64,000 nt of DNA from Halorussus salinus (GCF_004765815.2 NZ_SBIS02000007.1:186001-250000); one strand, 5' to 3'. Positions 1-64,000 are shown, counted from the stretch's first letter. The notes: generated from the sequence alone by a model not told the origin. Program-made: numbers and translations.

Positions 1-85
1 GCGCAAGCGGGAATAGACTCCGGCACCTCTCCGAAACGGTTGGTCGTCGCTGAAGAACAGAAGTTAGCCAGTTGGAGGATAGAGA

Positions 86-829
86 TCACTTGGGGCGACA
101 AAACCACGGATAACCGCGCTCAGTCACTTCGTAGTCGAGTTGCTCGAAGAACGAACGAAGTTTTCCGTCACGTGTCTCGCCGTCGGAGATTTCGTGACGT
201 TCGAAGTAGATATTCGGTTCGTAGTTCTGAATGACCTGTTCGGCACCTCGTAGGACTTCGAGACCTAGACCTTCTACGTCGATTTTCAGATAGTCCGGTG
301 GTTCGATTTCACCGTCGGCAACGAGACCGTCGAGCGTCTCGACCGAGACGGTAGTGGTCCCGATTATCTCCTCGTCGCCGTACTTGGCGTTATACCTATT
401 GAACGAGCTTCGTCCCGACTGAGACGACATGTAGAAAGTCGACTCGTCGGAGGCGCTGGACAGGCCGAGATTCATCGGTTCGATTCGGTCTGGGCTTGCA
501 GAGGCCGCGACGTTTTTCCGGAATTTCTCGAACGTCTGGGGATTCGGTTCGAACGCGTAAACGCGACACCCCTTTTCGGCTAGCGGTAGAGAGTAATCGC
601 CTACGTTTGCACCGATGTCAAGGACTACGTCGCCCGCAGAAGCCTCCGCGAGTATCGTTTCGAGCATCGGTTCGGACCCCGGCGGTTCGAGATTGTAACT
701 CTTGTATCGGACCCCGTCGATTTCCTTTCCGAGTGGCCAAATCTCATACTCGTAGTTTGCCTCTTCGATTTTCCTCCCTATCGTTATCAGACTGTCTGGG
801 AGATTGGACAATAGCTGTCTACTGGTCAT
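86..829 (-). CDS. FkbM-family SAM-dependent methyltransferase
   Basis: The 247-residue protein matches the FkbM methyltransferase family, which transfers methyl groups from S-adenosylmethionine to sugars or small molecules. SAM motif I (VVLDIGANVGDYS) is at residues 68-80, the acidic strand FEPNP at 93-97, and the family signature DYLKIDVEGLGLEVLRGA at 179-196. It is the last gene of a five-gene minus-strand run that begins at 6209 and encodes glycosyltransferases and a Wzy-like protein, so methylation of a glycan is the likely job (inference). The substrate cannot be read from sequence. The 85 bases beyond its stop, up to the window edge, hold nothing callable. Confidence 0.88.
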   Translation of the reverse strand: MTSRQLLSNLPDSLITIGRKIEEANYEYEIWPLGKEIDGVRYKSYNLEPPGSEPMLETILAEASAGDVVLDIGANVGDYSLPLAEKGCRVYAFEPNPQTFEKFRKNVAASASPDRIEPMNLGLSSASDESTFYMSSQSGRSSFNRYNAKYGDEEIIGTTTVSVETLDGLVADGEIEPPDYLKIDVEGLGLEVLRGAEQVIQNYEPNIYFERHEISDGETRDGKLRSFFEQLDYEVTERGYPWFCRPK

Positions 830-955
830 TCGGTGTGAACCTCGTAGCGTGTAGTATAAAAATAGGGGTTAAGTCGATTGCGGTATCCCTACCCGTGAAA
901 TCACACCGACGCGACGAGCAACGCCGATACACGAAACTGTCGTCGTTCCGTATCG

Positions 956-2107
956 CTACTTTGTCAGTAATTCCTTATAGAGGGCTTCCGTGTCGTCGAG
1001 AAACCGTTCCTCGCTGAACCGAGTTTCCGCCCGTAGTCGGGCGTTTCGGCCGTATTGACGTCGGCGATCTGTCTCCGAAAGGAGTTCGTTGATAGCGTTC
1101 GCTAGTGCGGTCGAGTCCCGAGGAGGGACCGTCAGTCCGGTCTCACCGTCCTGACTCACCCACGGTACGCCGGACGGCAGGTCGGTGTTGACCACCGGCG
1201 TGCCATGAGCCATCGCCTCCAACTGGACGATGCCGAACGCTTCGCTCGGGACCGACGACGGGAGGACGAACACGTCGGCCCTGTTGTACAGGCGGTGGAG
1301 CTGTTCGTCGGTTACGTAGCCAAGGAACCGAACTCGCTCCTCAATACCAAGCGATCCGACATGGGCTTCGAGGGCCTCCCGCCGATCACCGTCGCCCGCT
1401 ATCAGAAGCGTAGCATCGACATCAACCATCGCCTCGACGAGATACTCTAATCCCTTGTAGTAGATGAGTCGCCCAGCGAACAGCAGGACCGGTTGCGAGT
1501 CATCCACCTCGGAGACAGCGGTCGAGTCGTCTTCGAAGCGATTTGCGTTGGAGCTGTCACTATCGAGGTCGGAAACGGGATACTCGTCGAGGTCCACGGC
1601 GAGGGGAATCACCTCGCACTTGTCCTCGTACTGTGGGAGAACCTGTGAGTGTTCAACCAGCGCGGGCGAGGTGGCGAGGATGCGGTCGGCGCGATCAAGG
1701 AAGCGTTCGAGAAACGGACGGTAAGCGCGGGCGATAGCCGCTTGTCGCACGATGTCGCTATGATAGGTCACGACGACAGTGACATCTGTCGGGGCAGTAG
1801 CGAGATGCGAAATCGCGGCGAGTGGGTGTGGAAGATGATAGTGAACCACATCGTGCGTACGAACGAGTCGTCGGATGTGGAGCGGGAGCGTCGGTGCGAG
1901 CGGTACCGAGAGAAGTTTACCGATACTGCCCACCCTATGAACCTGAACACTATTGACGCGGTCGCGTCTGCCGGTCCCCTGCGGGACGGCCGAGAGGACC
2001 GACACGTCGTGACCGCGATTAGCCAGTCCCTCCGAAAGCTGTTGGACCACCTGTTCTATTCCGCCGGTATGAGGAGGATAGAACTGACTCACTTGAAGTA
2101 CGTCCAT
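956..2107 (-). CDS. GT4-family glycosyltransferase
   Basis: A 383-residue GT-B fold glycosyltransferase of family GT4. The N-terminal acceptor domain opens with SQFYPPHTGGIEQVVQQLSE (residues 7-26), where the GGIE loop is typical. The nucleotide-sugar domain begins at LLFAGRLIYYKGLEYL (208-223), and the E-x7-E motif is E289/E297 in SEAFGIVQLEAMAHG. Residues about 178-205 form a Ser/Asp-rich insertion between the two domains. It probably adds a sugar to a lipid-linked glycan at the inner face of the membrane. The sugar is not predictable. It lies 84 bp downstream of the next glycosyltransferase in the same run. Confidence 0.9.
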   Translation of the reverse strand: MDVLQVSQFYPPHTGGIEQVVQQLSEGLANRGHDVSVLSAVPQGTGRRDRVNSVQVHRVGSIGKLLSVPLAPTLPLHIRRLVRTHDVVHYHLPHPLAAISHLATAPTDVTVVVTYHSDIVRQAAIARAYRPFLERFLDRADRILATSPALVEHSQVLPQYEDKCEVIPLAVDLDEYPVSDLDSDSSNANRFEDDSTAVSEVDDSQPVLLFAGRLIYYKGLEYLVEAMVDVDATLLIAGDGDRREALEAHVGSLGIEERVRFLGYVTDEQLHRLYNRADVFVLPSSVPSEAFGIVQLEAMAHGTPVVNTDLPSGVPWVSQDGETGLTVPPRDSTALANAINELLSETDRRRQYGRNARLRAETRFSEERFLDDTEALYKELLTK

Positions 2108-2191
2108 GTATTGGAGAACTGATAGCCACTGTTCGCCATTATATCTACCTTTTCCAATCTCAGAGCCGCTTCGGAGGCATCGTTTGTTGTG

Positions 2192-3388
2192 TTACCTTCT
2201 TGCGAGGTCATGAAGGTGGGCCTCCAAGTCATCGACGACCGAAGACCATGCGTACATCTCGACCATCTGAGCTCGGCCGCTGATAGCGAGTTCGCGCGAG
2301 TCCTCGGACCCAGAGAGCGCGTCAGTAACGTATTTAGCGAACATATCGGCGTCCTCTGCTACCCAGAGGTGCTTACCATGTTTGACGTTCACTCCTTCCG
2401 CACCGGTCGGCGTTGAGACGACGACCGACTCGCTAGCAAGTGCTTCGACGAGTTTGATCTTGACGCCGCCCCCTTCTCGAAGCGGCACCACTATAGTGTC
2501 GGCAGCATCGATGAACGGTTCGATCGCCGGGACGCGACCCGTCACGACGACGCCGGGTTGCTTGCCGAGACGACGGACAGTCTCGTTCGGTTCCTTGCCG
2601 ACGATGAGGAAGCGCACGTCCGGAACTACCGACCGGACCTTTGGAAATACCTCCTTAACGAACCACTCGACTGCATCCACGTTCGGTTCGTAGCGCATCG
2701 TTCCTGTAAAGACGACAGTTGGCACGTCGCTAGCGTACTTTTCCGGGAGGGACTCGGTCAAGTCGAACCGGTCTGCGGTCACACCTATGGGAGATACTGA
2801 CGTCCGGTCGGCAATCGTCGGGAATCGGTCGGCCATCTGGGCGCGTTCGTCGGTCGAAAGGAAAAGGTACGAGTCGAACAGACCGTCACCGAAAACAGTT
2901 CGTTCGTACTGTAACATTCGTGCCGACTCAACCGCGTAGGGGATGGCCCTCGGCGACGGGAACTTCGATCGTGCCATTCCGAGCAGGACCTTTGTCTCTA
3001 TATTATGAACAGAAAAGCACGTGGGTACGTCCAATTCTGTTAGGTATTTCGTCATGTTGGTGTGTTCGGCAACGACCACGTCCGCAGTATCTGTGAGTTC
3101 GTCGAGTTTCTCCTGGAGTTTCGGTGCGTATCGACTCGCCACAGGATATGGAAGCCGCGGGTTCCGGGCGTATAGTTTCATACCCCGTGGACGTGTCGCA
3201 TACGTGACCGACGAACAGAAATCTGTCATCTCGTCTGCTCGGTCGAGTTCCGACTCGTCGTCCACGACTGAGAGGACGTGAACGTCGTGTCCACGGTCAG
3301 CCAGTCGCTTAATGCGGTTGAACGTTACGACCCGTTCGCCCTGGTTTGGCGGGTACGGTGTACCCGGCGTAATCCACACTAGCTCCAT
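2192..3388 (-). CDS. GT4-like glycosyltransferase
   Basis: A 398-residue GT-B glycosyltransferase. The N-terminus (ITPGTPYPPNQGERVVTFN, residues 6-24) and the C-terminal donor-site segment VPLREGGGVKIKLVEALASE (301-320) resemble the sugar transferases found in exopolysaccharide/exosortase-linked loci. The second Rossmann domain starts near VVFTGTMRYEPNVDAVEWF (225-243). Its ATG at 3386-3388 lies inside the end of the upstream Wzy-like gene (10-base overlap), which indicates translational coupling. Donor and acceptor are unknown. Confidence 0.88.
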   Translation of the reverse strand: MELVWITPGTPYPPNQGERVVTFNRIKRLADRGHDVHVLSVVDDESELDRADEMTDFCSSVTYATRPRGMKLYARNPRLPYPVASRYAPKLQEKLDELTDTADVVVAEHTNMTKYLTELDVPTCFSVHNIETKVLLGMARSKFPSPRAIPYAVESARMLQYERTVFGDGLFDSYLFLSTDERAQMADRFPTIADRTSVSPIGVTADRFDLTESLPEKYASDVPTVVFTGTMRYEPNVDAVEWFVKEVFPKVRSVVPDVRFLIVGKEPNETVRRLGKQPGVVVTGRVPAIEPFIDAADTIVVPLREGGGVKIKLVEALASESVVVSTPTGAEGVNVKHGKHLWVAEDADMFAKYVTDALSGSEDSRELAISGRAQMVEMYAWSSVVDDLEAHLHDLARR

Positions 3389-4959
3389 GGTTTGGTGATT
3401 ACCCAGTTCGGAAGGTACTGTTTCGGAATAGGAACCGATCGAACCGAGTTAGGTGCGGCTACCGAAACTGCTGAGAAGCCTATGCCAACGTAGAACCAAA
3501 TGCGAAGGACGTAAAACTGGTCCACGAACATCGCGCTAATGGCGGCGAACACGACGATACTGAAGAACGTCTGTGTGATAGCGGCCATCGGCCCGTCACC
3601 GTTTTTGAGGAGGGTGTTGGCCGTATGGTTGAACTGTCGGAGGACGAATCCGAGCAACAGTACGAGGAGCAAAAGACCAACGAGACCTAGTTCTGCTAGC
3701 GTCCGAGAGTAATTGAACGTCCAACCATATGTGTGGCCTACGAAATCCACACCGCGCTCAGAATGGAACTGGTAGTTGTTCAATCCCACCCCTGTGAGGG
3801 GACGTTGAGACCAAACGTTGATTCCGGACAGGATGCGATCTGCCCGAACGTCGAGGCTAGAGTGTGTTACTGTCTCAACACCCTGTGACCCCGACGACCC
3901 CGACGACTCCGACGACCCCGACGATAGGGACGCGACGAAACCCATCAATGATGGAATCGTAATGTCCGGAAGTTCCGGGAGACTCACGGCAGGAAACGGT
4001 ATCCATGCAAGGTACGGCCCAAACAGCTTCGAGCCGAGTCCGATGATGCGTTTCAGAATGACGACAGTAATACGGCCGCCCGTAATGGCGAAATCGAACG
4101 CGAAAAAGGCCGCACTCGGAACCGCGAGCGTCGAACCGAGTCGAGCGTAGATGTCCGACCAGTTTACTGCCACTACTATAGTCGCCGCGACGAACAGCGA
4201 GACGTAGGCACCTAGCGAGTAGGCAATCACGAACGCAACTGTGACGACCGACAGAATAGCCAGATTCGTCCGGCGAGAGTCAAACAGCACGTCCTCAGAG
4301 ACGCCGTAGAGGAGTGGAACCGCGACTACGAAGAGTACGTCTGCAAGATACATCCCGAGCCACGATGGCTCCGGGAATAATGACGTGACGCGGTAGAACA
4401 CGCCACCAGTATAGTACGTTCCGCCGACCTGCTGGTCAGTCAACAGCATGGGGTTCGTCAATTGGAGGAAGGCGAACGGCAGTTGATACTCGCGAGCAAA
4501 GAACTGATAAATTGCGAACAGGGAAACGAACACCGCAACGACTGCCGTCGCCCGGAAGAAGACTTTCAGTTCTGCCCGGCCGAGGTTGAGATTATAAATT
4601 CCGAGGACGACCCCGAAGAACGCTCCGAGTCGAAGGACGCCGAATACGAACTCTCGTATTCGAGCGGCGTCGCCGGAGAGGAGCGGCCAGACCCCCGTCG
4701 CTGTCGCCCAACCGAGCCAGAGCGCGAGCAGGAGGATACTCGAAGACCAACGGAGAGTTCCGCGTTGGACGACGCTAACGCCGCCAGCGACGACGATAGC
4801 GAGTCCGACTAACCAACTGAATTTGATTCCGATACTTCCGACTCTCAACGGAACGAACCCCACGAGTGGGAAGCTTGCAACCATAGCGACTGTGAGGAGG
4901 GCAGGAAGATTACGGACTCTCCGGAACCGCCCGAAGAAGTCGTTGTCGTTGTTGGACAT
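3379..4959 (-). CDS. O-antigen ligase/polymerase (Wzy-like) membrane protein
   Basis: A 526-residue polytopic membrane protein with roughly ten or more hydrophobic segments. It has the large extracytoplasmic loop and the late R-x(n)-W-x(4)-P-x-G-x-G pattern (RILSGINVWSQRPLTGVG, residues 375-392) of the O-antigen ligase/Wzy family, which joins or polymerises lipid-linked glycans on the outside of the membrane. The loop carries a Ser/Gly low-complexity stretch at about 345-360. It sits between GT4 genes, 35 bp downstream of one and overlapping the next. Whether it ligates or polymerises is not decidable from sequence. Confidence 0.85.
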   Translation of the reverse strand: MSNNDNDFFGRFRRVRNLPALLTVAMVASFPLVGFVPLRVGSIGIKFSWLVGLAIVVAGGVSVVQRGTLRWSSSILLLALWLGWATATGVWPLLSGDAARIREFVFGVLRLGAFFGVVLGIYNLNLGRAELKVFFRATAVVAVFVSLFAIYQFFAREYQLPFAFLQLTNPMLLTDQQVGGTYYTGGVFYRVTSLFPEPSWLGMYLADVLFVVAVPLLYGVSEDVLFDSRRTNLAILSVVTVAFVIAYSLGAYVSLFVAATIVVAVNWSDIYARLGSTLAVPSAAFFAFDFAITGGRITVVILKRIIGLGSKLFGPYLAWIPFPAVSLPELPDITIPSLMGFVASLSSGSSESSGSSGSQGVETVTHSSLDVRADRILSGINVWSQRPLTGVGLNNYQFHSERGVDFVGHTYGWTFNYSRTLAELGLVGLLLLVLLLGFVLRQFNHTANTLLKNGDGPMAAITQTFFSIVVFAAISAMFVDQFYVLRIWFYVGIGFSAVSVAAPNSVRSVPIPKQYLPNWVITKPWS

Positions 4960-4994
4960 CGAAGATAGTTATCGAGTTAGGTATTGGGACCTAC

Positions 4995-6209
4995 TTAACA
5001 TTTTTCGTACGACTGTATAACCATTTCAGCGGCTCTCTCGTACGTTTGTCGGTTCGCATACGCTCTCATCGACTCCACGTCTGCCTGCGTGTCACCGCGT
5101 GCCACCTCGGCGAGTGACTCGGCTAGTGCAGTCGGCGACCCGGCCTCGAAAATTGTTCCGAAGCCACGCTCCGTGACTCTTCGACCGAGCGTCCCGAAGT
5201 TCGGAGCGACCAAGGGACGGAGCGCACCGCAGGCCTTCTGGAAGACACCGCTCGTCCGCTGAGCACCGAACTGCCTGCGGTAAGGCACGACGACTGCGTC
5301 GGCCGCCAGAAAGTAGTACGGAACGTCTTCCTGCGGGACGAACTCGATATCCGTCCAGAGACTAACCTGTGGAGGCAGTTCGACCGCGGTCAAGTCGGAT
5401 TTATCCATGTCGTCCGGAGGCCCGGCGATGACCATCTGGAAGGCCGGACCGTCGTATCGACGAAGTGCTTCGAGTAGCAATTCGATTCCCTTGTCGTCTC
5501 GAAGTTGACCGAAGTAGAGCGCAATCGGTTCGTCGTCCGGCAGGCCGAGCCGTGATCGGGCGTCCAGTCGAGACGAATCCCACTCGAACCACGGCTCGAG
5601 TGGGTCGGGTATCTCCGAGATCGGCACGTCGAACCCGAATGTCTCCACGAACCGCTTCGCCTCTGGGGAGTGAACGAGAACGCTGTCCAACCGACCAGTT
5701 CGCAGACAACCGTACAGTCCGACGGTCCGGGCCACCAGCGAGGGAACGCGCTCGATGGCCCACGACGGAAGGCGTCGGAAGGCTTCGGCGTGACAATCAC
5801 CGAGAATCGGTACGCCAAGAAGCGACCGAAACGGGGCTGTGAGGTGAGCATTCCGGAAGAATGCGCCGTTAATCTCGCCAACGACGTCGATTCCCTCGTG
5901 TCGCTCGCTCCGATAGATGGCGTCTGTCACGTCGTCAATTTGGAGAAAATAAAGTACGTCAGCACCGCTTCGCGTGGCGAACTCGGCGGCCTCTTCGACT
6001 ATCTCGACCGAGTCGGCGTGTTCGGTGACGGCGGTCTCCTCGGCGAGAAACGACGTCTCAACGTCCTCGAAGAACTCACGGTGACGTTCCGTCCGCTTGA
6101 CACCGAGAAATGAGACCGAGATGCCGAGTTCGTTTAGTTCGGCCGCCATCCGACTCGCGTATTCGAGATGGTGGCCCGATGCATATTGGTCGAACAGGAC
6201 AACTTCCAT
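4995..6209 (-). CDS. GT4-like glycosyltransferase
   Basis: A 404-residue GT-B glycosyltransferase and the first gene of the minus-strand run. The N-terminus VVLFDQYASGHHLEYASRM (3-21) is an unusual acceptor-domain loop (SGHHLEY). The donor domain starts at IALYFGQLRDDKGIELLLEA (about 229-248), followed by FVPQEDVPYYFLAADAVVVP and a RTSGVFQKACGALRPLVAPN segment typical of GT4 relatives. The ATG at 6207-6209 faces the divergent nucleotide-sugar dehydrogenase at 6372, leaving a 162-bp promoter region for both. The sugar specificity is not predictable. Confidence 0.86.
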   Translation of the reverse strand: MEVVLFDQYASGHHLEYASRMAAELNELGISVSFLGVKRTERHREFFEDVETSFLAEETAVTEHADSVEIVEEAAEFATRSGADVLYFLQIDDVTDAIYRSERHEGIDVVGEINGAFFRNAHLTAPFRSLLGVPILGDCHAEAFRRLPSWAIERVPSLVARTVGLYGCLRTGRLDSVLVHSPEAKRFVETFGFDVPISEIPDPLEPWFEWDSSRLDARSRLGLPDDEPIALYFGQLRDDKGIELLLEALRRYDGPAFQMVIAGPPDDMDKSDLTAVELPPQVSLWTDIEFVPQEDVPYYFLAADAVVVPYRRQFGAQRTSGVFQKACGALRPLVAPNFGTLGRRVTERGFGTIFEAGSPTALAESLAEVARGDTQADVESMRAYANRQTYERAAEMVIQSYEKC

Positions 6210-6330
6210 TGGTTGCTACCAGCCCCGCAGCCGATGTTGATTCTTTCGATAGTCGAACAGCAGCGGTAGGTCTCTACGACCGCGATACGAGCATCATCCG
6301 GTTTGTCGGGGGGACCGACCTGTAGTTACT

Positions 6331-6350
6331 AATGCGAAAACTCTAAACCC
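6331..6350 (+). promoter_or_regulatory. probable promoter of the nucleotide-sugar dehydrogenase gene
   Basis: An A-rich stretch (GCGAAAACTCTAAAC) is centred about 28 bases before the ATG at 6372. That is the spacing expected for a haloarchaeal TATA box of a leaderless transcript, and it supports 6372 rather than 6351 as the start. Assignment is by pattern only. Confidence 0.4.
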
Positions 6351-6371
6351 ATGACTTCAAGTGAGTATCGT

Positions 6372-7649
6372 ATGGATATCGCAATCATCGGTGGGGCGGG
6401 CCACGTCGGACTCCCCATGAGTCTCGTTCTGGGAGACGCTGGACACGACGTGACACTCGTGGACACCGACGAGGAGAAACTTGAAGCGATTTTAGACGCC
6501 GAGATGCCGTTCTCCGAACCCGGTGCGAAGGAACTCCTCGCCGAGCAATTGGCTACTGACGGGTTCGACGCGACCACCGATATCGACGGTCTGGATTGCG
6601 ACGCCTACGTCGTCGTCGTCGGGACGCCCATCGATGAACACAATAATCCGCAAATGGACAATCTACTGGACATCATCCGGAAGCTACGATCTCAGATCGG
6701 AGACGGGGAACTCGTCGTCCTCCGCTCGACCGTCTACCCCGGAACGACCGACATCGTTCGGAGTGAACTGGAGAAGGCCGGACACGAAGTCGGTGAAGAC
6801 GTGTACTTGTCGTTCGCCCCCGAGCGCATCGCCCAGCATAATGCGCTCGAAGAAATTATCGGACTTCCGCAACTCATCGGTGTCTTCGAAGACGAGAGTT
6901 ACGTCCGGACGCGCGCACTATTCGAGAGTTTCCTCGAAGCAGAATGTCCACGACTCACGCCCACCGAGGCCGAGCTAGGAAAACTCTTTACGAATATGTG
7001 GCGGTACCTAACCTTCGCGGCCGCGAACGAGTTCTACCTCATCACCGAGTCGTTTGCGACGAACCACGACGTGAACGTCCATCGAATCCTTGACAAGACC
7101 GCTCGTAACTATCCCCGATTCGATGTGCCCTCGCCCGGTGCGAACGTCGGTGGCCCCTGCCTGACGAAAGACGGCTGGTTCCTCGTCGACAACATCCCGT
7201 ACAACGAACTGGTGACTGCGGCGTTCCAGATCAACGAGGGCATGCCAGCGCAGATAGTGAACAGCATGCTGGAAAAGCACGCAGAACCCGACAAGGTGAC
7301 GATTCTCGGGATGACATTCAAGCCGAACTCGGACGACACTCGGAACTCGGTCGCGTTCAAACTCGAAAAGCAGTTACAGTACAAGGGTATCAACGACATT
7401 GTGAGAATCGAACCGAACAAGGAAGGCTTCGACGACTGGGACGAGGTCAAAGGGAGCGATTGGGTCATCCTGATGACGCCTCACGACGAGTTCGCCGACC
7501 TTCAGGAGGTGCATCGACAGGTGGATAACGACGAGTGTACGTACTGCGATATCTGGGGATTCTGGGAGAAGATGCGATACGACTCCGAGAACGGCTTTAT
7601 GAACGCATTAGAGTTCGATTTCGACGAAGCACAAACGAAGGTGCTATGA
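6372..7649 (+). CDS. UDP-sugar 6-dehydrogenase (UDP-glucose/GDP-mannose/ManNAc dehydrogenase family)
   Basis: An NAD-dependent enzyme that oxidises the C6 hydroxyl of a nucleotide sugar to a carboxylate, giving a uronic acid donor. The Rossmann motif IIGGAGHVGLP is at residues 5-15 (425-residue numbering), the PER motif is in SFAPERIAQ, and the catalytic cysteine is in GGPCLTKDGW (Cys263). The C-terminal UDP-binding domain starts at KVTILGMTFKPNSDDTRNS. An in-frame ATG at 6351 would add seven residues that do not belong to the fold. The stop overlaps the next gene by four bases (ATGA). The overall style is closest to WecC-type UDP-ManNAc dehydrogenases, but the substrate is inferred only to be a nucleotide hexose. 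Confidence 0.9.
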   Translation: MDIAIIGGAGHVGLPMSLVLGDAGHDVTLVDTDEEKLEAILDAEMPFSEPGAKELLAEQLATDGFDATTDIDGLDCDAYVVVVGTPIDEHNNPQMDNLLDIIRKLRSQIGDGELVVLRSTVYPGTTDIVRSELEKAGHEVGEDVYLSFAPERIAQHNALEEIIGLPQLIGVFEDESYVRTRALFESFLEAECPRLTPTEAELGKLFTNMWRYLTFAAANEFYLITESFATNHDVNVHRILDKTARNYPRFDVPSPGANVGGPCLTKDGWFLVDNIPYNELVTAAFQINEGMPAQIVNSMLEKHAEPDKVTILGMTFKPNSDDTRNSVAFKLEKQLQYKGINDIVRIEPNKEGFDDWDEVKGSDWVILMTPHDEFADLQEVHRQVDNDECTYCDIWGFWEKMRYDSENGFMNALEFDFDEAQTKVL

Positions 7650-8626
7650 TGAAAATCACAGTTACCGGAAGTGAAGGATCGCTGATGCAATGGACTATCA
7701 AGCATCTCATCGAGGACGGACACGAAGTCCTCGGCGTAGACAACTACAACCGATACGATGATTACGACCACACCCGCGTTGTCGACCAAGACGAATATGA
7801 GTTCCACAAAGCCGATCTGACCGACCCGGAGGCGGCACACGAAGTCGTCGAGGACGCCGACTACGTCATCAACGCCGCGGCACTCATCTACGGCGTAAAG
7901 GGGTTCCACGAGTACCCAGCCGACATCCTCTCGAATGACGTGACCATCCATCGGAACATTCTAGAAGCGGCCGTGGAGGCCGACGTCGAGCGCGTAGTGT
8001 ACATCTCGTCCTCGATGGTCTACGAACAGGACGACCCACCCCACCACGAAGACGACGTATGGCAGAACAGAATCCCATCGACCGACTACGGTCTCTCGAA
8101 AGTCGTCGGGGAACGATACAGTCGTGCGTTCGAGAAGCAGTACGATTTGGACTACACCATCTGGCGGCCATTCAACATCATCACGCCGTACGAGCGTGCC
8201 GAGGACGAACCGGGCATGAGTCACGTGTTCGCCGACTTCATCCAGAAGATACTGATAGACGAGCAGAACCCGATGGAAATCTTCGGTGATGGCGAGCAGG
8301 TGCGGTGTTTCACGTGGATAGACGAAGTTGCCGAAGCCATCGCGACGCAATCGTTCGTAGACGTGACGCAAAACGAGGTGTACAACCTTGCCAACCCCGA
8401 ACAGATTACGATGAAGGAACTCGCCCGCCTCATTTTCGAGAAGGGAAGAGAGCGAGGCATCGTGGATAATGGCCATCTTGAGTTCGACCACGTGCCGATC
8501 TACGACGACGACGTGAAGAAGCGAGTGCCGTCGGTCGAGAAGGCCGAGGATCACTTCGGCTGGGCACCCAAAACGAAAGTCGAGGACTCCCTCGAACGCT
8601 GTATCGACAACACCATCGGTGAGTAA
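7646..8626 (+). CDS. NAD-dependent sugar epimerase/dehydratase (extended SDR)
   Basis: A 326-residue extended short-chain dehydrogenase that would epimerise or dehydrate a nucleotide sugar. It has the NxAA strand (VINAAALIYG, 74-83), the serine track VVYISSSMVYEQ (117-128) and the catalytic Tyr148-xxx-Lys152 in STDYGLSKVVGERY. The NAD-binding loop reads TGSEGSLMQ instead of TGxxGxxG, so the third glycine is missing. The ATG at 7646 overlaps the stop of the dehydrogenase gene (ATGA), which gives translational coupling and excludes the longer upstream reading. It probably acts on the same sugar as the dehydrogenase or on its product. Confidence 0.88.
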   Translation: MMKITVTGSEGSLMQWTIKHLIEDGHEVLGVDNYNRYDDYDHTRVVDQDEYEFHKADLTDPEAAHEVVEDADYVINAAALIYGVKGFHEYPADILSNDVTIHRNILEAAVEADVERVVYISSSMVYEQDDPPHHEDDVWQNRIPSTDYGLSKVVGERYSRAFEKQYDLDYTIWRPFNIITPYERAEDEPGMSHVFADFIQKILIDEQNPMEIFGDGEQVRCFTWIDEVAEAIATQSFVDVTQNEVYNLANPEQITMKELARLIFEKGRERGIVDNGHLEFDHVPIYDDDVKKRVPSVEKAEDHFGWAPKTKVEDSLERCIDNTIGE

Positions 8627-8775
8627 CGACAGCACAGAGGGTCGCCTCAAGGGAAAGGTCACCGCTGTCTAAACGAAGCGTGATTAGATACTCGTAGACA
8701 AACAGTTCTTCGTCGTATGGAGCGACTGAAGACTTATCACACTGAGAGCGGGTCACCATTTTGTACCCAAGGAGC

Positions 8776-8790
8776 GTAAAATTTTTGCCC
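8776..8790 (+). promoter_or_regulatory. probable promoter of the 8813 methyltransferase gene
   Basis: GTAAAATTTTT lies 25-35 bases before the ATG at 8813 in otherwise GC-richer DNA, in the right place for a haloarchaeal TATA box. The 186-bp gap from 8627 to 8812 shows no other recognisable element. Confidence 0.4.
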
Positions 8791-8812
8791 TACTCCACAA
8801 GCGTTTCCCACA

Positions 8813-9607
8813 ATGGCACGGACAGCATTCCACCACGCTTACTACGTCTACAAGCGGACGGGAATAAGAGAGTTATTTCGCCAAGCCCTGATCGAAGCAG
8901 AAAACTTCTTCGGGAGACACCTATCTCTGTCGCATCAGAAACTCTACCAGCGGTCAGTGAACGAACTACACCGCCGAATGGAGAGCGAAGACGACATCAA
9001 AGACGCAATCGAGACGGCGTTTAGCTACAGAGGATACGGAGTATTTCGCTCTATCGAACCGTTTCAACAGTCCGGTGAACTCCGGGAACTGCTTGATAGC
9101 TTACAGCGAGAGGACATCGACTCGGTCCTCGAAATCGGCACCGCCCGTGGTGGCTCGTTATATCTCTGGTGTCGGACCCTAGAACAGTCCAATACGTTCC
9201 TTAGTGTCGATTTGCCCGGTGGTGAGTTCGGCGGAGGATACTCGGAGCACCGTATCGACCTTTTTCGTGAATTTGTGGACGACGCGAACATGCAGTTCAT
9301 CCGACGGAACTCTCACGACCCGGAAACAGTACGAATGGTCGAAGATGCGACCCCCGAAAACGGTATCGACCTCTTGTTTATCGACGGTGACCACACGTAC
9401 GAAGGAGTGAAAAAAGACTTCTATAGCTATTCGGCGCTTCTTGACGACAATGGTATCGTCGTCTTACACGATATTTTGGGGAATCCACACGACCCGGACG
9501 TAGAGGTAGACCAGTTCTGGCAGGAATTAAGGCAAGAATACAAAACCGAAGAAATCGTCGAATCTCCCGAACAGGACTGGGGCGGACTTGGAGTGGTCTA
9601 TGTTTGA
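8813..9607 (+). CDS. class I SAM-dependent methyltransferase (CmcI/Methyltransf_24-like)
   Basis: A 264-residue protein with SAM motif I SVLEIGTARGGSLYLW (104-119), the following acidic strand FLSVDLPGG (129-137), and IDLLFIDGDHTYEGVKKDF (185-203), a signature shared with cephalosporin-hydroxylase-like and rhamnosyl O-methyltransferase-like enzymes. The first 90 residues are basic and helical and could contact the membrane. It is preceded by its own promoter and overlaps the next gene by eight bases. Methylation of a sugar hydroxyl in the glycan is the likely role; the substrate is unknown. Confidence 0.85.
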   Translation: MARTAFHHAYYVYKRTGIRELFRQALIEAENFFGRHLSLSHQKLYQRSVNELHRRMESEDDIKDAIETAFSYRGYGVFRSIEPFQQSGELRELLDSLQREDIDSVLEIGTARGGSLYLWCRTLEQSNTFLSVDLPGGEFGGGYSEHRIDLFREFVDDANMQFIRRNSHDPETVRMVEDATPENGIDLLFIDGDHTYEGVKKDFYSYSALLDDNGIVVLHDILGNPHDPDVEVDQFWQELRQEYKTEEIVESPEQDWGGLGVVYV

Positions 9608-10517
9608 AGATTCAGTCGATTCCAATAAGCGGCGAGTAATCGACACGGTATCGGGACTGATCCGTTCGATGCGTCCGCCCCAGTGGTACAAACAGGGAGT
9701 GATGTTGATTGGTATCGTCTTTGCAAAACAACTCTCGGACCCCGTTGCTTGGAGGGGCCTCGTCCTAGGCATCATCTCGATGACAATTTTGGCGAGTGCG
9801 ACGTACATTTTCAACGATATCTTTGACCGAAAAGGAGACCGCGCTCATCCCCAGAAGTGCCATCGTCCGATAGCGAGCGGCCAAGTCAGTATCGCGCTTG
9901 CCGCCAGCTTCGCTCTCGTTTTAGTATCGATATCGCTACTAATCGCGTCGCTGTTAGATACAGTGTTTCTAGCAATAATAATTGTCTATCTCGTCCAAAA
10001 TTGGCTCTACTCGTTTGCTCTGAAGGAGATAGCTTTCGTTGATGTTCTCGTAGTCGCCTTCGGGTTTGTGCTTCGCGCAGTTGCTGGTGTCGTCGTTATC
10101 GACCAAGTCGTAAGCCCGTGGTTGCTAGTCTGTACGTTCTTGCTCGCGCTGGTTCTCGCATTCGGAAAACGTCGTCATGAGATTCACGCGATGGATGAAC
10201 CGAGTGAAACGCGGAAAGTACTCTCAGTGTATACGAAAGACGAGTTAGACCAACTTCTCGTAATGGTCACATCGTCGCTATTGCTATCCTACTCTGTCTA
10301 CGTCGTGCTACATGCGGATCCAGTACTAATGCTATCGCTTCCAATGGCCTTCTTTGGGGGGTTCCGGTATCACCACCTCGTTCGAACGACGGCAATCGGT
10401 AGTCAACCAAAATATCTTGTTACAGACCGACAATCTGTGTTGAATCTCGTTCTCTGGACTTCTAGCGTCCTTCTAGCGCTGTACACCCCGATTGGCGAAC
10501 ACTACGTATTTATGTAG
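9600..10517 (+). CDS. UbiA-family prenyltransferase, decaprenyl-phosphate phosphoribosyltransferase-like
   Basis: A 305-residue membrane prenyltransferase with about eight to nine hydrophobic segments. The first Mg-pyrophosphate motif reads NDIFDRKGDRAHPQKCHRPI (72-91), with the D-R-x-H-P-x-K-x-x-R-P-I block that marks decaprenyl-phosphate phosphoribosyltransferases (mycobacterial Rv3806c type) rather than quinone or lipid UbiA enzymes. A second block, YSFALKEIAFVDVLVVAFGF then LRAVAG (137-163), and FGKRRHE (188-194) also match that subgroup. Such enzymes join PRPP to a polyprenyl phosphate, the first step to polyprenyl-phospho-pentose donors. The ATG at 9600 is preferred over a TTG at 9588. 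Next to it is a PHP phosphoesterase. Confidence 0.82.
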   Translation: MFEDSVDSNKRRVIDTVSGLIRSMRPPQWYKQGVMLIGIVFAKQLSDPVAWRGLVLGIISMTILASATYIFNDIFDRKGDRAHPQKCHRPIASGQVSIALAASFALVLVSISLLIASLLDTVFLAIIIVYLVQNWLYSFALKEIAFVDVLVVAFGFVLRAVAGVVVIDQVVSPWLLVCTFLLALVLAFGKRRHEIHAMDEPSETRKVLSVYTKDELDQLLVMVTSSLLLSYSVYVVLHADPVLMLSLPMAFFGGFRYHHLVRTTAIGSQPKYLVTDRQSVLNLVLWTSSVLLALYTPIGEHYVFM

Positions 10518-10549
10518 ACTACTACAATGAATCTGCTGTCTGCATTCAG

Positions 10550-11197
10550 ATGAAGCAATACGACCTCCATATACACACGAACGCGTCGCCCTGCTCGGGA
10601 GCGACGCCAGCGAGCATCGTCGAAGCCGCAGTTGAAAGAAACCTCGACGGAATCGCAATTACGGACCACGACACCCAAACTAACGTCGAAGCAGTGCAAC
10701 GTATCGCACCGGACCACCTGATGGTCATCCCTGGTGTCGAAGTAACGACGACAGAGGGACACTTGCTTGCGCTATACGTGGACGAGGCGCCGCCCCAAGC
10801 CGAACCACAGACCGTCGTCGACTTCGTTCATGAACTCGGTGGTGTCGCAGTGCTGGCCCACCCCTTCGACGAGTTGCGACAAACGTACGACAGCGATTTG
10901 ACGACGTTGGCCGCTGCCGTCGATGGTATCGAAGTTCGTAATTCGCGATGTCTCTTCGAGCGGTACAATCGGCGCGCAGAATCTTTCGCAACGACCCACG
11001 ACTTGACAGCCATCGCGGGTAGCGATGCGCACTTTCCGTGGGAAATCGGACGTGCGACGACAGAGTGTAAGACATCACTCCGGGCCGCACTGAAAAATGA
11101 TTCGTGCACCGTTCGAGGCCGTGGAAGGTATCTCACCGGTCACGTAGCCACGAAGGTGGAGCAATTTCGCTCGTATCGATTCAACCGTCTCTCCTAA
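10550..11197 (+). CDS. PHP-domain metal-dependent phosphoesterase
   Basis: A 215-residue PHP-family hydrolase with the full metal-site set: DLHIHT (His7, His9), TDHD (Asp39, His40), PGVEV (Glu64), His71, AHP (His104) and GSDAHFPWEIG (Asp159, His161). Family members cleave phosphoester bonds using three metals. It begins 32 bp after the DPPR-synthase-like gene. Removal of the 5-phosphate from a polyprenyl-phospho-ribose-phosphate is an attractive but untested role. An eight-codon reading frame (10527-10553) ends across the ATG (ATGA). Confidence 0.85.
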   Translation: MKQYDLHIHTNASPCSGATPASIVEAAVERNLDGIAITDHDTQTNVEAVQRIAPDHLMVIPGVEVTTTEGHLLALYVDEAPPQAEPQTVVDFVHELGGVAVLAHPFDELRQTYDSDLTTLAAAVDGIEVRNSRCLFERYNRRAESFATTHDLTAIAGSDAHFPWEIGRATTECKTSLRAALKNDSCTVRGRGRYLTGHVATKVEQFRSYRFNRLS

Positions 11198-11209
11198 AGA
11201 AGAATCAAA

Positions 11210-12928
11210 TTAAGTAGGTCGCCGACAAATCTGATACGAAGACCGGACAAACAGAGAGTAGTCACCGAACTGGGTTAGTTTTGTGTAATTTCCAAGTTCC
11301 AGTACCTGTTGACCGGAGGGGAAATAGTACGATCTTGAGAGGACGACAACAATATCCGACCGAGACGCCACAACGTCGCCTTTCGAGCGGACCGTGAAAA
11401 GACGCTCTGCATCTTCCGTGTACGTATTCTGCAACTGATGTCTCATCCCGTATGGTCCCCCGACTGTTGCCGATTCGTTGCACGCTATCTCCGAACCGAC
11501 GTAGTCTATCGCATCTCCTGTACCGCTGGTGCCGTAATAGTACCGCGTGCTGTACGAGGCAGTCGCCTGCATAGCGACGAGTCCGACGTTCGACCCGAGA
11601 ACCGCTACGAGCAGAATCGACGTTACTATCGCTCGCTTCGTAGTCGAATCGTGCTGGTTTAGTAGTACCGTCGACGCACCCCAAACGATTGCGATAGGGA
11701 CTAAGAGACCGCTGTAGATGAGCAATCGTCGTCCGGGAGCGGACCAAGCACCGGCAATAGGGTCAGCGAGAGCGAAAATTACACCGGCGACGACGAGGCT
11801 GCCACCAGCAACTTGAGCGCTCCATCGTTTCGTCGGTCGTATCTTTACTCGCCCCATTCCGACTCCGGCGGCGATCGTCAGTAGTGGCATTACGCGACCC
11901 ATGTATTTGGTGAAGTCGTAAGTGGACCCTTTCAGAAGAACTCCATACTCGACAATAGTCAACAGCGAAAAGAGAACAAACGGAAGGAGAACAGCTTGCT
12001 CGGTCTGTAGTACTTGAGTGAAGTGAGTATTTCGTACTCCTCGTAGGTCTTCGAGTCGTGGGAAGATAACGACGAGACACAGCAAGAGGAGAAACGGAGA
12101 AATCCATAGTATCTCGTAGTAGATGATGTTTAGAATCTTCAACGGGAGTGCGTGAAGTTCTGGATACGTAACCCGAGAGACAAATTGCGCATCGGTGACG
12201 AAGGGTGTGAGAAAACGTGTTCCAGTGAATAGAGAGAGGCCGCCCCACGTGATGACGAACGCAACGAAGCCGCCTACCACCGAGAAAGCAAAGCGTGTCA
12301 TCTCCGACCATCGACGCGTGATTCCAAAGTAACAACAGAACGTCAATAGGAGTGGCGGTAGCGGACCAAACTTATTCCAAGAAAGTACGTAGACGAACGA
12401 CGCTGTAATTGCGTACTTGACGATCGGAGTCGTCTCGTCCAGTTCGTAAGCGTACAGGAACCAGAAAAAGAACGCCGAAAGGAGGAAAGTAAAGACGTTT
12501 TCCATGTCGATAAGGACGCCAGTCTGGACGGCGAGAGGCGAGAGAATATAGAGAAGAGAACTGAGAGCGGGAGCAACGGATTTTGGGAACGTCTCGGCTA
12601 TCTCTACGAGATTTTCCCGGACAATTAATTTAGTAGAAAAATATACCGGAAATATTGTTCCGAGGGTAAACAGGAATGTACTCGCCCTCGTAATCACTGG
12701 CTCTGTCGACCCAATTGCAGCGCTCACGGCGTAAACAAAAAAAGTGTATAGTGGCGGATGTATTCCCCTCGGGTATCCATTCGTATCGAGGTATCGAACG
12801 TTGACGAAAAACCAACCCTCGTCTTCTATAAGCGGGTCCGAAAGTTCGGGGAAAGCTAAAACAGTTGAGAGGAAGACGAGTGGAATCAGAACGGCGATGT
12901 CAGCTTTCTCTAACAATCCATTGCGCAC
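11210..12928 (-). CDS. GT-C membrane glycosyltransferase (ArnT/PMT-like, GT39 or GT83 type)
   Basis: A 572-residue protein with about a dozen transmembrane segments. The first extracytoplasmic loop has the acidic catalytic motif IEDEGWFFVN (about 34-43), followed by GIHPPLYTFFVYAVSA, as in polyprenyl-phosphate-sugar-dependent GT-C enzymes such as ArnT. It would transfer a sugar from a lipid monophosphate donor to an acceptor outside the membrane. It is convergent with the PHP gene (12 bp between stops) and near the UbiA-like gene, which could make its donor. A soluble C-terminal tail of about 100 residues follows the last membrane segment. Confidence 0.8.
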   Translation of the reverse strand: MRNGLLEKADIAVLIPLVFLSTVLAFPELSDPLIEDEGWFFVNVRYLDTNGYPRGIHPPLYTFFVYAVSAAIGSTEPVITRASTFLFTLGTIFPVYFSTKLIVRENLVEIAETFPKSVAPALSSLLYILSPLAVQTGVLIDMENVFTFLLSAFFFWFLYAYELDETTPIVKYAITASFVYVLSWNKFGPLPPLLLTFCCYFGITRRWSEMTRFAFSVVGGFVAFVITWGGLSLFTGTRFLTPFVTDAQFVSRVTYPELHALPLKILNIIYYEILWISPFLLLLCLVVIFPRLEDLRGVRNTHFTQVLQTEQAVLLPFVLFSLLTIVEYGVLLKGSTYDFTKYMGRVMPLLTIAAGVGMGRVKIRPTKRWSAQVAGGSLVVAGVIFALADPIAGAWSAPGRRLLIYSGLLVPIAIVWGASTVLLNQHDSTTKRAIVTSILLVAVLGSNVGLVAMQATASYSTRYYYGTSGTGDAIDYVGSEIACNESATVGGPYGMRHQLQNTYTEDAERLFTVRSKGDVVASRSDIVVVLSRSYYFPSGQQVLELGNYTKLTQFGDYSLFVRSSYQICRRPT

Positions 12929-13115
12929 GGTAAGAGGTTCAGACGTAGTTTACATGAGCGCTTCGATTTTCCGTAATTCGGGTGAATCAGTCAACTACTG
13001 TCAGACTTAATTAAATAATTTTCGTTCTAGTTCACAGATACCTCCGAATCCGGAGTAGGCTCCACGGTCGTCGATTCGAATTTCGGGACGGTATCCGCAG
13101 CGACGTGTCTGGACC

Positions 13116-14687
13116 TCAGCGATAGCCCAAGTCCCTGAGTCGTTCTTCGACACCCTCCGTCACGTTGTCAGAATGAACTTTGGAAGTATACCGGTCGTCA
13201 CTAACGAACTGTTGGTTGCCGTTGAGTTGTGAGAGAAGTTCCCGATTCATTTGTTCTGGAACGGGAGTTCCGGCGAGCGACAACACGACTGCCGCGATAG
13301 ACGTACAATCTGCAGTGAATTGTGTCGTCTTGACAGCATCTCCGGCGATGACAGCAATACCTTCCGGAGTATGGTCTGCAAAGCGATCCCGTGGCGTATG
13401 GAACCACGACTCGTCGAAGTCACCGTAGCACATGTACTGCCAATCGGCGGGTTCGACGAGAAGATCAGGTGCCGCCTCGGCGTTGCTTCCCGAGTATATC
13501 TCTCGGCCCCGATGGACCGCTGTGACTATCTCCTCGCCGGTCTCGGGATGGCAGAGTTCCTCTAGTCGGTCGGCGATTTCGGTCAGCGTTGCGTCGCGCT
13601 CGTCGGGTGTCACCATGCCATCGGGGTAGCGGTCGGTCGAATTGAGGTATATCTTGCCCATCGAATCGTACGCGAACGCGGTCGTGTTCTGCCAATCGAT
13701 GGTCTCTTTCAGTTTCTGTCTTCCTTCACCGGCGGCGTCACGCACATCGTCCAACAGCGAATCGGGGGCGAGACGTTTCACTCGCTCTTTCGCCGAGTGC
13801 GGGAGTGCCGCACCGGCTCGCCAACAGGCTTCGAGGACGATGTCTGCGACCGTCTCGAATGCGGTTTCGTTCACCTGCTTGCGTTCGAGGTATCCGAGGT
13901 TCTCAAGTAGTTCGTTCAAGTGGATTTCGCCGGTTATCTCTCCGGCACCGTGGTCCGAGAGCAGGACGACGTTCCGGTCGTTACCGACCGAGTCGAGGAG
14001 TTTCCCGAGCACACCGTCGAAGTGTTCGTAAGACTTCTTTACCGCGTTCTCGCCGTCTATTTCGGTGTTCCAGAGGTAGTGCTGAATCCAATCGATGCCC
14101 ATGAAGACGGACCAGAGCAAATCCGGTTCGTAGCGTTCCAGAAAGTCTATTGTTGCCTGACACTGAGCGTCAGTTATCCGGCGGACTTCCTCGTAGTACT
14201 TCTTTCGGTCGTCCGCGGGTTTTCGGTCCGGTTTCACTTTGAAATCGCTGTCTCGCAGTCGCTCCTGTACGTCCGAGGGATAGGCACGGACACCGTCGTC
14301 GGTACCCGGAAAACCCGACACGAAGAAGCCGTCTACTTTCGGCGGGGGCGATACGATAGGATAGTTCATTATTCCGACAGAACCGTCGTGTGCGTCGATG
14401 ACGTCCCAGACTGCCGGTCGAGAGACGGACCCGTATTCGACGGGTGAAACCTCGTACGTGTCCGGGTTCTGTTCACGGAACCCATAGATACCGTGTTCGC
14501 CAGGGGAGACGCCGGTCGCAATCGAGGTCCAAGCTAACGGTGTCATAGGCGGCATCGTCGAAATCAGCGTCCCTCGCGCACCCCGGTCGAGAAGTCGTTC
14601 GAAGTTCGGGAGACGCCCATCTTCGAGCAGAGGGTCGAGGATATCCCACGTCGCGGCGTCTAATCCGATTACGAGCGTCTTAGTCAT
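13116..14687 (-). CDS. alkaline phosphatase/nucleotide pyrophosphatase superfamily enzyme
   Basis: A 523-residue member of the type I phosphodiesterase/nucleotide pyrophosphatase branch of the AlkP superfamily. The first metal Asp is in LVIGLDAATWD (Asp10), the nucleophile Thr region is MTPLAWTSIATG (48-59), metal ligands are in GIDWIQH (Asp199, His203) and in LLSDHGAG (Asp245, His246), and a late HTPRDRFADHTPEG carries the last histidine. The ATG at 14685-14687 begins the conserved fold; 17 extra upstream codons are unlikely. There is no signal peptide, so it probably acts in the cytoplasm. It lies between the flippase and the GT-C gene, and relatives are common in haloarchaeal glycan loci with no known substrate. 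Confidence 0.8.
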   Translation of the reverse strand: MTKTLVIGLDAATWDILDPLLEDGRLPNFERLLDRGARGTLISTMPPMTPLAWTSIATGVSPGEHGIYGFREQNPDTYEVSPVEYGSVSRPAVWDVIDAHDGSVGIMNYPIVSPPPKVDGFFVSGFPGTDDGVRAYPSDVQERLRDSDFKVKPDRKPADDRKKYYEEVRRITDAQCQATIDFLERYEPDLLWSVFMGIDWIQHYLWNTEIDGENAVKKSYEHFDGVLGKLLDSVGNDRNVVLLSDHGAGEITGEIHLNELLENLGYLERKQVNETAFETVADIVLEACWRAGAALPHSAKERVKRLAPDSLLDDVRDAAGEGRQKLKETIDWQNTTAFAYDSMGKIYLNSTDRYPDGMVTPDERDATLTEIADRLEELCHPETGEEIVTAVHRGREIYSGSNAEAAPDLLVEPADWQYMCYGDFDESWFHTPRDRFADHTPEGIAVIAGDAVKTTQFTADCTSIAAVVLSLAGTPVPEQMNRELLSQLNGNQQFVSDDRYTSKVHSDNVTEGVEERLRDLGYR

Positions 14688-14772
14688 AGGTAGTCGAAAG
14701 AAATGGCGTGAGTAAAGTGCTTCCATCTCCCAAGTCACGCGAAACTGGAATGCCTTCGCTACGGATAGTCGG

Positions 14773-16311
14773 TTACAGCTTCGAGAAACCGTCTACGCCG
14801 AACAGTATCGTTTCCACGACCGGATACCCCACCTTCGTATCGATTCGTCGGGCAATTCGAGCGTCTCGCTCGGTAAACGCACCGAGGATTCGAAGCGAAG
14901 CGACGTAAACCGCCACGACGACAATCGGTAGCGTAGTCGCTGCTATCGTAGTCTGCGTAATAGTTCGAGCGAACAGTTCCCCGAACGCCAGCACCGGTAC
15001 TCCCGCACCGAGTACTCGCAGAAAGTCCCAACTGTATGGGTGGAGGCCGCGAAGATAGTTCAACTCTAAGACGCCCAATACACTCGTGACCGTTAGTGCG
15101 GTAGCCGTACCGATACCTGCTCCTAGAATCCCCAGTTCCGGAACCAACAGGACGTCGAGTACCGTGTTCAGGGTAATCAGGATTATCGTGTTCAGCAGAG
15201 TCAATCGGGTGTATCCCAGTCCTTCGAGCATCATTCCCTCGGGACCGAGCATCGAGTTGATGAAGTACCCCATCGAGAGGGCGACGACCACGAGACCTGC
15301 GGTGGCGTACTCTGGCGTGAAAAAGAGGGCCAGATACGTAGTCGGTGCGACGGTGAATGTAATCGCAACGGGAAGCGTGAGCATCGTAATCCACCGAGTC
15401 GCAACCGTATACTGTTTCGAGAGGACGGAGTCATTGTCTTTGTTCTCTGCGACTAGTGGTTTGAAGACCGGCGTAACGGCTTTGAGAACGATGAGAAGGT
15501 TTATTGAGAGGAAGAAAGCGACGCGATAGTAGCCGACGTCCGAAGAATCCAGCAGATAGCCGATGATGAAGTAATCGACTTGACCGACGATGGAGTATAT
15601 GAGGCCCGCGAACATGAGCGGAAACGAGTACGAGAGAAGTTTCCAACGGGACGTCTCCCTCGTCTGTGCGGTCCAGATGTCGTTCACATAGCGTCGGAAC
15701 AACAGCACGCCCGCACCGACGGCAAATAGCGTTCCGAGAAGGTAGCCAGTCACCAAGCCGACGATTCCGGTCCCGACCGAAAGCAGAACCCCGACGACGG
15801 AAACCCGGACAAGCGGGTCAGCGAAGTTCTTTACGAGGACCCTGAGTTCCATCCGCTTCACGCTATTGAACGTCGCGAGGAGGACGTTCTTCCCGGTCTG
15901 GATTGGAACTAGTAGGGCCAGTATCGGTAACGAGTGTTCCAACGACGGATCGTCGAAAATACGCCCGACGTCTCCGGAACTGACGAATAGCAGTACCGTG
16001 AAGACCAGGGAACTGCTCCCGGCGAAGCGGGTCACGTGGACGATGACAGCCTTCGCTTGACCGACCTCTCCATCGTCGAGGTGTTGGGGGACGAAGTAAT
16101 CTATCGCACGATGGAGGTTTAACGAGGCGAGCCCCTGAACGAACATGACGATGGAGAGACTGAGAGTGAACGTCCCGTAGACCGACGGCGAGGCCAGTCG
16201 CGTGACCAGTACGACAAAGAGGAAGCCTAATCCGCGACCGACGACATCGCCGACGAGCGTTATACTCCCCTGCTTGGCGACGATAGAGAGACTGCTCTCG
16301 TCGTCCGTCAT
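14773..16311 (-). CDS. Wzx-like polysaccharide flippase
   Basis: A 512-residue protein of the MATE-related polysaccharide flippase family with about 12-14 hydrophobic segments. The N-terminus IVAKQGSITLVGDVVGRGLG followed by VTRLASPSVYGTFTL is the typical opening of the family. It would move a lipid-linked oligosaccharide across the cytoplasmic membrane before the Wzy-like enzyme (3379-4959) acts. The ATG at 16309-16311 is preferred over a TTG at 16344. It is the first of three minus-strand genes (flippase, AlkP-type enzyme, GT-C). Confidence 0.86.
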   Translation of the reverse strand: MTDDESSLSIVAKQGSITLVGDVVGRGLGFLFVVLVTRLASPSVYGTFTLSLSIVMFVQGLASLNLHRAIDYFVPQHLDDGEVGQAKAVIVHVTRFAGSSSLVFTVLLFVSSGDVGRIFDDPSLEHSLPILALLVPIQTGKNVLLATFNSVKRMELRVLVKNFADPLVRVSVVGVLLSVGTGIVGLVTGYLLGTLFAVGAGVLLFRRYVNDIWTAQTRETSRWKLLSYSFPLMFAGLIYSIVGQVDYFIIGYLLDSSDVGYYRVAFFLSINLLIVLKAVTPVFKPLVAENKDNDSVLSKQYTVATRWITMLTLPVAITFTVAPTTYLALFFTPEYATAGLVVVALSMGYFINSMLGPEGMMLEGLGYTRLTLLNTIILITLNTVLDVLLVPELGILGAGIGTATALTVTSVLGVLELNYLRGLHPYSWDFLRVLGAGVPVLAFGELFARTITQTTIAATTLPIVVVAVYVASLRILGAFTERDARIARRIDTKVGYPVVETILFGVDGFSKL

Positions 16312-16596
16312 CGGTCTATGGAGCGTCGGTCCCGCTGAGATCAACTGTCACGCCGTCTCGTTCGAGGGGGAGACTGTCTGCGGCAGACCGTACGAACGTC
16401 GCTATCGTCGGCGGGGGAGAGAGATCGGAGACACGAGGCGAGTTCGGAGCAAGGATACGCATTAACGTCGTTTCCGAACTTACGATTATAACTATTCCGA
16501 AGTTCCGGAACGCGGGGGCTCGTGTCTCTCAAAGTCTAGCCTCGCCCAACTCGCGTCGGCGAGACTACCTCACTCCGACCGGGCCCTGGAACGACC
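16312..16596. promoter_or_regulatory. intergenic boundary with clustered TTCCGRA palindromic motifs
   Basis: This 285-bp gap separates the AT-richer glycan block from the GC-rich chromosome. TTTCCGAACT (16471-16480), ATTCCGAAG (16494-16502) and the perfect palindrome GTTCCGGAAC (16502-16511) cluster around an AT-rich core (GATTATAACTA). It may be the upstream control region of the flippase operon. No open frame here looks coding. Confidence 0.35.
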
Positions 16597-18384
16597 CTAC
16601 TCTACGGTCACGCTCTTCGCCAAATTCCGCGGCTTGTCAATCGAGCGCCCCAGCTTGTTCGCCGCGTAGTAGGCCACCAACTGCAACTGCACGTTAGCTA
16701 GCACCGGAGCAACCCGCGGATGCGTCTCCGGAATCTCCAAGACCGCATCAGCATACCGTTCGACTTCCGAGGAGCCATCCGTCACCGCGACCACGGGCGC
16801 GTCCCGCGCCTCTACTTCCTTCACGTTCCCGACAGTCTTGGTCGCTTTCGCGCCGTCACCAGTAACCACCGCGAACACGGGTGTCTCCTCGGTCACTAGT
16901 GCCAAGGGGCCGTGCTTCAACTCGCCCGCCGGGAACCCCTCGGCGTGCTTGTAACTGATCTCCTTCAACTTCAGCGCGCCCTCCAGCGCGACCGCGTGGT
17001 GATGACCGCGGCCGACGAAGAAGTAGCCCTCGCTGTCCACGAACCGGTCGGCGACCTGCGCGGCCCGCGAGGAGTCCAGTATCTCTTGGACCTGACCGGG
17101 CAGGTCCCGAAGCGCCTCCACGACTTCGCGAGTGTCGCCGCGGTCAGTCAGCGCGGCCGCCAGTAGGTTACACGCCACGACCTGCGAGGAGAACGTCTTC
17201 GTCGCCGCGACCCCGATTTCCGGCCCGGCACGAATCATCAGCGAGCGGTCGCACTCGCGGGCCGCGGTCGAACCGACGACGTTGGTCATCGCCAGCGTCT
17301 CGACTCCTCGGCGGTGGGCTTCCCGCAACGCCGACAGCGTATCCGCGGTCTCGCCGCTCTGGGTGATGCCGACGACGAGCGTGTCGTCGCCCACCGGCGC
17401 GGGCGACGTGGCGTACTCGCTGGCGAGGAAGGCCTGTGCGTGGACTCCGGCCTCGCGGAGCGCCTGCGCGCCGTAGAGCGCCGCGTGGTAGGAGGTGCCG
17501 CAGGCGACGAACTGGACGGATTCGGCGTCGAGTCCGCGCAGGGCCTCGACCTCGACCGACCCCGCGAGTTCGTCCACGCGCCCCCGGAGACACTTCCGGA
17601 GCGCGCGGGGTTGCTCGTGAATCTCCTTGAGCATGTAGTGGTCGTAGCCGCTCTTGGCGGTCTCCTCGGCGTCCCACTCGACGCGCGAGACCGATTTGTC
17701 GAGCAGGCGACCCTCGCCATCCGAGACGGTCCACGACCCGGATTCGAGACGGGCGAACTCGCCGTCCTCCAGATACACCACGCGGTCGGTGTAGTCGAGG
17801 AACGCGGGCACGTCGCTGGCGAGGTACGCCGCGTCGTCGCCGACGCCGAGGACCAGCGGCGAGTCCCGCCGCGTGGCGAGGAGGGCCTCCGAGTCGGCCG
17901 AGACGGCCGCCAGCGCGTAACTGCCCTCCAGTCGGGCGACCGCCGCGCGGAATGCCGCCTCGAAGCTCGCGCCGTCGGCGAGTTCCGCCTCGATGAGGTG
18001 GGGCACGACCTCACTGTCGGTGTCGCTGTCGAACTCGTGGCCCCGGTCCCGTAGTTCCGCCCGGAGGTCGGCGTAGTTCTCCACGATGCCGTTGTGGACG
18101 ACCGCGACCTCGCCGGTGCAGTCGGTGTGCGGGTGGGCGTTCGCGTCGCTGGGCGGGCCGTGGGTACTCCAGCGCGTGTGCCCGATGCCGACTCGGCCGT
18201 CGAGGTCGGACGTGACCGCCTGCTGGAGGCGCTGAATCTCGCCCTCGCGCTTGCAGACCGAAAGGTCGCCGTTCGAGAGCGCGACGCCAGCCGAGTCGTA
18301 GCCCCGGTACTCCAGCCCTTCGAGACCCGACAGGAGTACGTCGAGCGTCTCGCTCCGGCCCGCACAGCCGATGATGCCGCACAT
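16597..18384 (-). CDS. glmS: glutamine--fructose-6-phosphate aminotransferase (isomerizing)
   Basis: A 595-residue GlmS of normal length that makes glucosamine-6-phosphate from fructose-6-phosphate and glutamine, the entry to UDP-GlcNAc. It starts with the N-terminal nucleophile MCGIIGC (Cys2). It has the glutaminase residues GHTRWSTHGPP and HNGIVENY, then two SIS domains (FVACGTSYHAALYGAQALRE; GITQSGETADTLSALREA) and the C-terminal sugar-site tail LGRSIDKPRNLAKSVTVE. It lies 62 bp downstream of the GlmU-like gene and is probably co-transcribed with it. Confidence 0.97.
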   Translation of the reverse strand: MCGIIGCAGRSETLDVLLSGLEGLEYRGYDSAGVALSNGDLSVCKREGEIQRLQQAVTSDLDGRVGIGHTRWSTHGPPSDANAHPHTDCTGEVAVVHNGIVENYADLRAELRDRGHEFDSDTDSEVVPHLIEAELADGASFEAAFRAAVARLEGSYALAAVSADSEALLATRRDSPLVLGVGDDAAYLASDVPAFLDYTDRVVYLEDGEFARLESGSWTVSDGEGRLLDKSVSRVEWDAEETAKSGYDHYMLKEIHEQPRALRKCLRGRVDELAGSVEVEALRGLDAESVQFVACGTSYHAALYGAQALREAGVHAQAFLASEYATSPAPVGDDTLVVGITQSGETADTLSALREAHRRGVETLAMTNVVGSTAARECDRSLMIRAGPEIGVAATKTFSSQVVACNLLAAALTDRGDTREVVEALRDLPGQVQEILDSSRAAQVADRFVDSEGYFFVGRGHHHAVALEGALKLKEISYKHAEGFPAGELKHGPLALVTEETPVFAVVTGDGAKATKTVGNVKEVEARDAPVVAVTDGSSEVERYADAVLEIPETHPRVAPVLANVQLQLVAYYAANKLGRSIDKPRNLAKSVTVE

Positions 18385-18446
18385 CAGCGAGTCACCCCCG
18401 CCGTCCCCGTCGGAACCCCACTTTGGTCAGCAGTTGTCACAGTTAC

Positions 18447-19649
18447 TCACCGGTACACGTCGGCGTGTTCGCTTATATTTTCGGATACCGTGACACCGGT
18501 CCGGAGGTGGGCGCTCGGACCGACCAAGGTTCCGGGCGCGAAACTCACGTCGCCTGCGGCGCGCACGCGGTCGGCAAGCACCGCGCCGAGTCGTTGGTCC
18601 TCGAAGACGGTGTCGCCGACGCGCACGTCGCCCGGCCCGCCCGAGACGGTGGCGTCCGCGCCGAGCGTGACGCCCTGCCCGGTCACGCAGTCCAGCAGGG
18701 TCGCGTTCGGGCCGACCCGCGCGTCGGTGTCCAGTACCGACCGGGCGACCACCGCGTTCGCGCCGACGGTCGCGTTCCGACCCAAGGCGGTGTAGGGGCC
18801 GACGACCGCGCCGGGCCGGACCTCGGTGTCGGGACCGACGACGACCGGGGCCTGCAACGTGGCGTCGTCGTGGACCGTCGCGCTGTCGGCGACCCACACC
18901 TTCTCGTCGCGCTCGGGTTCGGTGACGCGGCCGTGGAGCAGGAGGTCTTGGGACACGTCCAGCAGGTCCCACGGGTACGTCGCGTCCTCCCACAACTCCT
19001 CGGTGACGACGCCCCGAACCAGCGCGTCCTCGTCGATGAGGTCCACCAGCGTATCTGTCAGCGCGAGTTCCCCCTGCACGCGCGGCGTCTCCTCGATGGC
19101 GTCGAAGATGGCGGGCGAGAAGGCGTACACCCCGGCGTTGAGCAGGCGGTAGTCGTCGGTGTCGGGCTTCTCGACCAACTCGACCACGCGGTCGCCGTCC
19201 ATCACGACCGCGCCGTAGTGGGACACGTCGGCCTGCTCGGTGACCGCGAGCGTGGCGTTGCCGTCGTCCTCCTCGAAGGCGTCCAGCACGTCCGCGACCA
19301 TCTGGCGCTCGATGACTTGGTCGCCGTTGACCACGAGGAAGCCCTCCTCGCCGGAGACGGCCTCGCGGGCCTGAAGCAGGGCGTGGCCGCTCCCCAACTG
19401 CTTGTCTTGGGCGACGTAGTTGACCGGGACGTTCCGGTAGGTCGGTCCGAAGTGGTCCTGCACGCGGTCGCGCTTGTATCCGACGACGACGTGCAGGCGC
19501 TCGATTCCGGCCCCGATGAGCGCGTCGAAGACGTGTTCGAGAATCGGCCGGTCGGCGGCCGGGAGCATCGGTTTCGGGCGATTGCGGGTCAGCGGTCGCA
19601 GGCGCGTCCCCTCCCCCGCGGCCAGCACGACGGCGGCGCGAACTGTCAT
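18447..19649 (-). CDS. GlmU-like bifunctional sugar-1-phosphate nucleotidylyl/acetyltransferase
   Basis: A 400-residue two-domain protein. Residues 1-230 are a nucleotidyltransferase with the signature LAAGEGTRLRPLTRNRPKPM (residues 8-27) and the metal motif VVNGDQVI. Residues 240-400 are a left-handed beta-helix built of hexapeptides (VWVADSATVHDDATLQAPVV and onward). Archaeal members make UDP-GlcNAc from GlcN-1-P or act as glucose-1-phosphate thymidylyltransferases. The next gene, glmS, argues for UDP-GlcNAc. The ATG at 19647-19649 gives the family's N-terminus; the 23 codons upstream are unlikely to be translated. Confidence 0.9.
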   Translation of the reverse strand: MTVRAAVVLAAGEGTRLRPLTRNRPKPMLPAADRPILEHVFDALIGAGIERLHVVVGYKRDRVQDHFGPTYRNVPVNYVAQDKQLGSGHALLQAREAVSGEEGFLVVNGDQVIERQMVADVLDAFEEDDGNATLAVTEQADVSHYGAVVMDGDRVVELVEKPDTDDYRLLNAGVYAFSPAIFDAIEETPRVQGELALTDTLVDLIDEDALVRGVVTEELWEDATYPWDLLDVSQDLLLHGRVTEPERDEKVWVADSATVHDDATLQAPVVVGPDTEVRPGAVVGPYTALGRNATVGANAVVARSVLDTDARVGPNATLLDCVTGQGVTLGADATVSGGPGDVRVGDTVFEDQRLGAVLADRVRAAGDVSFAPGTLVGPSAHLRTGVTVSENISEHADVYR

Positions 19650-19730
19650 GGATAACGCATCGGTCAGCGGCCGTATCAATTTTCGGCTTTTCGAGGTCCG
19701 GTAGGTCGCCGAATTCACCGACCAAAACGG

Positions 19731-20195
19731 TCAGTCTCGCGAGTGCAACGATTCGACGCGCTCGCGGATCCAGTCGAGGACGGTGAAGAGTACGTCGAGG
19801 TGATGCGTCCCGAGCGGCGACTCCATCGCAGTCCCGGCGTCCGGCGGCGGGTGGAAGTGCGCCCGCGGCGCGTCCGTCTTCGGGTGGCGGTCCCAACGGC
19901 ACTGATATCGGTCGTCGCCGCGCGTCTCGACGTAGTGAAAGTAGTAGTCGTCGGTCGTGAACCAGTGTACGTCGAGTCGAACGTCGTCCACGGCCCGCGG
20001 ATACCCGCTCGCGTCGAATCGTAACTCCAGTTCGCGCGGCGAGGAGCTAGTCGGGCGAAGCTCCCACGACGCGACGAGCGGATGGCTGGCGGCGCGTCGG
20101 CCGAGGGTCCGGAGCGTGGGCACGTCGAGTTCTCCCGTCGAAGCCGAATCGTCGCTTCCGAGGCTCGAACCGTCGTCTCGGGAAGGTCCAGTCAT
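19731..20195 (-). CDS. TumE/DUF6516-like small protein, candidate toxin partner
   Basis: A 154-residue protein with a disordered acidic N-terminus (1-25). The compact domain that follows carries LELRFDASGYPRAVDDVRLD, then DDYYFHYVE, YQCRWDRHPKTDAPRAHFHP and a terminal helix. The layout of beta strands, WDRHP and HxHP resembles the TumE (DUF6516) toxin-like family; this is a resemblance I judge by eye. It begins 23 bp after the stop of the DUF7342 winged-helix gene, so the two form a bicistron. It has no signal peptide or membrane segment. The coding strand is clear from codon use, but the function is not established. Confidence 0.72.
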   Translation of the reverse strand: MTGPSRDDGSSLGSDDSASTGELDVPTLRTLGRRAASHPLVASWELRPTSSSPRELELRFDASGYPRAVDDVRLDVHWFTTDDYYFHYVETRGDDRYQCRWDRHPKTDAPRAHFHPPPDAGTAMESPLGTHHLDVLFTVLDWIRERVESLHSRD

Positions 20196-20218
20196 CGCGT
20201 TCCGACACCTCCGCGAGG

Positions 20219-20776
20219 TTACGCCGACACCGCGTCGTCGGCGTCGCCGCCGCGTCGCTCCGCGCGGTGGGCGGCGCGCTGGAACAGTTCCAAGTCCCGC
20301 CGGACGGTCCGCCACCGCGCGAGCGCGTCCCAGCGGTCGTGAATCTCGTCGTGGTCGCTCGTCTCGAACGTCGCGGGCGAGACGGCGTCGGGACCGGGCG
20401 CGTCGAATCGCTCGCGGAGACGCTCGTCCTCGGCGGCGAGTTCGTCTATCTTCGCCCGGAGGTCGGCGACCGAGTTGCTCGTGGCGAGGTCCTCGACGCG
20501 CTTCCAGCGAAAGTACGAGTCGTTGCGCCGGTAGGTCGCCGGACGACCGTCTCGGCGCTCGGCGATTCCCATCTCGACCAGTTGAGCCAGTGCGTCGCGC
20601 GCGCCGTCGTCGGAACAGTCGGCCTCCTCGGCGACTTCGCTGGCGGTCGCGTAGTCGGTCGTCCCCGTGACAACATCGTAGACGCGCTGGAACGTCGTTC
20701 GCTCCTCGCGCCACCGTCGCTCGCTCTCTCCGGCGTGCGAGTCCGAGGGCGTCGGTCCGCTCGGTCCGTCGGTCAT
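20219..20776 (-). CDS. DUF7342-type winged-helix protein, candidate antitoxin/regulator
   Basis: A 185-residue acidic protein. Residues 18-90 form a winged helix (VVTGTTDYATASEVAEEADC for the recognition region, then RRDGRPATYRRNDSYFRWKR for the wing). A helical segment LRAKIDELAAEDERLRERF follows, then a conserved HDRWDALARWRTVRRDLELF block. I recognise the haloarchaeal DUF7342 family. It is the first gene of a two-gene unit, and its promoter carries two GATATATC palindromes, which suggests autoregulation. A role as antitoxin of the downstream TumE-like protein is an inference. Confidence 0.82.
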   Translation of the reverse strand: MTDGPSGPTPSDSHAGESERRWREERTTFQRVYDVVTGTTDYATASEVAEEADCSDDGARDALAQLVEMGIAERRDGRPATYRRNDSYFRWKRVEDLATSNSVADLRAKIDELAAEDERLRERFDAPGPDAVSPATFETSDHDEIHDRWDALARWRTVRRDLELFQRAAHRAERRGGDADDAVSA

Positions 20777-20799
20777 ACTCTCGCTTCGCGCTCAAAGAG

Positions 20800-20827
20800 G
20801 ATATATCTTTTCCAGAGTCGATATATC
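20800..20827 (-). promoter_or_regulatory. two GATATATC palindromes 20 bp apart in the DUF7342 promoter
   Basis: Perfect 8-bp palindromes GATATATC occur at 20800-20807 and 20820-20827, both followed by T, with centres 20 bp apart (two helical turns). The nearer one lies 24-31 bases before the ATG at 20776 and so overlaps the expected TATA position. This is the arrangement expected of an operator bound by a dimeric or tetrameric repressor. Confidence 0.6.
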
Positions 20828-20844
20828 TCGTCTCTAATTCCGAA

Positions 20845-21684
20845 TCAAATCGCCAGCGCCCCGCCGCCGAGCATTGCCAGCGCGCCCAACCCGACGCAGA
20901 CCCCCCAGAAGGGCACGCGCTCGACCACGCGCATCAGCGCGTCGATGGTCAGGTAGCCGACGACCGCGGCCGTGCCGAGCGCCAGAAGCGCCTCGGTCGG
21001 CGTGACCGACGGGACTCCAGTATCGAGAAGAACCAGAACGCCAGCGCCGAGCGCGGCCGGAATCGACAGCAGGAAGGAGAGTCGGAACGACGACGAGCCG
21101 TCGTGGCCCCGGAAGAGGAGCGCCGAGGCGGTGGTCCCCGACCGCGAGACGCCGGGCAGGATGGCGAGTCCCTGCAACGCGCCGACCAGCACGGCGTCCA
21201 CGAGGTCCGGGGAGTGGCGGCCGCCGAACTCGAAGCCGTCGGCGACGCGCTGGAGGACGCCGGTCAGCACGAGGAGGACGCCGACTAGCGCGACGAACGC
21301 GCCGCCGGTCAGCGCCGAGACGACCGTCTCCAGCGTGAGGTAGGCGGCGATGCCGACGACGCCCGAGGCGAGGGTGGCGACGCCGAGAAAGGAGAGGGTC
21401 GCGGTCTCGCCGTTGGCGTCTCCGCGGTCGGCGTCCGGGAACGCGCTTCCGGGTCGCCAGTCGGGGAGCGCGCCCAGCACGTCGGCCAACTCGTCGCGGT
21501 AGTAGACCGTCGCCGAGAGCGCGGTCCCGACGTGGAGGAACAGCGAGAACTGGACCGCGGCCTCGGGCGACGACCCGAGCGCGGTCAGGAAGACGGTGAT
21601 GTTCCCTTCGCTGGAGATGGGCAACCACTCGAAGACGCCCTGCAACGCTCCGGCGACGACGGCGACTAGCGCGGACCGGTCCAT
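20845..21684 (-). CDS. uppP: undecaprenyl/dolichyl-diphosphatase
   Basis: A 279-residue BacA/UppP-family membrane phosphatase. It has motif 1 QGVFEWLPISSEGN (15-28; Glu19, Glu26) and motif 2 ILPGVSRSGTTASALLFRG (about 174-192; catalytic Arg and Ser), with about eight membrane segments. It removes a phosphate from polyprenyl diphosphate, returning the lipid carrier to the monophosphate form used for glycan assembly. It lies 68 bp upstream of the DUF7342 gene on the same strand. It plausibly serves the glycan locus a few kilobases away, though such genes also occur alone. Confidence 0.93.
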   Translation of the reverse strand: MDRSALVAVVAGALQGVFEWLPISSEGNITVFLTALGSSPEAAVQFSLFLHVGTALSATVYYRDELADVLGALPDWRPGSAFPDADRGDANGETATLSFLGVATLASGVVGIAAYLTLETVVSALTGGAFVALVGVLLVLTGVLQRVADGFEFGGRHSPDLVDAVLVGALQGLAILPGVSRSGTTASALLFRGHDGSSSFRLSFLLSIPAALGAGVLVLLDTGVPSVTPTEALLALGTAAVVGYLTIDALMRVVERVPFWGVCVGLGALAMLGGGALAI

Positions 21685-21886
21685 ACTCGGTGGGCGAACG
21701 TCGGGGGTAAAAACTGCTCGGAAACTCCTCGGCGGGGCGTCGAATCGAGGCCCGCCGACCGCCTTCGATACGGTCCCGAGCGCGCCCGGCCTCCTCGGGT
21801 GCGCTCGGCCGACCGGACTACCGGGCGATGGATTTCGAAAAGTTGTCGCTCCGTTCGCGTGCGGTTCCGGATTCGCCGGTGATGCT

Positions 21887-22312
21887 CTACGCGGGTTGTG
21901 TCCGGAAGCGTCGAACGTCTACGTCGGTCACGTCGTCGTAGTCGTCGTCGGCACCGACCAGTAGCGTGCCATCGACGTGTGCGGCAGTGGCGAGCGCGAA
22001 CGCGTCGCCGAGGGCGGGCGCGTGACGGAACTTGAGGTCGGCCGCGGTAGGCCACGTCGTCTCGGTATCAACTCGTCGGATGCCGCTCTCGCTCAACACG
22101 TCTACCACGGCGTCGGCACGCTCCTCGCCGTCGATTGCACGCACGACGTAGTGGACTTCGGCGAGGGTCACAGCGGAGATGTAGCCGTCCGCCGCACCTT
22201 CGACCGCCTCGACGTATCGCTCGACGGTGTCGCTTCCGGATTCGTCGCAGAAGTAAGCGACGAGCGGTTCGGCGTCGAAGACGACAGTTTCGGGGAGGTC
22301 GCTCCCGGTCAT
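21887..22312 (-). CDS. PIN-domain ribonuclease (VapC-type toxin)
   Basis: A 141-residue PIN domain with conserved acidic residues in VVFDAEPLVAYF (Asp13), ISAVTLAEVHYV (Glu) and PALGDAFALATA (Asp), then LLVGADDDYDD. These sites bind metal for single-strand RNA cleavage in VapC toxins. The ATG overlaps the stop of the AbrB-type gene by four bases (ATGA), the classic antitoxin-toxin arrangement. The RNA target is not predictable. Confidence 0.88.
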   Translation of the reverse strand: MTGSDLPETVVFDAEPLVAYFCDESGSDTVERYVEAVEGAADGYISAVTLAEVHYVVRAIDGEERADAVVDVLSESGIRRVDTETTWPTAADLKFRHAPALGDAFALATAAHVDGTLLVGADDDYDDVTDVDVRRFRTQPA

Positions 22313-22650
22313 TCGTCGGTCGTCTCGTCGTCCGTGCCCGTACTCCCGTCTCCGGCTTCATCGCCAGCGTACCGTCGTCGCAACTCCGCTTCGCTGGCCT
22401 CGTCCCGGTCGCGCTCCTCGCGTAGTCGCTCGACCGCCGACCGGTCGTCGTCGTCGGTCTTCCCCGAGAGGACTCCGCGTAGGTCCGTGACCGACCGAAT
22501 CGGGCGGACGACGACCTCGCCCTCGTCGGTGCGGACGAACTTCACGCGCCCCGGCGTCTCGATCCCGAGTTCGTCTCGAAACTCTTTCGGAATCGTCGCC
22601 TGTCCTCGTGACGACACGGAAACCACTTTTTCAGATTCCGTTCGACTCAT
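22309..22650 (-). CDS. SpoVT/AbrB-domain antitoxin (VapB-type)
   Basis: A 113-residue protein with an N-terminal swapped-hairpin AbrB domain, VSVSSRGQATIPKEFRDELG (10-29), then VRPIRSVTDLRGVLSG and a charged, disordered tail (about 50-113) that would wrap the PIN toxin. The start at 22650 sits just before the domain. An in-frame ATG at 22725 would add 25 residues, and a TATA-like ATAAAGACTAAATAG at about 22732-22746 lies right before that ATG. The true start is therefore open: either a longer protein or a 75-base leader. Confidence 0.82.
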   Translation of the reverse strand: MSRTESEKVVSVSSRGQATIPKEFRDELGIETPGRVKFVRTDEGEVVVRPIRSVTDLRGVLSGKTDDDDRSAVERLREERDRDEASEAELRRRYAGDEAGDGSTGTDDETTDE

Positions 22651-22838
22651 ACTTCTCGTAGTTACTATCTCGGCTTGCTCGTACATAGTTATTCTGTGAG
22701 CCGACACGTCTTTGAGACGAGTCATTTTGAAACACTATTTAGTCTTTATACGTAAATATGACTACTCGGTCCGTCGAACACGCCGGACGAGTATCACGTG
22801 ACCGAACCGTGAGAAAACGAAATCGGACCGCTCGATGT

Positions 22839-23114
22839 TTAGGCGTCTTCCAGACTGCCCGCGTCGAACTCGCCGTCGAGGTACTCCTCGCCGAGGTTCG
22901 TGATGGTGTAGGTGCCGCCGCCGACGTTCTCCAGCAGGCCGTGGTCGTCGAGCGCGCGACAGCGCATCCCGAGGTGGTTGGTCGAGTAGTCCAAGTCGTC
23001 GCCGATTTCGGCCAGTCGGTCGCGGATGGCCGACGGCGGGTAGTTGCCGTTCTCCCGGAGGAATTCGAGGATTCGCTCGTCGGCTTGCGTGAGCCAGTCA
23101 GCGTGCTTGCGCAT
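22839..23114 (-). CDS. small winged-helix DNA-binding protein
   Basis: A 91-residue protein made of one winged-helix domain: KHADWLTQADERILEFL for helix 1, YPPSAIRDRLAEIGDDLDYS for the helix-turn-helix, then CRALDDHGLLENVGGGTYTI for the wing. It resembles the PhiH1-repressor-like regulators common in haloarchaea. The ATG at 23112-23114 is supported by a TATA box (CATATATAG, 23141-23149) about 30 bases upstream, which implies a leaderless message; the 17 codons before it are unlikely to be translated. The target is unknown. Confidence 0.82.
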   Translation of the reverse strand: MRKHADWLTQADERILEFLRENGNYPPSAIRDRLAEIGDDLDYSTNHLGMRCRALDDHGLLENVGGGTYTITNLGEEYLDGEFDAGSLEDA

Positions 23115-23302
23115 GGTCGCCCGTATTTTCGGTGCCGATGCATATATAGCTACTCGTTTGAGCAAGGTCTGAGTTGCTTTCGAGCAACGGAAGACTGGTT
23201 TACTGAACGTCGAGGTTGTCGAGCGGGTCTCCTCGGACCGAGGAGGCTACGGTGGGGAACCCGCGGCCGAGGAGCCAACCGAAAACCCGCGGCCGACTCG
23301 CC

Positions 23303-23692
23303 TCACTCGACGGGTTCGCGCCAGTGGACCGTGACGTTGTTGACCGCGAAGGCGTCGTCGTGGCTCTCGTCGCGCACGACTCGGAGGGTGTTCGCGCCCT
23401 CGACCAGTTCGGTCTCGGTGATGGCGTCCTCCCAGTACTGCCACCCGTTCGCTGGCGGCACGTCGAACCCGCCCAGCGACTCGCCGTTGATCTGGAGTTC
23501 GTGGCCGTACTCGTCCACGCGGAACGCCTGCAAGCCGACGTAGGGGTCGGTGGCGCGGTCGGTCGGCACCGTGAACTCGAACTCCGAGGTCGCGTCGCCG
23601 ACGAACTCCGCCCACGGCACGTCTAACTCGTCTGCGTCCGGCCCCAGATGGGCGCTGACGTTCACCAGCGCGTAGTTGGCGCGGTAGGCCAT
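23303..23692 (-). CDS. DUF7383-type beta-rich protein
   Basis: A 129-residue cytoplasmic protein starting MAYRANYALVNVSAHLGP, which I recognise as the haloarchaeal DUF7383 family. The predicted all-beta sequence (EFEFTVPTDRATDPYVGLQA, GANTLRVVRDESHDDAFAVN) looks like a jelly-roll/carbohydrate-binding type fold. It has no signal peptide. Function is unknown, and neither neighbour gives a clue. The start at 23690-23692 matches the family N-terminus. Confidence 0.8.
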   Translation of the reverse strand: MAYRANYALVNVSAHLGPDADELDVPWAEFVGDATSEFEFTVPTDRATDPYVGLQAFRVDEYGHELQINGESLGGFDVPPANGWQYWEDAITETELVEGANTLRVVRDESHDDAFAVNNVTVHWREPVE

Positions 23693-24014
23693 GCGTTCGG
23701 TCACGACGGCCGTCGTCAAAGTCGTAGGGGGTGGCGGGGTGAGTTTGTCTCGTGGGAGGGGTTCGTCTCGTGGAGAGTTGACGGGAAGACAGGAGAGGAG
23801 CTAGCTTCAGGCTTGAGCCTATCATACTGCGACGGCTCCGCCACCGCACGACTGCGAGCCTCACACCTCCCCAACCTCCTCGCTCACTCCCTCACTACGT
23901 TCGGTCGTTCACTCGTCCCTCGCACGCTGATGGCGCGGCCTCGCATCGTGAGGCCGCGCCAGCACGCGCCGAAGTCGAGGAGTGGAGGATAGCGTCAGCA
24001 CCGTGAAAATGGCT
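23693..24014. repeat. non-coding 322-bp gap with degenerate repeat and a strong hairpin
   Basis: No open frame here looks coding. A perfect 12-bp inverted repeat TGGCGCGGCCTC / GAGGCCGCGCCA (23931-23942 and 23950-23961) encloses a 7-base loop. On the minus strand, 23871-23930 contains GAACGACCGA, GGGAGTGA and GGTTGGGGAGG in the same order as the plus-strand repeat at 63800-63870. Confidence 0.6.
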
Positions 24015-24350
24015 TCAGAGCCGGATGTAGGCGTAGCCAGCGTCCTGCAACCGCGTCAGTTCGCCGACGCCCGAGGAGACCACTTCGACGCCCTCTAACA
24101 AGTCACCCTCGGAGACCTCAGGGTGCCGTGCGGCGTTGCGACACGCCTTCAGTGCGACGTTCCGGTCCAGCAGGTCCCGGAGGCCGTCCGCGAGGTCCGA
24201 GTCGGCGTGGAGGCGCGCGATGGCCTCGCCGCGGTCGAGGACGACCGCGACCGACTCTATCTCGACGCTTTCGTCGGCCAACAGGTTGCGGACCTTGGCG
24301 ACGACGACCGGTACCTCCTCGGGGGTCGAAACGTGGAAAACGGTTCTCAT
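24015..24350 (-). CDS. DsrE-family protein
   Basis: A 111-residue protein of the DsrE/DsrF-like fold: MRTVFHVSTPEEVPVVVAKV at the start, a central IESVAVVLDRGEAIARLH strand-loop, and NVALKACRNAARHPEVSEG where sulfur-carrier members place their cysteine. Such proteins act in sulfur relay or are of unknown role. Cys91 is in the position of the functional cysteine. It is divergent from pus10 across a 99-bp gap. The longer upstream frame is not coding. Confidence 0.82.
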   Translation of the reverse strand: MRTVFHVSTPEEVPVVVAKVRNLLADESVEIESVAVVLDRGEAIARLHADSDLADGLRDLLDRNVALKACRNAARHPEVSEGDLLEGVEVVSSGVGELTRLQDAGYAYIRL

Positions 24351-24380
24351 ACTCGGGGTGTCTCGTGGCGCGACGAAATG

Positions 24381-24399
24381 GGTTGCGGTGGCCGCAACC
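24381..24399. promoter_or_regulatory. 8-bp hairpin in the dsrE-like/pus10 divergent promoter
   Basis: GGTTGCGG (24381-24388) and CCGCAACC (24392-24399) form a perfect inverted repeat with a 3-base loop between the two divergent starts. It could be an operator or a leader hairpin. Confidence 0.35.
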
Positions 24400-24449
24400 G
24401 CCCGTACGAATGAGAAACCGGTAAACCGCCGCGTCGCCACGCATCTACC

Positions 24450-25775
24450 ATGACCATCCTCGAAGACGCCCGCCGCGTCGCCGCGAACGGCCCAGTCTGC
24501 GACTCGTGTCTGGGCCGGTGTTTCGCCGACCGGAGTTTCGGGCTGACCAACGCCGAACGAGGCCGCTCGCTCCGGGTCGCGGCCGCGATAGAGGACGACG
24601 AACCGTTCGAACCCGCCGACGCCGACGAGTGCTGGGTCTGCGAGGGCGAGAGCCAGCGTTTCGACGAGTACGCCGAGCAGGTCGCCGACTCGCTCGCGGA
24701 CTGGCACTTCGAGACGTATCAGGTCGGGACGCGAACGCCGCCCTTGCTGGAGGAGAACGAGAAGTTGCTCCGGGAGTCGGCCGAGTTACCCGAGGAGGCG
24801 GGCGAGTCGTTCAAGTCGGAGTTCAACCGCGAGGTCGGCAAGCGCGTCGGGCAACTGACTGGCGCGGAGGTCGATTTCGAGCGCCCCGACGTGTTGGCCC
24901 TGCTCAACGTGGACCCCGAGCGCGACGAACTGACCGACCACACCGTCGAGGTCCAGATAAACTCGGCGTTCGTCTACGGCCGCTACCGGAAACTCGAACG
25001 CGATATCCCCCAGACCGAGTGGCCCTGCCGGGAGTGTGGCGGCACGGGCAAGCAACTCGCGGAGGGCGGCGGCGAAGAATCGTGCGACCACTGCGGCGGG
25101 TCGGGCTACCTCTACGACGAGAGCGTCGAGCAGTTGACCGCGCCGCCGGTCCTCGGCGCGATGGACGGCGACGAGGCGCTGTTCCACGGCGCGGGCCGCG
25201 AGGACGTGGACGCCCTGATGCTCGACACCGGCCGTCCGTTCGTCATCGAGGTCAAGCGCCCCCGCGAGCGCGACGTGGACACCGACGCGCTCGAAGCCGA
25301 GATAAACGAGTTCGCCGACGGGAAAGCCGAAGTCACCGACCTCGCGCTGGCGACTCACGAGATGGTCGAGCGCGTCAAGGAACTCGACGCGAGCAAGACC
25401 TACCGGATGGACGTGGAGTTCGACGCCGACGTGACGAGCGAGGACCTCGACGCCGCAATCGAGGAGTTGCGGGGCACCACCGTCGAGCAGGACACGCCCC
25501 AGCGCGTGGACCACCGGCGCGCGGACCTGACCCGGACCCGGACCGTCTACGATATAGAGGGCCACCTCGAAGACGAGCGCCACGCCGAACTCGAAGTCCA
25601 CGGCGAGGGCGGCCTCTACGTCAAGGAACTCGTCTCGGGCGACGAGGGCCGGACCACGCCGAGTCTCGCGGGCCTGCTCGGCGTCGGCGCGGTCGTCACG
25701 GCGCTCGACGTGGTGGCCGTCGAGGGCGAGGAGGAAGCGTTCGACGACCCCGAGTACCTGAAGGAAGCGATTTGA
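24450..25775 (+). CDS. pus10: tRNA pseudouridine synthase Pus10
   Basis: A 441-residue archaeal Pus10, which makes pseudouridine 55 (and often 54) in the tRNA T-loop. The N-terminal THUMP-containing half has the zinc cysteines CDSC (17, 20) and CWVC (61, 64). The catalytic Asp259 lies in MLDTGRPFVIEVKRPR, and GLYVKELVSGDEGRTTPSLA forms the conserved C-terminal core. A second Cys set, CRECGGTG (193, 196) and CDHCGGSG (212, 215), has the DnaJ zinc-finger pattern and lies just before the catalytic domain, as seen in other archaeal members. Length is normal. Confidence 0.96.
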   Translation: MTILEDARRVAANGPVCDSCLGRCFADRSFGLTNAERGRSLRVAAAIEDDEPFEPADADECWVCEGESQRFDEYAEQVADSLADWHFETYQVGTRTPPLLEENEKLLRESAELPEEAGESFKSEFNREVGKRVGQLTGAEVDFERPDVLALLNVDPERDELTDHTVEVQINSAFVYGRYRKLERDIPQTEWPCRECGGTGKQLAEGGGEESCDHCGGSGYLYDESVEQLTAPPVLGAMDGDEALFHGAGREDVDALMLDTGRPFVIEVKRPRERDVDTDALEAEINEFADGKAEVTDLALATHEMVERVKELDASKTYRMDVEFDADVTSEDLDAAIEELRGTTVEQDTPQRVDHRRADLTRTRTVYDIEGHLEDERHAELEVHGEGGLYVKELVSGDEGRTTPSLAGLLGVGAVVTALDVVAVEGEEEAFDDPEYLKEAI

Positions 25776-25852
25776 GCGCCCGGAGACCGCGCTCACGGCG
25801 CGCCGTCGGACGACGCCACAAGCGGTAGGTTCGCGAGCGGCGTACCGCCGAC

Positions 25853-26656
25853 ATGGCCGACTCGAACGACCGGCGGGACCGCGACTCGGACGACCGGCAA
25901 GACGGGGTCTCGGAGGGTCAGCGGGACGCCGACGAGAACCGGGCCGACCGCGAGGAGTTGCCCGACGACGACCCCGGCGAGCGGTTCGGTCCGGACGTGG
26001 GCGAAGTGCTGGCCAGCGACCCCTCGTCGATGACCGGGATGGTCGGACACTTCTACCGCGGGCAACTCCACCGAGCGACGACGTGGCGCGGCCGCCTCGA
26101 CCAGACCTCCTACTGGGCGGTCACGGTTATCGCCGCCCTGCTGACGTGGGTGTTCTCCAGTCCCGGCAACCCCCACTACCTCCTGCTCGTCGGGATGGGC
26201 GCGATGGTGGTCTTCCTGCTCATTGAGACCCGCCGCTACCGGGTCTACGACGTGTGGCGCGAGCGCGTCCGCCTCCTCGAACAGGACCTGTTCGCGGGGA
26301 TGTTCGACCCCGAGAGCGAACCGACCCACCCCGACTGGCGGCGGCGCATCGCGGCCGACCTCCGGGACCCGGCGGTCAAGACGCCGATGGTCGTCGCCCT
26401 CGCCCGGCGACTCCGGCGCATCTACTACCCCCTCTTGCTGGTCGTGCTGGCGTCGTGGCTCGTCAGAATCACGGTGTTCCAACCCGACCAGACGTGGCGC
26501 GAGACCGCCCGCATCTTCGGGGTTCCGGGCGTCGCCGTCGTGACTGGCGTCGGCCTGTTCTATCTGGGCGTGACCCTCCTCGTGGTGTACGGCGTGCTGA
26601 AGCGCGGTCAGCGCGAGTTCCACGAGCGCGAGAGTACGGACCCGTGGCGCGACTGA
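25853..26656 (+). CDS. DUF2270 membrane protein
   Basis: A 267-residue protein of the DUF2270 family. The first 50 residues are very acidic and disordered. The core has paired hydrophobic segments at about 85-125 (YWAVTVIAALLTWVFSS; YLLLVGMGAMVVFLLIE), the conserved cytoplasmic segment RRYRVYDVWRERVRLLEQDL, and two more membrane segments at about 180-250. Function is unknown. The plus-strand start is 78 bp after pus10, so co-transcription is possible. Confidence 0.85.
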   Translation: MADSNDRRDRDSDDRQDGVSEGQRDADENRADREELPDDDPGERFGPDVGEVLASDPSSMTGMVGHFYRGQLHRATTWRGRLDQTSYWAVTVIAALLTWVFSSPGNPHYLLLVGMGAMVVFLLIETRRYRVYDVWRERVRLLEQDLFAGMFDPESEPTHPDWRRRIAADLRDPAVKTPMVVALARRLRRIYYPLLLVVLASWLVRITVFQPDQTWRETARIFGVPGVAVVTGVGLFYLGVTLLVVYGVLKRGQREFHERESTDPWRD

Positions 26657-26701
26657 CCGACCGGGACCGGGTTCCGTCGGCCGAACGCTCCGACGACGAG
26701 T

Positions 26702-27001
26702 TCACTCCGCGGCCGAGGGCAGGACGGCCACCTCGCCGTCGGCCCGAACCCGAACCGCGTACTCCTCGACGGTGAACGTGAACTCCCACTCGTCGTCGGC
26801 CCCCGCTCGGTAGAGGTCGTCTATCGCGTCCACGTCCACGCAATCGTAGAGTTGCACGTCGAGGTCGGTCGGCGCGACGCCTTCGACCGCCGCGAGCGCG
26901 GTGTAGACCGACCGGCTTATCGGCTCGGAACTGTCGGGGTCGTGTCTGGTTCGGTAGAGCGTCGTCGCGTCGAGTTCGGCGGTGGGGGTCGCGATTGCCA
27001 T
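26702..27001 (-). CDS. HalOD1 output-domain protein
   Basis: A 99-residue protein consisting of one HalOD1 domain, an output module found alone or fused to sensor domains in haloarchaea: SEPISRSVYTALAAVEGVAP, then LDVQLYDCVDVDAIDDLY and a final beta pair EFTFTVEEYAVRVRADGEVA. Start at 26999-27001; a longer frame to 27064 lacks family similarity. It probably works in a signalling network, but the partner is not encoded next to it. Confidence 0.85.
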   Translation of the reverse strand: MAIATPTAELDATTLYRTRHDPDSSEPISRSVYTALAAVEGVAPTDLDVQLYDCVDVDAIDDLYRAGADDEWEFTFTVEEYAVRVRADGEVAVLPSAAE

Positions 27002-27125
27002 ACATCCTGTAGGCTCTTCTACCGTATCAATCACCGGCAGACGACCGTCAGACGCACGAAACACGCCGTCAGTGGTTGCTCCCGGCGGTCGCGGGGCACC
27101 GCGGGACGGTGGGCGGCGAGGTCGC

Positions 27126-28568
27126 TCAGTCGTCGGCCGACGCGCCCGGCCGGAACTCCCGACTGATGGCTTTCCACTTGCCGGTCGAGAACCGGTGGTA
27201 GTTGATGACCGCCGGAACCGTCGTCTCCGCGACGAGCGAGAGGTAGAGTCCCATCAAGCCCAGCGAGGAGGTCGCGCCGAGGTACGCGATGGGAATCGAC
27301 GCGCCGAACATGCCGACGACTTGACTGTAGAACGTCCAACGGGTGTCGCCGCTGGCGTCGAGCGGTCCGGCGCTGGCGGACTTGACGCCCTGCCCGACCG
27401 CGGCGACGCAGGCCGCGTAGACCAGCGCGACCGCGACCGGAATCGTCGCCTCGCCGCTCTCGCCGACGAAGAGACCGACGATAGGCTCGGCGAACAGGCC
27501 GACGGGAATCGCCGCGACGACGTAGGTTCCCACCGAGAAGGCCACGATGTCCCGAGCGTAGGCCTCGGCTTCCCCTTCGTCGCCCTCGCCGAGTTCTTGG
27601 CCGACGAGACTGCTGGCGGCGAGTCCGAAGCCCCAACCGGGCGTGTTCATCAGCCCCCAGATGCGACGCGCGATGACGTAGGCCGCGACGACGCTCGGAC
27701 CGAACAGGCCGACGATGGCCAGCATCGGGAACTTGGCGGCGTTCCAGACGCTGTTGCGGCCCACGACCGGGAGTCCGATGCGGACCAGATCGACCACCGT
27801 CTCGCGGTCGAGGTAGGTGCCCGCCGGGTTCACCGTCACCGGGAGGTCGCCGAGACCGGGGAGCCGTCCGGCGACGAGACCGGCGGCGAAGGTGCCCGTG
27901 ACCAGCACGTTCGACAACACGGTGCCGACCGCGGCCCCGGCGACCCCCATGCCGAGCCCGAAGATGAGGAGACCACTCAGGAGGATGTTGGCTATCGCGC
28001 CGCCTCCTCGGACGACCATCGGGGTCCACGAGTCGTCCGCGCCGATGTAGATTCGGCTTCCGACGAGGTTGAGCGCCGCGAAGGGGACCCCGAGCGCGAG
28101 GAGTCGGAGGTAGACCGCGCCGAGTTCGATGGCCCCCGCGTCGTCGGTCATGAGCGAGATGAGTCGAGTGGGCGCGAGCCAGAAGGCGGCCGCGACGGGG
28201 AGTGAGACCGCGAGGACGACGAGCGCGCTCGCCCGGACCGCGACGCCGAGTTCGTCGTAGGCCTCCGCGCCGAACCGCTGGGAGACCAGCGCGATGGTCC
28301 CGCCCGCCAACCCGCCCCCGAGCGAGAACGCGACGCCCCAGTAGGGACTGGCGAAGCCGATTCCCGCGATGGCGACGGGGCCGACCGCGAGGCCGACCAT
28401 CGCCACGTCCACGGCGTTCTTCGACATGCGCGCGAGTCCGGTGACGATGCGGGGCCACGCGAGGTCGGTCGTCCGACGAACGCGCTCGGGCGAGACGAGT
28501 CCGGCGCGGGCGAGCGCCCGACCGACCGCGAGGACGACCAGTCGCACGGGGTTCGGGAGCGAAGGCAC
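27126..28568 (-). CDS. MATE-family efflux transporter
   Basis: A 480-residue multidrug and toxic compound extrusion (MATE) family protein with about 12 membrane segments: the two repeat halves open with ARMSKNAVDVAMVGLAVGPV and VRIGLPVVGRNSVWNAAKFP. A GTG at 28566-28568 is chosen as start. It has a TATA-like TTTTAC box about 30 bases upstream (28591-28603 on the plus strand), and the longer frame to 28748 would run through that promoter and a low-complexity repeat. It would export organic cations or drugs by ion antiport; the substrate is unknown. Confidence 0.88.
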   Translation of the reverse strand: MPSLPNPVRLVVLAVGRALARAGLVSPERVRRTTDLAWPRIVTGLARMSKNAVDVAMVGLAVGPVAIAGIGFASPYWGVAFSLGGGLAGGTIALVSQRFGAEAYDELGVAVRASALVVLAVSLPVAAAFWLAPTRLISLMTDDAGAIELGAVYLRLLALGVPFAALNLVGSRIYIGADDSWTPMVVRGGGAIANILLSGLLIFGLGMGVAGAAVGTVLSNVLVTGTFAAGLVAGRLPGLGDLPVTVNPAGTYLDRETVVDLVRIGLPVVGRNSVWNAAKFPMLAIVGLFGPSVVAAYVIARRIWGLMNTPGWGFGLAASSLVGQELGEGDEGEAEAYARDIVAFSVGTYVVAAIPVGLFAEPIVGLFVGESGEATIPVAVALVYAACVAAVGQGVKSASAGPLDASGDTRWTFYSQVVGMFGASIPIAYLGATSSLGLMGLYLSLVAETTVPAVINYHRFSTGKWKAISREFRPGASADD

Positions 28569-28590
28569 GTTGGTTGGGCTATTTCGAATC

Positions 28591-28603
28591 GAAAGTAAAA
28601 TGC
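28591..28603 (-). promoter_or_regulatory. promoter of the MATE transporter gene
   Basis: On the minus strand GCATTTTACTTTC lies about 30 bases before the GTG at 28568 in a short AT-rich island. It supports a leaderless transcript and decides the start codon. Confidence 0.5.
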
Positions 28604-28675
28604 TTTCTATACGTTTCGGGGAATCGAGGAGCGATGGCCCGCGCGGTGACGGTGCCATGCGGTCACGCCTCGGAG

Positions 28676-28735
28676 TCGGCGATAGCTCCCGGTGCTGTCG
28701 CGGTACCGTGTGAGGCGGTCGCAGTGCTGTAGCCA
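28676..28735 (+). repeat. member of a degenerate GC-rich dispersed repeat
   Basis: GGCGATAG followed by a G/C/T-rich GTCGCGGT-containing stretch lies 40 bases before rnhB. It is similar to the copies at 44599-44700 and 63907-64000. See the finding on this family. Confidence 0.5.
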
Positions 28736-28773
28736 CCGCAAAAGTCAATTACTCCGGCGCAGATTTCGAGAGC

Positions 28774-29475
28774 GTGTTCGGAGTAGACGAGGCCGGGAAG
28801 GGGCCGGTGTTGGGGTCGATGTTCGCCGCGGCGGTCCGGGTCCCGGACCCCGACCTCCTCCCGGCGGGCATCGACGACTCGAAGAACGTCGTGCCCGAGC
28901 GCCGCGAGGAGATAGCGGCCGAACTCCACTCGGCCGACCGAATCGCGGTCGGCGTCGCCGAGATTCCGGTCGCGCGCATCGACGGCGACGAGGACATGAA
29001 CACGCTGACCGTGGCGGCCCACGCCGAGGCGATTTCGCAGGTCCTCGGAAGCGAGGAGAGCGCGCCGAAAGGCGTCGCCGACGAGCGAGCGGGCGAACCG
29101 GCGGGCATCGCGGACGCTGGCGACACCAGCGAACAGCGGTTCGCGCGCCGGGTCGCCGACCGCGTGCCAGCGGAGATAGCCCTGACCGCGGAACACGGTG
29201 CCGACGAGGAGCATCCGGTCGTCGGCGCGGCGAGCATCGCGGCGAAGGTCGAACGCGACGCTCACGTCGCGGCCCTCGCAGAGACCTACGCCGAGAGCTA
29301 CGACCCGGAACTGGGCGAGTTGGGGTCGGGCTACCCGAGCGACCCGACGACCCGCGAGTTTCTGGAGACCTTCGTCGCCGAGGAGGGCGAGCTACCCGAC
29401 TGCGCGCGCCGGAGTTGGGCCACCTGCGAGGACGTGTTGGCCGCGGCCGAGCAGTCGGGACTCGGCGATTTTTAG
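28774..29475 (+). CDS. rnhB: ribonuclease HII
   Basis: A 233-residue type 2 RNase H, which cuts the RNA strand of RNA-DNA hybrids and removes single ribonucleotides from DNA. The catalytic residues are in GVDEAGKGPVLGSM (Asp5, Glu6) and AGIDDSKN (Asp34 region). The third acidic site is in the segment before PVVGAASIAAKVERD. The GTG start at 28774 gives the usual N-terminus. A haloarchaeal acidic insertion (about 90-115) makes it slightly longer than bacterial forms. Confidence 0.95.
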   Translation: MFGVDEAGKGPVLGSMFAAAVRVPDPDLLPAGIDDSKNVVPERREEIAAELHSADRIAVGVAEIPVARIDGDEDMNTLTVAAHAEAISQVLGSEESAPKGVADERAGEPAGIADAGDTSEQRFARRVADRVPAEIALTAEHGADEEHPVVGAASIAAKVERDAHVAALAETYAESYDPELGELGSGYPSDPTTREFLETFVAEEGELPDCARRSWATCEDVLAAAEQSGLGDF

Positions 29476-29741
29476 GCGGCGTCGAGGTCGTCGGGCCACC
29501 ACTTCAGCAGGAGCGTCCGGATTCCCTGTCCCACCAGCGCGATGCCGAGGACGACGAAAGCGACGGTGACGACGTTCCACCCCGCGGCGTTGAATCCCAT
29601 CAGGACGAGACCGAATCCGGCGTAGATGCCGACGAGCGCGACGACCGTCCAGAAGAGCCGTCCGACGAGCCTGTCGATTTCGGCGCGAACTGCACGGCGG
29701 ACCGCGCGTTGTAGCTCCTCGTCGGAGATATCGGAGGACAT
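29472..29741 (-). CDS. small two-TM membrane protein
   Basis: An 89-residue protein with a charged N-terminal helix (SDEELQRAVRRAVRAEIDRL) and two hydrophobic segments, FWTVVALVGIYAGFGLVLMG and VTVAFVVLGIALVGQGIRTL. It ends in KWWPDDLDAA. Unknown function. Its stop overlaps the end of rnhB on the other strand by four bases. The ATG at 29739-29741 precedes the conserved-looking helix; longer frames are not coding. Confidence 0.75.
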   Translation of the reverse strand: MSSDISDEELQRAVRRAVRAEIDRLVGRLFWTVVALVGIYAGFGLVLMGFNAAGWNVVTVAFVVLGIALVGQGIRTLLLKWWPDDLDAA

Positions 29742-29859
29742 AGTGCAGAGTTGTCTGCCGCCGCACAAGAATCTTCGCGTCTGGCGAGCGGCGCTCCGAC
29801 GCCGCGCGAGCGCCGGGCCGAGCATCTGGGTTTTTGACATCTCGGCTCGAAGTCGGGGT

Positions 29860-30051
29860 ATGGTCCCCTCCACTCCGCTCGCGGTGACGGTGCCGAGTTT
29901 CTCCGAAGTCGGAATCTTCCTCGTCGTCGCACTCCTGTTACTGCTCAAACTGCGGCTCCTGACCCGGTTCCTCGTCGGAGATTTCTCGCCGTGGCACTTG
30001 CTGGGCGAGTACCGGGCAGGAAAGCAGTCCGTCGAAGAACGCGAGGAGTGA
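29860..30051 (+). CDS. small single-TM protein
   Basis: A 63-residue protein with one strong membrane helix, VGIFLVVALLLLLKLRLLTR, and a charged tail (SPWHLLGEYRAGKQSVEERE). Codon use matches the neighbouring genes. The ATG at 29860 is favoured by a T-rich stretch about 25-30 bases upstream (GGGTTTTTGACA). It is divergent from 29472-29741. Unknown function. Confidence 0.65.
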   Translation: MVPSTPLAVTVPSFSEVGIFLVVALLLLLKLRLLTRFLVGDFSPWHLLGEYRAGKQSVEEREE

Positions 30052-30076
30052 GCGGTGAAAGCGGCGGCGCTCGCGT

Positions 30077-31660
30077 CTACTTGTCCGTCAGCAGACTCCG
30101 CAGGATGTCACCGTAGGCCGGGCGCGTCACCAGCACGCCGATGAGGACGCCGAGGATGGTGACGATGGCGAACCCTTGCAGGTCGCCCAGCGAGAGGACC
30201 GCCAGCGGACTCATCGCGATGATGGTCGTCGCGGCGGCCGCGCCGATGACCCAGAACGCCTTCCGGAAGCGACTCTGGAAGACCCGCGAGGAGTTAACCT
30301 CACCTTCAGACATCACCTCGTCGGCGATGATGATGAGGTCGTCCACCCCGGTCCCGATGACTGCGATGAACCCGGCGATGTGGCTGAGGTCGAGCGGAAG
30401 CTGAATCGCCGCCGCGAAGCCGAGCAGGATGACGACCTCCGAGAGCGCCGTCACCAGCATCGGGGCCGCGACCTTCGGGTCGCCGTACCGGAGGAAGACG
30501 ACCGCGCTGACCGCGCCAACCGCGACGAGACCGGTGATGAGCGAGTAGAGCTTGAACTGCTCGGCCAGACTCGGCGCGAGGAAGTAGGAGGTGCCCTCCT
30601 CCATGTTCAGCGAGGCCGGGAGCGAACCGGCGTTCAGGTGAATCTGGAGCTGACGGGCCTCGGACATGTTGGCCGTCTGCATGACGAAGCTCGGGTTCTG
30701 CGTGAACTTCTCTTGGCGGAACGTCTGGGCGAGGTCCGGGCTCATGCCCGCCGCGTAGACGATTTCACCGTCGACGACGGTGTACAGGCAGTATCCGGGG
30801 TTCTCGGGGTCTGCCTCGTAGCGACAATTACTGATGCCCTCGTTGGCGAAGCCGAACTGCCGCATCGCGTTCGAGAAGTTCTGTGCCGTCTGGTCGTTCA
30901 GTGTGACCGGAACGTGCGTGCCCAGACTGGGAGCCTCTTGAGCAGTCCCGATACTCCTGAAGTCGCCCTGCGAGAGGAGCGGCGTCGTGCGCGTTTCGGT
31001 CCCGTTGTTCGTTTCGACCGGGTAGGCGGCGACGACCTGCACCTGCCCGCGCTGGGTCACGAGTTCTTCGAGTTCGGTCCGGTTGGTGTTGGGCATCTCG
31101 ATGACCACGAAGTGTTCGTTGCTCGCGGTCGTCACCTGCTGGACCTGCCCGCCAGAGAGGCCCGCCTCCGAGACCTTGTCCCGGAGGATGCGAACGATGT
31201 CGTTACGAGTCGTTTCGGTGACGCCCGGCCGGACGGACTCGTAGTCGTAGCCCGCCTGCCCGAGCGCGCTCTCGAACGCCGACTGACTGACGTTGCCCGC
31301 GAAGACTTCGACGGTCGTGGTCTCGTTGGCCGCCTGCGCGAACCGGACGGTCACGTCGGCCGCGCTCACGCCCGAGATGTTGCCAGCGACCCGACTCTCG
31401 ACCGTGGTGGCGTCGGTGCCGCGGGGCACGTCTACGCCCTCCGCGGTCAGGCCGTCCACGGGGGCACGGATGCGGGTACCGCCCGAGAGTTCGAGGCCGA
31501 ACTTCAGGTTGGTCGGCGTGTCGGCCGCCGTCTCGTTGACGAACTCGCTACTTCCGCCGCCGTCGCCGCCGCCGACGCCGGGCGCGAAGATGGCGAACGT
31601 GCTGACGACGAGGAATATCGCGAGGAGGACGACCCGCCAGTTGTCACGGATATCCATCAT
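30077..31660 (-). CDS. secD: protein translocase subunit SecD
   Basis: A 527-residue archaeal SecD. It has an N-terminal membrane helix, a large extracytoplasmic P1-type region that includes KFGLELSGGTRIR near residue 53, then five C-terminal membrane segments with the GTGVDDLIIIADEVMSEGE loop. With SecF it uses the proton gradient to help proteins through SecYE. The start ATG overlaps the secF stop (ATGA; 31657-31660). A second ATG directly follows, so the exact start is one codon ambiguous. Confidence 0.95.
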   Translation of the reverse strand: MMDIRDNWRVVLLAIFLVVSTFAIFAPGVGGGDGGGSSEFVNETAADTPTNLKFGLELSGGTRIRAPVDGLTAEGVDVPRGTDATTVESRVAGNISGVSAADVTVRFAQAANETTTVEVFAGNVSQSAFESALGQAGYDYESVRPGVTETTRNDIVRILRDKVSEAGLSGGQVQQVTTASNEHFVVIEMPNTNRTELEELVTQRGQVQVVAAYPVETNNGTETRTTPLLSQGDFRSIGTAQEAPSLGTHVPVTLNDQTAQNFSNAMRQFGFANEGISNCRYEADPENPGYCLYTVVDGEIVYAAGMSPDLAQTFRQEKFTQNPSFVMQTANMSEARQLQIHLNAGSLPASLNMEEGTSYFLAPSLAEQFKLYSLITGLVAVGAVSAVVFLRYGDPKVAAPMLVTALSEVVILLGFAAAIQLPLDLSHIAGFIAVIGTGVDDLIIIADEVMSEGEVNSSRVFQSRFRKAFWVIGAAAATTIIAMSPLAVLSLGDLQGFAIVTILGVLIGVLVTRPAYGDILRSLLTDK

Positions 31661-32538
31661 CGGGTCACCCCCTCGTACTTGTACCAGCGAAGCAGGCTGA
31701 GGTTGAGCATGTAGGTGTTCATCAGGTCGGTCGCCAGTCCGAGGACGAGGACGATGCCGATGTCACGCAGGAGGTCGATGCCGAAGAACCACGCGACGAC
31801 CGCCATGACCGCCATCGCCGACAGCGAGGTGACGGTCATCGTCACGCCGGTCCGCATCGCGCGGTGAGTCGATTCGTAGAAGCCGCCCGACCGGCGCAGG
31901 ATGTGGTTGTTCAGCAGGATGTCGGAGTCCACCGAGTACCCGATGAGCATCAACAGCGCCGCGACGGTGCCCAGCGACAGCGGGATGCCCAGCAGGTTCA
32001 TCAGCGCGACGGGAATCATGATGTCGCTGAACGCGGAGATGACCACCGCGATGGAGGGGACGAACGACCGGAACATCAGGAACACGAGGATGCTCATCCC
32101 GACGAACGCGAGGCCGATGCCGAGCAGTGCGGTCTCTTGGGCGGAGTTCCCGAAGCTGGCGGAAGTCCCTTGGACGGACTTCACCATGTCCGCCGTCGAT
32201 TGGCCTTGGACCGGTTGTAAGTTGTTTCGCGCCTGTTGGCCGATGTTCTCGGCCTCGGGCGGGAACGTCACGATGTAGGTGTCCTGTGCGGTTTGGACGG
32301 GAGTGACGGTCGCTTGGGTACCGAACGCCGCGGGGATGTCGGCGGGCGGGGTCGAGGTCTGGACGCGTAGCTCCGTACCACCAGTAAACTCCATGCCGAG
32401 CCGTACCGGTGCGCCGGTGAAGACGTACCACCCGACGATGACCAGCAGTGCGACGGCGAGAATAGCGAGCGGTATCGCCGCCAACTGCCGGTTGGTGTAC
32501 TGGGTGTAGTCCACCTCCGGCACTTCGAACGCTACCAT
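31657..32538 (-). CDS. secF: protein translocase subunit SecF
   Basis: A 293-residue SecF with six membrane segments, the RLGMEFTGGTELR motif after the first helix and the GYSVDSDILLNNHILR motif between helices 4 and 5. It is first in a secF-secD operon, the usual archaeal order. The ATG at 32536-32538 (MVAFEVPEVDYTQY) is the family N-terminus; the 50 codons upstream are not coding. It diverges from the 32651 gene across 112 bp. Confidence 0.94.
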   Translation of the reverse strand: MVAFEVPEVDYTQYTNRQLAAIPLAILAVALLVIVGWYVFTGAPVRLGMEFTGGTELRVQTSTPPADIPAAFGTQATVTPVQTAQDTYIVTFPPEAENIGQQARNNLQPVQGQSTADMVKSVQGTSASFGNSAQETALLGIGLAFVGMSILVFLMFRSFVPSIAVVISAFSDIMIPVALMNLLGIPLSLGTVAALLMLIGYSVDSDILLNNHILRRSGGFYESTHRAMRTGVTMTVTSLSAMAVMAVVAWFFGIDLLRDIGIVLVLGLATDLMNTYMLNLSLLRWYKYEGVTR

Positions 32539-32650
32539 ATGGATGGAGAATGTGAGACGGCCGTGAATAAGTGTTCTTATCCATGTTGCACTTCCCGCGG
32601 CCGTTTCCGTGGGAAGAAGGCTCAAACGACTCGGGCGCGTACCCCGAGAC

Positions 32651-33067
32651 ATGGGGACCAACACCGACGACAGTGATACCGACGACACGCCGACCGAAGC
32701 CGAGCGACGTTCGGTCGCCGACGAAGACCTGAGCGACCGCCACGAAGACCTCGCGCCCGCCGACCGGGTAGTGGTCTCGTACCCCGAAGACCTGAGCGAC
32801 TGGGGCCGGTTTCAGGTCGAGAAGCCCGCGTTCGTGGCGTACCTCCGGAAGACCAAGACCGACCGTGTCCGGCAGGGCGACGCGTGGGAGGAGTTCGTCG
32901 GCGTCGGCTGCTGTGGCAGTACGTTGGACGTACCGCTCCGGGTCGAGGAGATAGACGGCGGCGAGACGTTCGGTCCCGACACGGAAGTCGAGTGGACCGT
33001 CCGGGAGGCATGCGGGATTCAAGGCGGCTGGCAGGTACAGAGTCGGGGCGGGCCGAACGAAGTGTAG
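32651..33067 (+). CDS. conserved acidic haloarchaeal protein, unknown function
   Basis: A 138-residue soluble protein. The N-terminal 45 residues are acidic and disordered, then comes a domain with VVVSYPEDLSDWGRFQVEKP, a GVGCCGSTLDVPLRVEEIDG segment with two adjacent cysteines, and VREACGIQGGW. I recall similar proteins in haloarchaea beside secDF but know no function. The three cysteines could bind metal (inference). Confidence 0.78.
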   Translation: MGTNTDDSDTDDTPTEAERRSVADEDLSDRHEDLAPADRVVVSYPEDLSDWGRFQVEKPAFVAYLRKTKTDRVRQGDAWEEFVGVGCCGSTLDVPLRVEEIDGGETFGPDTEVEWTVREACGIQGGWQVQSRGGPNEV

Positions 33068-33089
33068 CGCGGCGCAGTCGAAACCGAAC

Positions 33090-33563
33090 TCAGGGCATGT
33101 AGCGAACGCTGACGACGCCGTCGTCGGCCCGAACCTCGACGCGCGAGACGCCGAGTCGGGCCGCCCGCGAGAGCGTGCCCTCGTCGTCCAGCACGTCGGT
33201 CACGGCCTCGTCGGTGTCCTCGGGCGGCACCGTGAGGACGTGAATCTCGCCGTCGCCAGCCCGCTCGGTCCGGGCGATTTCGCCCTCGTCCTGTTCGGCT
33301 GCGAGGTCCTGTTCTTGGGTCGTCGGCGGCTCGTCGCTCCGCTCGGTCGAGAGGCTCCGGCGCTCCTCGACCTCCACCACCGACCACGTGAGGTTCATCG
33401 GCGGGTCGGGCGCGACGGTGGCTTCGACGGCGTCGGTCTCCTCGACGCCGGGGTTCGAGGAGAGCGTGTGAACCTGCCCGTCGTGTACGTCCTTCAGCAC
33501 GGCCGAGTCGCCCTCGGCGTGCGTGACGAGGAAGGTACTCGTCTTCTCGTCGGGGTCGCTCAT
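33090..33563 (-). CDS. DUF5812 protein
   Basis: A 157-residue protein I recognise as haloarchaeal DUF5812: TSTFLVTHAEGDSAVLKDVH at the start, PDPPMNLTWSVVEVEERRSL in the middle, and GEIHVLTVPPEDTDEAVTDV plus VEVRADDGVVSVRYMP at the end. The N-terminal half looks like a small OB/SH3-type beta barrel. Function is unknown. Start at 33561-33563; the reading frame upstream is not coding. Confidence 0.85.
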   Translation of the reverse strand: MSDPDEKTSTFLVTHAEGDSAVLKDVHDGQVHTLSSNPGVEETDAVEATVAPDPPMNLTWSVVEVEERRSLSTERSDEPPTTQEQDLAAEQDEGEIARTERAGDGEIHVLTVPPEDTDEAVTDVLDDEGTLSRAARLGVSRVEVRADDGVVSVRYMP

Positions 33564-33648
33564 GGCTCGAACTACGTAGTCGCGGCTTTTCCCGGTTGCG
33601 TTTGACGACAGCGGCGACCGAGCGTCGAGACCGATGGAAATCGGAGGG

Positions 33649-34167
33649 TCACCGCGCGAACCGATGCACGACGAGGATGAGCGCCGCGGCGACGAGGGGC
33701 GGTGCGACGGCGTAGACGGCGGGCAGCGAGTAGAGGAACTCCACCGCGGGCGCGAGGAGCGCGGGCGGCGTCTCGCGCTGGTCGGTCGGTGCGGAGACGA
33801 GCAGCGAAGCGTACAGCGACAGGACGAACAGGTAGCCAGCGAGCGCGAGCGACACGTCGGCGCGGGCGCTCGCGGTGCCGCGGGAGTGTCGCCGCCCGGA
33901 CGAAACCACGGGCGCGACCAGCGCGACCAACAGGAGGACGCCGCCGACGATGAGGAACGCCCGCGAGAACGTTGCGAGTTCCGACCCGCCAGCGGTCTGG
34001 AGGACCCAGACCGGGAGCGCGAGGACGAGCAGGACCGCGAGCAACCCGCCCAGTAGCGCACTGACGAGGACGTAGGACTTGAGGAGTCGCGACTCGGTGT
34101 GGGCGAACGCGCTCCGAAACGCGCCGACGACGACGCTCCGGGACCCGTCGGCAGTCGAATCCGACAT
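33649..34167 (-). CDS. four-TM membrane protein, unknown function
   Basis: A 172-residue protein with four hydrophobic segments: YVLVSALLGGLLAVLLVLAL, FLIVGGVLLLVALVAPVVSS, SLALAGYLFVLSLYASLLVS and YAVAPPLVAAALILVVH. The N-terminus MSDSTADGSRSVVVGAFRSA starts at 34165-34167. No family recognised. Upstream, 34168-34417 is non-coding, with a GTTTAAGCAATC stretch that may be its promoter. Confidence 0.72.
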   Translation of the reverse strand: MSDSTADGSRSVVVGAFRSAFAHTESRLLKSYVLVSALLGGLLAVLLVLALPVWVLQTAGGSELATFSRAFLIVGGVLLLVALVAPVVSSGRRHSRGTASARADVSLALAGYLFVLSLYASLLVSAPTDQRETPPALLAPAVEFLYSLPAVYAVAPPLVAAALILVVHRFAR

Positions 34168-34417
34168 CGTTCGCCCCTTAGCAACGACCGCCAATAAGCC
34201 GTGCGATGCCGACAGCGGGGCGTTCGGGGGTCGGTGACCGCGAGCAGTCGGCGACCGACGACCGCAGGAGAGAACGATTAGGACGCCTTTCGGGAAGACA
34301 GGGGATTGCTTAAACGATTCAGCGATTTCCGAAACGGTCGTTACCGCGTCGCCCGCGACGCGTCGGGCGTCGAATCGCCGCATCACTCGTTGCGACTACG
34401 CCGCTCGCCCGCCCGCG

Positions 34418-35176
34418 CTACCCATCGCAAGTCCCGGTCCGGATTTCGACGGGTTCGTCAAGTTCGAGCGAGATGCGCTCGGCGGCGCTCGCGGACCCCG
34501 AGAGGAACTCCCAGTCGGTGATGGTCCCCTCGTAGTGGTCGCCGTAGAGCGCGGCGGCCTCGTTGAACGCCGGTTGGACGATCACGTCGAACTCGTCGCC
34601 GAGGCCGCGGAACGCGCCGCCGTCGGTGCCGGAGGTGCCCCACGTCCAGTCGACGCGGTGGTCGTCGCCGTCGGTGGCCCACTCGTCGTAGTTCGTCCCG
34701 GCGCGGTCGCCGGTCTCGGGGTCCGGGTAGTGGTCGTCCTTGACGACCCACTCGCCGTCGGTGGGGAGATTGTACAACTGAAACGTCACCGCACCGGCGT
34801 CGTCGTTGCCGACGCTCCCGTGGACGACGACGAGACTCGTCCCCTTCGGCCCCCGATAGAGGAGCAGAATGCTGGTCCGGTCGCGCTGGAGGTCTCGGGT
34901 CCCCGCGGAGGCGTAGGTGACGCTCCCGTCGCCGACCCCGCCGTTCTCGTCGGTCACGCGCTCGTCGGGCAAGTGGTACTCGTAGAACGTCTTGACCGGC
35001 AACCGACCCCGGAGCGGCCGAATCGGGACGCACTCCTCGGCCTGCTCGAGGAGATACCCCGACTCGTCCCGTCTCGCGCTCGCGCCCCGCGACGCGAGCG
35101 ACCCGAAACCGAATCCGGCACCGACGGCGGTCAACAGCGACCGCCGAGTCGTCGTCACGCTGGAGTTCCCGTCCAT
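34418..35176 (-). CDS. Tat-exported protein of unknown function
   Basis: A 252-residue protein whose N-terminus TTTRRSLLTAVGAGFGFGSL (8-27) is a Tat signal (RRSLL), followed by SLASRGASA as the likely cleavage region. The mature part is acidic and beta-rich, with LLYRGPKGTSLVVVHGSVGN and TWGTSGTDGGAFRGLGDEFD. No family recognised. It is probably secreted and folded before export, as usual in haloarchaea. Confidence 0.8.
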   Translation of the reverse strand: MDGNSSVTTTRRSLLTAVGAGFGFGSLASRGASARRDESGYLLEQAEECVPIRPLRGRLPVKTFYEYHLPDERVTDENGGVGDGSVTYASAGTRDLQRDRTSILLLYRGPKGTSLVVVHGSVGNDDAGAVTFQLYNLPTDGEWVVKDDHYPDPETGDRAGTNYDEWATDGDDHRVDWTWGTSGTDGGAFRGLGDEFDVIVQPAFNEAAALYGDHYEGTITDWEFLSGSASAAERISLELDEPVEIRTGTCDG

Positions 35177-35341
35177 GCTCTCGTTCGGCCACGAGAGCGG
35201 TGAATTTTGTTATCCGGTCGTTACGTCCGTTCCGGTCGGGCGGGAAAGTAATCCGTCCTGATAGGTCGGCACGAGCGGAGCGACTCGTCCCCCGAACGCG
35301 GGACCGGCCCACTTTTGGTCCGCGCCGTCGCCGTCTACGGT

Positions 35342-36634
35342 ATGCGCGTAGACCTCGGCAACGCACTGTCGGAAGTCGCCGACCCCGGACTCTCCCGCAC
35401 CGAACTCGACGAGTTGGACGAGCGAGTCGCCGACGCTCACGAGCGCATCGAACGCGGCATGGCGGACGCCGACCACGGCTACGCCGCCCTGAACCTCCCC
35501 GAGACCGCGGACCCCGACGCGATTCGGGCCGCGGTCGAACCCTTCGCCGACGCCGAGGCGGTCCTGACCGTCGGCATCGGCGGGTCGGCGCTCGGCGCGG
35601 CCACGCTGGCTCGCGGCCTCCCCTCCGACACCGACGCCTACTTCCTCGACAACGTGGACCCCGAACACGTCTCCCGACTCCTCGACTCGCTCCCCCTCGA
35701 CTCCACCGCGGTCAACGTCGTCTCGCGCTCGGGCACCACCGCCGAGACGCTGGCGAACTTCCTCGTCGTCCGCGACGAGATGGCCGACGCCGGTGTCGAT
35801 TGGACCGAGCGGACCTTCGTCACGACCGGCGACGAGGGCAACCTCCGCCGCCTCGCCGAGAAGGAAGGCTTGCCCGCCCTCGACGTGCCCGACGGGGTAC
35901 CCGGCCGGTTCTCGGTCCTCTCGACGGTCGGACTGGCCTGCGCCGCCATTCAGGGACACGACCTCGACGCGATTCTGGCGGGAGCCAGCGACGAGGCCGA
36001 CCGCCTCGCCGGGTCGCTGTACGACTCGCCAGCCTACGCCTACGGCGCAGTCTCCTACGCCCTCGAAGAGCGCGGCGCGGCGGTCAACGCGATGATGCCC
36101 TACGCCGAATCGCTGGAGACGTTCGCCGAGTGGTTCGCCCAGTTGTGGGCCGAGAGCCTCGGGAAGGACGGCCGCGGCCAGACCCCCGCTCGCGCGCTCG
36201 GCGCGACCGACCAGCACTCCCAACTCCAACTCTACCGTGCCGGTCCCCACGACAAGATGGTGACGCTCGTGCGCCCGGAGAACTACGAGGACCGCGCGAT
36301 TCCGACGACGGACCTCGACGGCCTCTCGTATCTCGGTGGCTCCACCCTCGGCGACCTGCTGGACGCGGAGTTCGAGGCGACCGAAGCCAGCCTCGCGGCC
36401 GCGGGTCAGCCGAACGTCCGGGTCGAAATCGACCGCGTGGACGAACGCAGTCTCGGCGAACTCCTCTACGGCATGGAAGCCGCCTGCGTCCTCTACGGCG
36501 AACTCGCCGACGTTTCGACGTTCACCCAACCCGCGGTCGAGTGGGGCAAAAGGGCCGCCCGCGGACTGCTGGGCGGCGGCGACTTCGAGGAGGCCGACGC
36601 CGTGGCCGAGAAGACGACGCTGACCGTCGAGTAG
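35342..36634 (+). CDS. pgi: glucose-6-phosphate isomerase
   Basis: A 430-residue PGI that interconverts glucose-6-phosphate and fructose-6-phosphate, supplying the GlmS substrate or gluconeogenesis. It carries VLTVGIGGSALGAATLARGL and the SIS-type sugar-phosphate site VVSRSGTTAETLANFLVV. The signature residues of the PGI active site follow in LWAESLGKDGRGQTPARALG and DQHSQLQLYRAGPHDKMVTL (His). The ATG at 35342 follows an ACTTTTGG box; the extra nine upstream codons are unlikely to be used. Confidence 0.95.
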   Translation: MRVDLGNALSEVADPGLSRTELDELDERVADAHERIERGMADADHGYAALNLPETADPDAIRAAVEPFADAEAVLTVGIGGSALGAATLARGLPSDTDAYFLDNVDPEHVSRLLDSLPLDSTAVNVVSRSGTTAETLANFLVVRDEMADAGVDWTERTFVTTGDEGNLRRLAEKEGLPALDVPDGVPGRFSVLSTVGLACAAIQGHDLDAILAGASDEADRLAGSLYDSPAYAYGAVSYALEERGAAVNAMMPYAESLETFAEWFAQLWAESLGKDGRGQTPARALGATDQHSQLQLYRAGPHDKMVTLVRPENYEDRAIPTTDLDGLSYLGGSTLGDLLDAEFEATEASLAAAGQPNVRVEIDRVDERSLGELLYGMEAACVLYGELADVSTFTQPAVEWGKRAARGLLGGGDFEEADAVAEKTTLTVE

Positions 36635-36715
36635 GTGGCTTCTGTCGAAGGTGTCGGTCGGGAAAAGAACAGAACGTTTTTGACAACAGTCTAACTACAC
36701 TCGGGGGAACGTATC

Positions 36716-37630
36716 ATGTCCGACACGACCCTCCACCGGCAGGTACTCGTCGCCGCGCTGGTTCTCCTCGCGGGCGTCGCAGGCGTGGCCACGGGCACAC
36801 CCGTGACGGTAGACGACACATCGCCGCCAGTACAGAAGATCGACACAGCAGTCGCACAGACCGACACGACGAACGAGAGCCAGAATCTCACGGCGACCGT
36901 CGTCCACGACGAGAATCATCTTGAACTCAGTCCGACTCGCGGACAGAACGTCAGCATCCGAACGAACGCGGCCGCCGGAACGAAGCTCACGGTCGAGTTG
37001 CGCGAAAACGGCATGTTCACTGACCAGTACGACGCGATGGTCTCGGAAAACGGGACGGCGACGCTGAGTCTCGACCTCCGCTCGCTCGAACCGGGCACCA
37101 ACGTATCGCTCGTCGTTCGCCACGGACAACAGACTCTCACGAAAGCGAGCGGTATCGTCACCGAACTGTCGGTGACGTTCGTCCACGAGGGCGACCGACT
37201 CGTCGTTCAGCAGGCGACTGACCGGACGATTCGCGTCGAAACGAACGCCGGTGTAGGGACGAACCTGACCATCGAAGCGAAATCCGGCGGAGAGTTCCTC
37301 AAAGCCAGCGGCGTGACCGTCGCCGAAGACGGCATGGCGACCGGGACGTTCGACTTCGACGACGTAACGTCTGGCACCGAATTCACCGTCAGCGTTCGAG
37401 ACGGCAGTCGAACACTCGCCGAGACCGACGGCGTGATTCTGAACGAGTCGGCGATGGTGACCGAGACGACGGATGCCCCGACCGAGACGACCACTGACGA
37501 TACGGAGACGACCGCCGACGAAACCGGAACGACGACCGGTGGCGACAGCGAGTCCGGCGTCCCCGGATTCGGCGTCCCGGTCGCGCTCCTCGCGCTGGTC
37601 GCTGGCGTCGCGCTCGCGCGACGCGGCTGA
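36716..37630 (+). CDS. PGF-CTERM surface protein
   Basis: A 304-residue exported protein. It has an N-terminal signal helix (QVLVAALVLLAGVAGVATG), Ser/Thr/Asn-rich beta domains with several N-glycosylation sequons (NESQN, NLTA, NVS, NGT), and an acidic Thr-rich linker at about 250-280. The C-terminus reads VPGFGVPVALLALVAGVALA then RRG, the PGF-CTERM signal. In haloarchaea archaeosortase A replaces such a tail with a lipid anchor. The repeated LxVELRENG and LTIEAKSGGEF units look like tandem beta-sandwich domains, as in BGTF-type surface proteins. Its job is unknown. Confidence 0.88.
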   Translation: MSDTTLHRQVLVAALVLLAGVAGVATGTPVTVDDTSPPVQKIDTAVAQTDTTNESQNLTATVVHDENHLELSPTRGQNVSIRTNAAAGTKLTVELRENGMFTDQYDAMVSENGTATLSLDLRSLEPGTNVSLVVRHGQQTLTKASGIVTELSVTFVHEGDRLVVQQATDRTIRVETNAGVGTNLTIEAKSGGEFLKASGVTVAEDGMATGTFDFDDVTSGTEFTVSVRDGSRTLAETDGVILNESAMVTETTDAPTETTTDDTETTADETGTTTGGDSESGVPGFGVPVALLALVAGVALARRG

Positions 37631-37700
37631 CCGGCGACTCGCCGCCGTTTCTCGCCGCTAAACACAGGGACTTTAGCACGGCAACCCTTTCTTTCGAGGC

Positions 37701-38486
37701 ATGGAAGACCGTTCTACCGCGAGTTTGGGTGACGGCCGAGGAGACCCCTTCTCGCTCCGACAGGCCGCCAAAGCGGTCAGTTGGAGTCTCGCAGTCGGCT
37801 ACGCCGGACTGTTCGCCATCGCGATTTGGGGGAGTCTCCTCGCGAGCATCGCCGGGGGACTGGTCCCCGGCGGAATCGGTAGCACGATGGAACTCGCGCT
37901 CGGTGCGGTCGCGCTCGGGTTCGGAACTGGGACGGTCGCGCTGCTGTACTTCCAGTGGACCGACAAGCCCCTCTCGTATCTCGACTTCCGGATGCCCACC
38001 CTGCGCGACGCGGGCTACGTGGTCGGCGGCGTCGTCGCGCTGTTCGCGCTCCAGATGCTCGTGAGCGTCGTCTTCACCGCCATCGGCGTCGATGTCGCGA
38101 GCCACAACATCGAGCAGACCGCGAGGAGCGGCGACCCCACCGTCCTCCTATTGATGATTCCGGCGTCGTGGCTCCTCATCGGTCCCGGCGAGGAGTTGCT
38201 CTACCGCAACATCATCCAGAAGGACCTCTACGAGACGTTCGGCGGTCGGGGCGCGGTGCTGGTCGGGAGCGTGGCGTTCTCGCTGGCGCACATCCCGGCG
38301 TATGCGGCCGGAGCGACGAGCATCGCGGCGCTCGCCAGCACGCTCGCGGTCATCCTCGGCCTCTCGCTGATACTCGGCGCGACGTATCTCGCCACCGGGA
38401 ACGTGACCGTCCCGACGCTGATTCACGGGACGTTCGACGCCGTCGTCTTCGGCGCGATGTACCTCCAACTGACCGGCGGCGCGTGA
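37701..38486 (+). CDS. CPBP-family intramembrane metalloprotease
   Basis: A 261-residue membrane protein of the CPBP (Rce1-like) family with about seven to eight membrane segments. Motif 1 is GPGEELLYRNII (Glu164, Glu165, Arg169), motif 2 is FSLAHI (His197) and motif 3 is LIHGTFDAVVFG (second His). The site probably performs glutamate-dependent peptide cleavage in the membrane. A TATA-like GACTTTAGCAC is about 28 bases upstream and GAGG just before the ATG. The substrate is unknown. Confidence 0.9.
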   Translation: MEDRSTASLGDGRGDPFSLRQAAKAVSWSLAVGYAGLFAIAIWGSLLASIAGGLVPGGIGSTMELALGAVALGFGTGTVALLYFQWTDKPLSYLDFRMPTLRDAGYVVGGVVALFALQMLVSVVFTAIGVDVASHNIEQTARSGDPTVLLLMIPASWLLIGPGEELLYRNIIQKDLYETFGGRGAVLVGSVAFSLAHIPAYAAGATSIAALASTLAVILGLSLILGATYLATGNVTVPTLIHGTFDAVVFGAMYLQLTGGA

Positions 38487-38600
38487 CCGAGCGCACAGGG
38501 CGTTGGACTCCCGAAACCCGGCAGGTCTGTCGGGCGTCCGCCTCGCGTCCGCCCTCCGTCTGACGTAGCTTTAACAACTCCAAACACTTTTGAAAAGTTC

Positions 38601-38744
38601 ATGGAGCGTCGGTATTCGGTGAACTTCGAACGGGAACGGGCCAAGCGCATCGAGACGCTGGCCCGCGAGTACGACCTGACGACCCAAGAAGTCCTCCAGC
38701 AACTCGTCGAGGTCGGTCTCGAAGAGATAGAGACCGAGGAGTGA
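38601..38744 (+). CDS. small CopG/ribbon-helix-helix-like protein
   Basis: A 47-residue frame, MERRYSVNFERERAKRIETL continuing to a C-terminal LVEVGLEEIETEE. It has an opening beta strand (YSVNFE) and two amphipathic helices (RAKRIETLAREYD; TQEVLQQLVEVGLE), the pattern of ribbon-helix-helix DNA-binding proteins. CTTTAACAAC about 28 bases before the ATG is a good TATA box for a leaderless message. Codon use matches the neighbours. The target or partner is unknown; it lies between the CPBP gene and convergent nob1. Confidence 0.72.
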   Translation: MERRYSVNFERERAKRIETLAREYDLTTQEVLQQLVEVGLEEIETEE

Positions 38745-38817
38745 CTACCACGGTAGCGCGTCGCCTCGACCGGCGAGGAGCGCGCGAGAAGACGGTCGGC
38801 CGCTCCGGGGAACGCGG

Positions 38818-39282
38818 TCAGGCGTTCGAGGGGTTCTTGCGCGTAAGTTCGCTCCCGCAGATGGGACATCGGTCCTTGTTCTCGTCGAACTCACGGCCGC
38901 ACCCTTGACACTGGAACTTCCAGTCGCGCTGTTCGGCGATGCCGTCTTGAGCGATGACCTCGACGCTCACGTCCATGTGTTCGGCGACGTTCTGCATCGC
39001 GTAGTCGTCGGTGACGAGTCTGGCGTCGAGTTCGAAGGCGGCCGCGACGAGCCGAACGTCGGTGTTCGATAGCTCGTCCAAGTCGCCCGTCTCTCCGGCG
39101 GCCCGACGGACCCGCTCTACCGCGCCGTCCTGCGGGATGTGGATGTGCATCCCCGACCCCTCCATGGCGTCGAAGCGATAGGCGCTCTCGTCTTCGAGCT
39201 CCTCGCGGACCATCGGGATGGTCGCGATGTCTTCTGTCGTGTGATACTCGTTGATGAAGGCTGAGGCGTCTAGAACGTACAT
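38818..39282 (-). CDS. nob1: rRNA-maturation endonuclease Nob1
   Basis: A 154-residue Nob1: a PIN domain (YVLDASAFINEY with Asp5; NTDVRLVAAAFELDARLVTD with the other acidic residues) followed by a zinc ribbon CQGCGREFDENKDRCPICG. It cleaves the pre-16S rRNA at the 3' end of mature 16S. The ATG follows the stop of the PRC-barrel gene with no spacer, so the two are translated from one message. Confidence 0.94.
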   Translation of the reverse strand: MYVLDASAFINEYHTTEDIATIPMVREELEDESAYRFDAMEGSGMHIHIPQDGAVERVRRAAGETGDLDELSNTDVRLVAAAFELDARLVTDDYAMQNVAEHMDVSVEVIAQDGIAEQRDWKFQCQGCGREFDENKDRCPICGSELTRKNPSNA

Positions 39283-39528
39283 TTACCGCTGAACGACGAT
39301 GTAATCTTTTACCGCCTGCACTCGTTGCACGGGGACTTGGAATCGACCCGCTTCGTCGGAGTCGAACGCCACCGCGGTGTTGTCCAACTGTTCGTCCGGT
39401 TCGACGAGGAGGTCGGCGAGCTCGCCCGTCTTGAGGTCCATGGTGATGTTGTACAGCATACCGAGTTCTGTCCCGTCTGACCCCATGACGGCTTTCCCCG
39501 AGAGGTTTTCGGCGAGGATTTCCGACAT
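39283..39528 (-). CDS. PRC-barrel domain protein
   Basis: An 81-residue single PRC-barrel: LSGKAVMGSDGTELGMLYNI, then TGELADLLVEPDE and FQVPVQRVQAVKDYIVV. The family includes the RimM C-terminal domain (16S processing) and small archaeal stand-alone barrels. It is first in a two-gene operon with nob1, so a part in small-subunit assembly is plausible (inference). Confidence 0.9.
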   Translation of the reverse strand: MSEILAENLSGKAVMGSDGTELGMLYNITMDLKTGELADLLVEPDEQLDNTAVAFDSDEAGRFQVPVQRVQAVKDYIVVQR

Positions 39529-39639
39529 ACGGGGGGTTACTGAACGCTCCTACATAAAGGGTAGGGGGAGGATCGACTCGGGGGTGACACCGGAGCGATA
39601 CCGGCGGTGGACTCGCCGACGGCGAGGAGTCGCGCTCGC

Positions 39640-39698
39640 AAAAGTTAAATGCCGTGCGAAGTACTTCACGAGTAAGAAACCTTCTTTCCCCGGTGGTA
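39640..39698 (+). promoter_or_regulatory. promoter and ribosome-binding site of aIF5B
   Basis: AAAAGTTAAATG at 39638-39649 is TATA-like and lies 54-65 bases before the ATG, leaving a short leader. GGTGGT (39692-39697) just before the ATG at 39703 is a Shine-Dalgarno sequence complementary to 16S rRNA. This gene therefore appears to use a leadered transcript, unlike many neighbours. Confidence 0.5.
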
Positions 39699-39702
39699 GC
39701 TT

Positions 39703-41505
39703 ATGCCTGACACTGATACACGCGACGGCGGACACGGTTTGCGCACCCCAATCGTAGCAGTACTGGGACACGTAGACCACGGCAAGACCAGTCTACTGGA
39801 CAAGATTCGCGGCTCGACCGTCATCGAAGGCGAGGCGGGCGCGATCACCCAGCACATCGGGGCGACCGCGATTCCGCTCGATGTCGTGTCGAAGGTCGCC
39901 GGGAGCCTCATCGACCCGAGCGACTTCGACCTGCCGGGCTTGCTGTTTATCGACACGCCGGGCCACCACTCGTTTACAACCCTGCGGTCGCGCGGCGGCG
40001 CGCTGGCCGACATCGCTATCCTCGTCGTGGACGTGAACGACGGCTTCCAGCCCCAGACCCTCGAAGCTATCAACATCCTCAAGCAGTCCCAGACGCCGTT
40101 CGTCGTCGCCGCGAACAAGATAGACACGGTTCCGGGGTGGAAACCGAACGAGGACGCCCCCATCCAGCAGACCAAAGAGGCCCAGAGCGACCGGGCGAGT
40201 TCGATGCTGGACGAGAAACTCTACGAGATTATCGGGGAGTTGAGCGACGAGGGCTTCTCGGCGGACATGTACTGGCGCGTGCAGGACTTCCGGGGGAACA
40301 TCGGCGTCGTGCCGGTCAGCGCGGAGACCGGCGAGGGGGTTCCCGACCTGCTGACCGTCCTGATGGGACTGGCCCAGCGGTACATGAAAGAGGACATGGC
40401 CATCGACGTGACCGGGCCGGGCGCTGGCACCGTCCTCGAAGTCAAAGAGGAGAAAGGCTTCGGGACGACCCTCGACGTGGTGCTGTACGACGGCACCATC
40501 CGGGAGGACGAGACCATCGTCGTCGGCGGGATGGACGAACCCATCGTGACCGACGTGCGCGCCATCCTGAAACCGCGACCGCTCGCCGAGATTCGGACCG
40601 AGGACCGTTTCGAGAAAGTAGACGAGATAGCGGCCGCGTCCGGGGTCAAAATCGCCGCGCCGGAACTCGACAGAGCGATGGCGGGCGCGCCGGTCCGGGT
40701 CGTTCGGGACCGCGACATCGACGAGGTAATCGCGGAGGTCCGGGCCGAACTCTCCGAAATCGAGGTCGAGACCCAAGAGCAGGGCCTCGTCGTGAAGGCC
40801 GACACCCTCGGGAGTCTGGAGGCCATCGCCAACGCGATGGACGAGGCCGAGATTCCCATCATGCGCGCCGAAGTCGGCGACGTGGCTCCGCGCGACATCA
40901 GCGTCGCCTCGACCGCCGACGAGGACAAGCACAAGACGATTCTCGCGTTCAACGTGGACGTGCTGGCCGACGCCGAGCGCAAGGCCGAGGAGAGCGACGT
41001 GAAACTCTTCGAGAGTGGCGTCATCTATCGACTCATCGAGGAGTACGAGGAGTACGTCGAGGAGTTGGAGCGCGCCCAGCAGGAGACCGTCCTCGACAAC
41101 ATCACCCGGCCCTCGCGGTTCCAGATTCTACAGGACCACACCTTCCGGCAGAACGACCCCGCCGTGGTCGGCGTCGAGATTATGGCGGGCACCGTCAAGA
41201 AGAACAGCAACGTCGTGAAGTTCGACGGCAACGACCCGACGCGGGTCGGCCAACTGAAGGGGATTCAAGAGCAGGGCGAGGACGTGGACGAGGCCCGGAG
41301 CGGCAACCGCGTCAGCGTCGCCATCGACGGGCCGACGGTCGGCCGCCAGATAGAAGAGGGCGACGAACTCTGGATAGAGGTCCCCGAGAAGCACGCCAAG
41401 ATTCTCGAACAGGAGTTGGCCGACGACATCCCGGTGGACGAACTCGAAGCCCTCCAGATGTACCTCGACAAACAGCGCAAGCGCGACCCCTTCTGGGGGA
41501 AGTAG
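39703..41505 (+). CDS. infB: translation initiation factor aIF5B (IF-2 homolog)
   Basis: A 600-residue archaeal IF5B/IF-2 GTPase that promotes subunit joining during initiation. It has G1 GHVDHGKTS (22-30), G3 DTPGHHS, G4 NKID, then the beta-barrel domain II, domain III ([20 protein letters not shown]) and the C-terminal barrel. The length is typical for archaea, without a long N-terminal extension. Confidence 0.97.
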
Positions 41506-41834
41506 CGACTCCCACGACGAACAGCCGATACCGTTCCGGGGTCGTCGTTCACGGTTCGCCGACCGCGAGCGACCGCCGCTACGGTCGCCGAGTTCGAATT
41601 TTCCCGCACGACACCTTGTTCTTCTAAGATTTATAGTGGGTTGTTCTTAATGGCACGCTCGAATCACCATTGTTTATTCATCGATCTCCTTCGTTTACTA
41701 CGGTCGTTAAAATAATCTCCAACACATCGTATTTTCTCCAGTAGAAGGCTTCTCCCGCGGTTTTAAACGGTCTGAATCCCGAAAACGGGGGCGGCCATTG
41801 AAGTGGCATCCGTCGATGAGCGCCGGGTGGAGCA
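41506..41834. other. non-coding 329-bp gap, AT-rich in its centre
   Basis: From 41625 to 41770 the sequence is markedly AT-rich for this genome, with TATA-like and T-run segments (AGATTTATAGT; GTTAAAATAATC; GTTTTAAACGG) but no convincing gene. Small minus-strand frames here lack coding character. It probably holds the aIF5B terminator and the promoter of the 41835 gene. Confidence 0.5.
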
Positions 41835-42791
41835 ATGACCGAACGCGATACGACGCGACGACGGTTCCTGAAGGCATCGGCCGCGACGGTCGCAACCGCC
41901 GCTCTCCCCGCGACGGCGACTGCCGCCGAATCGGGGTGGACGGTCGCGGAGACACCCACCGGAAACACCCTCTACGACGCGGAGTACGCTGCCGACGGGG
42001 CCTACGCAGTCGGCGCTGGCGGCGTCGGCCTCGAACGTACCAGCGAGGGCTGGAAGAAAATCTTCGACGGCGGCGTCACGGGGAACGGCAACTCGCTGTA
42101 CGGCGCGGACGTGACCGACGACGGAGAACGCGTCTGGTTCGTCGGGTCGTCGGGCGCGGTCGGCGAGTACGACGTGACGACGGGCACGCTCTACAACCAC
42201 TCCAAGCCCGTCGGCAGCACGAACAACTTCAACGACGTGTCCGTGACGGGGCAGGCTGGCGAGGCCAACGTCTACGTCGCGGGCGACTCGGGCAAAATCT
42301 TCTACAGCTTCGAGAACGGCGCGTCCCAGACGTGGGACTACGTGACGCCCGGTAGCGGGGCCGGTCTCTCGGCCATCGACTTCCACGACGCGAGGTCGGG
42401 TCACGTCGTGGACACCAACCAGAAGGTGTTCCAGACCACCGACGGCGTCTCCTACACCAACATCGGCATCGCCAACGCCAACGTCAACTTCTACGGCGTG
42501 GACAGCGACGCCACCGACGACGTGTGGGTCTCGGGCGGCGGCGGCATGGTCTTCCACTGGGACGGCGCGAACTGGACGCCGACCGACCTCGGCGACGCTG
42601 GCCTGCGCGACATCGAAGTCACCGACGACGACGCCGAAGCCCTCACCGTCGGCGGCGGCGGCAAGGTCTTCGACCTATCGGCGGGCAAGTGGACCCAAGA
42701 CGCCACGCCGACCGGCCAGAACCTGAAGGCGGTCGTCCGCGGCGACGTGAACGTCGCGGTCGGCGCGGGCGGGACCATCGTCGAGAACTGA
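41835..42791 (+). CDS. Tat-exported beta-propeller (YCF48/BNR-like) protein
   Basis: A 318-residue protein with a Tat signal, TRRRFLKASAATVATAALPA, and an A-x-A cleavage site near residue 34. The mature chain is a series of about 40-residue blades ending in G-x-x-G-x-V motifs (AVGAGGVGLERTSEGW, FVGSSGAVGEYD, YVAGDSGKIFYSFE, WVSGGGGMVFHWDG, TVGGGGKVFDLS, AVGAGGTIVEN), the pattern of YCF48-like or BNR propellers. It probably sits outside the cell and binds a partner; no catalytic residues are apparent. GGGTGGAG precedes the ATG. Confidence 0.85.
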   Translation: MTERDTTRRRFLKASAATVATAALPATATAAESGWTVAETPTGNTLYDAEYAADGAYAVGAGGVGLERTSEGWKKIFDGGVTGNGNSLYGADVTDDGERVWFVGSSGAVGEYDVTTGTLYNHSKPVGSTNNFNDVSVTGQAGEANVYVAGDSGKIFYSFENGASQTWDYVTPGSGAGLSAIDFHDARSGHVVDTNQKVFQTTDGVSYTNIGIANANVNFYGVDSDATDDVWVSGGGGMVFHWDGANWTPTDLGDAGLRDIEVTDDDAEALTVGGGGKVFDLSAGKWTQDATPTGQNLKAVVRGDVNVAVGAGGTIVEN

Positions 42792-42879
42792 CTTCGGCAC
42801 CGTTTGCTCTCCGGGGACTCGACGCGTCTTCTACCACCGACCAATAATTTTTATTTTTATCCGGGCGTAGTGGCCTACT

Positions 42880-42888
42880 GGAAGGTGA
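42880..42888 (+). promoter_or_regulatory. Shine-Dalgarno sequence of the 42893 gene
   Basis: GGAAGGTGA lies four bases before the ATG at 42893. A T-rich box (AATTTTTATTTTTATCC, about 42845-42861) lies 32-48 bases upstream of the start. Together they support this short gene. Confidence 0.5.
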
Positions 42889-42892
42889 TTCC

Positions 42893-43171
42893 ATGCTCGG
42901 GCGAAACCTACTACGCAGTGGTAACGCCGGAGTACCGAACCTCTCTTACTACGACCTCGCGCTTGCGCTCCTCCCGCTCCCGTTGCTCGTCGGTCTGTTG
43001 GCGGGCGAAGTGTCGGCGGTTCCGGCCCGGACCGGCGTGTCGGCGGGCGCGCTGGTGTCGGGGATGGTACTCGCCCATCTGCTGTTCGGAGACCCGCCAA
43101 CCCGGCGCGGACCGCGCGGACACGGACGTATCGGAGACCAGAACGTCGGCGGAAACGAGGACGCCGGTTGA
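42893..43171 (+). CDS. small membrane protein, unknown function
   Basis: A 92-residue protein with two hydrophobic segments (YYDLALALLPLPLLVGLLAG; SAGALVSGMVLAHLLFG) and a Gly/Arg-rich C-terminal tail. The promoter and ribosome-binding site support it. The end of the gene runs into a tandem repeat (43177-43234), so the C-terminus may vary among relatives. No family recognised. Confidence 0.65.
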   Translation: MLGRNLLRSGNAGVPNLSYYDLALALLPLPLLVGLLAGEVSAVPARTGVSAGALVSGMVLAHLLFGDPPTRRGPRGHGRIGDQNVGGNEDAG

Positions 43172-43176
43172 AGCGA

Positions 43177-43234
43177 GCGCGTCAGCAGAAGTGGGCGCGT
43201 CGGCAGAAGTGGGGCGCGTCGGCGGAAACGTCGG
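43177..43234. repeat. degenerate 18-19 bp tandem repeat, three units
   Basis: Units start at 43177, 43195 and 43214 and share GCGCGTC-R-GC-R-GAA (GCGCGTCAGCAGAAGTGG in the first). They lie just after the stop of the small membrane gene and before the convergent DUF5811 gene. Confidence 0.6.
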
Positions 43235-43310
43235 CGAGTCGTCGCCCTGAAACGCGTTGGTCGGGACTGAACGACGGAGAAAGCGGTGAACCGCGGTCGG
43301 CGAACCCTGC

Positions 43311-43703
43311 TTATCGCGCGGTCGGCGTGATGTTGTCGCCCATCATCTGCTTGACCTGCATGGCCGCGCTGGCCGCGAGTCCGCGAGCGACCTCGGCCTC
43401 CTCGTGGGTCACGAGGTCGTCGCCGTCGAAGTCCTCGAGGTCGGGTTGGAAGCCCGCGCTCACCGGGTGACCGACCGGCGGTTGGACCGAGACTTGGGCC
43501 TGCGGTCCGCTCCCGTCGTCGGCGACCTTCGACCCGACGACGTACTCGTCGGGGAGGAACTCGCGGGTCTGGCTGGCGATAGCGGTGATACTGTCGCGGA
43601 GCGACTCCTTCTGCTCCGGGGAGAGGTCGGGCACGTCGGTCTCCGCGCGGTGGCCTGCCTGCGTCTTTCCGGGGACGCCCGCGTAGGGGGTGTTTCCGTT
43701 CAT
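43311..43703 (-). CDS. DUF5811 protein
   Basis: A 130-residue soluble acidic protein beginning MNGNTPYAGVPGKTQAGHRA, which I recognise as DUF5811. It has a helical centre (LSPEQKESLRDSITAIASQT), a beta segment YVVGSKVADDG, QVSVQPPVGHPVSAGFQPD, and a helix EVARGLAASAAMQVKQMMG. It is widespread in haloarchaea with unknown function. The next gene upstream on the same strand is pdaD, 83 bp away. Confidence 0.86.
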   Translation of the reverse strand: MNGNTPYAGVPGKTQAGHRAETDVPDLSPEQKESLRDSITAIASQTREFLPDEYVVGSKVADDGSGPQAQVSVQPPVGHPVSAGFQPDLEDFDGDDLVTHEEAEVARGLAASAAMQVKQMMGDNITPTAR

Positions 43704-43786
43704 CGGTCTGACGAAGGTACGTTAGGACCCAATCCTTTAAAAGCTCTCGGCTTCGGCAGGCTGTGACACGGTCGCGGCGAGGGCGG

Positions 43787-44296
43787 TCAACAAATCGGCT
43801 CGCTCTCGCCGTAGGCCGCGACGACGACCGCGGTGGCGAAGGTGCCGGGGTCGGCGCGAACGTCGGCGGTCCGAATCCGCTCGTCGGTGAACTCCCAGTC
43901 GCGCAACTCGCGGCCCGCCGCGAGGCCGGTCCGGACGCGCTCGGCGACCTCCTCGGGGTCGGTCTCGTCGGCGGCCTCGTAGAACAGGCCGGGGCCGGAT
44001 TCGTCGCTGGCTCCCTCGTCGCTCGCTTCGCCGTGGCTCGTGGTCCACCCGAGTCCGGCCGAGACGCGGCCGGGACCGACGCAGGTCGCGCGGGCCTGCA
44101 CGACCGTCAGGCGCTCGCCCGCGGGACCGAGGTCGGGAGCCGTATCGACCTCCTCGACGGCGGTATCGGCGGGAATCACCGAGGAGACCGCCACGAGATT
44201 GTAGTTGTGGAGGTTGGCGTCGGCGAGGGCGGCGTCGTAGGAAGACATCTCGGTCGGCCCGGTCCCGGTCCCCCACGCGACCCGAATCGTACTCAT
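43787..44296 (-). CDS. pdaD: pyruvoyl-dependent arginine decarboxylase
   Basis: A 169-residue PvlArgDC proenzyme. Self-cleavage occurs between Ser38 and Ser39 in NYNLVAVSSVIPADT, making the pyruvoyl group on the alpha chain. The proton donor Glu107 lies in GPGLFYEAADETDP. The product, agmatine, feeds polyamine synthesis and, in archaea, agmatidine in tRNA-Ile2. The ATG at 44294-44296 starts the beta chain; 26 upstream codons are unlikely to be used. Confidence 0.93.
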   Translation of the reverse strand: MSTIRVAWGTGTGPTEMSSYDAALADANLHNYNLVAVSSVIPADTAVEEVDTAPDLGPAGERLTVVQARATCVGPGRVSAGLGWTTSHGEASDEGASDESGPGLFYEAADETDPEEVAERVRTGLAAGRELRDWEFTDERIRTADVRADPGTFATAVVVAAYGESEPIC

Positions 44297-44815
44297 AGTC
44301 GATGGCAGATGCCGGGGAGGGTAAGGGGTTGCGATTTCTGAACTGTTACCGACCTGAGTGACGCAAGCTGGCACGCTTCACGGTCTGCACACGAGATTCT
44401 TCGATTCCCGACCGCGTTCTACCACACAGTCCCGAGCGAACGCTCCGCGATACCACCGACAGGATGCGCCGGAAGATAAACCACGTCTTCCGAGCCTCGT
44501 CTCACTTCGCTCGACGGGACGCCGCGCGCTCGGCCGCGTCACGGGTCTGCGCGGCCGAGCATACAGGCGAGGAGGTCCGGGGCGCGGTGACGTGCTGTGC
44601 GGTTGCGGGGCGGCGACTCCTTTTTATCGGCGACAGTGCGGTTCGTGGTCGCAGTACCGTCGGCCGTCGTAGTGGTAGTGCTGTCGGCCATCGCGGTAAC
44701 AGTGCCGTCGCTGTCGCGGTGCTGTGCAGTACGACGGACGCAAGCCCGAGATGCGAACCAACACCCATAACCTCGCCGCCGACCGACCGAGAACCAACTG
44801 GAGCGCACTACTCAC
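44297..44815. repeat. 519-bp gap with degenerate GC-rich dispersed repeat
   Basis: No coding frame is convincing. From 44599 to about 44735 there is a low-complexity run of GTGG/TCGCAGT/CCGTCG units: GCGGTTGCGGGG, GACTCCTTTTTATCGGCGA and GTGGTCGCAGT appear in the same order as at 63907-63957. AATAACC-type promoter sequence for the 44816 gene lies near 44760-44800 (ACCCATAACC). Confidence 0.55.
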
Positions 44816-45355
44816 ATGACCATCAGATTCGTGACGAGCAACGCGGGCAAGGTCCGGGAAGCCCGCGAGTACCTCACCGACGACGTAGAGCAAATAAACT
44901 ACGACTACACGGAAATTCAGAGCGACGACCTCGGCGACATCGCCGTCGCGGGAGCGAGAGAGGCCTTCGAGGAGACCGGCGGCGACGACCCGGTTCTCGT
45001 GGACGACGCGGGTCTGTTCGTGGACGCGCTCGGCGGCTTCCCCGGCCCCTACTCGTCGTACGTCGAGGACACCGTGGGCGTCGAGCGCGTCTGGAACCTC
45101 GCGGAGCGAGAGGAGAACCGCCGGGCGAAGTTCCGCTGTGTCGTCGCCTACTACGACGGCGAGGAGGCCCGGACCTTCGAGGGGGCCGTGCCGGGACGCA
45201 TCGTCGCGCCGCGGGGCGACGGCGGGTTCGGCTACGACCCCATCTTCGAACACGAGGGCGCGACGATGGCCGAGATGAGTACCGAGCGCAAGAACGCCAT
45301 CTCCCACCGCGGCCGGGCGCTGGCGAAGTTCGCTGACTGGCTGGCCGAGGATTGA
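44816..45355 (+). CDS. rdgB: XTP/dITP diphosphatase (Ham1/RdgB)
   Basis: A 179-residue Ham1/RdgB enzyme that hydrolyses XTP, ITP and dITP to monophosphates, cleaning the nucleotide pool. The substrate loop FVTSNAGKVREAREYL is at 5-20, the metal and catalytic Asp in VLVDDAGLFVDALGGFPGPY, and GDGGFGYDPIFEHEG plus SHRGRALAKF close the site. Length and motifs are normal for archaea. Confidence 0.96.
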   Translation: MTIRFVTSNAGKVREAREYLTDDVEQINYDYTEIQSDDLGDIAVAGAREAFEETGGDDPVLVDDAGLFVDALGGFPGPYSSYVEDTVGVERVWNLAEREENRRAKFRCVVAYYDGEEARTFEGAVPGRIVAPRGDGGFGYDPIFEHEGATMAEMSTERKNAISHRGRALAKFADWLAED

Positions 45356-45394
45356 GCGAAAGACGACTGAAATAACCGAAAACAGGGCAAAGAG

Positions 45395-45498
45395 GTGTTA
45401 GAAAGCCCCCGTCCGGTCGCGGTCGCTGGCGGCCGAATAGGGTGATATATCCCGCATCTTACTGATTCTATACGGCGGGAATGTTTCTCTGCGCTCGC
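45395..45498. repeat. intergenic structured element of unknown type
   Basis: The gap between rdgB and the convergent regulator gene includes GTTAGAAAGCCCCCG, a G/C-rich segment, and TCCCGC (45450-45455) paired with GCGGGA (45475-45480) across a 19-base AT-rich loop (ATCTTACTGATTCTATACG), next to GATATAT. It may be a terminator or a small mobile/repeat element. Confidence 0.4.
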
Positions 45499-46449
45499 TC
45501 AGTCTGAAATCGCTTTCGTCCCGTCGGCCGACGCGCCGCAGGACCGCTCCATCTCCAAGACGTTCAGTTCGCCGTCGAGAGTCACCGACAGCATCTCGTC
45601 GTCGAGCGGAATCTCAACCAGAATCTGCCACGGCTCCGCCGAGAGGATGGTCGTCTGTTCGTCGCTGACACACCACGCGAGGTCCCAGTAGGGCGTCGTA
45701 CAGAGGTCCACGCCGTGTTCGCGATGGAACGTCACCACGTCCGACTGGTCGAGGAGCGAGAGACCCACCGCCGAGTAGAGTTGGTGGCGACACTGCTCGC
45801 ACTCGTGGTCCACGCGAACCTCCAGTCCGAGGTAGTCCTCGGTGTCGCGCGTGACGGTGGTGGTCATCCGGCCGTTGCACTCCGGACAGACCCCGTCGGC
45901 GGCCAGACAGTGGAGGTGGCGCACGCGCTGGTTGAACGCGTCCATTATCTCCTCGCGCGTCCGGTCGTTCAGACCGCCCGGCGGGAAGGGGTACTGGCCG
46001 TGGTTCTTCCCGCAGGCGGTACACTCGATGGCCAGCATCTCGTCGTGGTAGTACGCCTGCAAGCCACCGCCACACTCCGCGCAGGTGCTGTCGATGTCGA
46101 ACGGCCCCAGCTCGGGATGCTCGTTGAACGACCCCGCCAGAATCGCGCGGACGACCTTCTTTCCGGCCTGCCGGAAGTCGTAGCCGTCGTCGGTCTGGAC
46201 GACGAAGTGGTCGGTGAGTTGCTTGAGGTGATAGTTGAACTGCGCGCTGTCGGCCATTCCCACGTCCCGTCGGAGTTGCGAGAACGTCACCGGCCGGTCG
46301 GGTGCCTGCCAGAGCGCCTCCAGAATCGACAGTCGCGTCTCGTTGGCGATGACCGAGAATGCCTCGGCCGGGGCCACGCACTCCTCGCAGTCCTGAATGG
46401 TGGCCTCCTCGGCGTCGAGGTCCGCGTTCGGCCCAGTCGTTCCGCTCAT
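45499..46449 (-). CDS. ArsR-like winged-helix regulator with zinc-ribbon C-terminal region
   Basis: A 316-residue transcriptional regulator. Residues about 25-110 form an ArsR-type winged helix (FSVIANETRLSILEALWQAP; LRRDVGMADSAQFNYHLKQL). The C-terminal two thirds hold CxxC pairs (CAECGGGL, CTACGKNH, CPECNGRM, CEQCRHQL) suggesting two zinc ribbons. CTTTAGC about 28 bases before the ATG at 46449 is a TATA box. It probably represses or activates a remote target; the ligand, metal or otherwise, is unknown. Confidence 0.85.
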   Translation of the reverse strand: MSGTTGPNADLDAEEATIQDCEECVAPAEAFSVIANETRLSILEALWQAPDRPVTFSQLRRDVGMADSAQFNYHLKQLTDHFVVQTDDGYDFRQAGKKVVRAILAGSFNEHPELGPFDIDSTCAECGGGLQAYYHDEMLAIECTACGKNHGQYPFPPGGLNDRTREEIMDAFNQRVRHLHCLAADGVCPECNGRMTTTVTRDTEDYLGLEVRVDHECEQCRHQLYSAVGLSLLDQSDVVTFHREHGVDLCTTPYWDLAWCVSDEQTTILSAEPWQILVEIPLDDEMLSVTLDGELNVLEMERSCGASADGTKAISD

Positions 46450-46571
46450 GACGAGGAGTTGCGTCGGCGAACTGCTAAAGTGTTGCCGTTACTGTATTTT
46501 TGTAGCATCGTCTACCAATCGGTCGCGGCCGAAATTCGTATGCTGGCGCGCGTGGTCTCTGGGCAGACAGC

Positions 46572-46739
46572 ATGGCCCTCGAAGATCGAACGCGCCGCCG
46601 AACAGCGACTGCCGTCCCGGAGCAGACCGGCCTGTTCGGCGACCGGGAGGACACCCTCGTCGTCGTCGCGGGGGTTCTCATCACGGCGGGTGTCCTCTAC
46701 GACGTGTACCGACGACAGAGCCGTGACCGACCGCGATGA
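46572..46739 (+). CDS. small single-TM protein
   Basis: A 55-residue frame, MALEDRTRRRTATAVPEQTG then LFGDREDTLVVVAGVLITAG and VLYDVYRRQSRDRPR. It has one membrane helix near residues 28-44 and basic ends. Codon use is typical of the genome. It lies between the divergent ArsR-like gene and aIF2 gamma. No family recognised. Confidence 0.55.
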   Translation: MALEDRTRRRTATAVPEQTGLFGDREDTLVVVAGVLITAGVLYDVYRRQSRDRPR

Positions 46740-46890
46740 ACCGTGCAGTTCCGACGCGGAGCGGGGCGAAAAATCGACAGCGCGAACGCGTGCGAACGGA
46801 CGCCACGGGTCTCAGCGTCGCGCTCGGGACGGAGCGAGAACAGTAGGTTTATCACTCGCTCGGGGCGAATCTTCCAGTAGAATTACTTCA

Positions 46891-46904
46891 GGAGGTCAAC
46901 TTTG
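46891..46904 (+). promoter_or_regulatory. Shine-Dalgarno and TTG start of aIF2 gamma
   Basis: GGAGGT at 46891-46896 is followed by five bases and TTG at 46902. A TATA-like AGGTTTATCAC is at about 46846-46856. The strong ribosome-binding site fixes an unusual TTG start, because no ATG exists before the conserved G1 loop. Confidence 0.75.
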
Positions 46905-48134
46905 ACAGGAAATTACGCCCAACCGGAGGTGAACATCGGACTGGTCGGTCACGTAGACCACGGAAAGACGACGCTCGTGCAGGCGCTTTCCGGCGAATGG
47001 ACCGACCAACACTCCGAGGAGATGAAGCGTGGCATCTCCATCCGGCTCGGGTACGCAGACGCCACGTTCCGGCAGTGTCCGGACCTCGACGAGCCAGAGC
47101 GATACACGGTAGACGAGACGTGCCCCGACGGGAGCGAGAGCGAGCCGCTTCGGACCGTCTCGTTCGTGGACGCACCGGGCCACGAGACGCTGATGGCGAC
47201 GATGCTCTCGGGCGCGGCCATCATGGACGGCGCGGTGTTGGTCGTCTCGGCGACCGACCCCGTCCCGCAGGCCCAGACCGAGGAGCATCTAATGGCGCTG
47301 GACATCATCGGCATCGACAACATCGTCGTCGCCCAGAACAAAATCGACCTCGTAGACCGCGAGCAGGCCGAGCGCAACTACGAGCAGATTCAGGAGTTCG
47401 TGGAGGGCACCGTCGCCGAAGACGCGCCGGTCGTCCCCATCTCGGCTCAGCAGGAGGTCAACATCGACCTCCTGATTCAGGCGGTCGAAGAGGAGATTCC
47501 GACGCCCGAGCGCGACCCGGACGCCGACCCGCGGATGCACGTCGCCCGGAGTTTCGACATCAACCGTCCCGGCACCGAGTGGGATGGTCTCGTCGGCGGC
47601 GTGCTGGGCGGCAGTCTGGTCGAAGGCAAGCTGACCAACGGCGACGAAATCGAGCTTCGCCCCGGCCGCGAGGTCGAGGAGGGCGGCCAGACCCGCTGGG
47701 AGTCCATCGAGACCGACGTGCGCTCGCTTCAGGCGGGCGGCGAGACGGTCGAGGAAGTGACGCCCGGCGGACTCCTCGGCGTCGGCACGGGACTGGACCC
47801 GAGCCTGACGAAGGGCGACGCGCTGGCGGGGCAGGTCGCCGGGACGCCCGGTACGCTCCCGCCGACGTGGGAGCAGTTCACGATGGAAGTGGACCTGCTC
47901 GAACGCCTCGTCGGCGTCGACGACCAAGACATCGACGACATCTCGACGGGCGAGCCGCTGATGCTCACCATCGGGACCGCGACGACGGTCGGCTCCGTGA
48001 CCAGCGCCCGCGAGGGCGAGTGTGAGGTCACGCTGAAGCGACCCGTCTGCGCGCCCGAAGGTGCCCAGATAGCCATCAACCGCCGCATCGGCGCTCGCTG
48101 GCGGCTCATCGGGGTCGGCACCCTCACCGGATAG
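46902..48134 (+). CDS. eif2g: translation initiation factor aIF2 subunit gamma
   Basis: A 410-residue aIF2 gamma GTPase that carries initiator Met-tRNA to the small subunit. G1 is GHVDHGKTT (16-24), G3 DAPGH, G4 NKID; domains II and III are intact. The zinc-knuckle region ([20 protein letters not shown], 55-74) keeps only Cys59 and Cys74 instead of two CxxC pairs. It starts at TTG with GGAGGT five bases before. The stop is followed at once by the next ATG. Confidence 0.96.
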
Positions 48135-48515
48135 ATGGTCGCCACGGTCGCCATGGACACCAGCGCGCTAATGATGCCGGTCGAACGCGACGTGCGGGTC
48201 TTCGAGGAGCTAGAGCGTCTCCTCGGTGAGTTCGAGTGTGCTGTTCCGCGCGCGGTCTGCGACGAACTTTCCAAGCTCTCGGACGGCGCGAGCGAGGAGG
48301 CCGTCGCGGCCAGCGTGGGCGCGGACTTGGCGACCGAGCGGTGTCGAGTCGTCGAACACGAAGCATCGTACGCAGACGACGTACTGGTCGAACTCGCCCC
48401 CGAGTTCGACTACGTCGTCACGAACGACGGCCCCCTCAAGGAGCGTCTGCTCGACGCGGGCGCACCGGTAATTCATATAAGGGGCCGGAACAAACTCGCA
48501 ATCAGCAAACCTTAG
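48135..48515 (+). CDS. PIN-domain protein of the archaeal translation operon
   Basis: A 126-residue PIN/Fcf1-like domain: VAMDTSALMMPVERDVRVFE (Asp8), CAVPRAVCDELSKLSDG (Glu), then DYVVTNDGPLKERLLDAG with the last acidic residue. It has an active-site set typical of RNA nucleases. It lies directly between aIF2 gamma and rpo7, an order kept in many Euryarchaeota, so an rRNA or translation-related task is more likely than a toxin role. Confidence 0.9.
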   Translation: MVATVAMDTSALMMPVERDVRVFEELERLLGEFECAVPRAVCDELSKLSDGASEEAVAASVGADLATERCRVVEHEASYADDVLVELAPEFDYVVTNDGPLKERLLDAGAPVIHIRGRNKLAISKP

Positions 48516-48516
48516 C

Positions 48517-49089
48517 ATGTACAAACGGGTCAGACTCAAGGATACGGTCGAGGTCCCCCCAGAACACCTCGCGGACGTGACGCCGAATCTAGTGAAGAAA
48601 CTCCTGCAGGACAAGTTGGAGGGTCGGATGGACGAAGAGGTCGGGAGCGTCGTCAGCGTCGTGAACGTTCACGACATCGGCGACGGCGCGGTGCTTCCGA
48701 ACCGACCGGGCGTCTACTACGAAGCGGAGTTCGACGCGGTTACCTTCGACCCACAGATGCAGGAAGTGGTGGACGGAGAGATAGTGGAAGTGGTCAACTT
48801 CGGTGCCTTCGTCGGCATCGGGCCGGTAGACGGCCTGCTCCACGTCTCACAGATCTCCGACGAGTACCTCGCCTACGACGAGGAGGGCCAGATGCTCGCC
48901 TCCCGCGAGTCGAACCGCACGATCGGCGTCGGCGACTCGGTGCGGACGCGCATCGTCACCAAGAGCATCGACGAGCGCAATCCGCGCGAGAGCAAGATCG
49001 GGCTGACGGCGAAGCAGGTCGGCCTCGGCAAGCACGGCTGGCTGAAAGAAGAGCGCGAGAAACGGCAAGCGACCACCGAGAGTGAGTAA
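48517..49089 (+). CDS. rpoE1: RNA polymerase subunit Rpo7 (RpoE')
   Basis: A 190-residue Rpo7/RpoE': an N-terminal tip domain (MYKRVRLKDTVEVPPEHLAD) and an S1/OB RNA-binding domain (VVDGEIVEVVNFGAFVGIGP, then DGLLHVSQISDEYL). With Rpo4 it forms the stalk of the archaeal polymerase. One base separates it from the PIN gene and two from spt4. Confidence 0.97.
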   Translation: MYKRVRLKDTVEVPPEHLADVTPNLVKKLLQDKLEGRMDEEVGSVVSVVNVHDIGDGAVLPNRPGVYYEAEFDAVTFDPQMQEVVDGEIVEVVNFGAFVGIGPVDGLLHVSQISDEYLAYDEEGQMLASRESNRTIGVGDSVRTRIVTKSIDERNPRESKIGLTAKQVGLGKHGWLKEEREKRQATTESE

Positions 49090-49091
49090 CG

Positions 49092-49289
49092 ATGGCAAGT
49101 GACCGCCTCGCCTGTCGCGAATGCCACGCCGTGGTCGAACCCGACGAGGACACCTGTCCCATCTGTGGCTCGACCAGTCTCACCGAGGACTGGGCTGGCT
49201 ACGTCATCATCGCGCATCCCGACGAGAGCCAGATCGCCGAGGAGATGGAAGTGACCAAGCCGGGCAAGTACGCCTTGAAGGTCCGATAG
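49092..49289 (+). CDS. spt4: transcription elongation factor Spt4 (RpoE'')
   Basis: A 65-residue Spt4 with the zinc ribbon CRECHAVVEPDEDTCPICGS and the Spt5-contact strand GYVIIAHPDESQIAEEM, ending KYALKVR. It pairs with Spt5 to aid elongation. It sits in the usual rpoE1-spt4 order. Confidence 0.96.
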   Translation: MASDRLACRECHAVVEPDEDTCPICGSTSLTEDWAGYVIIAHPDESQIAEEMEVTKPGKYALKVR

Positions 49290-49302
49290 GACGCCAGCGA
49301 CC

Positions 49303-49854
49303 GTGAGCCACGTTCTCGTCACGTTGCCCGCCGAGATGCGCGGGGAACTCAAGGAGCCGATGGGACCGATTTTCACCGACGCCGAGCGCCTGCTGGCGGA
49401 CGCTGGCGACCCGCTCGTCGCCGTCGGCGACGTGGTGACCTACCACCTCGAACGCGCCGGGACCGTCCCGGACGTGGCCGTGGTAGACGGCCTGACCAAG
49501 CGCGAGGAGGTCGCCGACGACGTGGCGGCGGGCGTCGCCAGACTCGACGGCCAGACCCGCGTGGTCCGCGTCGAGAACCCCGCCGGTGCCATCTCCCGCG
49601 AGCTGGTCGAAACCCTCCGCGACGCTATCGCGGACCCCGAGCCGACGCTCCTCGTGGTCGAGGGCGAGGAGGACCTCGTGACTCTCCCCGCAATCGTTGC
49701 CGCGCCGCTGGGCGCGAGCGTCGTCTACGGGCAACCCGACGAGGGGATGGTGCTGGCCGACGTGACCGACGAGACGAAGGCCGAGATGCGCGACCTCCTG
49801 AACCGGATGGATGGCGACACCGAGTCGCTGTTCAAGATTCTGGACGCGGCGTAG
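49303..49854 (+). CDS. GTP-dependent dephospho-CoA kinase
   Basis: A 183-residue DUF359-family protein, shown in archaea to be the GTP-dependent dephospho-CoA kinase that completes CoA synthesis. It has KEPMGPIFTDAERLL, VAVGDVVTYHL, VVDGLTKREEV, VENPAGAISRELVETLRDAI and VEGEEDLVTLPAIVAAPLGA. It uses a GTG start at 49303, 13 bases after spt4, and stays in the same operon. Confidence 0.93.
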   Translation: MSHVLVTLPAEMRGELKEPMGPIFTDAERLLADAGDPLVAVGDVVTYHLERAGTVPDVAVVDGLTKREEVADDVAAGVARLDGQTRVVRVENPAGAISRELVETLRDAIADPEPTLLVVEGEEDLVTLPAIVAAPLGASVVYGQPDEGMVLADVTDETKAEMRDLLNRMDGDTESLFKILDAA

Positions 49855-50103
49855 CGGGTAACTTTCGGGTCCCGCAATTCTACCGCGAGCGAACGAACGT
49901 GAGCGAGCGGACCAAGGAACCCTCGAAGGAACATCCGAGCGAAGTGAGGACGTGACTGAGGGGGTGACGCTGTGTTTTGGTCGAGCTTTTGCAAGGGACG
50001 AAATTCGCCGGAGGCGAATTTCGACCGCTGGAAAAGGTCGTAGCGTCGTTCGTAATCCTTTTACAGGCTACGTGGCCAAGTAGTGAGTAACTGAGCGATA
50101 CAC
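49855..50103. repeat. 249-bp gap with degenerate repeats and an 11-bp hairpin
   Basis: Contains GAGCGAACGAACGTGAGCGAG and GAGCGAAGTGAGGACGTGACTG-type runs. CGAAATTCGCC (49999-50009) and GGCGAATTTCG (50013-50023) form a perfect 11-bp stem with a 3-base loop. AATCCTTTTACAGG (about 50057-50070) is probably the promoter of rps24e. Confidence 0.6.
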
Positions 50104-50421
50104 ATGGAAGTCGAAATCCTCTCCGAGGAGCAGAATCCGATGCTCCACCGGTCCGAAGTGCGGTTCCAGATCGTCCACGACGAAGCGACCCCCTCGCGCC
50201 TGTCGGTCCGCGACAGCCTCGCGGCGAAACTCGACAAGGATTCGAGCGAGGTCGTCGTCCACGAGATGAACACCAAGTTCGGGATGCGCAAGACCGTCGG
50301 CTACGCGAAGGTCTACGACAGCCCCGAACACGCCCGCGACGTTGAGCAGGACTACATGCTCGAACGCAACAAGATCGCCGCGGACTCCGACGCGGAGGCC
50401 GAGGCCGAGGAGGCCGAATAA
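50104..50421 (+). CDS. rps24e: ribosomal protein eS24
   Basis: A 105-residue S24e of the small subunit: [20 protein letters not shown] at the start and a glycine-containing [20 protein letters not shown] core. An acidic tail ([13 protein letters not shown]) is typical of haloarchaea. The stop overlaps the next start by one base (TAATG). Confidence 0.97.
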
Positions 50422-50555
50422 TGGCACGAAACGAGTACTACAACGACGACGGCACGACCGACAAGCAGCAGTGTACCCGGTGTGGCGACGCGTTCCTCGC
50501 CGACCACGACGACCGCCTCCACTGCGGTCGCTGTGGCTACACCGAGTGGAAGTAA
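50421..50555 (+). CDS. rps27ae: ribosomal protein eS31 (S27ae)
   Basis: A 44-residue zinc-ribbon ribosomal protein: [20 protein letters not shown] with a second pair CGRCG, ending YTEWK. Archaea have it without the fused ubiquitin found in eukaryotes. It follows rps24e with a one-base overlap. Confidence 0.95.
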
Positions 50556-50560
50556 GCCAG

Positions 50561-52138
50561 ATGCGCGTCCTCGGAATCGAGGGCACAGCGTGGGCCGCGA
50601 GCGCCGCGGTCTACGACGAAGACGCCGATACGGATTCCATTTTTATCGAGACCGACGCCTACCAACCGGACAGCGGCGGCATCCACCCGCGCGAGGCCGC
50701 CGAACACATGAGCGACGCGATTCCGGCGGTCGTCGAGACGGCGCTGGACGCGGCCGACGGACCCATCGACGCGGTGGCGTTCTCCCGCGGCCCCGGTCTC
50801 GGTCCCTGTCTGCGGACGGTCGGCACCGCGGCGCGCGCGCTGGCCCAGACGCTCGACGTGCCGTTGGTCGGCGTCAATCACATGGTCGCACATCTGGAGG
50901 TCGGCCGCCAGCAGTCGGGGTTCGACTCGCCGGTCTGCTTGAACGCCTCGGGCGCGAACGCCCACGTGCTGGGCTACCGGAACGGTCGGTACCGCGTCCT
51001 CGGCGAGACGATGGACACCGGCGTCGGCAACGCCATCGACAAGTTCACGCGCCACCTCGGGTGGTCCCACCCCGGCGGGCCGAAGGTCGAGGAGGCCGCC
51101 GAAGACGGCGAGTACATCGAGTTACCCTACGTCGTCAAGGGGATGGACTTCTCGTTTTCGGGCATCATGAGCGCCGCGAAGGACGCCACCGACGACGGCG
51201 CGGCGGTCGAAGACGTGTGCTACGCCTTGCAGGAGAACGTCTTCGCCATGCTCACGGAAGTCGCCGAGCGCGCGCTCTCACTGACGGGAAGCGACGAGCT
51301 GGTCCTCGGGGGCGGCGTCGGGCAGAACGCCCGCCTCCGGGAGATGTTGCGGGAGATGTGCGACCAGCGCGGCGCGGAGTTCTACGCGCCCGACCCGCGA
51401 TTCCTCCGTGACAACGCCGGGATGATTGCGGTCCTCGGCGCGGAGATGGCCCGCGCGGGCGACACGCTCGAAATCGAGGAGTCCGCGGTGGACTCGAACT
51501 TCCGGCCCGACCAAGTGCCGGTCAGTTGGCGCGCGGACGACGAGTCGGTCGCGGTCTGGCGCGAGGAGACCGAAGTGCAGGGTGCGGAAGCGACCGTCGA
51601 AATCGGCGACGAGCGCGTCACGAAGCGCCGCCTGCCCAAGAGCTACCGCCACCCCGACCTCGACGCGCGACTCCGGCGCGACCGGACGGTCCTCGAAGCG
51701 CGACTGACCAGCGAGGCGCGCAGGGCCGGGGTCCCGACCCCCGTGGTCTACGACGTGGACCCCGAGGAGGGCCTCCTCGTCTTCGAGCGCGTGGGCGAGA
51801 CCGACCTGCGCGAGGACCTCACCGCCGAGAAGGTGCGCGACGTGGCCCGCCACCTCGCGGCGATTCACGGCGCGGGGGTCGTCCACGGCGACCCCACGAC
51901 GCGCAACGTCAGAGTCGGGCCGAACCGGACCTACCTCATCGACTTCGGACTGGGGTACAACACCGACGACGCCGAGGACTACGCGATGGACTGCCACGTC
52001 TTCGCCCAGAGCCTCGCCGGGACCGCCGACGACGCCGACGCGCTCCGGGAGACCTTCGAGGAGACCTACGCCGAGGTCGGCGACGGGGCGGTTCTCGACC
52101 GCCTGCGCGAAATCGAAGGTCGCGGTCGGTACCAGTAG
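50561..52138 (+). CDS. kae1-bud32: KEOPS Kae1-Bud32 fusion (tRNA t6A synthesis)
   Basis: A 525-residue fusion of the threonylcarbamoyl transferase Kae1 (1-320) and the kinase/ATPase Bud32 (about 335-525). The Kae1 metal histidines are H107 and H111 in VNHMVAHLEVG; nucleotide-binding motifs include GVGNAIDKFTRHLGWSHPGG and LVLGGGVGQNARLREML. Bud32 has VHGDPTTRNV (catalytic Asp444) and LIDFGLGYN (Asp461). The complex places t6A37 on ANN-decoding tRNAs. Such fusions are known in many archaea. The ATG at 50561 follows rps27ae by five bases. Confidence 0.97.
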   Translation: MRVLGIEGTAWAASAAVYDEDADTDSIFIETDAYQPDSGGIHPREAAEHMSDAIPAVVETALDAADGPIDAVAFSRGPGLGPCLRTVGTAARALAQTLDVPLVGVNHMVAHLEVGRQQSGFDSPVCLNASGANAHVLGYRNGRYRVLGETMDTGVGNAIDKFTRHLGWSHPGGPKVEEAAEDGEYIELPYVVKGMDFSFSGIMSAAKDATDDGAAVEDVCYALQENVFAMLTEVAERALSLTGSDELVLGGGVGQNARLREMLREMCDQRGAEFYAPDPRFLRDNAGMIAVLGAEMARAGDTLEIEESAVDSNFRPDQVPVSWRADDESVAVWREETEVQGAEATVEIGDERVTKRRLPKSYRHPDLDARLRRDRTVLEARLTSEARRAGVPTPVVYDVDPEEGLLVFERVGETDLREDLTAEKVRDVARHLAAIHGAGVVHGDPTTRNVRVGPNRTYLIDFGLGYNTDDAEDYAMDCHVFAQSLAGTADDADALRETFEETYAEVGDGAVLDRLREIEGRGRYQ

Positions 52139-52169
52139 CCCGCCGTCGATTCGCCGAGCGCGGACCGAA

Positions 52170-53123
52170 TCAGAGTATCATCCCGGCCTGCAGTAACGCG
52201 ATGAGTCCCGTCAGCGTCACCACGCTGGCGAGGGTACTCACGAAGATGGCGGTACTCACGTACTCCGGGCCGGTCAGCCCCTCGCCGCCCGAGTCGTACT
52301 CGATGGTCAGGATGAGTGGCGTGACCGCGGCGGGCATCGCACACTCCAAGACGAAGACCCGCGCGACTTGCGGGTTCGTCCCGAGACCGAGGAGCAACGC
52401 GACCCCGACCCCGACGACGGGCGCGACCACGAGTTTGAGCGCGTTCGAGACGCCGACCCGCGAGATGGCCGCGCCGTGCTTGGTGTTGGCGAGTTGGATG
52501 CCGAGCATCAGCAGCATCACCGGAATCGAGGCGTCGCCGACCAGTTTCAGCGTCTCCATCGCCGCGGTGTCCCCGGCCGGAATCACCCCGAGCCAGCGCG
52601 CCAGCCACGCCGCGGCGACGGCGTAGACCAGCGGCAGGCGAAAGACCTCGCTGGCGGCCCCGCGGAGGTCGGTCCCCTCACCGCGCGAGGCCAGATAGAC
52701 GCCGACGGTGTACATCAGCACCGACTGGCCCGCGATGAACAGGACCGCCGTCGAGCGCCCGACCGCGCCGAACGCGAACGCCGAGAGCGGAATCCCGTAG
52801 TTGCCCGCGTTCGGGAACGACGACGAGAGGACCAGCGCGCCCAGCGCGGGTTCGGACTCGCCCAGCGAGCGACCGACGACCTCCGCCAGCAGGACCATCG
52901 CTACCGTGAAGACCGCGACGGCGAGAATCAGCCTCGCGGCCAGCGCACCCGAAATGTCGGAGGTGGCGAGGCTGTGGAAGATGAGCGCGGGCGTCAGGAC
53001 GTAGATGGTGATGGTCCCGAGCGCGTCCACGTCAACGTCGCGCAACTTCCCGAGGAGGAAGCCGACCGCCGCGACCGACAGCACCGGCAGGATGGCGGTT
53101 CCGAGCGCAGAGACGAGTGACAC
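52170..53123 (-). CDS. AEC-family transporter (auxin efflux carrier type)
   Basis: A 317-residue membrane protein with about ten segments in two inverted halves, as in AEC carriers: VAAVGFLLGKLRDVDVDALG near the start, SSSFPNAGNYGIPLSAFAFG in the crossover region, and ALKLVVAPVVGVGVALLLGL late. It may export organic anions. It is convergent with kae1-bud32 (31 bp) and 57 bp downstream of the sensor-kinase gene. Confidence 0.87.
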   Translation of the reverse strand: MSLVSALGTAILPVLSVAAVGFLLGKLRDVDVDALGTITIYVLTPALIFHSLATSDISGALAARLILAVAVFTVAMVLLAEVVGRSLGESEPALGALVLSSSFPNAGNYGIPLSAFAFGAVGRSTAVLFIAGQSVLMYTVGVYLASRGEGTDLRGAASEVFRLPLVYAVAAAWLARWLGVIPAGDTAAMETLKLVGDASIPVMLLMLGIQLANTKHGAAISRVGVSNALKLVVAPVVGVGVALLLGLGTNPQVARVFVLECAMPAAVTPLILTIEYDSGGEGLTGPEYVSTAIFVSTLASVVTLTGLIALLQAGMIL

Positions 53124-53180
53124 GTCCGGACGGTGGCGACTCGGGGTGACAAAACTGTCGAAGGCGGCGAGACGGAACGG

Positions 53181-54893
53181 TCACGCGGGCCGGGTCTGCT
53201 CGCGCTCGACGGCGACGCCGGAGACGACGAGGCGGACGCCCTCCCGGTACTCGGCGTCGATTTCGACCGCCCAGCCGTGGACGCGCGCGAGCGTCCTGAC
53301 GTTCGGGAGCGCCATGCCAGCTTGCGGGTCGGGTGCCGAGACGCCGTACTCGAAGAACGCCTCGGTGTCGTCGGTCGGCGGCGGGTCGCCGTCGTCGCTG
53401 ACGACGAAGCCCTCCTCGCGGAGGCGAACGGTCACCTCGGACGCGCCGTTGTGGGCCGCGAAGGCAAAGGCGCTCTCGAAGAGGTCTTCGAGTCGGGATT
53501 CTTCGGCCCGGAGCGCGCCGCGGCCCTCGACGGAGAGCGCGAGGTCGTCGGTGGCGGCCGCCCTCCACCCGGCGTTCACGACCGCCGGGAAGTCGAGGAG
53601 ATTCGTCTCTTCGAGGGTTTGGCCGTGTCGCGCGAGGTCCGAGAGGTCGCCGACGATGGTCGTCATGCGGTCGGCCGCGCGCGAGGCGGTCCGCAACGAC
53701 TCCCGCGCGTCCCGTAGGTCGCCGTCTTCGAGTTGCCGACCGGCCAGTCCGACCCGCCCGCCGACGATTTGGAGCGTGTTGAGCAGTTCGTGTCTGATGG
53801 CCGCGGCGAAGCCTTCGAGCTGTTCGTTCTGGCGCTCCAACTCCCGACGGCGGCGCTCGGTCTCGGTCACGTCGCTGACCACGACCATCCGCCCGATGTC
53901 GGCCTGCCCGAGCGTGAACGCGGTGTCGCTGACGAGATAGTATCGGGTCTCGCCGTCTCGTCGGCGCTCCAACACGGGGTCGGTATCGGCGTCGGCGTCA
54001 ATGTCGGCGTTGGTGTCAGTGTCGGCGTCGGAAGTTCCGACCCGCGCGGCGAGGTCCGGGAGGACGGCGGCCAGCGGCTCGCCGGTCGCGCCGTCGAGGG
54101 CCGGGAACAGGCTCCGAGCGCCCCCGTTGTAGTTTCGGATGCGCTCCTCGTCGTCGAGATACACGACGGGGGAATCCACGCCGTCGGTGAGTTGGACCGC
54201 GAGGAATCGGTCCTCGAAGACGTACAACACGCCGATGGCGAAGACGGCGACCCCCAGCGGCTCGTAGTTGATGTCCACGAGAGCCGGACTCGCGAACCCC
54301 ACGATGTCGAGCGCGACGGGGAGGCCGGTCGTCCCGACGACGACGCCGAGCGGCCGCGTGTCGTAGTCGGCTTCGAGGAACAGCTCGTAGAGCATGAAGA
54401 ACCCGACCGCGACGAGGGCGTAGGACAGCCCCGAGACGACCCAGTGAAACGTCTGGTGGTGAATCGACAGGTGCGGGAACGGCGTCGTCACGACCGCAGT
54501 GGTGAAGTAGAGTCCGTGGAGCGGGTTCGTGACCTTCACGGCGACGATAAATAAGTAGACTCCCGCGGCCGCCCGACGGTAGCCGACGCTCCTGTGGAAC
54601 GACCGTCCGGTGTACGCCGAGCAGAAGTACAGCCACGCCCCGACGGTGGTCAGCCCGACGACGAGGCTGAGGAGGTACGCGACGTACTGCGCCGGGCGGC
54701 TCGGAGCCAGCAGGAAGGCGAGTTCCAGTCCGGCCCAGCCGCCGCTGCTGACGAGGAGCGCCACCAGTCCGCGTCGCGTGTCGGCGTCCGCGACGTGCCG
54801 GGCGCGCAGGAGGGCGACCCCGCAGCCGAGCGTGGCGAACCCGTACGCGAGTACGTATCCGAGGTACTGCCACTCGACGCCGAATAGCGCCAT
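53181..54893 (-). CDS. 7TM-PAS sensor histidine kinase with a degenerate ATPase domain
   Basis: A 570-residue protein: an N-terminal seven-helix membrane sensor (about 1-225; histidine kinase 7TM type), a PAS domain (about 237-345) interrupted by an Asp-rich repeat (288-305), a dimerisation helix with H-box His368 (IRHELLNTLQIVGGR), and a HATPase-like end. The ATP-lid motifs are eroded: the N-box region LFESAFAFAAHNGA lacks the Mg-binding Asn, G1 reads DDGDPPP and G2 AGMALPN. It may be a phosphoacceptor or scaffold rather than an active kinase. No response regulator is adjacent. Confidence 0.85.
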   Translation of the reverse strand: MALFGVEWQYLGYVLAYGFATLGCGVALLRARHVADADTRRGLVALLVSSGGWAGLELAFLLAPSRPAQYVAYLLSLVVGLTTVGAWLYFCSAYTGRSFHRSVGYRRAAAGVYLFIVAVKVTNPLHGLYFTTAVVTTPFPHLSIHHQTFHWVVSGLSYALVAVGFFMLYELFLEADYDTRPLGVVVGTTGLPVALDIVGFASPALVDINYEPLGVAVFAIGVLYVFEDRFLAVQLTDGVDSPVVYLDDEERIRNYNGGARSLFPALDGATGEPLAAVLPDLAARVGTSDADTDTNADIDADADTDPVLERRRDGETRYYLVSDTAFTLGQADIGRMVVVSDVTETERRRRELERQNEQLEGFAAAIRHELLNTLQIVGGRVGLAGRQLEDGDLRDARESLRTASRAADRMTTIVGDLSDLARHGQTLEETNLLDFPAVVNAGWRAAATDDLALSVEGRGALRAEESRLEDLFESAFAFAAHNGASEVTVRLREEGFVVSDDGDPPPTDDTEAFFEYGVSAPDPQAGMALPNVRTLARVHGWAVEIDAEYREGVRLVVSGVAVEREQTRPA

Positions 54894-54997
54894 TCGTTAC
54901 CACCTAACTACCATTTCATATTAAACATGCGGTTGCGTTTCGGGGACGCAGAGCCGAAATCTACGTCCGCGGAGAACCCTGCGTTCGGGCGAGGAGG

Positions 54998-55918
54998 CTA
55001 CGTCTCGCCGGGCGGATGCAGGTCGCGCTGGAACTCGTCGAAAATCTCCACGTCGTCCGGAATCTCGTCCTCGATGTGACGGGCCTCTTTCTCGGACGCT
55101 ATCTCCGCGTCCACCGGTTCGGCCACGTCCTCCCATCCGGGCTTGATTTTGACGCTCTTCGCGGGTTGGCCGACCACGACGTGGTGGGCGGGCACGTCGC
55201 GCTGGACGATGGACTTCGCGCCGACGATGGAGTTCTCGCCGACCCGGACGCCCGCCCGAATCATCGAGTCGTAGGTCACGCGGGCGTCGTCTTCGATGAC
55301 GGTGTGGTAGTTCTCGACTTGCGTCTGGTCTACCACGTCGTGGTCGTGGGTGTAGACGTGCGCCGAGTCCGAGATGGAGACGCGGTCGCCGACGGTCAAC
55401 TCGCCGCGGTCGTCCAGATGCACGTCGTCGTGGACCACCACGTTGTCGCCCATCGTGATGTTGTGGCCGTAGGTGAACGAGATACCCTTGAAGAACCGAC
55501 AGCCCTCGCCGCAGTCCGCGAAGAGGTGGTCGGCGAGCATCGCGCGGAACCGGAGCGCGAACTCCACGTTGTCGGCCATCGGCGTGGCGTCGAACTGCCG
55601 CCAGAGCCACTGGAGGTGCTTGGACTGGCGGAACTTCTGTTCGTCCTTCTCGGCGTAGTACTCGCTTTCGAGCGTCGCGTTACACGGGTCGTAGCTCTGG
55701 AGGCGGACTCTCTCGGCGGGCGAGACCTCCTCGCCGTCCTGCCACCGGTCGTAGGCGTCCCGGTCGCCGTGGAGGTCCACCAGCACCTCCTCGACTATCT
55801 CGCAGGTCCGTTCCGGTTCGTCGGGTCCAGCGTTCGAGAGCCGTCGGTCTACGTCCGCGAGAAAGTCTTCGAGGGAGTCCTCCATCTCGTCCGGGAGGGT
55901 CACGTGTCGTTTGGTCAT
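54998..55918 (-). CDS. left-handed beta-helix acyltransferase (maltose acetyltransferase-like)
   Basis: A 306-residue hexapeptide-repeat acyltransferase. An N-terminal helical part precedes a maltose-acetyltransferase-like ATPMADNVEFALRFRAMLAD segment. The beta-helix runs from NITMGDNVVVHDDVHLDDRG through VRVGENSIVGAKSIVQRDVP, with the catalytic His in SDSAHVYTHDHDV. A C-terminal acidic extension of about 55 residues is unusual. It probably acetylates a sugar. The ATG at 55916-55918 is chosen by the T-K-R-H N-terminus. Confidence 0.85.
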   Translation of the reverse strand: MTKRHVTLPDEMEDSLEDFLADVDRRLSNAGPDEPERTCEIVEEVLVDLHGDRDAYDRWQDGEEVSPAERVRLQSYDPCNATLESEYYAEKDEQKFRQSKHLQWLWRQFDATPMADNVEFALRFRAMLADHLFADCGEGCRFFKGISFTYGHNITMGDNVVVHDDVHLDDRGELTVGDRVSISDSAHVYTHDHDVVDQTQVENYHTVIEDDARVTYDSMIRAGVRVGENSIVGAKSIVQRDVPAHHVVVGQPAKSVKIKPGWEDVAEPVDAEIASEKEARHIEDEIPDDVEIFDEFQRDLHPPGET

Positions 55919-56198
55919 ATAGGGTCCTCCGTCGTCACTTACCGCCACTTGTCTTCGTAACGTGATGGGGGTTTTGGTTGCGGCGGGGAGTGCAGAAATC
56001 GACTCCTATCGACCGTTCGCGGACCGACGGGCCGAAATAGCGGCTTTCTGACCGAGCAAAATCATCGTTCGGACCGAGAAATCAAGCAGTTCGAGAGAGA
56101 AATTAATCCGGGCGGAAGAACCGGACTCGGGGAGCGAGGCGTCGGGGAAGCGCGGAGTCGGGACCGCGAGGAGGGACGAACGAGAGACGAACCCGCGG

Positions 56199-57743
56199 TC
56201 AGGCCAAGAAGACGTGTCGCGGCCGGTCGGCCAGCACGTCCCGGCCCCAATCGACGGTGTTCGAGAAGGCGTCGCTCCGGAAGAACGACATGGCGTCCTC
56301 TTTGGACTCCCATTGGCTGGCGATGAACATGTCGTTCTCGTCCTCGCGGTTGGCCAGCAGGTCGGTTTCGAGGTGGCCGTCCATGTCCGCCAGCAGGCCG
56401 CCCACGGTGTCGAACTTCTCCACGAAGTCCTCGCGGTGTTCGGGCTTGACGGTGTAGAACATCCCCATCGTGCCGAAGCCGCTCTCCTCTCCGGCGCGCG
56501 CGACGATTCCCGGCAGGTCCGCGAGGAACCCGCCCGCGGTGTCGGCCGCGCTCTGGGTCTCCCAGATGCTCACGACCGCCGAGCGGTCGCGGTCGCTCGC
56601 TTCGTTGGCCTGATACACCGCGGTCTTGACGTGGGTGTCGTAGTGGTCGAAGTTGCCCCGCAGACCGTCTACCTCCTCGAAGAGTTCGTCGGGGTCGGCC
56701 TCCGAGTAGAGGACCATCGCGTACACGTCCTCGCCGTGGGGCTGGCCCGCGTAGATGTCGAGGTCTTCGAGTTCGCCGCGGATGTCGCCGTCGTCCGCGC
56801 CGCCCGCGTCGTCGCCGTGGTGTCCTCCGGAGTCGCCGCCGTGATGGCCGCCACCCTCGCCGTGGTGACCGCCCGACTCGTCGCCGTGGTGGTGGCCCTC
56901 ACCGTCACCGTGGCCGTGCCCCTCGCCGTGCGGGTGGCCCGACTCGTCGCCGCTCTCGTCGGCCGGGACCTCCTCGCCAGCCATGAACGCGGGCAGGTCC
57001 TCGGGCGGGAACTGGCGGCCGAAGTAGAAGGGACCGAACTCGGCGTACTTCGAACTGCTCTCGTCGAACCGGAGTTCGTAGAGCAGGTCTTTGATGTGGT
57101 TCGGGTCGTTGCTGAACAGGTCCACGCCCCACTCGTAGTCGTCGAAGCCGATGGAGCCGGTGATTATCTGTTTGACCTGTCCGGCGTAGGTCTTCCCGAT
57201 TTCGCCGTGGGTGTCCATCATCTCGGCGCGCTCGTCGAACGGCAGGTCGTACCAGTTCTCGCCGGGCGCGCGACGCTTGTCCATCGGGTAGAAACAGATA
57301 AACTCGCTGTCGGGAATGTCGGGGTAGAGTTTGCTCTCGGCGTAACGAGCCAGCCCGGTGTCCTCGATTTCCGACGGCTCCTTGGTCATCTCCTCGGAGG
57401 TGTAGCCGCCGACCTCCGTCACCGAGACGTAGGAGGTCGTCTGGTCGGTGTACCCGGCGAAGGCGGTCTCCTCGAAGGCGCGCTCGGCCGTGTCGAGGTC
57501 GGCCATCGTCGGCCGGAAGTGGACGACCAGCAGGTCGGCCTTGTGCCCGAGCATCGAGAACACCGCCGAGGAGCCCTCCTCTGCATCGGTTACGTCCACG
57601 CGGTCGCGGAGGAACGAGACGCCCGAGTCGAGCGCGGCCTCCCGCTCGCGCTGCGGGGCGTCGCGCCACGCGTCCCAGTCTACGGTTCGGAAGTCGTGAA
57701 GCGCGTACCACCCTTCGTTGGTCGCCGGAGGTTCTCTGGTCAT
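56199..57743 (-). CDS. pitA: PitA: chlorite-dismutase-like heme protein fused to an ABM domain
   Basis: A 514-residue haloarchaeal PitA. The N-terminal half (1-255) is a chlorite dismutase/HemQ-family fold with the proximal heme His179 in MDTHGEIGK and the signature ITGSIGFDDYEWGVDLFSND. A linker (270-309) contains 13 histidines in HG-rich repeats. The C-terminal half (about 335-514) is a pair of antibiotic-biosynthesis-monooxygenase-like ferredoxin folds (TMGMFYTVKPEHREDFVEKF). Heme handling or coproheme decarboxylation is the likely role; the linker could bind metal. The ATG at 57741-57743 has GGTGGAG before it and AAAAACCTATTACC about 25-35 bases upstream. Confidence 0.92.
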   Translation of the reverse strand: MTREPPATNEGWYALHDFRTVDWDAWRDAPQREREAALDSGVSFLRDRVDVTDAEEGSSAVFSMLGHKADLLVVHFRPTMADLDTAERAFEETAFAGYTDQTTSYVSVTEVGGYTSEEMTKEPSEIEDTGLARYAESKLYPDIPDSEFICFYPMDKRRAPGENWYDLPFDERAEMMDTHGEIGKTYAGQVKQIITGSIGFDDYEWGVDLFSNDPNHIKDLLYELRFDESSSKYAEFGPFYFGRQFPPEDLPAFMAGEEVPADESGDESGHPHGEGHGHGDGEGHHHGDESGGHHGEGGGHHGGDSGGHHGDDAGGADDGDIRGELEDLDIYAGQPHGEDVYAMVLYSEADPDELFEEVDGLRGNFDHYDTHVKTAVYQANEASDRDRSAVVSIWETQSAADTAGGFLADLPGIVARAGEESGFGTMGMFYTVKPEHREDFVEKFDTVGGLLADMDGHLETDLLANREDENDMFIASQWESKEDAMSFFRSDAFSNTVDWGRDVLADRPRHVFLA

Positions 57744-57859
57744 GTCTCCACCTCGGTACCCGGAGGGTAATAGGTTTTTGAGTCGCGGTCGGGCGCTTCC
57801 TTCGACAGTCGATTTCCCCGACCGAAAGCCTTTCAAAAATACGGTCTGAACTACGGGCA
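57744..57859. promoter_or_regulatory. shared divergent promoter region of pitA and padR
   Basis: The 116-bp gap carries AAAAACCTATTACC on the minus strand (about 57765-57779) for pitA and TTTCAAAAATACGG (57830-57843) for padR, each about 25-30 bases from its start. The layout suggests that the PadR protein controls both genes. Confidence 0.5.
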
Positions 57860-58378
57860 ATGCGGAAGAGCGGCCCGCCGAAAGGCCTCATCGCGTATCT
57901 CGTGCTCGAACTGCTGGACGAGAAGCCTCGCTACGGCTACGAGATTCTCAAGGAGATTCGGTCCATCAGCGGCGGCCACTGGGAACCGTCCTACGGGTCG
58001 GTCTACCCCATCCTCTACAAGTTCGAGGAGAAAGGGTGGGCCGAGCGCATCGAGCGCGAGGACGAACCCGACCGCAAGTACTTCGAGTTGACCGACGCGG
58101 GCCGCGACGAACTGACCGAGAAACGCGACGAGACCGGCGGGAAGGCCCGCGAGTTCGCGGACGTAATCTTGGGCTTCTACCACGTCTTCGCGGCGTTCGC
58201 CACCGACGAGCGGTTTCAGGTCGAGGACCGGGCCGACGAGTGGCGCTTCGACGAGGACTTCAACGCGTGGATAGTCGAACAGCTCATCCGCCACTACGAG
58301 CGGGACTTCGGCGACTTCGAGCGCATCCCGGACACGCCCGAGGAGTTCGCCGAGCGGATGGGACTGGACGACGAGTGA
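57860..58378 (+). CDS. PadR-family transcriptional regulator
   Basis: A 172-residue PadR protein: a winged helix (RKSGPPKGLIAYLVLELLDE; PRYGYEILKEI; EPSYGSVYPILYKFEEKGW; EDEPDRKYFELTDAGRDELT) and a C-terminal dimerisation helix bundle (about 100-165). PadR proteins usually repress a neighbouring gene until an effector binds. Divergent transcription from pitA makes that gene the best target candidate. Confidence 0.92.
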   Translation: MRKSGPPKGLIAYLVLELLDEKPRYGYEILKEIRSISGGHWEPSYGSVYPILYKFEEKGWAERIEREDEPDRKYFELTDAGRDELTEKRDETGGKAREFADVILGFYHVFAAFATDERFQVEDRADEWRFDEDFNAWIVEQLIRHYERDFGDFERIPDTPEEFAERMGLDDE

Positions 58379-58492
58379 CGACCGCCACACGGATGACGGA
58401 AACCGACGCGTCGCGTACTCCCGCGACTCCAGTTTTCGAGAAACACGACTGATTTTCTCGGTCACCGAGAACGAACGAGAGAGGCGGACTCC

Positions 58493-60307
58493 TCACACGA
58501 GGAGCCGCGGCCCGAATATCGAGATGAGCAGCGCCGAGGCCATCGTCAGCCCGACGGTGACGGTCACGACTTTCGTGAGCCGATAGCTCCCCTCGACGGG
58601 GAGTCGGGAGACGACCGCCTCCGCGCTCGTCCGGAGGATGTGGCCGCCGTCGAGCGGGAACGCCGGGATGCAGTTGAAGAAGCCGAGGTTGATGTTTATC
58701 CAGCCGATCCAGAACAGGACGTTCGCCAGCATGAAGACGCCCCCGCCGAACGCCCCCAGCGGCCCGTCCACGACGTAGAAGTTGGTGTTCGTGCCGACGA
58801 ACCCGGCGAAGTTGTAGGCCGCGTTCAGCGACTGGGTGGCCAGCGGCAACACGAGCGCCCCGCCGATGCTCGTGAAGAACGAGACGATGGGACCCGAGCC
58901 GGTGTTGCCCAGCAACTGCACGCCGCCCGAGAGGACGTTGTGGAACCCTTCGGCGGGGTACGACTGAACGCCGAAATCGACCGTGGTGAGACCGGAGACG
59001 CCCGGTGCCGCGACGAATCCGGCGTCAACGTTCTCGTCGTCACCCGCGAGGGTCAGCTCGAAGGTGCGACGCTCGTACTCCTCGCCCTGCTTCGAGAAGG
59101 CGCTCACGGTGACGGTCCGTCCGGGTTCGAAGTTCGAGAGAACCGTCGAGAACTGGCTCCCGTTCGCGACGCGCTGGCCGTCGATAGCGGTGACGACGAG
59201 CGAGTCACGCGTCGAGAGGTTCGAGACGTTCGGGGCTGGCCCGTCCGGTTGAACGGTGACAAGCGCGCCGACCGGGGCGGTGAACGTCTTCTCGTTGGTG
59301 CCGTTCTCGGCGCTGAAGGTGGCTATCGGTCGGTCGGCGAGTTCGCTCGCCAGCGACGCGTCGGTCGCAACGTCCGTACCGTTGACCGCCGTCACCGTCC
59401 ACCCGGTGTCTATCTCGTCGTTGAAGGGCGAGGTCTTGGCTATCTGGGTGACGAGGAGCCTTCGCTCTACTGTCATCGTCGTCCGTGAATCGTCTCGGAC
59501 GACCGTGACGGACACGTCAGCAGTGGTGACGTTACCGAGTACAGCGCCCAAGGCGGCGTTGTCCTCGACTTCGGTCCCGTTGACCGCGACGATGCGGTCG
59601 CCGCCTTCGATACCGGCGTCGGCCGCCGCCGAGTTCGGGAACGCGTCGCCGACCGGCGCGCCGGGTGCGACCGCGATAGAACCCATCACCGGCCCGAACA
59701 GCAGGGCGAACGCGACGAGCGTGATGGCGAAGTTGTTCGTCACGCCCGCGGCGAACATCCGACTCTGGCTCCCGCGGTCGGCCTCGCGGCGGTTCTCCTC
59801 GTCGGGTTCGACGAACGCGCCCATCGGAATCACCGCCAGCATCGCGATGCCCATCGACTCGATGTCGATGTCCTCGACGCGACACATCAGGCCGTGGCCG
59901 CCCTCGTGGACGACCAGACCGACGAGGAGACCGAAGAGTATCTCGGGAGCGACCGACAGCGGCAGGAAGTCGTTGACGCCGGGGATGACCAGAACGTTCT
60001 GCGGTTGGGAGACCGCGGTCGGTTCCGGCGGGTTCTGGACGACCAGCACCGCTTGGAGCGCGAACAGCAGAAACGACCCGAGCATCACGACCAAGGTGAT
60101 GCCGAGTCCGAAGTTCCCCCACGCTCGCCAGAGCCGTTTGGGCTTGGCGAGGCGGTTCAGAAACCGGCGGCCTCGCTTGGTGTGGATGGTCAGAATCGGC
60201 CCTTGGAGACCGATATACGACGGCAACCACCCCTGCGAGTCGAGATACAGCATCCCGAACCAGTAGACCGCGAGACCGACGGCGATCCACAAGAGCGTGT
60301 CGTTCAT
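58493..60307 (-). CDS. site-2 protease (M50) with PDZ repeats
   Basis: A 604-residue membrane metalloprotease of the RseP/S2P family. Zinc motif HEGGH is at about 134-138, with the second ligand motif in FFNCIPAFPLDGGHILR near the C-terminus. Between them are PDZ-type segments (IEGGDRIVAVNGTEVEDNAA; TGWTVTAVNGTDVATDASLA; LVVTAIDGQRVANGSQFSTV), three in all. It would cleave membrane-spanning substrates such as anti-sigma-like or signal-peptide remnants. The ATG at 60305-60307 is preceded by a GTG one codon earlier, so the start is ambiguous by one residue. Confidence 0.92.
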   Translation of the reverse strand: MNDTLLWIAVGLAVYWFGMLYLDSQGWLPSYIGLQGPILTIHTKRGRRFLNRLAKPKRLWRAWGNFGLGITLVVMLGSFLLFALQAVLVVQNPPEPTAVSQPQNVLVIPGVNDFLPLSVAPEILFGLLVGLVVHEGGHGLMCRVEDIDIESMGIAMLAVIPMGAFVEPDEENRREADRGSQSRMFAAGVTNNFAITLVAFALLFGPVMGSIAVAPGAPVGDAFPNSAAADAGIEGGDRIVAVNGTEVEDNAALGAVLGNVTTADVSVTVVRDDSRTTMTVERRLLVTQIAKTSPFNDEIDTGWTVTAVNGTDVATDASLASELADRPIATFSAENGTNEKTFTAPVGALVTVQPDGPAPNVSNLSTRDSLVVTAIDGQRVANGSQFSTVLSNFEPGRTVTVSAFSKQGEEYERRTFELTLAGDDENVDAGFVAAPGVSGLTTVDFGVQSYPAEGFHNVLSGGVQLLGNTGSGPIVSFFTSIGGALVLPLATQSLNAAYNFAGFVGTNTNFYVVDGPLGAFGGGVFMLANVLFWIGWININLGFFNCIPAFPLDGGHILRTSAEAVVSRLPVEGSYRLTKVVTVTVGLTMASALLISIFGPRLLV

Positions 60308-60423
60308 CACGCGAAAGAAAGGACGCGGCGGTCAAAGGCGTTTGGGAACGCGCCGACTCGGCCGGGACAGCGGGTCCCGACTGCCGGATACGGGCCAGTC
60401 GCCGAACGTCGGGGCCGCGGCGA

Positions 60424-60750
60424 CTACTCGGCGGTCTGCCAGTCCTCTTCGAGGTCCTGCTGTTCGCCGCCAGACTTCCGACGCTGGCGGAACTTGCGTG
60501 CCGTCAGGATACCCGCCGTGATGCCGCCGAGGACGACGAGTCGGCGGACGTACCGACCGATGCGACTCCCGCCCTCGTCGTCGGTCTCGGCTTCGACTTC
60601 GACCTCGGCGTCGGTCTCGGTGTCCACGAGGTCGGCGGCCTCGTCGGTATCGACCTCGGCCGTAATTTCTCTGTCTTCGACCTGTTCGTCTTCGACGGAT
60701 TCGACGCGCTTCAGTGCGGGTTTCTCGAGGTTGAGTTCGATTATCGCCAT
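60424..60750 (-). CDS. small acidic single-TM protein, unknown function
   Basis: A 108-residue protein with a very acidic centre (about 20-60; repeated Glu/Asp/Val/Thr units) and one membrane helix at about 66-84 (YVRRLVVLGGITAGILTARK), followed by a charged tail. Codon use is genomic. It lies 116 bp upstream of the S2P gene on the same strand. No family recognised. Confidence 0.7.
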   Translation of the reverse strand: MAIIELNLEKPALKRVESVEDEQVEDREITAEVDTDEAADLVDTETDAEVEVEAETDDEGGSRIGRYVRRLVVLGGITAGILTARKFRQRRKSGGEQQDLEEDWQTAE

Positions 60751-60861
60751 AGTAATCTCCTTGGGTCGGTGCGGACTTAACCGTGCCGCCCGACGCTCTG
60801 CCCGAGGAAAGGAGTGCTGACCACTTTGTTATGGTGGCCCTGAACGACGACTAGGGGGTTG

Positions 60862-62709
60862 CTACGCCTCTCTGCGGAGTCGGCCGACCACGAACTCCTC
60901 GTCCAGTTTCGCGAGGAACGGGCCGAGTTTCGGTCCCTCCTCGTCGTCGAAGAAGAGGCGGTAGCCCACCGAGAAAAACTCGCCAATGTCGATATCGTGG
61001 CGCTTGGCGGTCTCGTAGATTTCGCCCTGAATCTCGTCGGGGTCGTCGTGGTCCGCGACGAAGGCGGCGAGTTCGTCCAACGCGGCCGCCGTCTCGTCGT
61101 CCAGTTCGACGGCGGGCATCTCGGCGCGCTTGAGTTCGTAGTCGAACTCGTTGCCGGTCCGGCGCGCCCACTCACGGGCGCGGGCGACCCGCGAGAGCGC
61201 GAACTCCGTGACCCACTCGGGCGCGTCGTCGGGGACGTGGCCCTCGCGCCGGGCGATCTCCTCGCGGAGGTCGGGGTCGTCGGTCATCCCCAGCACTGCG
61301 GCGAAGGTGTAGGGCAGACGGACGCGCTCGCCGAACCGCTCGTCGGTCAGCGCGTCGAGTTGGGCGCGGCGGTCGTCGGTGACGGGGACGCTCTTCTCGT
61401 CGGGAGTCGAAATCGGGTCGCCCGCCGCATCGAAGCGAGCCGCCAGCGTCGGCCGAATCGTCGGCGGGTATGCGGCCGCCGCGATTTCGGCGGCTTTCTC
61501 GTCGGCGTCGCTCCCGTCGGTGTCACTTCCGTCGGCCCCGTGCGCGTCTCCGTCGCGGTCCTCGGCGTAGTAGGTGCGCTCGAAGGCGTCGAAATCGTCC
61601 ACGAGGAGGTCGAAGTGTTCGACGCTGAAGTCCCGCGCCTTGCTCGGGTCCTTGGTGAAGAAGTACCGCAGGACCTCGGGTTCGATCATCTCCAGCACGT
61701 CTTGGACCATGACGACGTGGCCCGACGACGACGAGAACGCCTCGCCGTCGAGGGTGAACCACTCGTAGGCCATCGGGACCGGCGGTTCGATGTCCAGCAC
61801 GTTCCGGGCTACGTCGCTTCCGCTCGGCCACGAGCCTTCGGCGTGGTCCTTGCCGAACGGTTCGTGGTCCACGCCCAGCACCTGCCACTGGCCGGGCCAC
61901 TCGAAGCGCCACGGAAGTTTGCCCTCGCGGAACGTCGCGGTCCCCTCGTGGCCACACCCCTCGATGGTCTGGTCGCCAGCCTCCATGTCGGTGCAGACGT
62001 ACTCGACGGTGCCCTCGTCGGGGTGGACCGCGGTGACGGTCTCGGTTATCTTGCCGCACTCCTCGCAGATGGGGTTGAACGGGACGTACTCGTCGTCCAC
62101 CTTGTCCTGATAGTGCGAGAGGACTTCCCGAGCAGTCTCTCGGTTTTCGAGCAGGTAGCGGGTCAGGTCCTCGAACTCGCCCTCCTCGTACAGTTCGGTG
62201 TTCGAGACCATCTCGACGGGGATGCCCAGCAGTTCGGCGCTCCGCTCGATGAGGTTCGAGAAGTGTTCGCCGTAGGAGTCACAGCACCCGAAGGGGTCCG
62301 GAATCGCGGTGTAGGGCTTGCCGAGGTTGCGTCCCAACGCTCCGGCGTTCACGTCGCCTAGCTCCACGATGTTGCCGTCCAAGTCGGCCAGCTTCCGGGG
62401 GAGCTTGCGGAGCGGGTCGCGGTCGTCGGCGGTGAACACCTGCCGGACCTCGTGGCCCCGGTCGCGGAGGGCTTCGGCGACGAAGTAGCCCCGGACGATT
62501 TCGTTCATGTTCCCGAGGTGGGGCACACCGGAGGGAGAGATACCGCCCTTGATCACTATCGGCTCGTCGGGGTCGCGGTCCAGAATCTTCTCGGCGACCG
62601 ACTCGGCCCAGAAGGCGTGGGGCTGGGGCCCTTGGAGGACGTAGGGGTCGTCGTCGGGATGCATCTCCCGCGGGCGGTCGGCCGCCGGTTCGGTCTCCTC
62701 GTCGCTCAT
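60862..62709 (-). CDS. lysS: lysyl-tRNA synthetase, class I
   Basis: A 615-residue class I LysRS, the archaeal type unrelated to the class II enzyme of most bacteria. The HIGH-like motif is ISPSGVPHLGNMNE (57-70) and the KMSKS-equivalent is FSSSSGHVVMVQDVL. A zinc-binding region is in NPICEECGKITETV and CTDMEAGDQTIEGCGHEG. The C-terminal helical cage follows. It overlaps the pyrH stop by four bases (ATGA), so the two are translationally coupled. Confidence 0.97.
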   Translation of the reverse strand: MSDEETEPAADRPREMHPDDDPYVLQGPQPHAFWAESVAEKILDRDPDEPIVIKGGISPSGVPHLGNMNEIVRGYFVAEALRDRGHEVRQVFTADDRDPLRKLPRKLADLDGNIVELGDVNAGALGRNLGKPYTAIPDPFGCCDSYGEHFSNLIERSAELLGIPVEMVSNTELYEEGEFEDLTRYLLENRETAREVLSHYQDKVDDEYVPFNPICEECGKITETVTAVHPDEGTVEYVCTDMEAGDQTIEGCGHEGTATFREGKLPWRFEWPGQWQVLGVDHEPFGKDHAEGSWPSGSDVARNVLDIEPPVPMAYEWFTLDGEAFSSSSGHVVMVQDVLEMIEPEVLRYFFTKDPSKARDFSVEHFDLLVDDFDAFERTYYAEDRDGDAHGADGSDTDGSDADEKAAEIAAAAYPPTIRPTLAARFDAAGDPISTPDEKSVPVTDDRRAQLDALTDERFGERVRLPYTFAAVLGMTDDPDLREEIARREGHVPDDAPEWVTEFALSRVARAREWARRTGNEFDYELKRAEMPAVELDDETAAALDELAAFVADHDDPDEIQGEIYETAKRHDIDIGEFFSVGYRLFFDDEEGPKLGPFLAKLDEEFVVGRLRREA

Positions 62710-63431
62710 GACTCGTCTTGGACCCAGTAGGTCATCTGGTCGTCGGCACCCTCGGGCAGTACGTCGGTGCCCTCGTGTTCGCCGTAGCGCACCGCGTCGG
62801 CGATGCGCTCGGGGTCCGTGCCGTCGAGGACGATGGTGCGCACGCCCGACCGCTCGATGAGTTTCGCCGCCAGAATGTCCACGGGCGCGGAACTCCCGGC
62901 GTTCATCTCCAATCCGGCGATAACGTCCACGAGTTCCCCGCCGGTGAGTTCGTCGTACTTCTGGGCGTCGTCGGTCTCGTTGGGGTCGTCGCTGAAGACG
63001 CCGGGGACGCTGGTCGCGTAGACCAGCAGGTCGGCGTTGGTGTACTCGGCCAAGGCCGCGCTCACGGCGTCGGTGGTCTGGCCCGGCGTGACCCCGCCCA
63101 TGACCGCGATGTCTCCTCGGTGCATCGCCGCACCGGCGGTCTCGTAGTCCTCGGGCGGACTCGGCACGGCCTCCTCGGACAGCGCCGCGATGAGGAGTCG
63201 CGCGTTCAGTCGCGTCACGTCGATGCCGATGTCGTCGAGTTCGATCTCGTTGGCTCCCAAGTCCCGCGCCGCGCCGATGTACTCGCGGGCGACGCCGCCG
63301 CCGCCGACGACGGTCCCGATGGTACAGCCTTCGGCGGCGAGGTCCTCGATTACGTCGGCGTGGGCGCGCACTCGCTCGGACCCGAGGTCCGGCGCGAGGA
63401 CGCTCCCGCCGATGGAGACGACTACTTTCAT
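62706..63431 (-). CDS. pyrH: UMP kinase (archaeal PyrH)
   Basis: A 241-residue UMP kinase of the amino acid kinase fold, converting UMP to UDP. The N-terminal loop VVVSIGGSVLAP (3-14), VVGGGGVAREYIGAARDLGA, and the acceptor-site segment YTNADLLVYATSVPGVFSDD are all present. The ATG at 63429-63431 gives the family N-terminus. UDP made here supports the nucleotide-sugar pathway as well as RNA. Confidence 0.96.
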   Translation of the reverse strand: MKVVVSIGGSVLAPDLGSERVRAHADVIEDLAAEGCTIGTVVGGGGVAREYIGAARDLGANEIELDDIGIDVTRLNARLLIAALSEEAVPSPPEDYETAGAAMHRGDIAVMGGVTPGQTTDAVSAALAEYTNADLLVYATSVPGVFSDDPNETDDAQKYDELTGGELVDVIAGLEMNAGSSAPVDILAAKLIERSGVRTIVLDGTDPERIADAVRYGEHEGTDVLPEGADDQMTYWVQDES

Positions 63432-64000
63432 TCTGTGGCCGAGTAGCCGGGACGCGGCCTTAAGGATTGCCAACTGTCGGGAGTGACGCCCGGATTTTCG
63501 TCAGCGACCGAAGCCGAGGAGTGCCGCTCGTTCACGTCGCACACGATAAAAATCGTAGTTCGGCCCCCGCAATCGACTTTCCTCGAAAGAAACCCAAATG
63601 TCTCTAAAAACACACAATCCAATTTTCTTAGCAATATTTGGATTGTCGAACGACGCTCCGTGCGACCGCGTTTCGCTCCGCAGGACTACGTTTTCTGCTC
63701 GGCGCGTGCGGGCGCGGTCGTCGTGAGAGGACACGAACGACTGCTCGTCGGACGCCGTTTGTCCGACGGTGCCTCGTGCCGTGCCCAATCGCGCGAGGGC
63801 TGAGGACCGCACGGAGGAACGACCGAAGGGAGTGACGACCGAGGACCGCAGGCGGTTGGGGAGGACGAGGAGCGGTGCAGTGCGGTGCGGAGCGGTGCGG
63901 GGCAGTGCGGTTGCGGGAGACTCCTTCGAATCGGCGATAGTCCGCTGTGTGGTCGCGGTCTGCTGTCCGGTCGCAGTTACGGTCGCGGTCCGCTGTCCAG
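63432..64000. repeat. 569-bp gene-free end with inverted repeat and GC-rich dispersed repeats
   Basis: AT-rich DNA at 63540-63650 holds a 9-bp inverted repeat (ACAATCCAA 63614-63622; TTGGATTGT 63638-63646). From 63790 to the window end there is degenerate repeat sequence: GAACGACCGA, GGGAGTGA, GGTTGGGGAGG (63810-63870) and the GCGGTTGCGGG/GACTCCTT/ATCGGCGATAG/GTGGTCGCGGT run (63907-64000). Open frames here lack coding character. Confidence 0.6.

Follow-up and report, generated by a model that had tools for sequence, protein, structure and literature searches.

The pathway from PRPP to lipid-linked pentofuranoses appears to have been described so far only in bacteria, and the closest counterpart of the archaeal genes considered here is the three-component system of C. 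youngae O1/O2 (ORF12-15; PMC11127046). It combines a PRPP-dependent UbiA synthase with a dedicated phosphatase formed by an HAD domain, an optional single SDR epimerase, a MATE flippase, and a GT-C enzyme of family GT136. C. youngae O1, which has no SDR, produces ribofuranose, while O2, which carries one, produces xylofuranose; archaeal systems are outside the scope of that study (PMC11127046).

Two other systems are related more distantly. In the mycobacterial decaprenyl-phospho-arabinose pathway (Rv3806c, Rv3807c, and DprE1/DprE2) the UbiA enzyme belongs to the same clade as the archaeal protein and shares its PRPP-site residues; however, the archaeal units possess no PAP2 partner, DprE1 is absent, and in place of the DprE1/DprE2 pair most of them carry an SDR epimerase, which is lacking in Halorussus salinus. 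The Haloferax AglD-AglR-AglS branch for DolP-mannose (PMC3871713) resembles the proposed pathway in that a GT-C enzyme attaches a lipid-linked single sugar extracellularly, while the donor here would come from PRPP via UbiA and a phosphatase and not from an AglD-type dolichol-phosphate glycosyltransferase.

The window, i.e., the whole stretch of 64,000 nucleotides of Halorussus salinus DNA that was analysed, contains a UbiA family gene followed by a PHP family gene (Table 1). This pair is predicted, with a probability of roughly 0.7, to supply a lipid-linked pentofuranose donor, in this organism probably ribose, to a GT-C enzyme in an AglB-type glycan locus. The initial annotation took the mycobacterial route as the model for these genes, but the three-component system is the better match, and the unit can be regarded as its archaeal variant. 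It is a variant and not a member, because PHP occupies the position of the HAD family phosphoribose phosphatase, so that the second step appears to be carried out by a different phosphatase class. The archaeal system further differs from that of C. youngae (PMC11127046) in its common flippase candidate (an LPG_synthase_TM protein instead of MATE), in its candidate GT-C enzymes (AglS-like or GT39-like where assigned, as against GT136), and in its archaeal lipid carrier. In this comparison the epimerase-less Halorussus salinus corresponds to the O1 ribose case, and the units with a companion SDR, termed SDR-R, correspond to the O2 xylofuranose case.

Table 1: Features of the glycan locus in the Halorussus salinus window (positions counted from its first nucleotide).
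Feature	Position	Strand	Basis
Nucleotide-sugar dehydrogenase	6351..7649	+	TIGR03026
Extended SDR, nucleotide-sugar epimerase-like	7646..8626	+	24-31% identity to SDR-R of other units, hence not SDR-R
Methyltransferase (PF13578 / RMNT_CmcI-like)	8813..9607	+	Pfam; stop overlaps UbiA start
UbiA family polyprenyl-phosphate phosphoribosyltransferase (PPPRS/DPPRS type)	9600..10517	+	PF01040, NF008977, 8j8j match, PRPP-site residues, Rv3806c clade
PHP family metallophosphoesterase, proposed phosphoribose 5'-phosphatase	10550..11197	+	PF02811/PF13263, NF038032 above cut-off, operon position
GT-C-like multi-pass membrane protein, candidate pentosyltransferase	11210..12928	-	hhalign to GT39/PMT_2 profile, ~9 TM by hydropathy, DE + HPPLY loop
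Type I phosphodiesterase / nucleotide pyrophosphatase family protein	13116..14738	-	relatives near 4 other units
MOP-type polysaccharide flippase, candidate lipid-linked-sugar transporter	14773..16344	-	PF13440/PF01943

The UbiA Protein and Its PRPP Site

The ATG of the UbiA gene at 9600 overlaps the stop codon of the methyltransferase gene (ATGTTTGA), and therefore co-translation of the two is probable; the UbiA stop codon ends at 10517. The protein matches PF01040 in Pfam at E 7.5e-26, and its top solved-structure match in phmmer is Rv3806c of M. tuberculosis (8j8j, E 3e-26), other UbiA structures being far behind. The decaprenyl-phosphate phosphoribosyltransferase signature reported in the initial annotation is indeed present, with NDIFDRKGDRAHPQKCHRPIA, LRAVAG, and FGKRR. 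Against the NCBIfam model for these enzymes (NF008977) the protein scores 225 bits, 9 bits below the cut-off of 234, which is a naming threshold and no biological feature in itself. Since several haloarchaeal orthologues at 52-53% identity are already named decaprenyl-phosphate phosphoribosyltransferase by NCBI, the first enzyme taken by itself is no novelty.

The PRPP-site residues of Rv3806c were taken from its published PRPP-bound structure (PMC10994848). The window protein is identical to Rv3806c at all nine PRPP/Mg site residues (R22, K28, Y70, N73, D77, K87, R90, Y138, and K143), eight of which are invariant in 47/47 haloarchaeal orthologues, K143 being kept in 46 of the 47. Rv3806c Q135 is replaced by Asn, which is also found in several bacterial relatives.

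Conservation of the UbiA-PHP Pair

The survey covered 391 Halobacteria genomes, and tblastn was used for the final tallies because greedy ORF calling passed over some PHP genes beneath longer ORFs. A UbiA orthologue is present in 46 of these genomes, belonging to 19 of 86 genera, and was not found in eight other searched genomes of the genus Halorussus; according to this distribution its function is accessory. The PHP orthologue lies directly downstream on the same strand in 47 of the 48 UbiA copies, with gaps of 15-142 bp (32 bp in the window), and 1.2 kb off in the remaining copy. Such pairing is far beyond chance, and the pair is a true unit. Even the divergent UbiA proteins (40-42% identity) have PHP nearby.

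Outside Halobacteria, UbiA and PHP precede an LPG_synthase_TM gene at four further loci of the phylum Halobacteriota, on the methanogen side. A DUF362 (PF04015) gene is found within the unit at four methanogen-side loci, L173, L175, L176, and L177, which have no close SDR-R nearby, and it might encode an unrecognised sugar-modifying or redox partner. Two units seem to be in decay: at L132 (genome G066) PHP and the LPG_synthase_TM gene are kept and UbiA is gone, and at L093, the second copy in genome G169, SDR-R is interrupted by stop codons. L024, a DPANN locus where a UbiA-like gene and a PHP gene occur, was excluded, as the UbiA ORF match spans 74 residues and its N-terminal part is without the R22/K28 context.

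Partner Genes and the Probable Sugar

The commonest haloarchaeal layout consists of a divergent SDR-R gene, UbiA, PHP, and the gene for the LPG_synthase_TM (“flippase-like”) protein, which is found in 47 of 49 units. SDR-R is present in 44 of the 46 UbiA-positive genomes, in two of them on a separate contig, and all 345 UbiA-negative genomes lack it. Shared ancestry inflates the raw Fisher p of 3e-56; at the genus level the association is 17/19 versus 0/67 (p 4e-16). In bacteria SDR-R adjoins UbiA in Planctomycetota (52-56% identity) and in Streptomyces and Nonomuraea (about 41%). The protein has an extended basic-hydrophobic C-terminal tail that is found across domains and would be compatible with action at the membrane. 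GT-C genes of either the AglS type (PF15971) or the PMT_2 type are located near 22 of the 49 units, with AglS-like PF15971 proteins in 18. A cluster near nodS/nodU on the symbiosis plasmid of Sinorhizobium fredii NGR234 (L160), with a similar one at L161, comprises an SDR-R-like epimerase, an SMR transporter, a GMC oxidoreductase, a large protein, a second SDR, and UbiA, and has the appearance of a full set of genes for a lipid-linked pentose.

In the Halorussus salinus genome SDR-R was not found, and a search of its own PF03706 loci with the LPG_synthase_TM protein of other units gave no match at E 1e-4, so a close orthologue is absent. Only one other UbiA-positive genome, G329, is without both partners; there an AglS-like GT-C gene is directly upstream of UbiA. 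The initial annotation saw no DprE-like genes and considered that the product could stay ribose, and the genome agrees with this view: DprE1 (ALO domain, PF04030) was not found in it, which rules out DprE-type epimerisation, and PF04030 is also absent from 42 of the 44 unit-bearing genomes searched. Because SDR-R, the LPG_synthase_TM orthologue, and DprE1 are all lacking, as compared with the C. youngae O1 case, ribose is the likeliest donor sugar in this organism.

The same UbiA-PHP chemistry could also end in an epimerised pentose here (arabino- or xylofuranose), provided that the lipid-linked sugar were a substrate of the SDR encoded in the window or of a different SDR in this genome. The extended SDR is encoded two genes upstream of UbiA, several GalE-like SDRs with at most 36% identity to SDR-R occur in the genome, one of them 12 kb upstream, and ORF13 of C. 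youngae demonstrates that a single SDR can be enough (PMC11127046). Nevertheless, the low identity of the window SDR to SDR-R proteins (24-31%) and its position beside a nucleotide-sugar dehydrogenase suggest a nucleotide-sugar role, which together with the absence of PF04030 makes such epimerisation rather unlikely, and ribose is retained as the preferred product.

The PHP Protein and the Phosphatase Position

The initial annotation credited the PHP protein with all metal ligands, and H7, H9, D39, H40, E64, H104, D159, and H161 are indeed present in the window protein. Its AlphaFold model has a pLDDT of 93, and the Foldseek matches are solved PHP phosphoesterases, including 7ug9 and 2anu.

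In bacteria the position next to UbiA is taken by other phosphatase families. UbiA adjoins PAP2 at the bacterial loci L150, L153, and L154; PAP2 occupies the slot in Tsukamurella and Rhodococcus, with a divergent PAP2 in Marivivens, and in Lactococcus (L152) HAD-IB and then GtrA are found there. At one archaeal locus (L178) the order is UbiA, HAD fused in frame with a GtrA-like segment (assigned by eye), SDR-R with 52% identity to the haloarchaeal SDR-R, and a PMT_2 type GT-C gene. The HAD enzyme of the bacterial pentofuranose pathway is proven to strip the 5'-phosphate (PMC11127046), and since HAD sits in the same slot at L178, PHP appears to replace it. By this analogy PHP is probably the phosphatase of the unit, and the early suggestion that it stands in for the mycobacterial phosphatase gains from the finding that it is conserved and position-specific where bacteria carry PAP2 or HAD.

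A different role of PHP would mean that UbiA forms the phosphoribosyl lipid, a general phosphatase removes the 5'-phosphate, and PHP acts elsewhere, on another phosphate or on a nucleotide. The structure matches of the PHP fold do include RNases and nucleotide phosphatases, and among the 49 PHPs of haloarchaeal units the first metal-motif His (H7) is kept only in the window protein (residues 3-9, window 10556-10576), the other 48 having Gln, so that the activity of most members of the family is not to be assumed; the four methanogen-side PHPs carry His at this position like the window protein. Against this role, the operon linkage is near-perfect and is kept at the methanogen-side loci, and the HAD family, with its proven phosphoribose phosphatase, takes the PHP position at L178. 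A role elsewhere is thus improbable, and removal of the 5'-phosphate by PHP is preferred.

Phylogenetic Placement of UbiA

In the tree the phosphoribosyltransferase group, including Rv3806c, is separated from the other UbiA rows at 97/99, and the window protein falls within it, as the initial annotation anticipated; the outgroup branches are long, and therefore this placement rests on the residues too. Haloarchaeal UbiA proteins form a single clade (100/99) within the group, and the archaeal PHP-linked clade with the methanogen-side proteins included is supported at 100/98. K28 is missing from all five UbiA paralogues encoded by the Halorussus salinus genome, which do not share the PRPP residue set as a whole. 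Judged by its sequence, the window UbiA is a member of the Rv3806c/PPPRS clade and not a lipid or quinone UbiA enzyme. A true prenyltransferase of archaeal lipid, quinone, or heme synthesis with an incidental PHP neighbour, as membership of the UbiA superfamily and the several such enzymes of archaea might suggest, is highly improbable, and the lipid/quinone role was ruled out, given the grouping with Rv3806c on those long branches, K28 with the K/R cluster, the five UbiA paralogues already in the genome, and a patchy distribution (46/391) unlike that of an essential lipid enzyme.

The GT-C-Like Gene and the Glycan Locus

The GT-C-like gene is convergent to PHP, as described initially, and its product has no Pfam match and no PDB sequence match. 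Compared with the GT39/PMT_2 profile of neighbouring units it reached an hhalign probability of 78% in a partial match over the catalytic-loop region, and an AlphaFold model built from two sequences was set aside (pLDDT 36). The gene was found in 2 of the 391 Halobacteria genomes, the second of which is without the UbiA-PHP pair, so its supposed standing as a conserved partner of the pair was rejected. In this organism it is a candidate user of the pentose donor. Of the donor module proposed initially, the UbiA-PHP core stands and gains in strength, the GT-C link is not supported, and the usual partners, SDR epimerase and LPG_synthase_TM protein, are missing here.

The MOP family flippase gene is located 3.6 kb from PHP. 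The GC content of window positions 1-16000 is 52-58% against about 63-70% beyond, and this lower value suggests an acquired surface-glycan island; the low-GC region holds glycosyltransferases, a Wzy-like protein, and the MOP flippase. Directly upstream of the window (L164 14756-19998) an oligosaccharyltransferase of the AglB type and a sugar transferase of bacterial type (sugar-phosphate transferase) are encoded, and for this reason the glycan may be protein-linked.

Proposed Pathway and Its Meaning

From the observed family membership, residue and operon conservation, co-occurrence, and phosphatase swapping we infer the catalytic steps, flippase, carrier, acceptor, and sugar as follows. UbiA would transfer phosphoribose from PRPP onto polyprenyl (dolichyl) phosphate to give polyprenyl-P-ribose-5-P, and PHP would take off the 5'-phosphate to yield polyprenyl-P-ribofuranose. 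In most haloarchaea the companion SDR probably epimerises the sugar and the LPG_synthase_TM protein probably flips the donor, after which a GT-C enzyme, either AglS-like or GT39-like, would join the pentose to the surface glycan. In Halorussus salinus, where both partners are missing, the donor probably remains ribose, may be flipped by the MOP-type transporter, and would serve as substrate for a GT-C enzyme, perhaps the GT-C-like protein of the window, in the AglB-type glycan locus.

For the phylum Halobacteriota, with haloarchaea and methanogen-side classes, the evidence leans slightly towards a pentofuranose-lipid pathway of its own, where PHP would be a new class of phosphoribose-lipid phosphatase, the LPG_synthase_TM protein would flip the donor, and SDR-R, one conserved SDR that also occurs in Planctomycetota and Actinomycetota, would epimerise the sugar without DprE1/DprE2. 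In the open-access literature no report of pentofuranose in a haloarchaeal glycan was found, nor of the UbiA-PHP unit, the phosphatase swap, or the SDR-R co-occurrence. If the proposed pathway is true, PRPP-derived lipid-linked pentofuranoses would be extended to Archaea, the pathway would gain a further class of phosphatase, new to it, and an epimerase made up of a single enzyme, and ribo-, xylo-, or arabinofuranose would be predicted in archaeal surface glycans. The presence of SDR-R and the flippase-like protein in 44 genomes and their absence from two offer a direct test of the role of each part.
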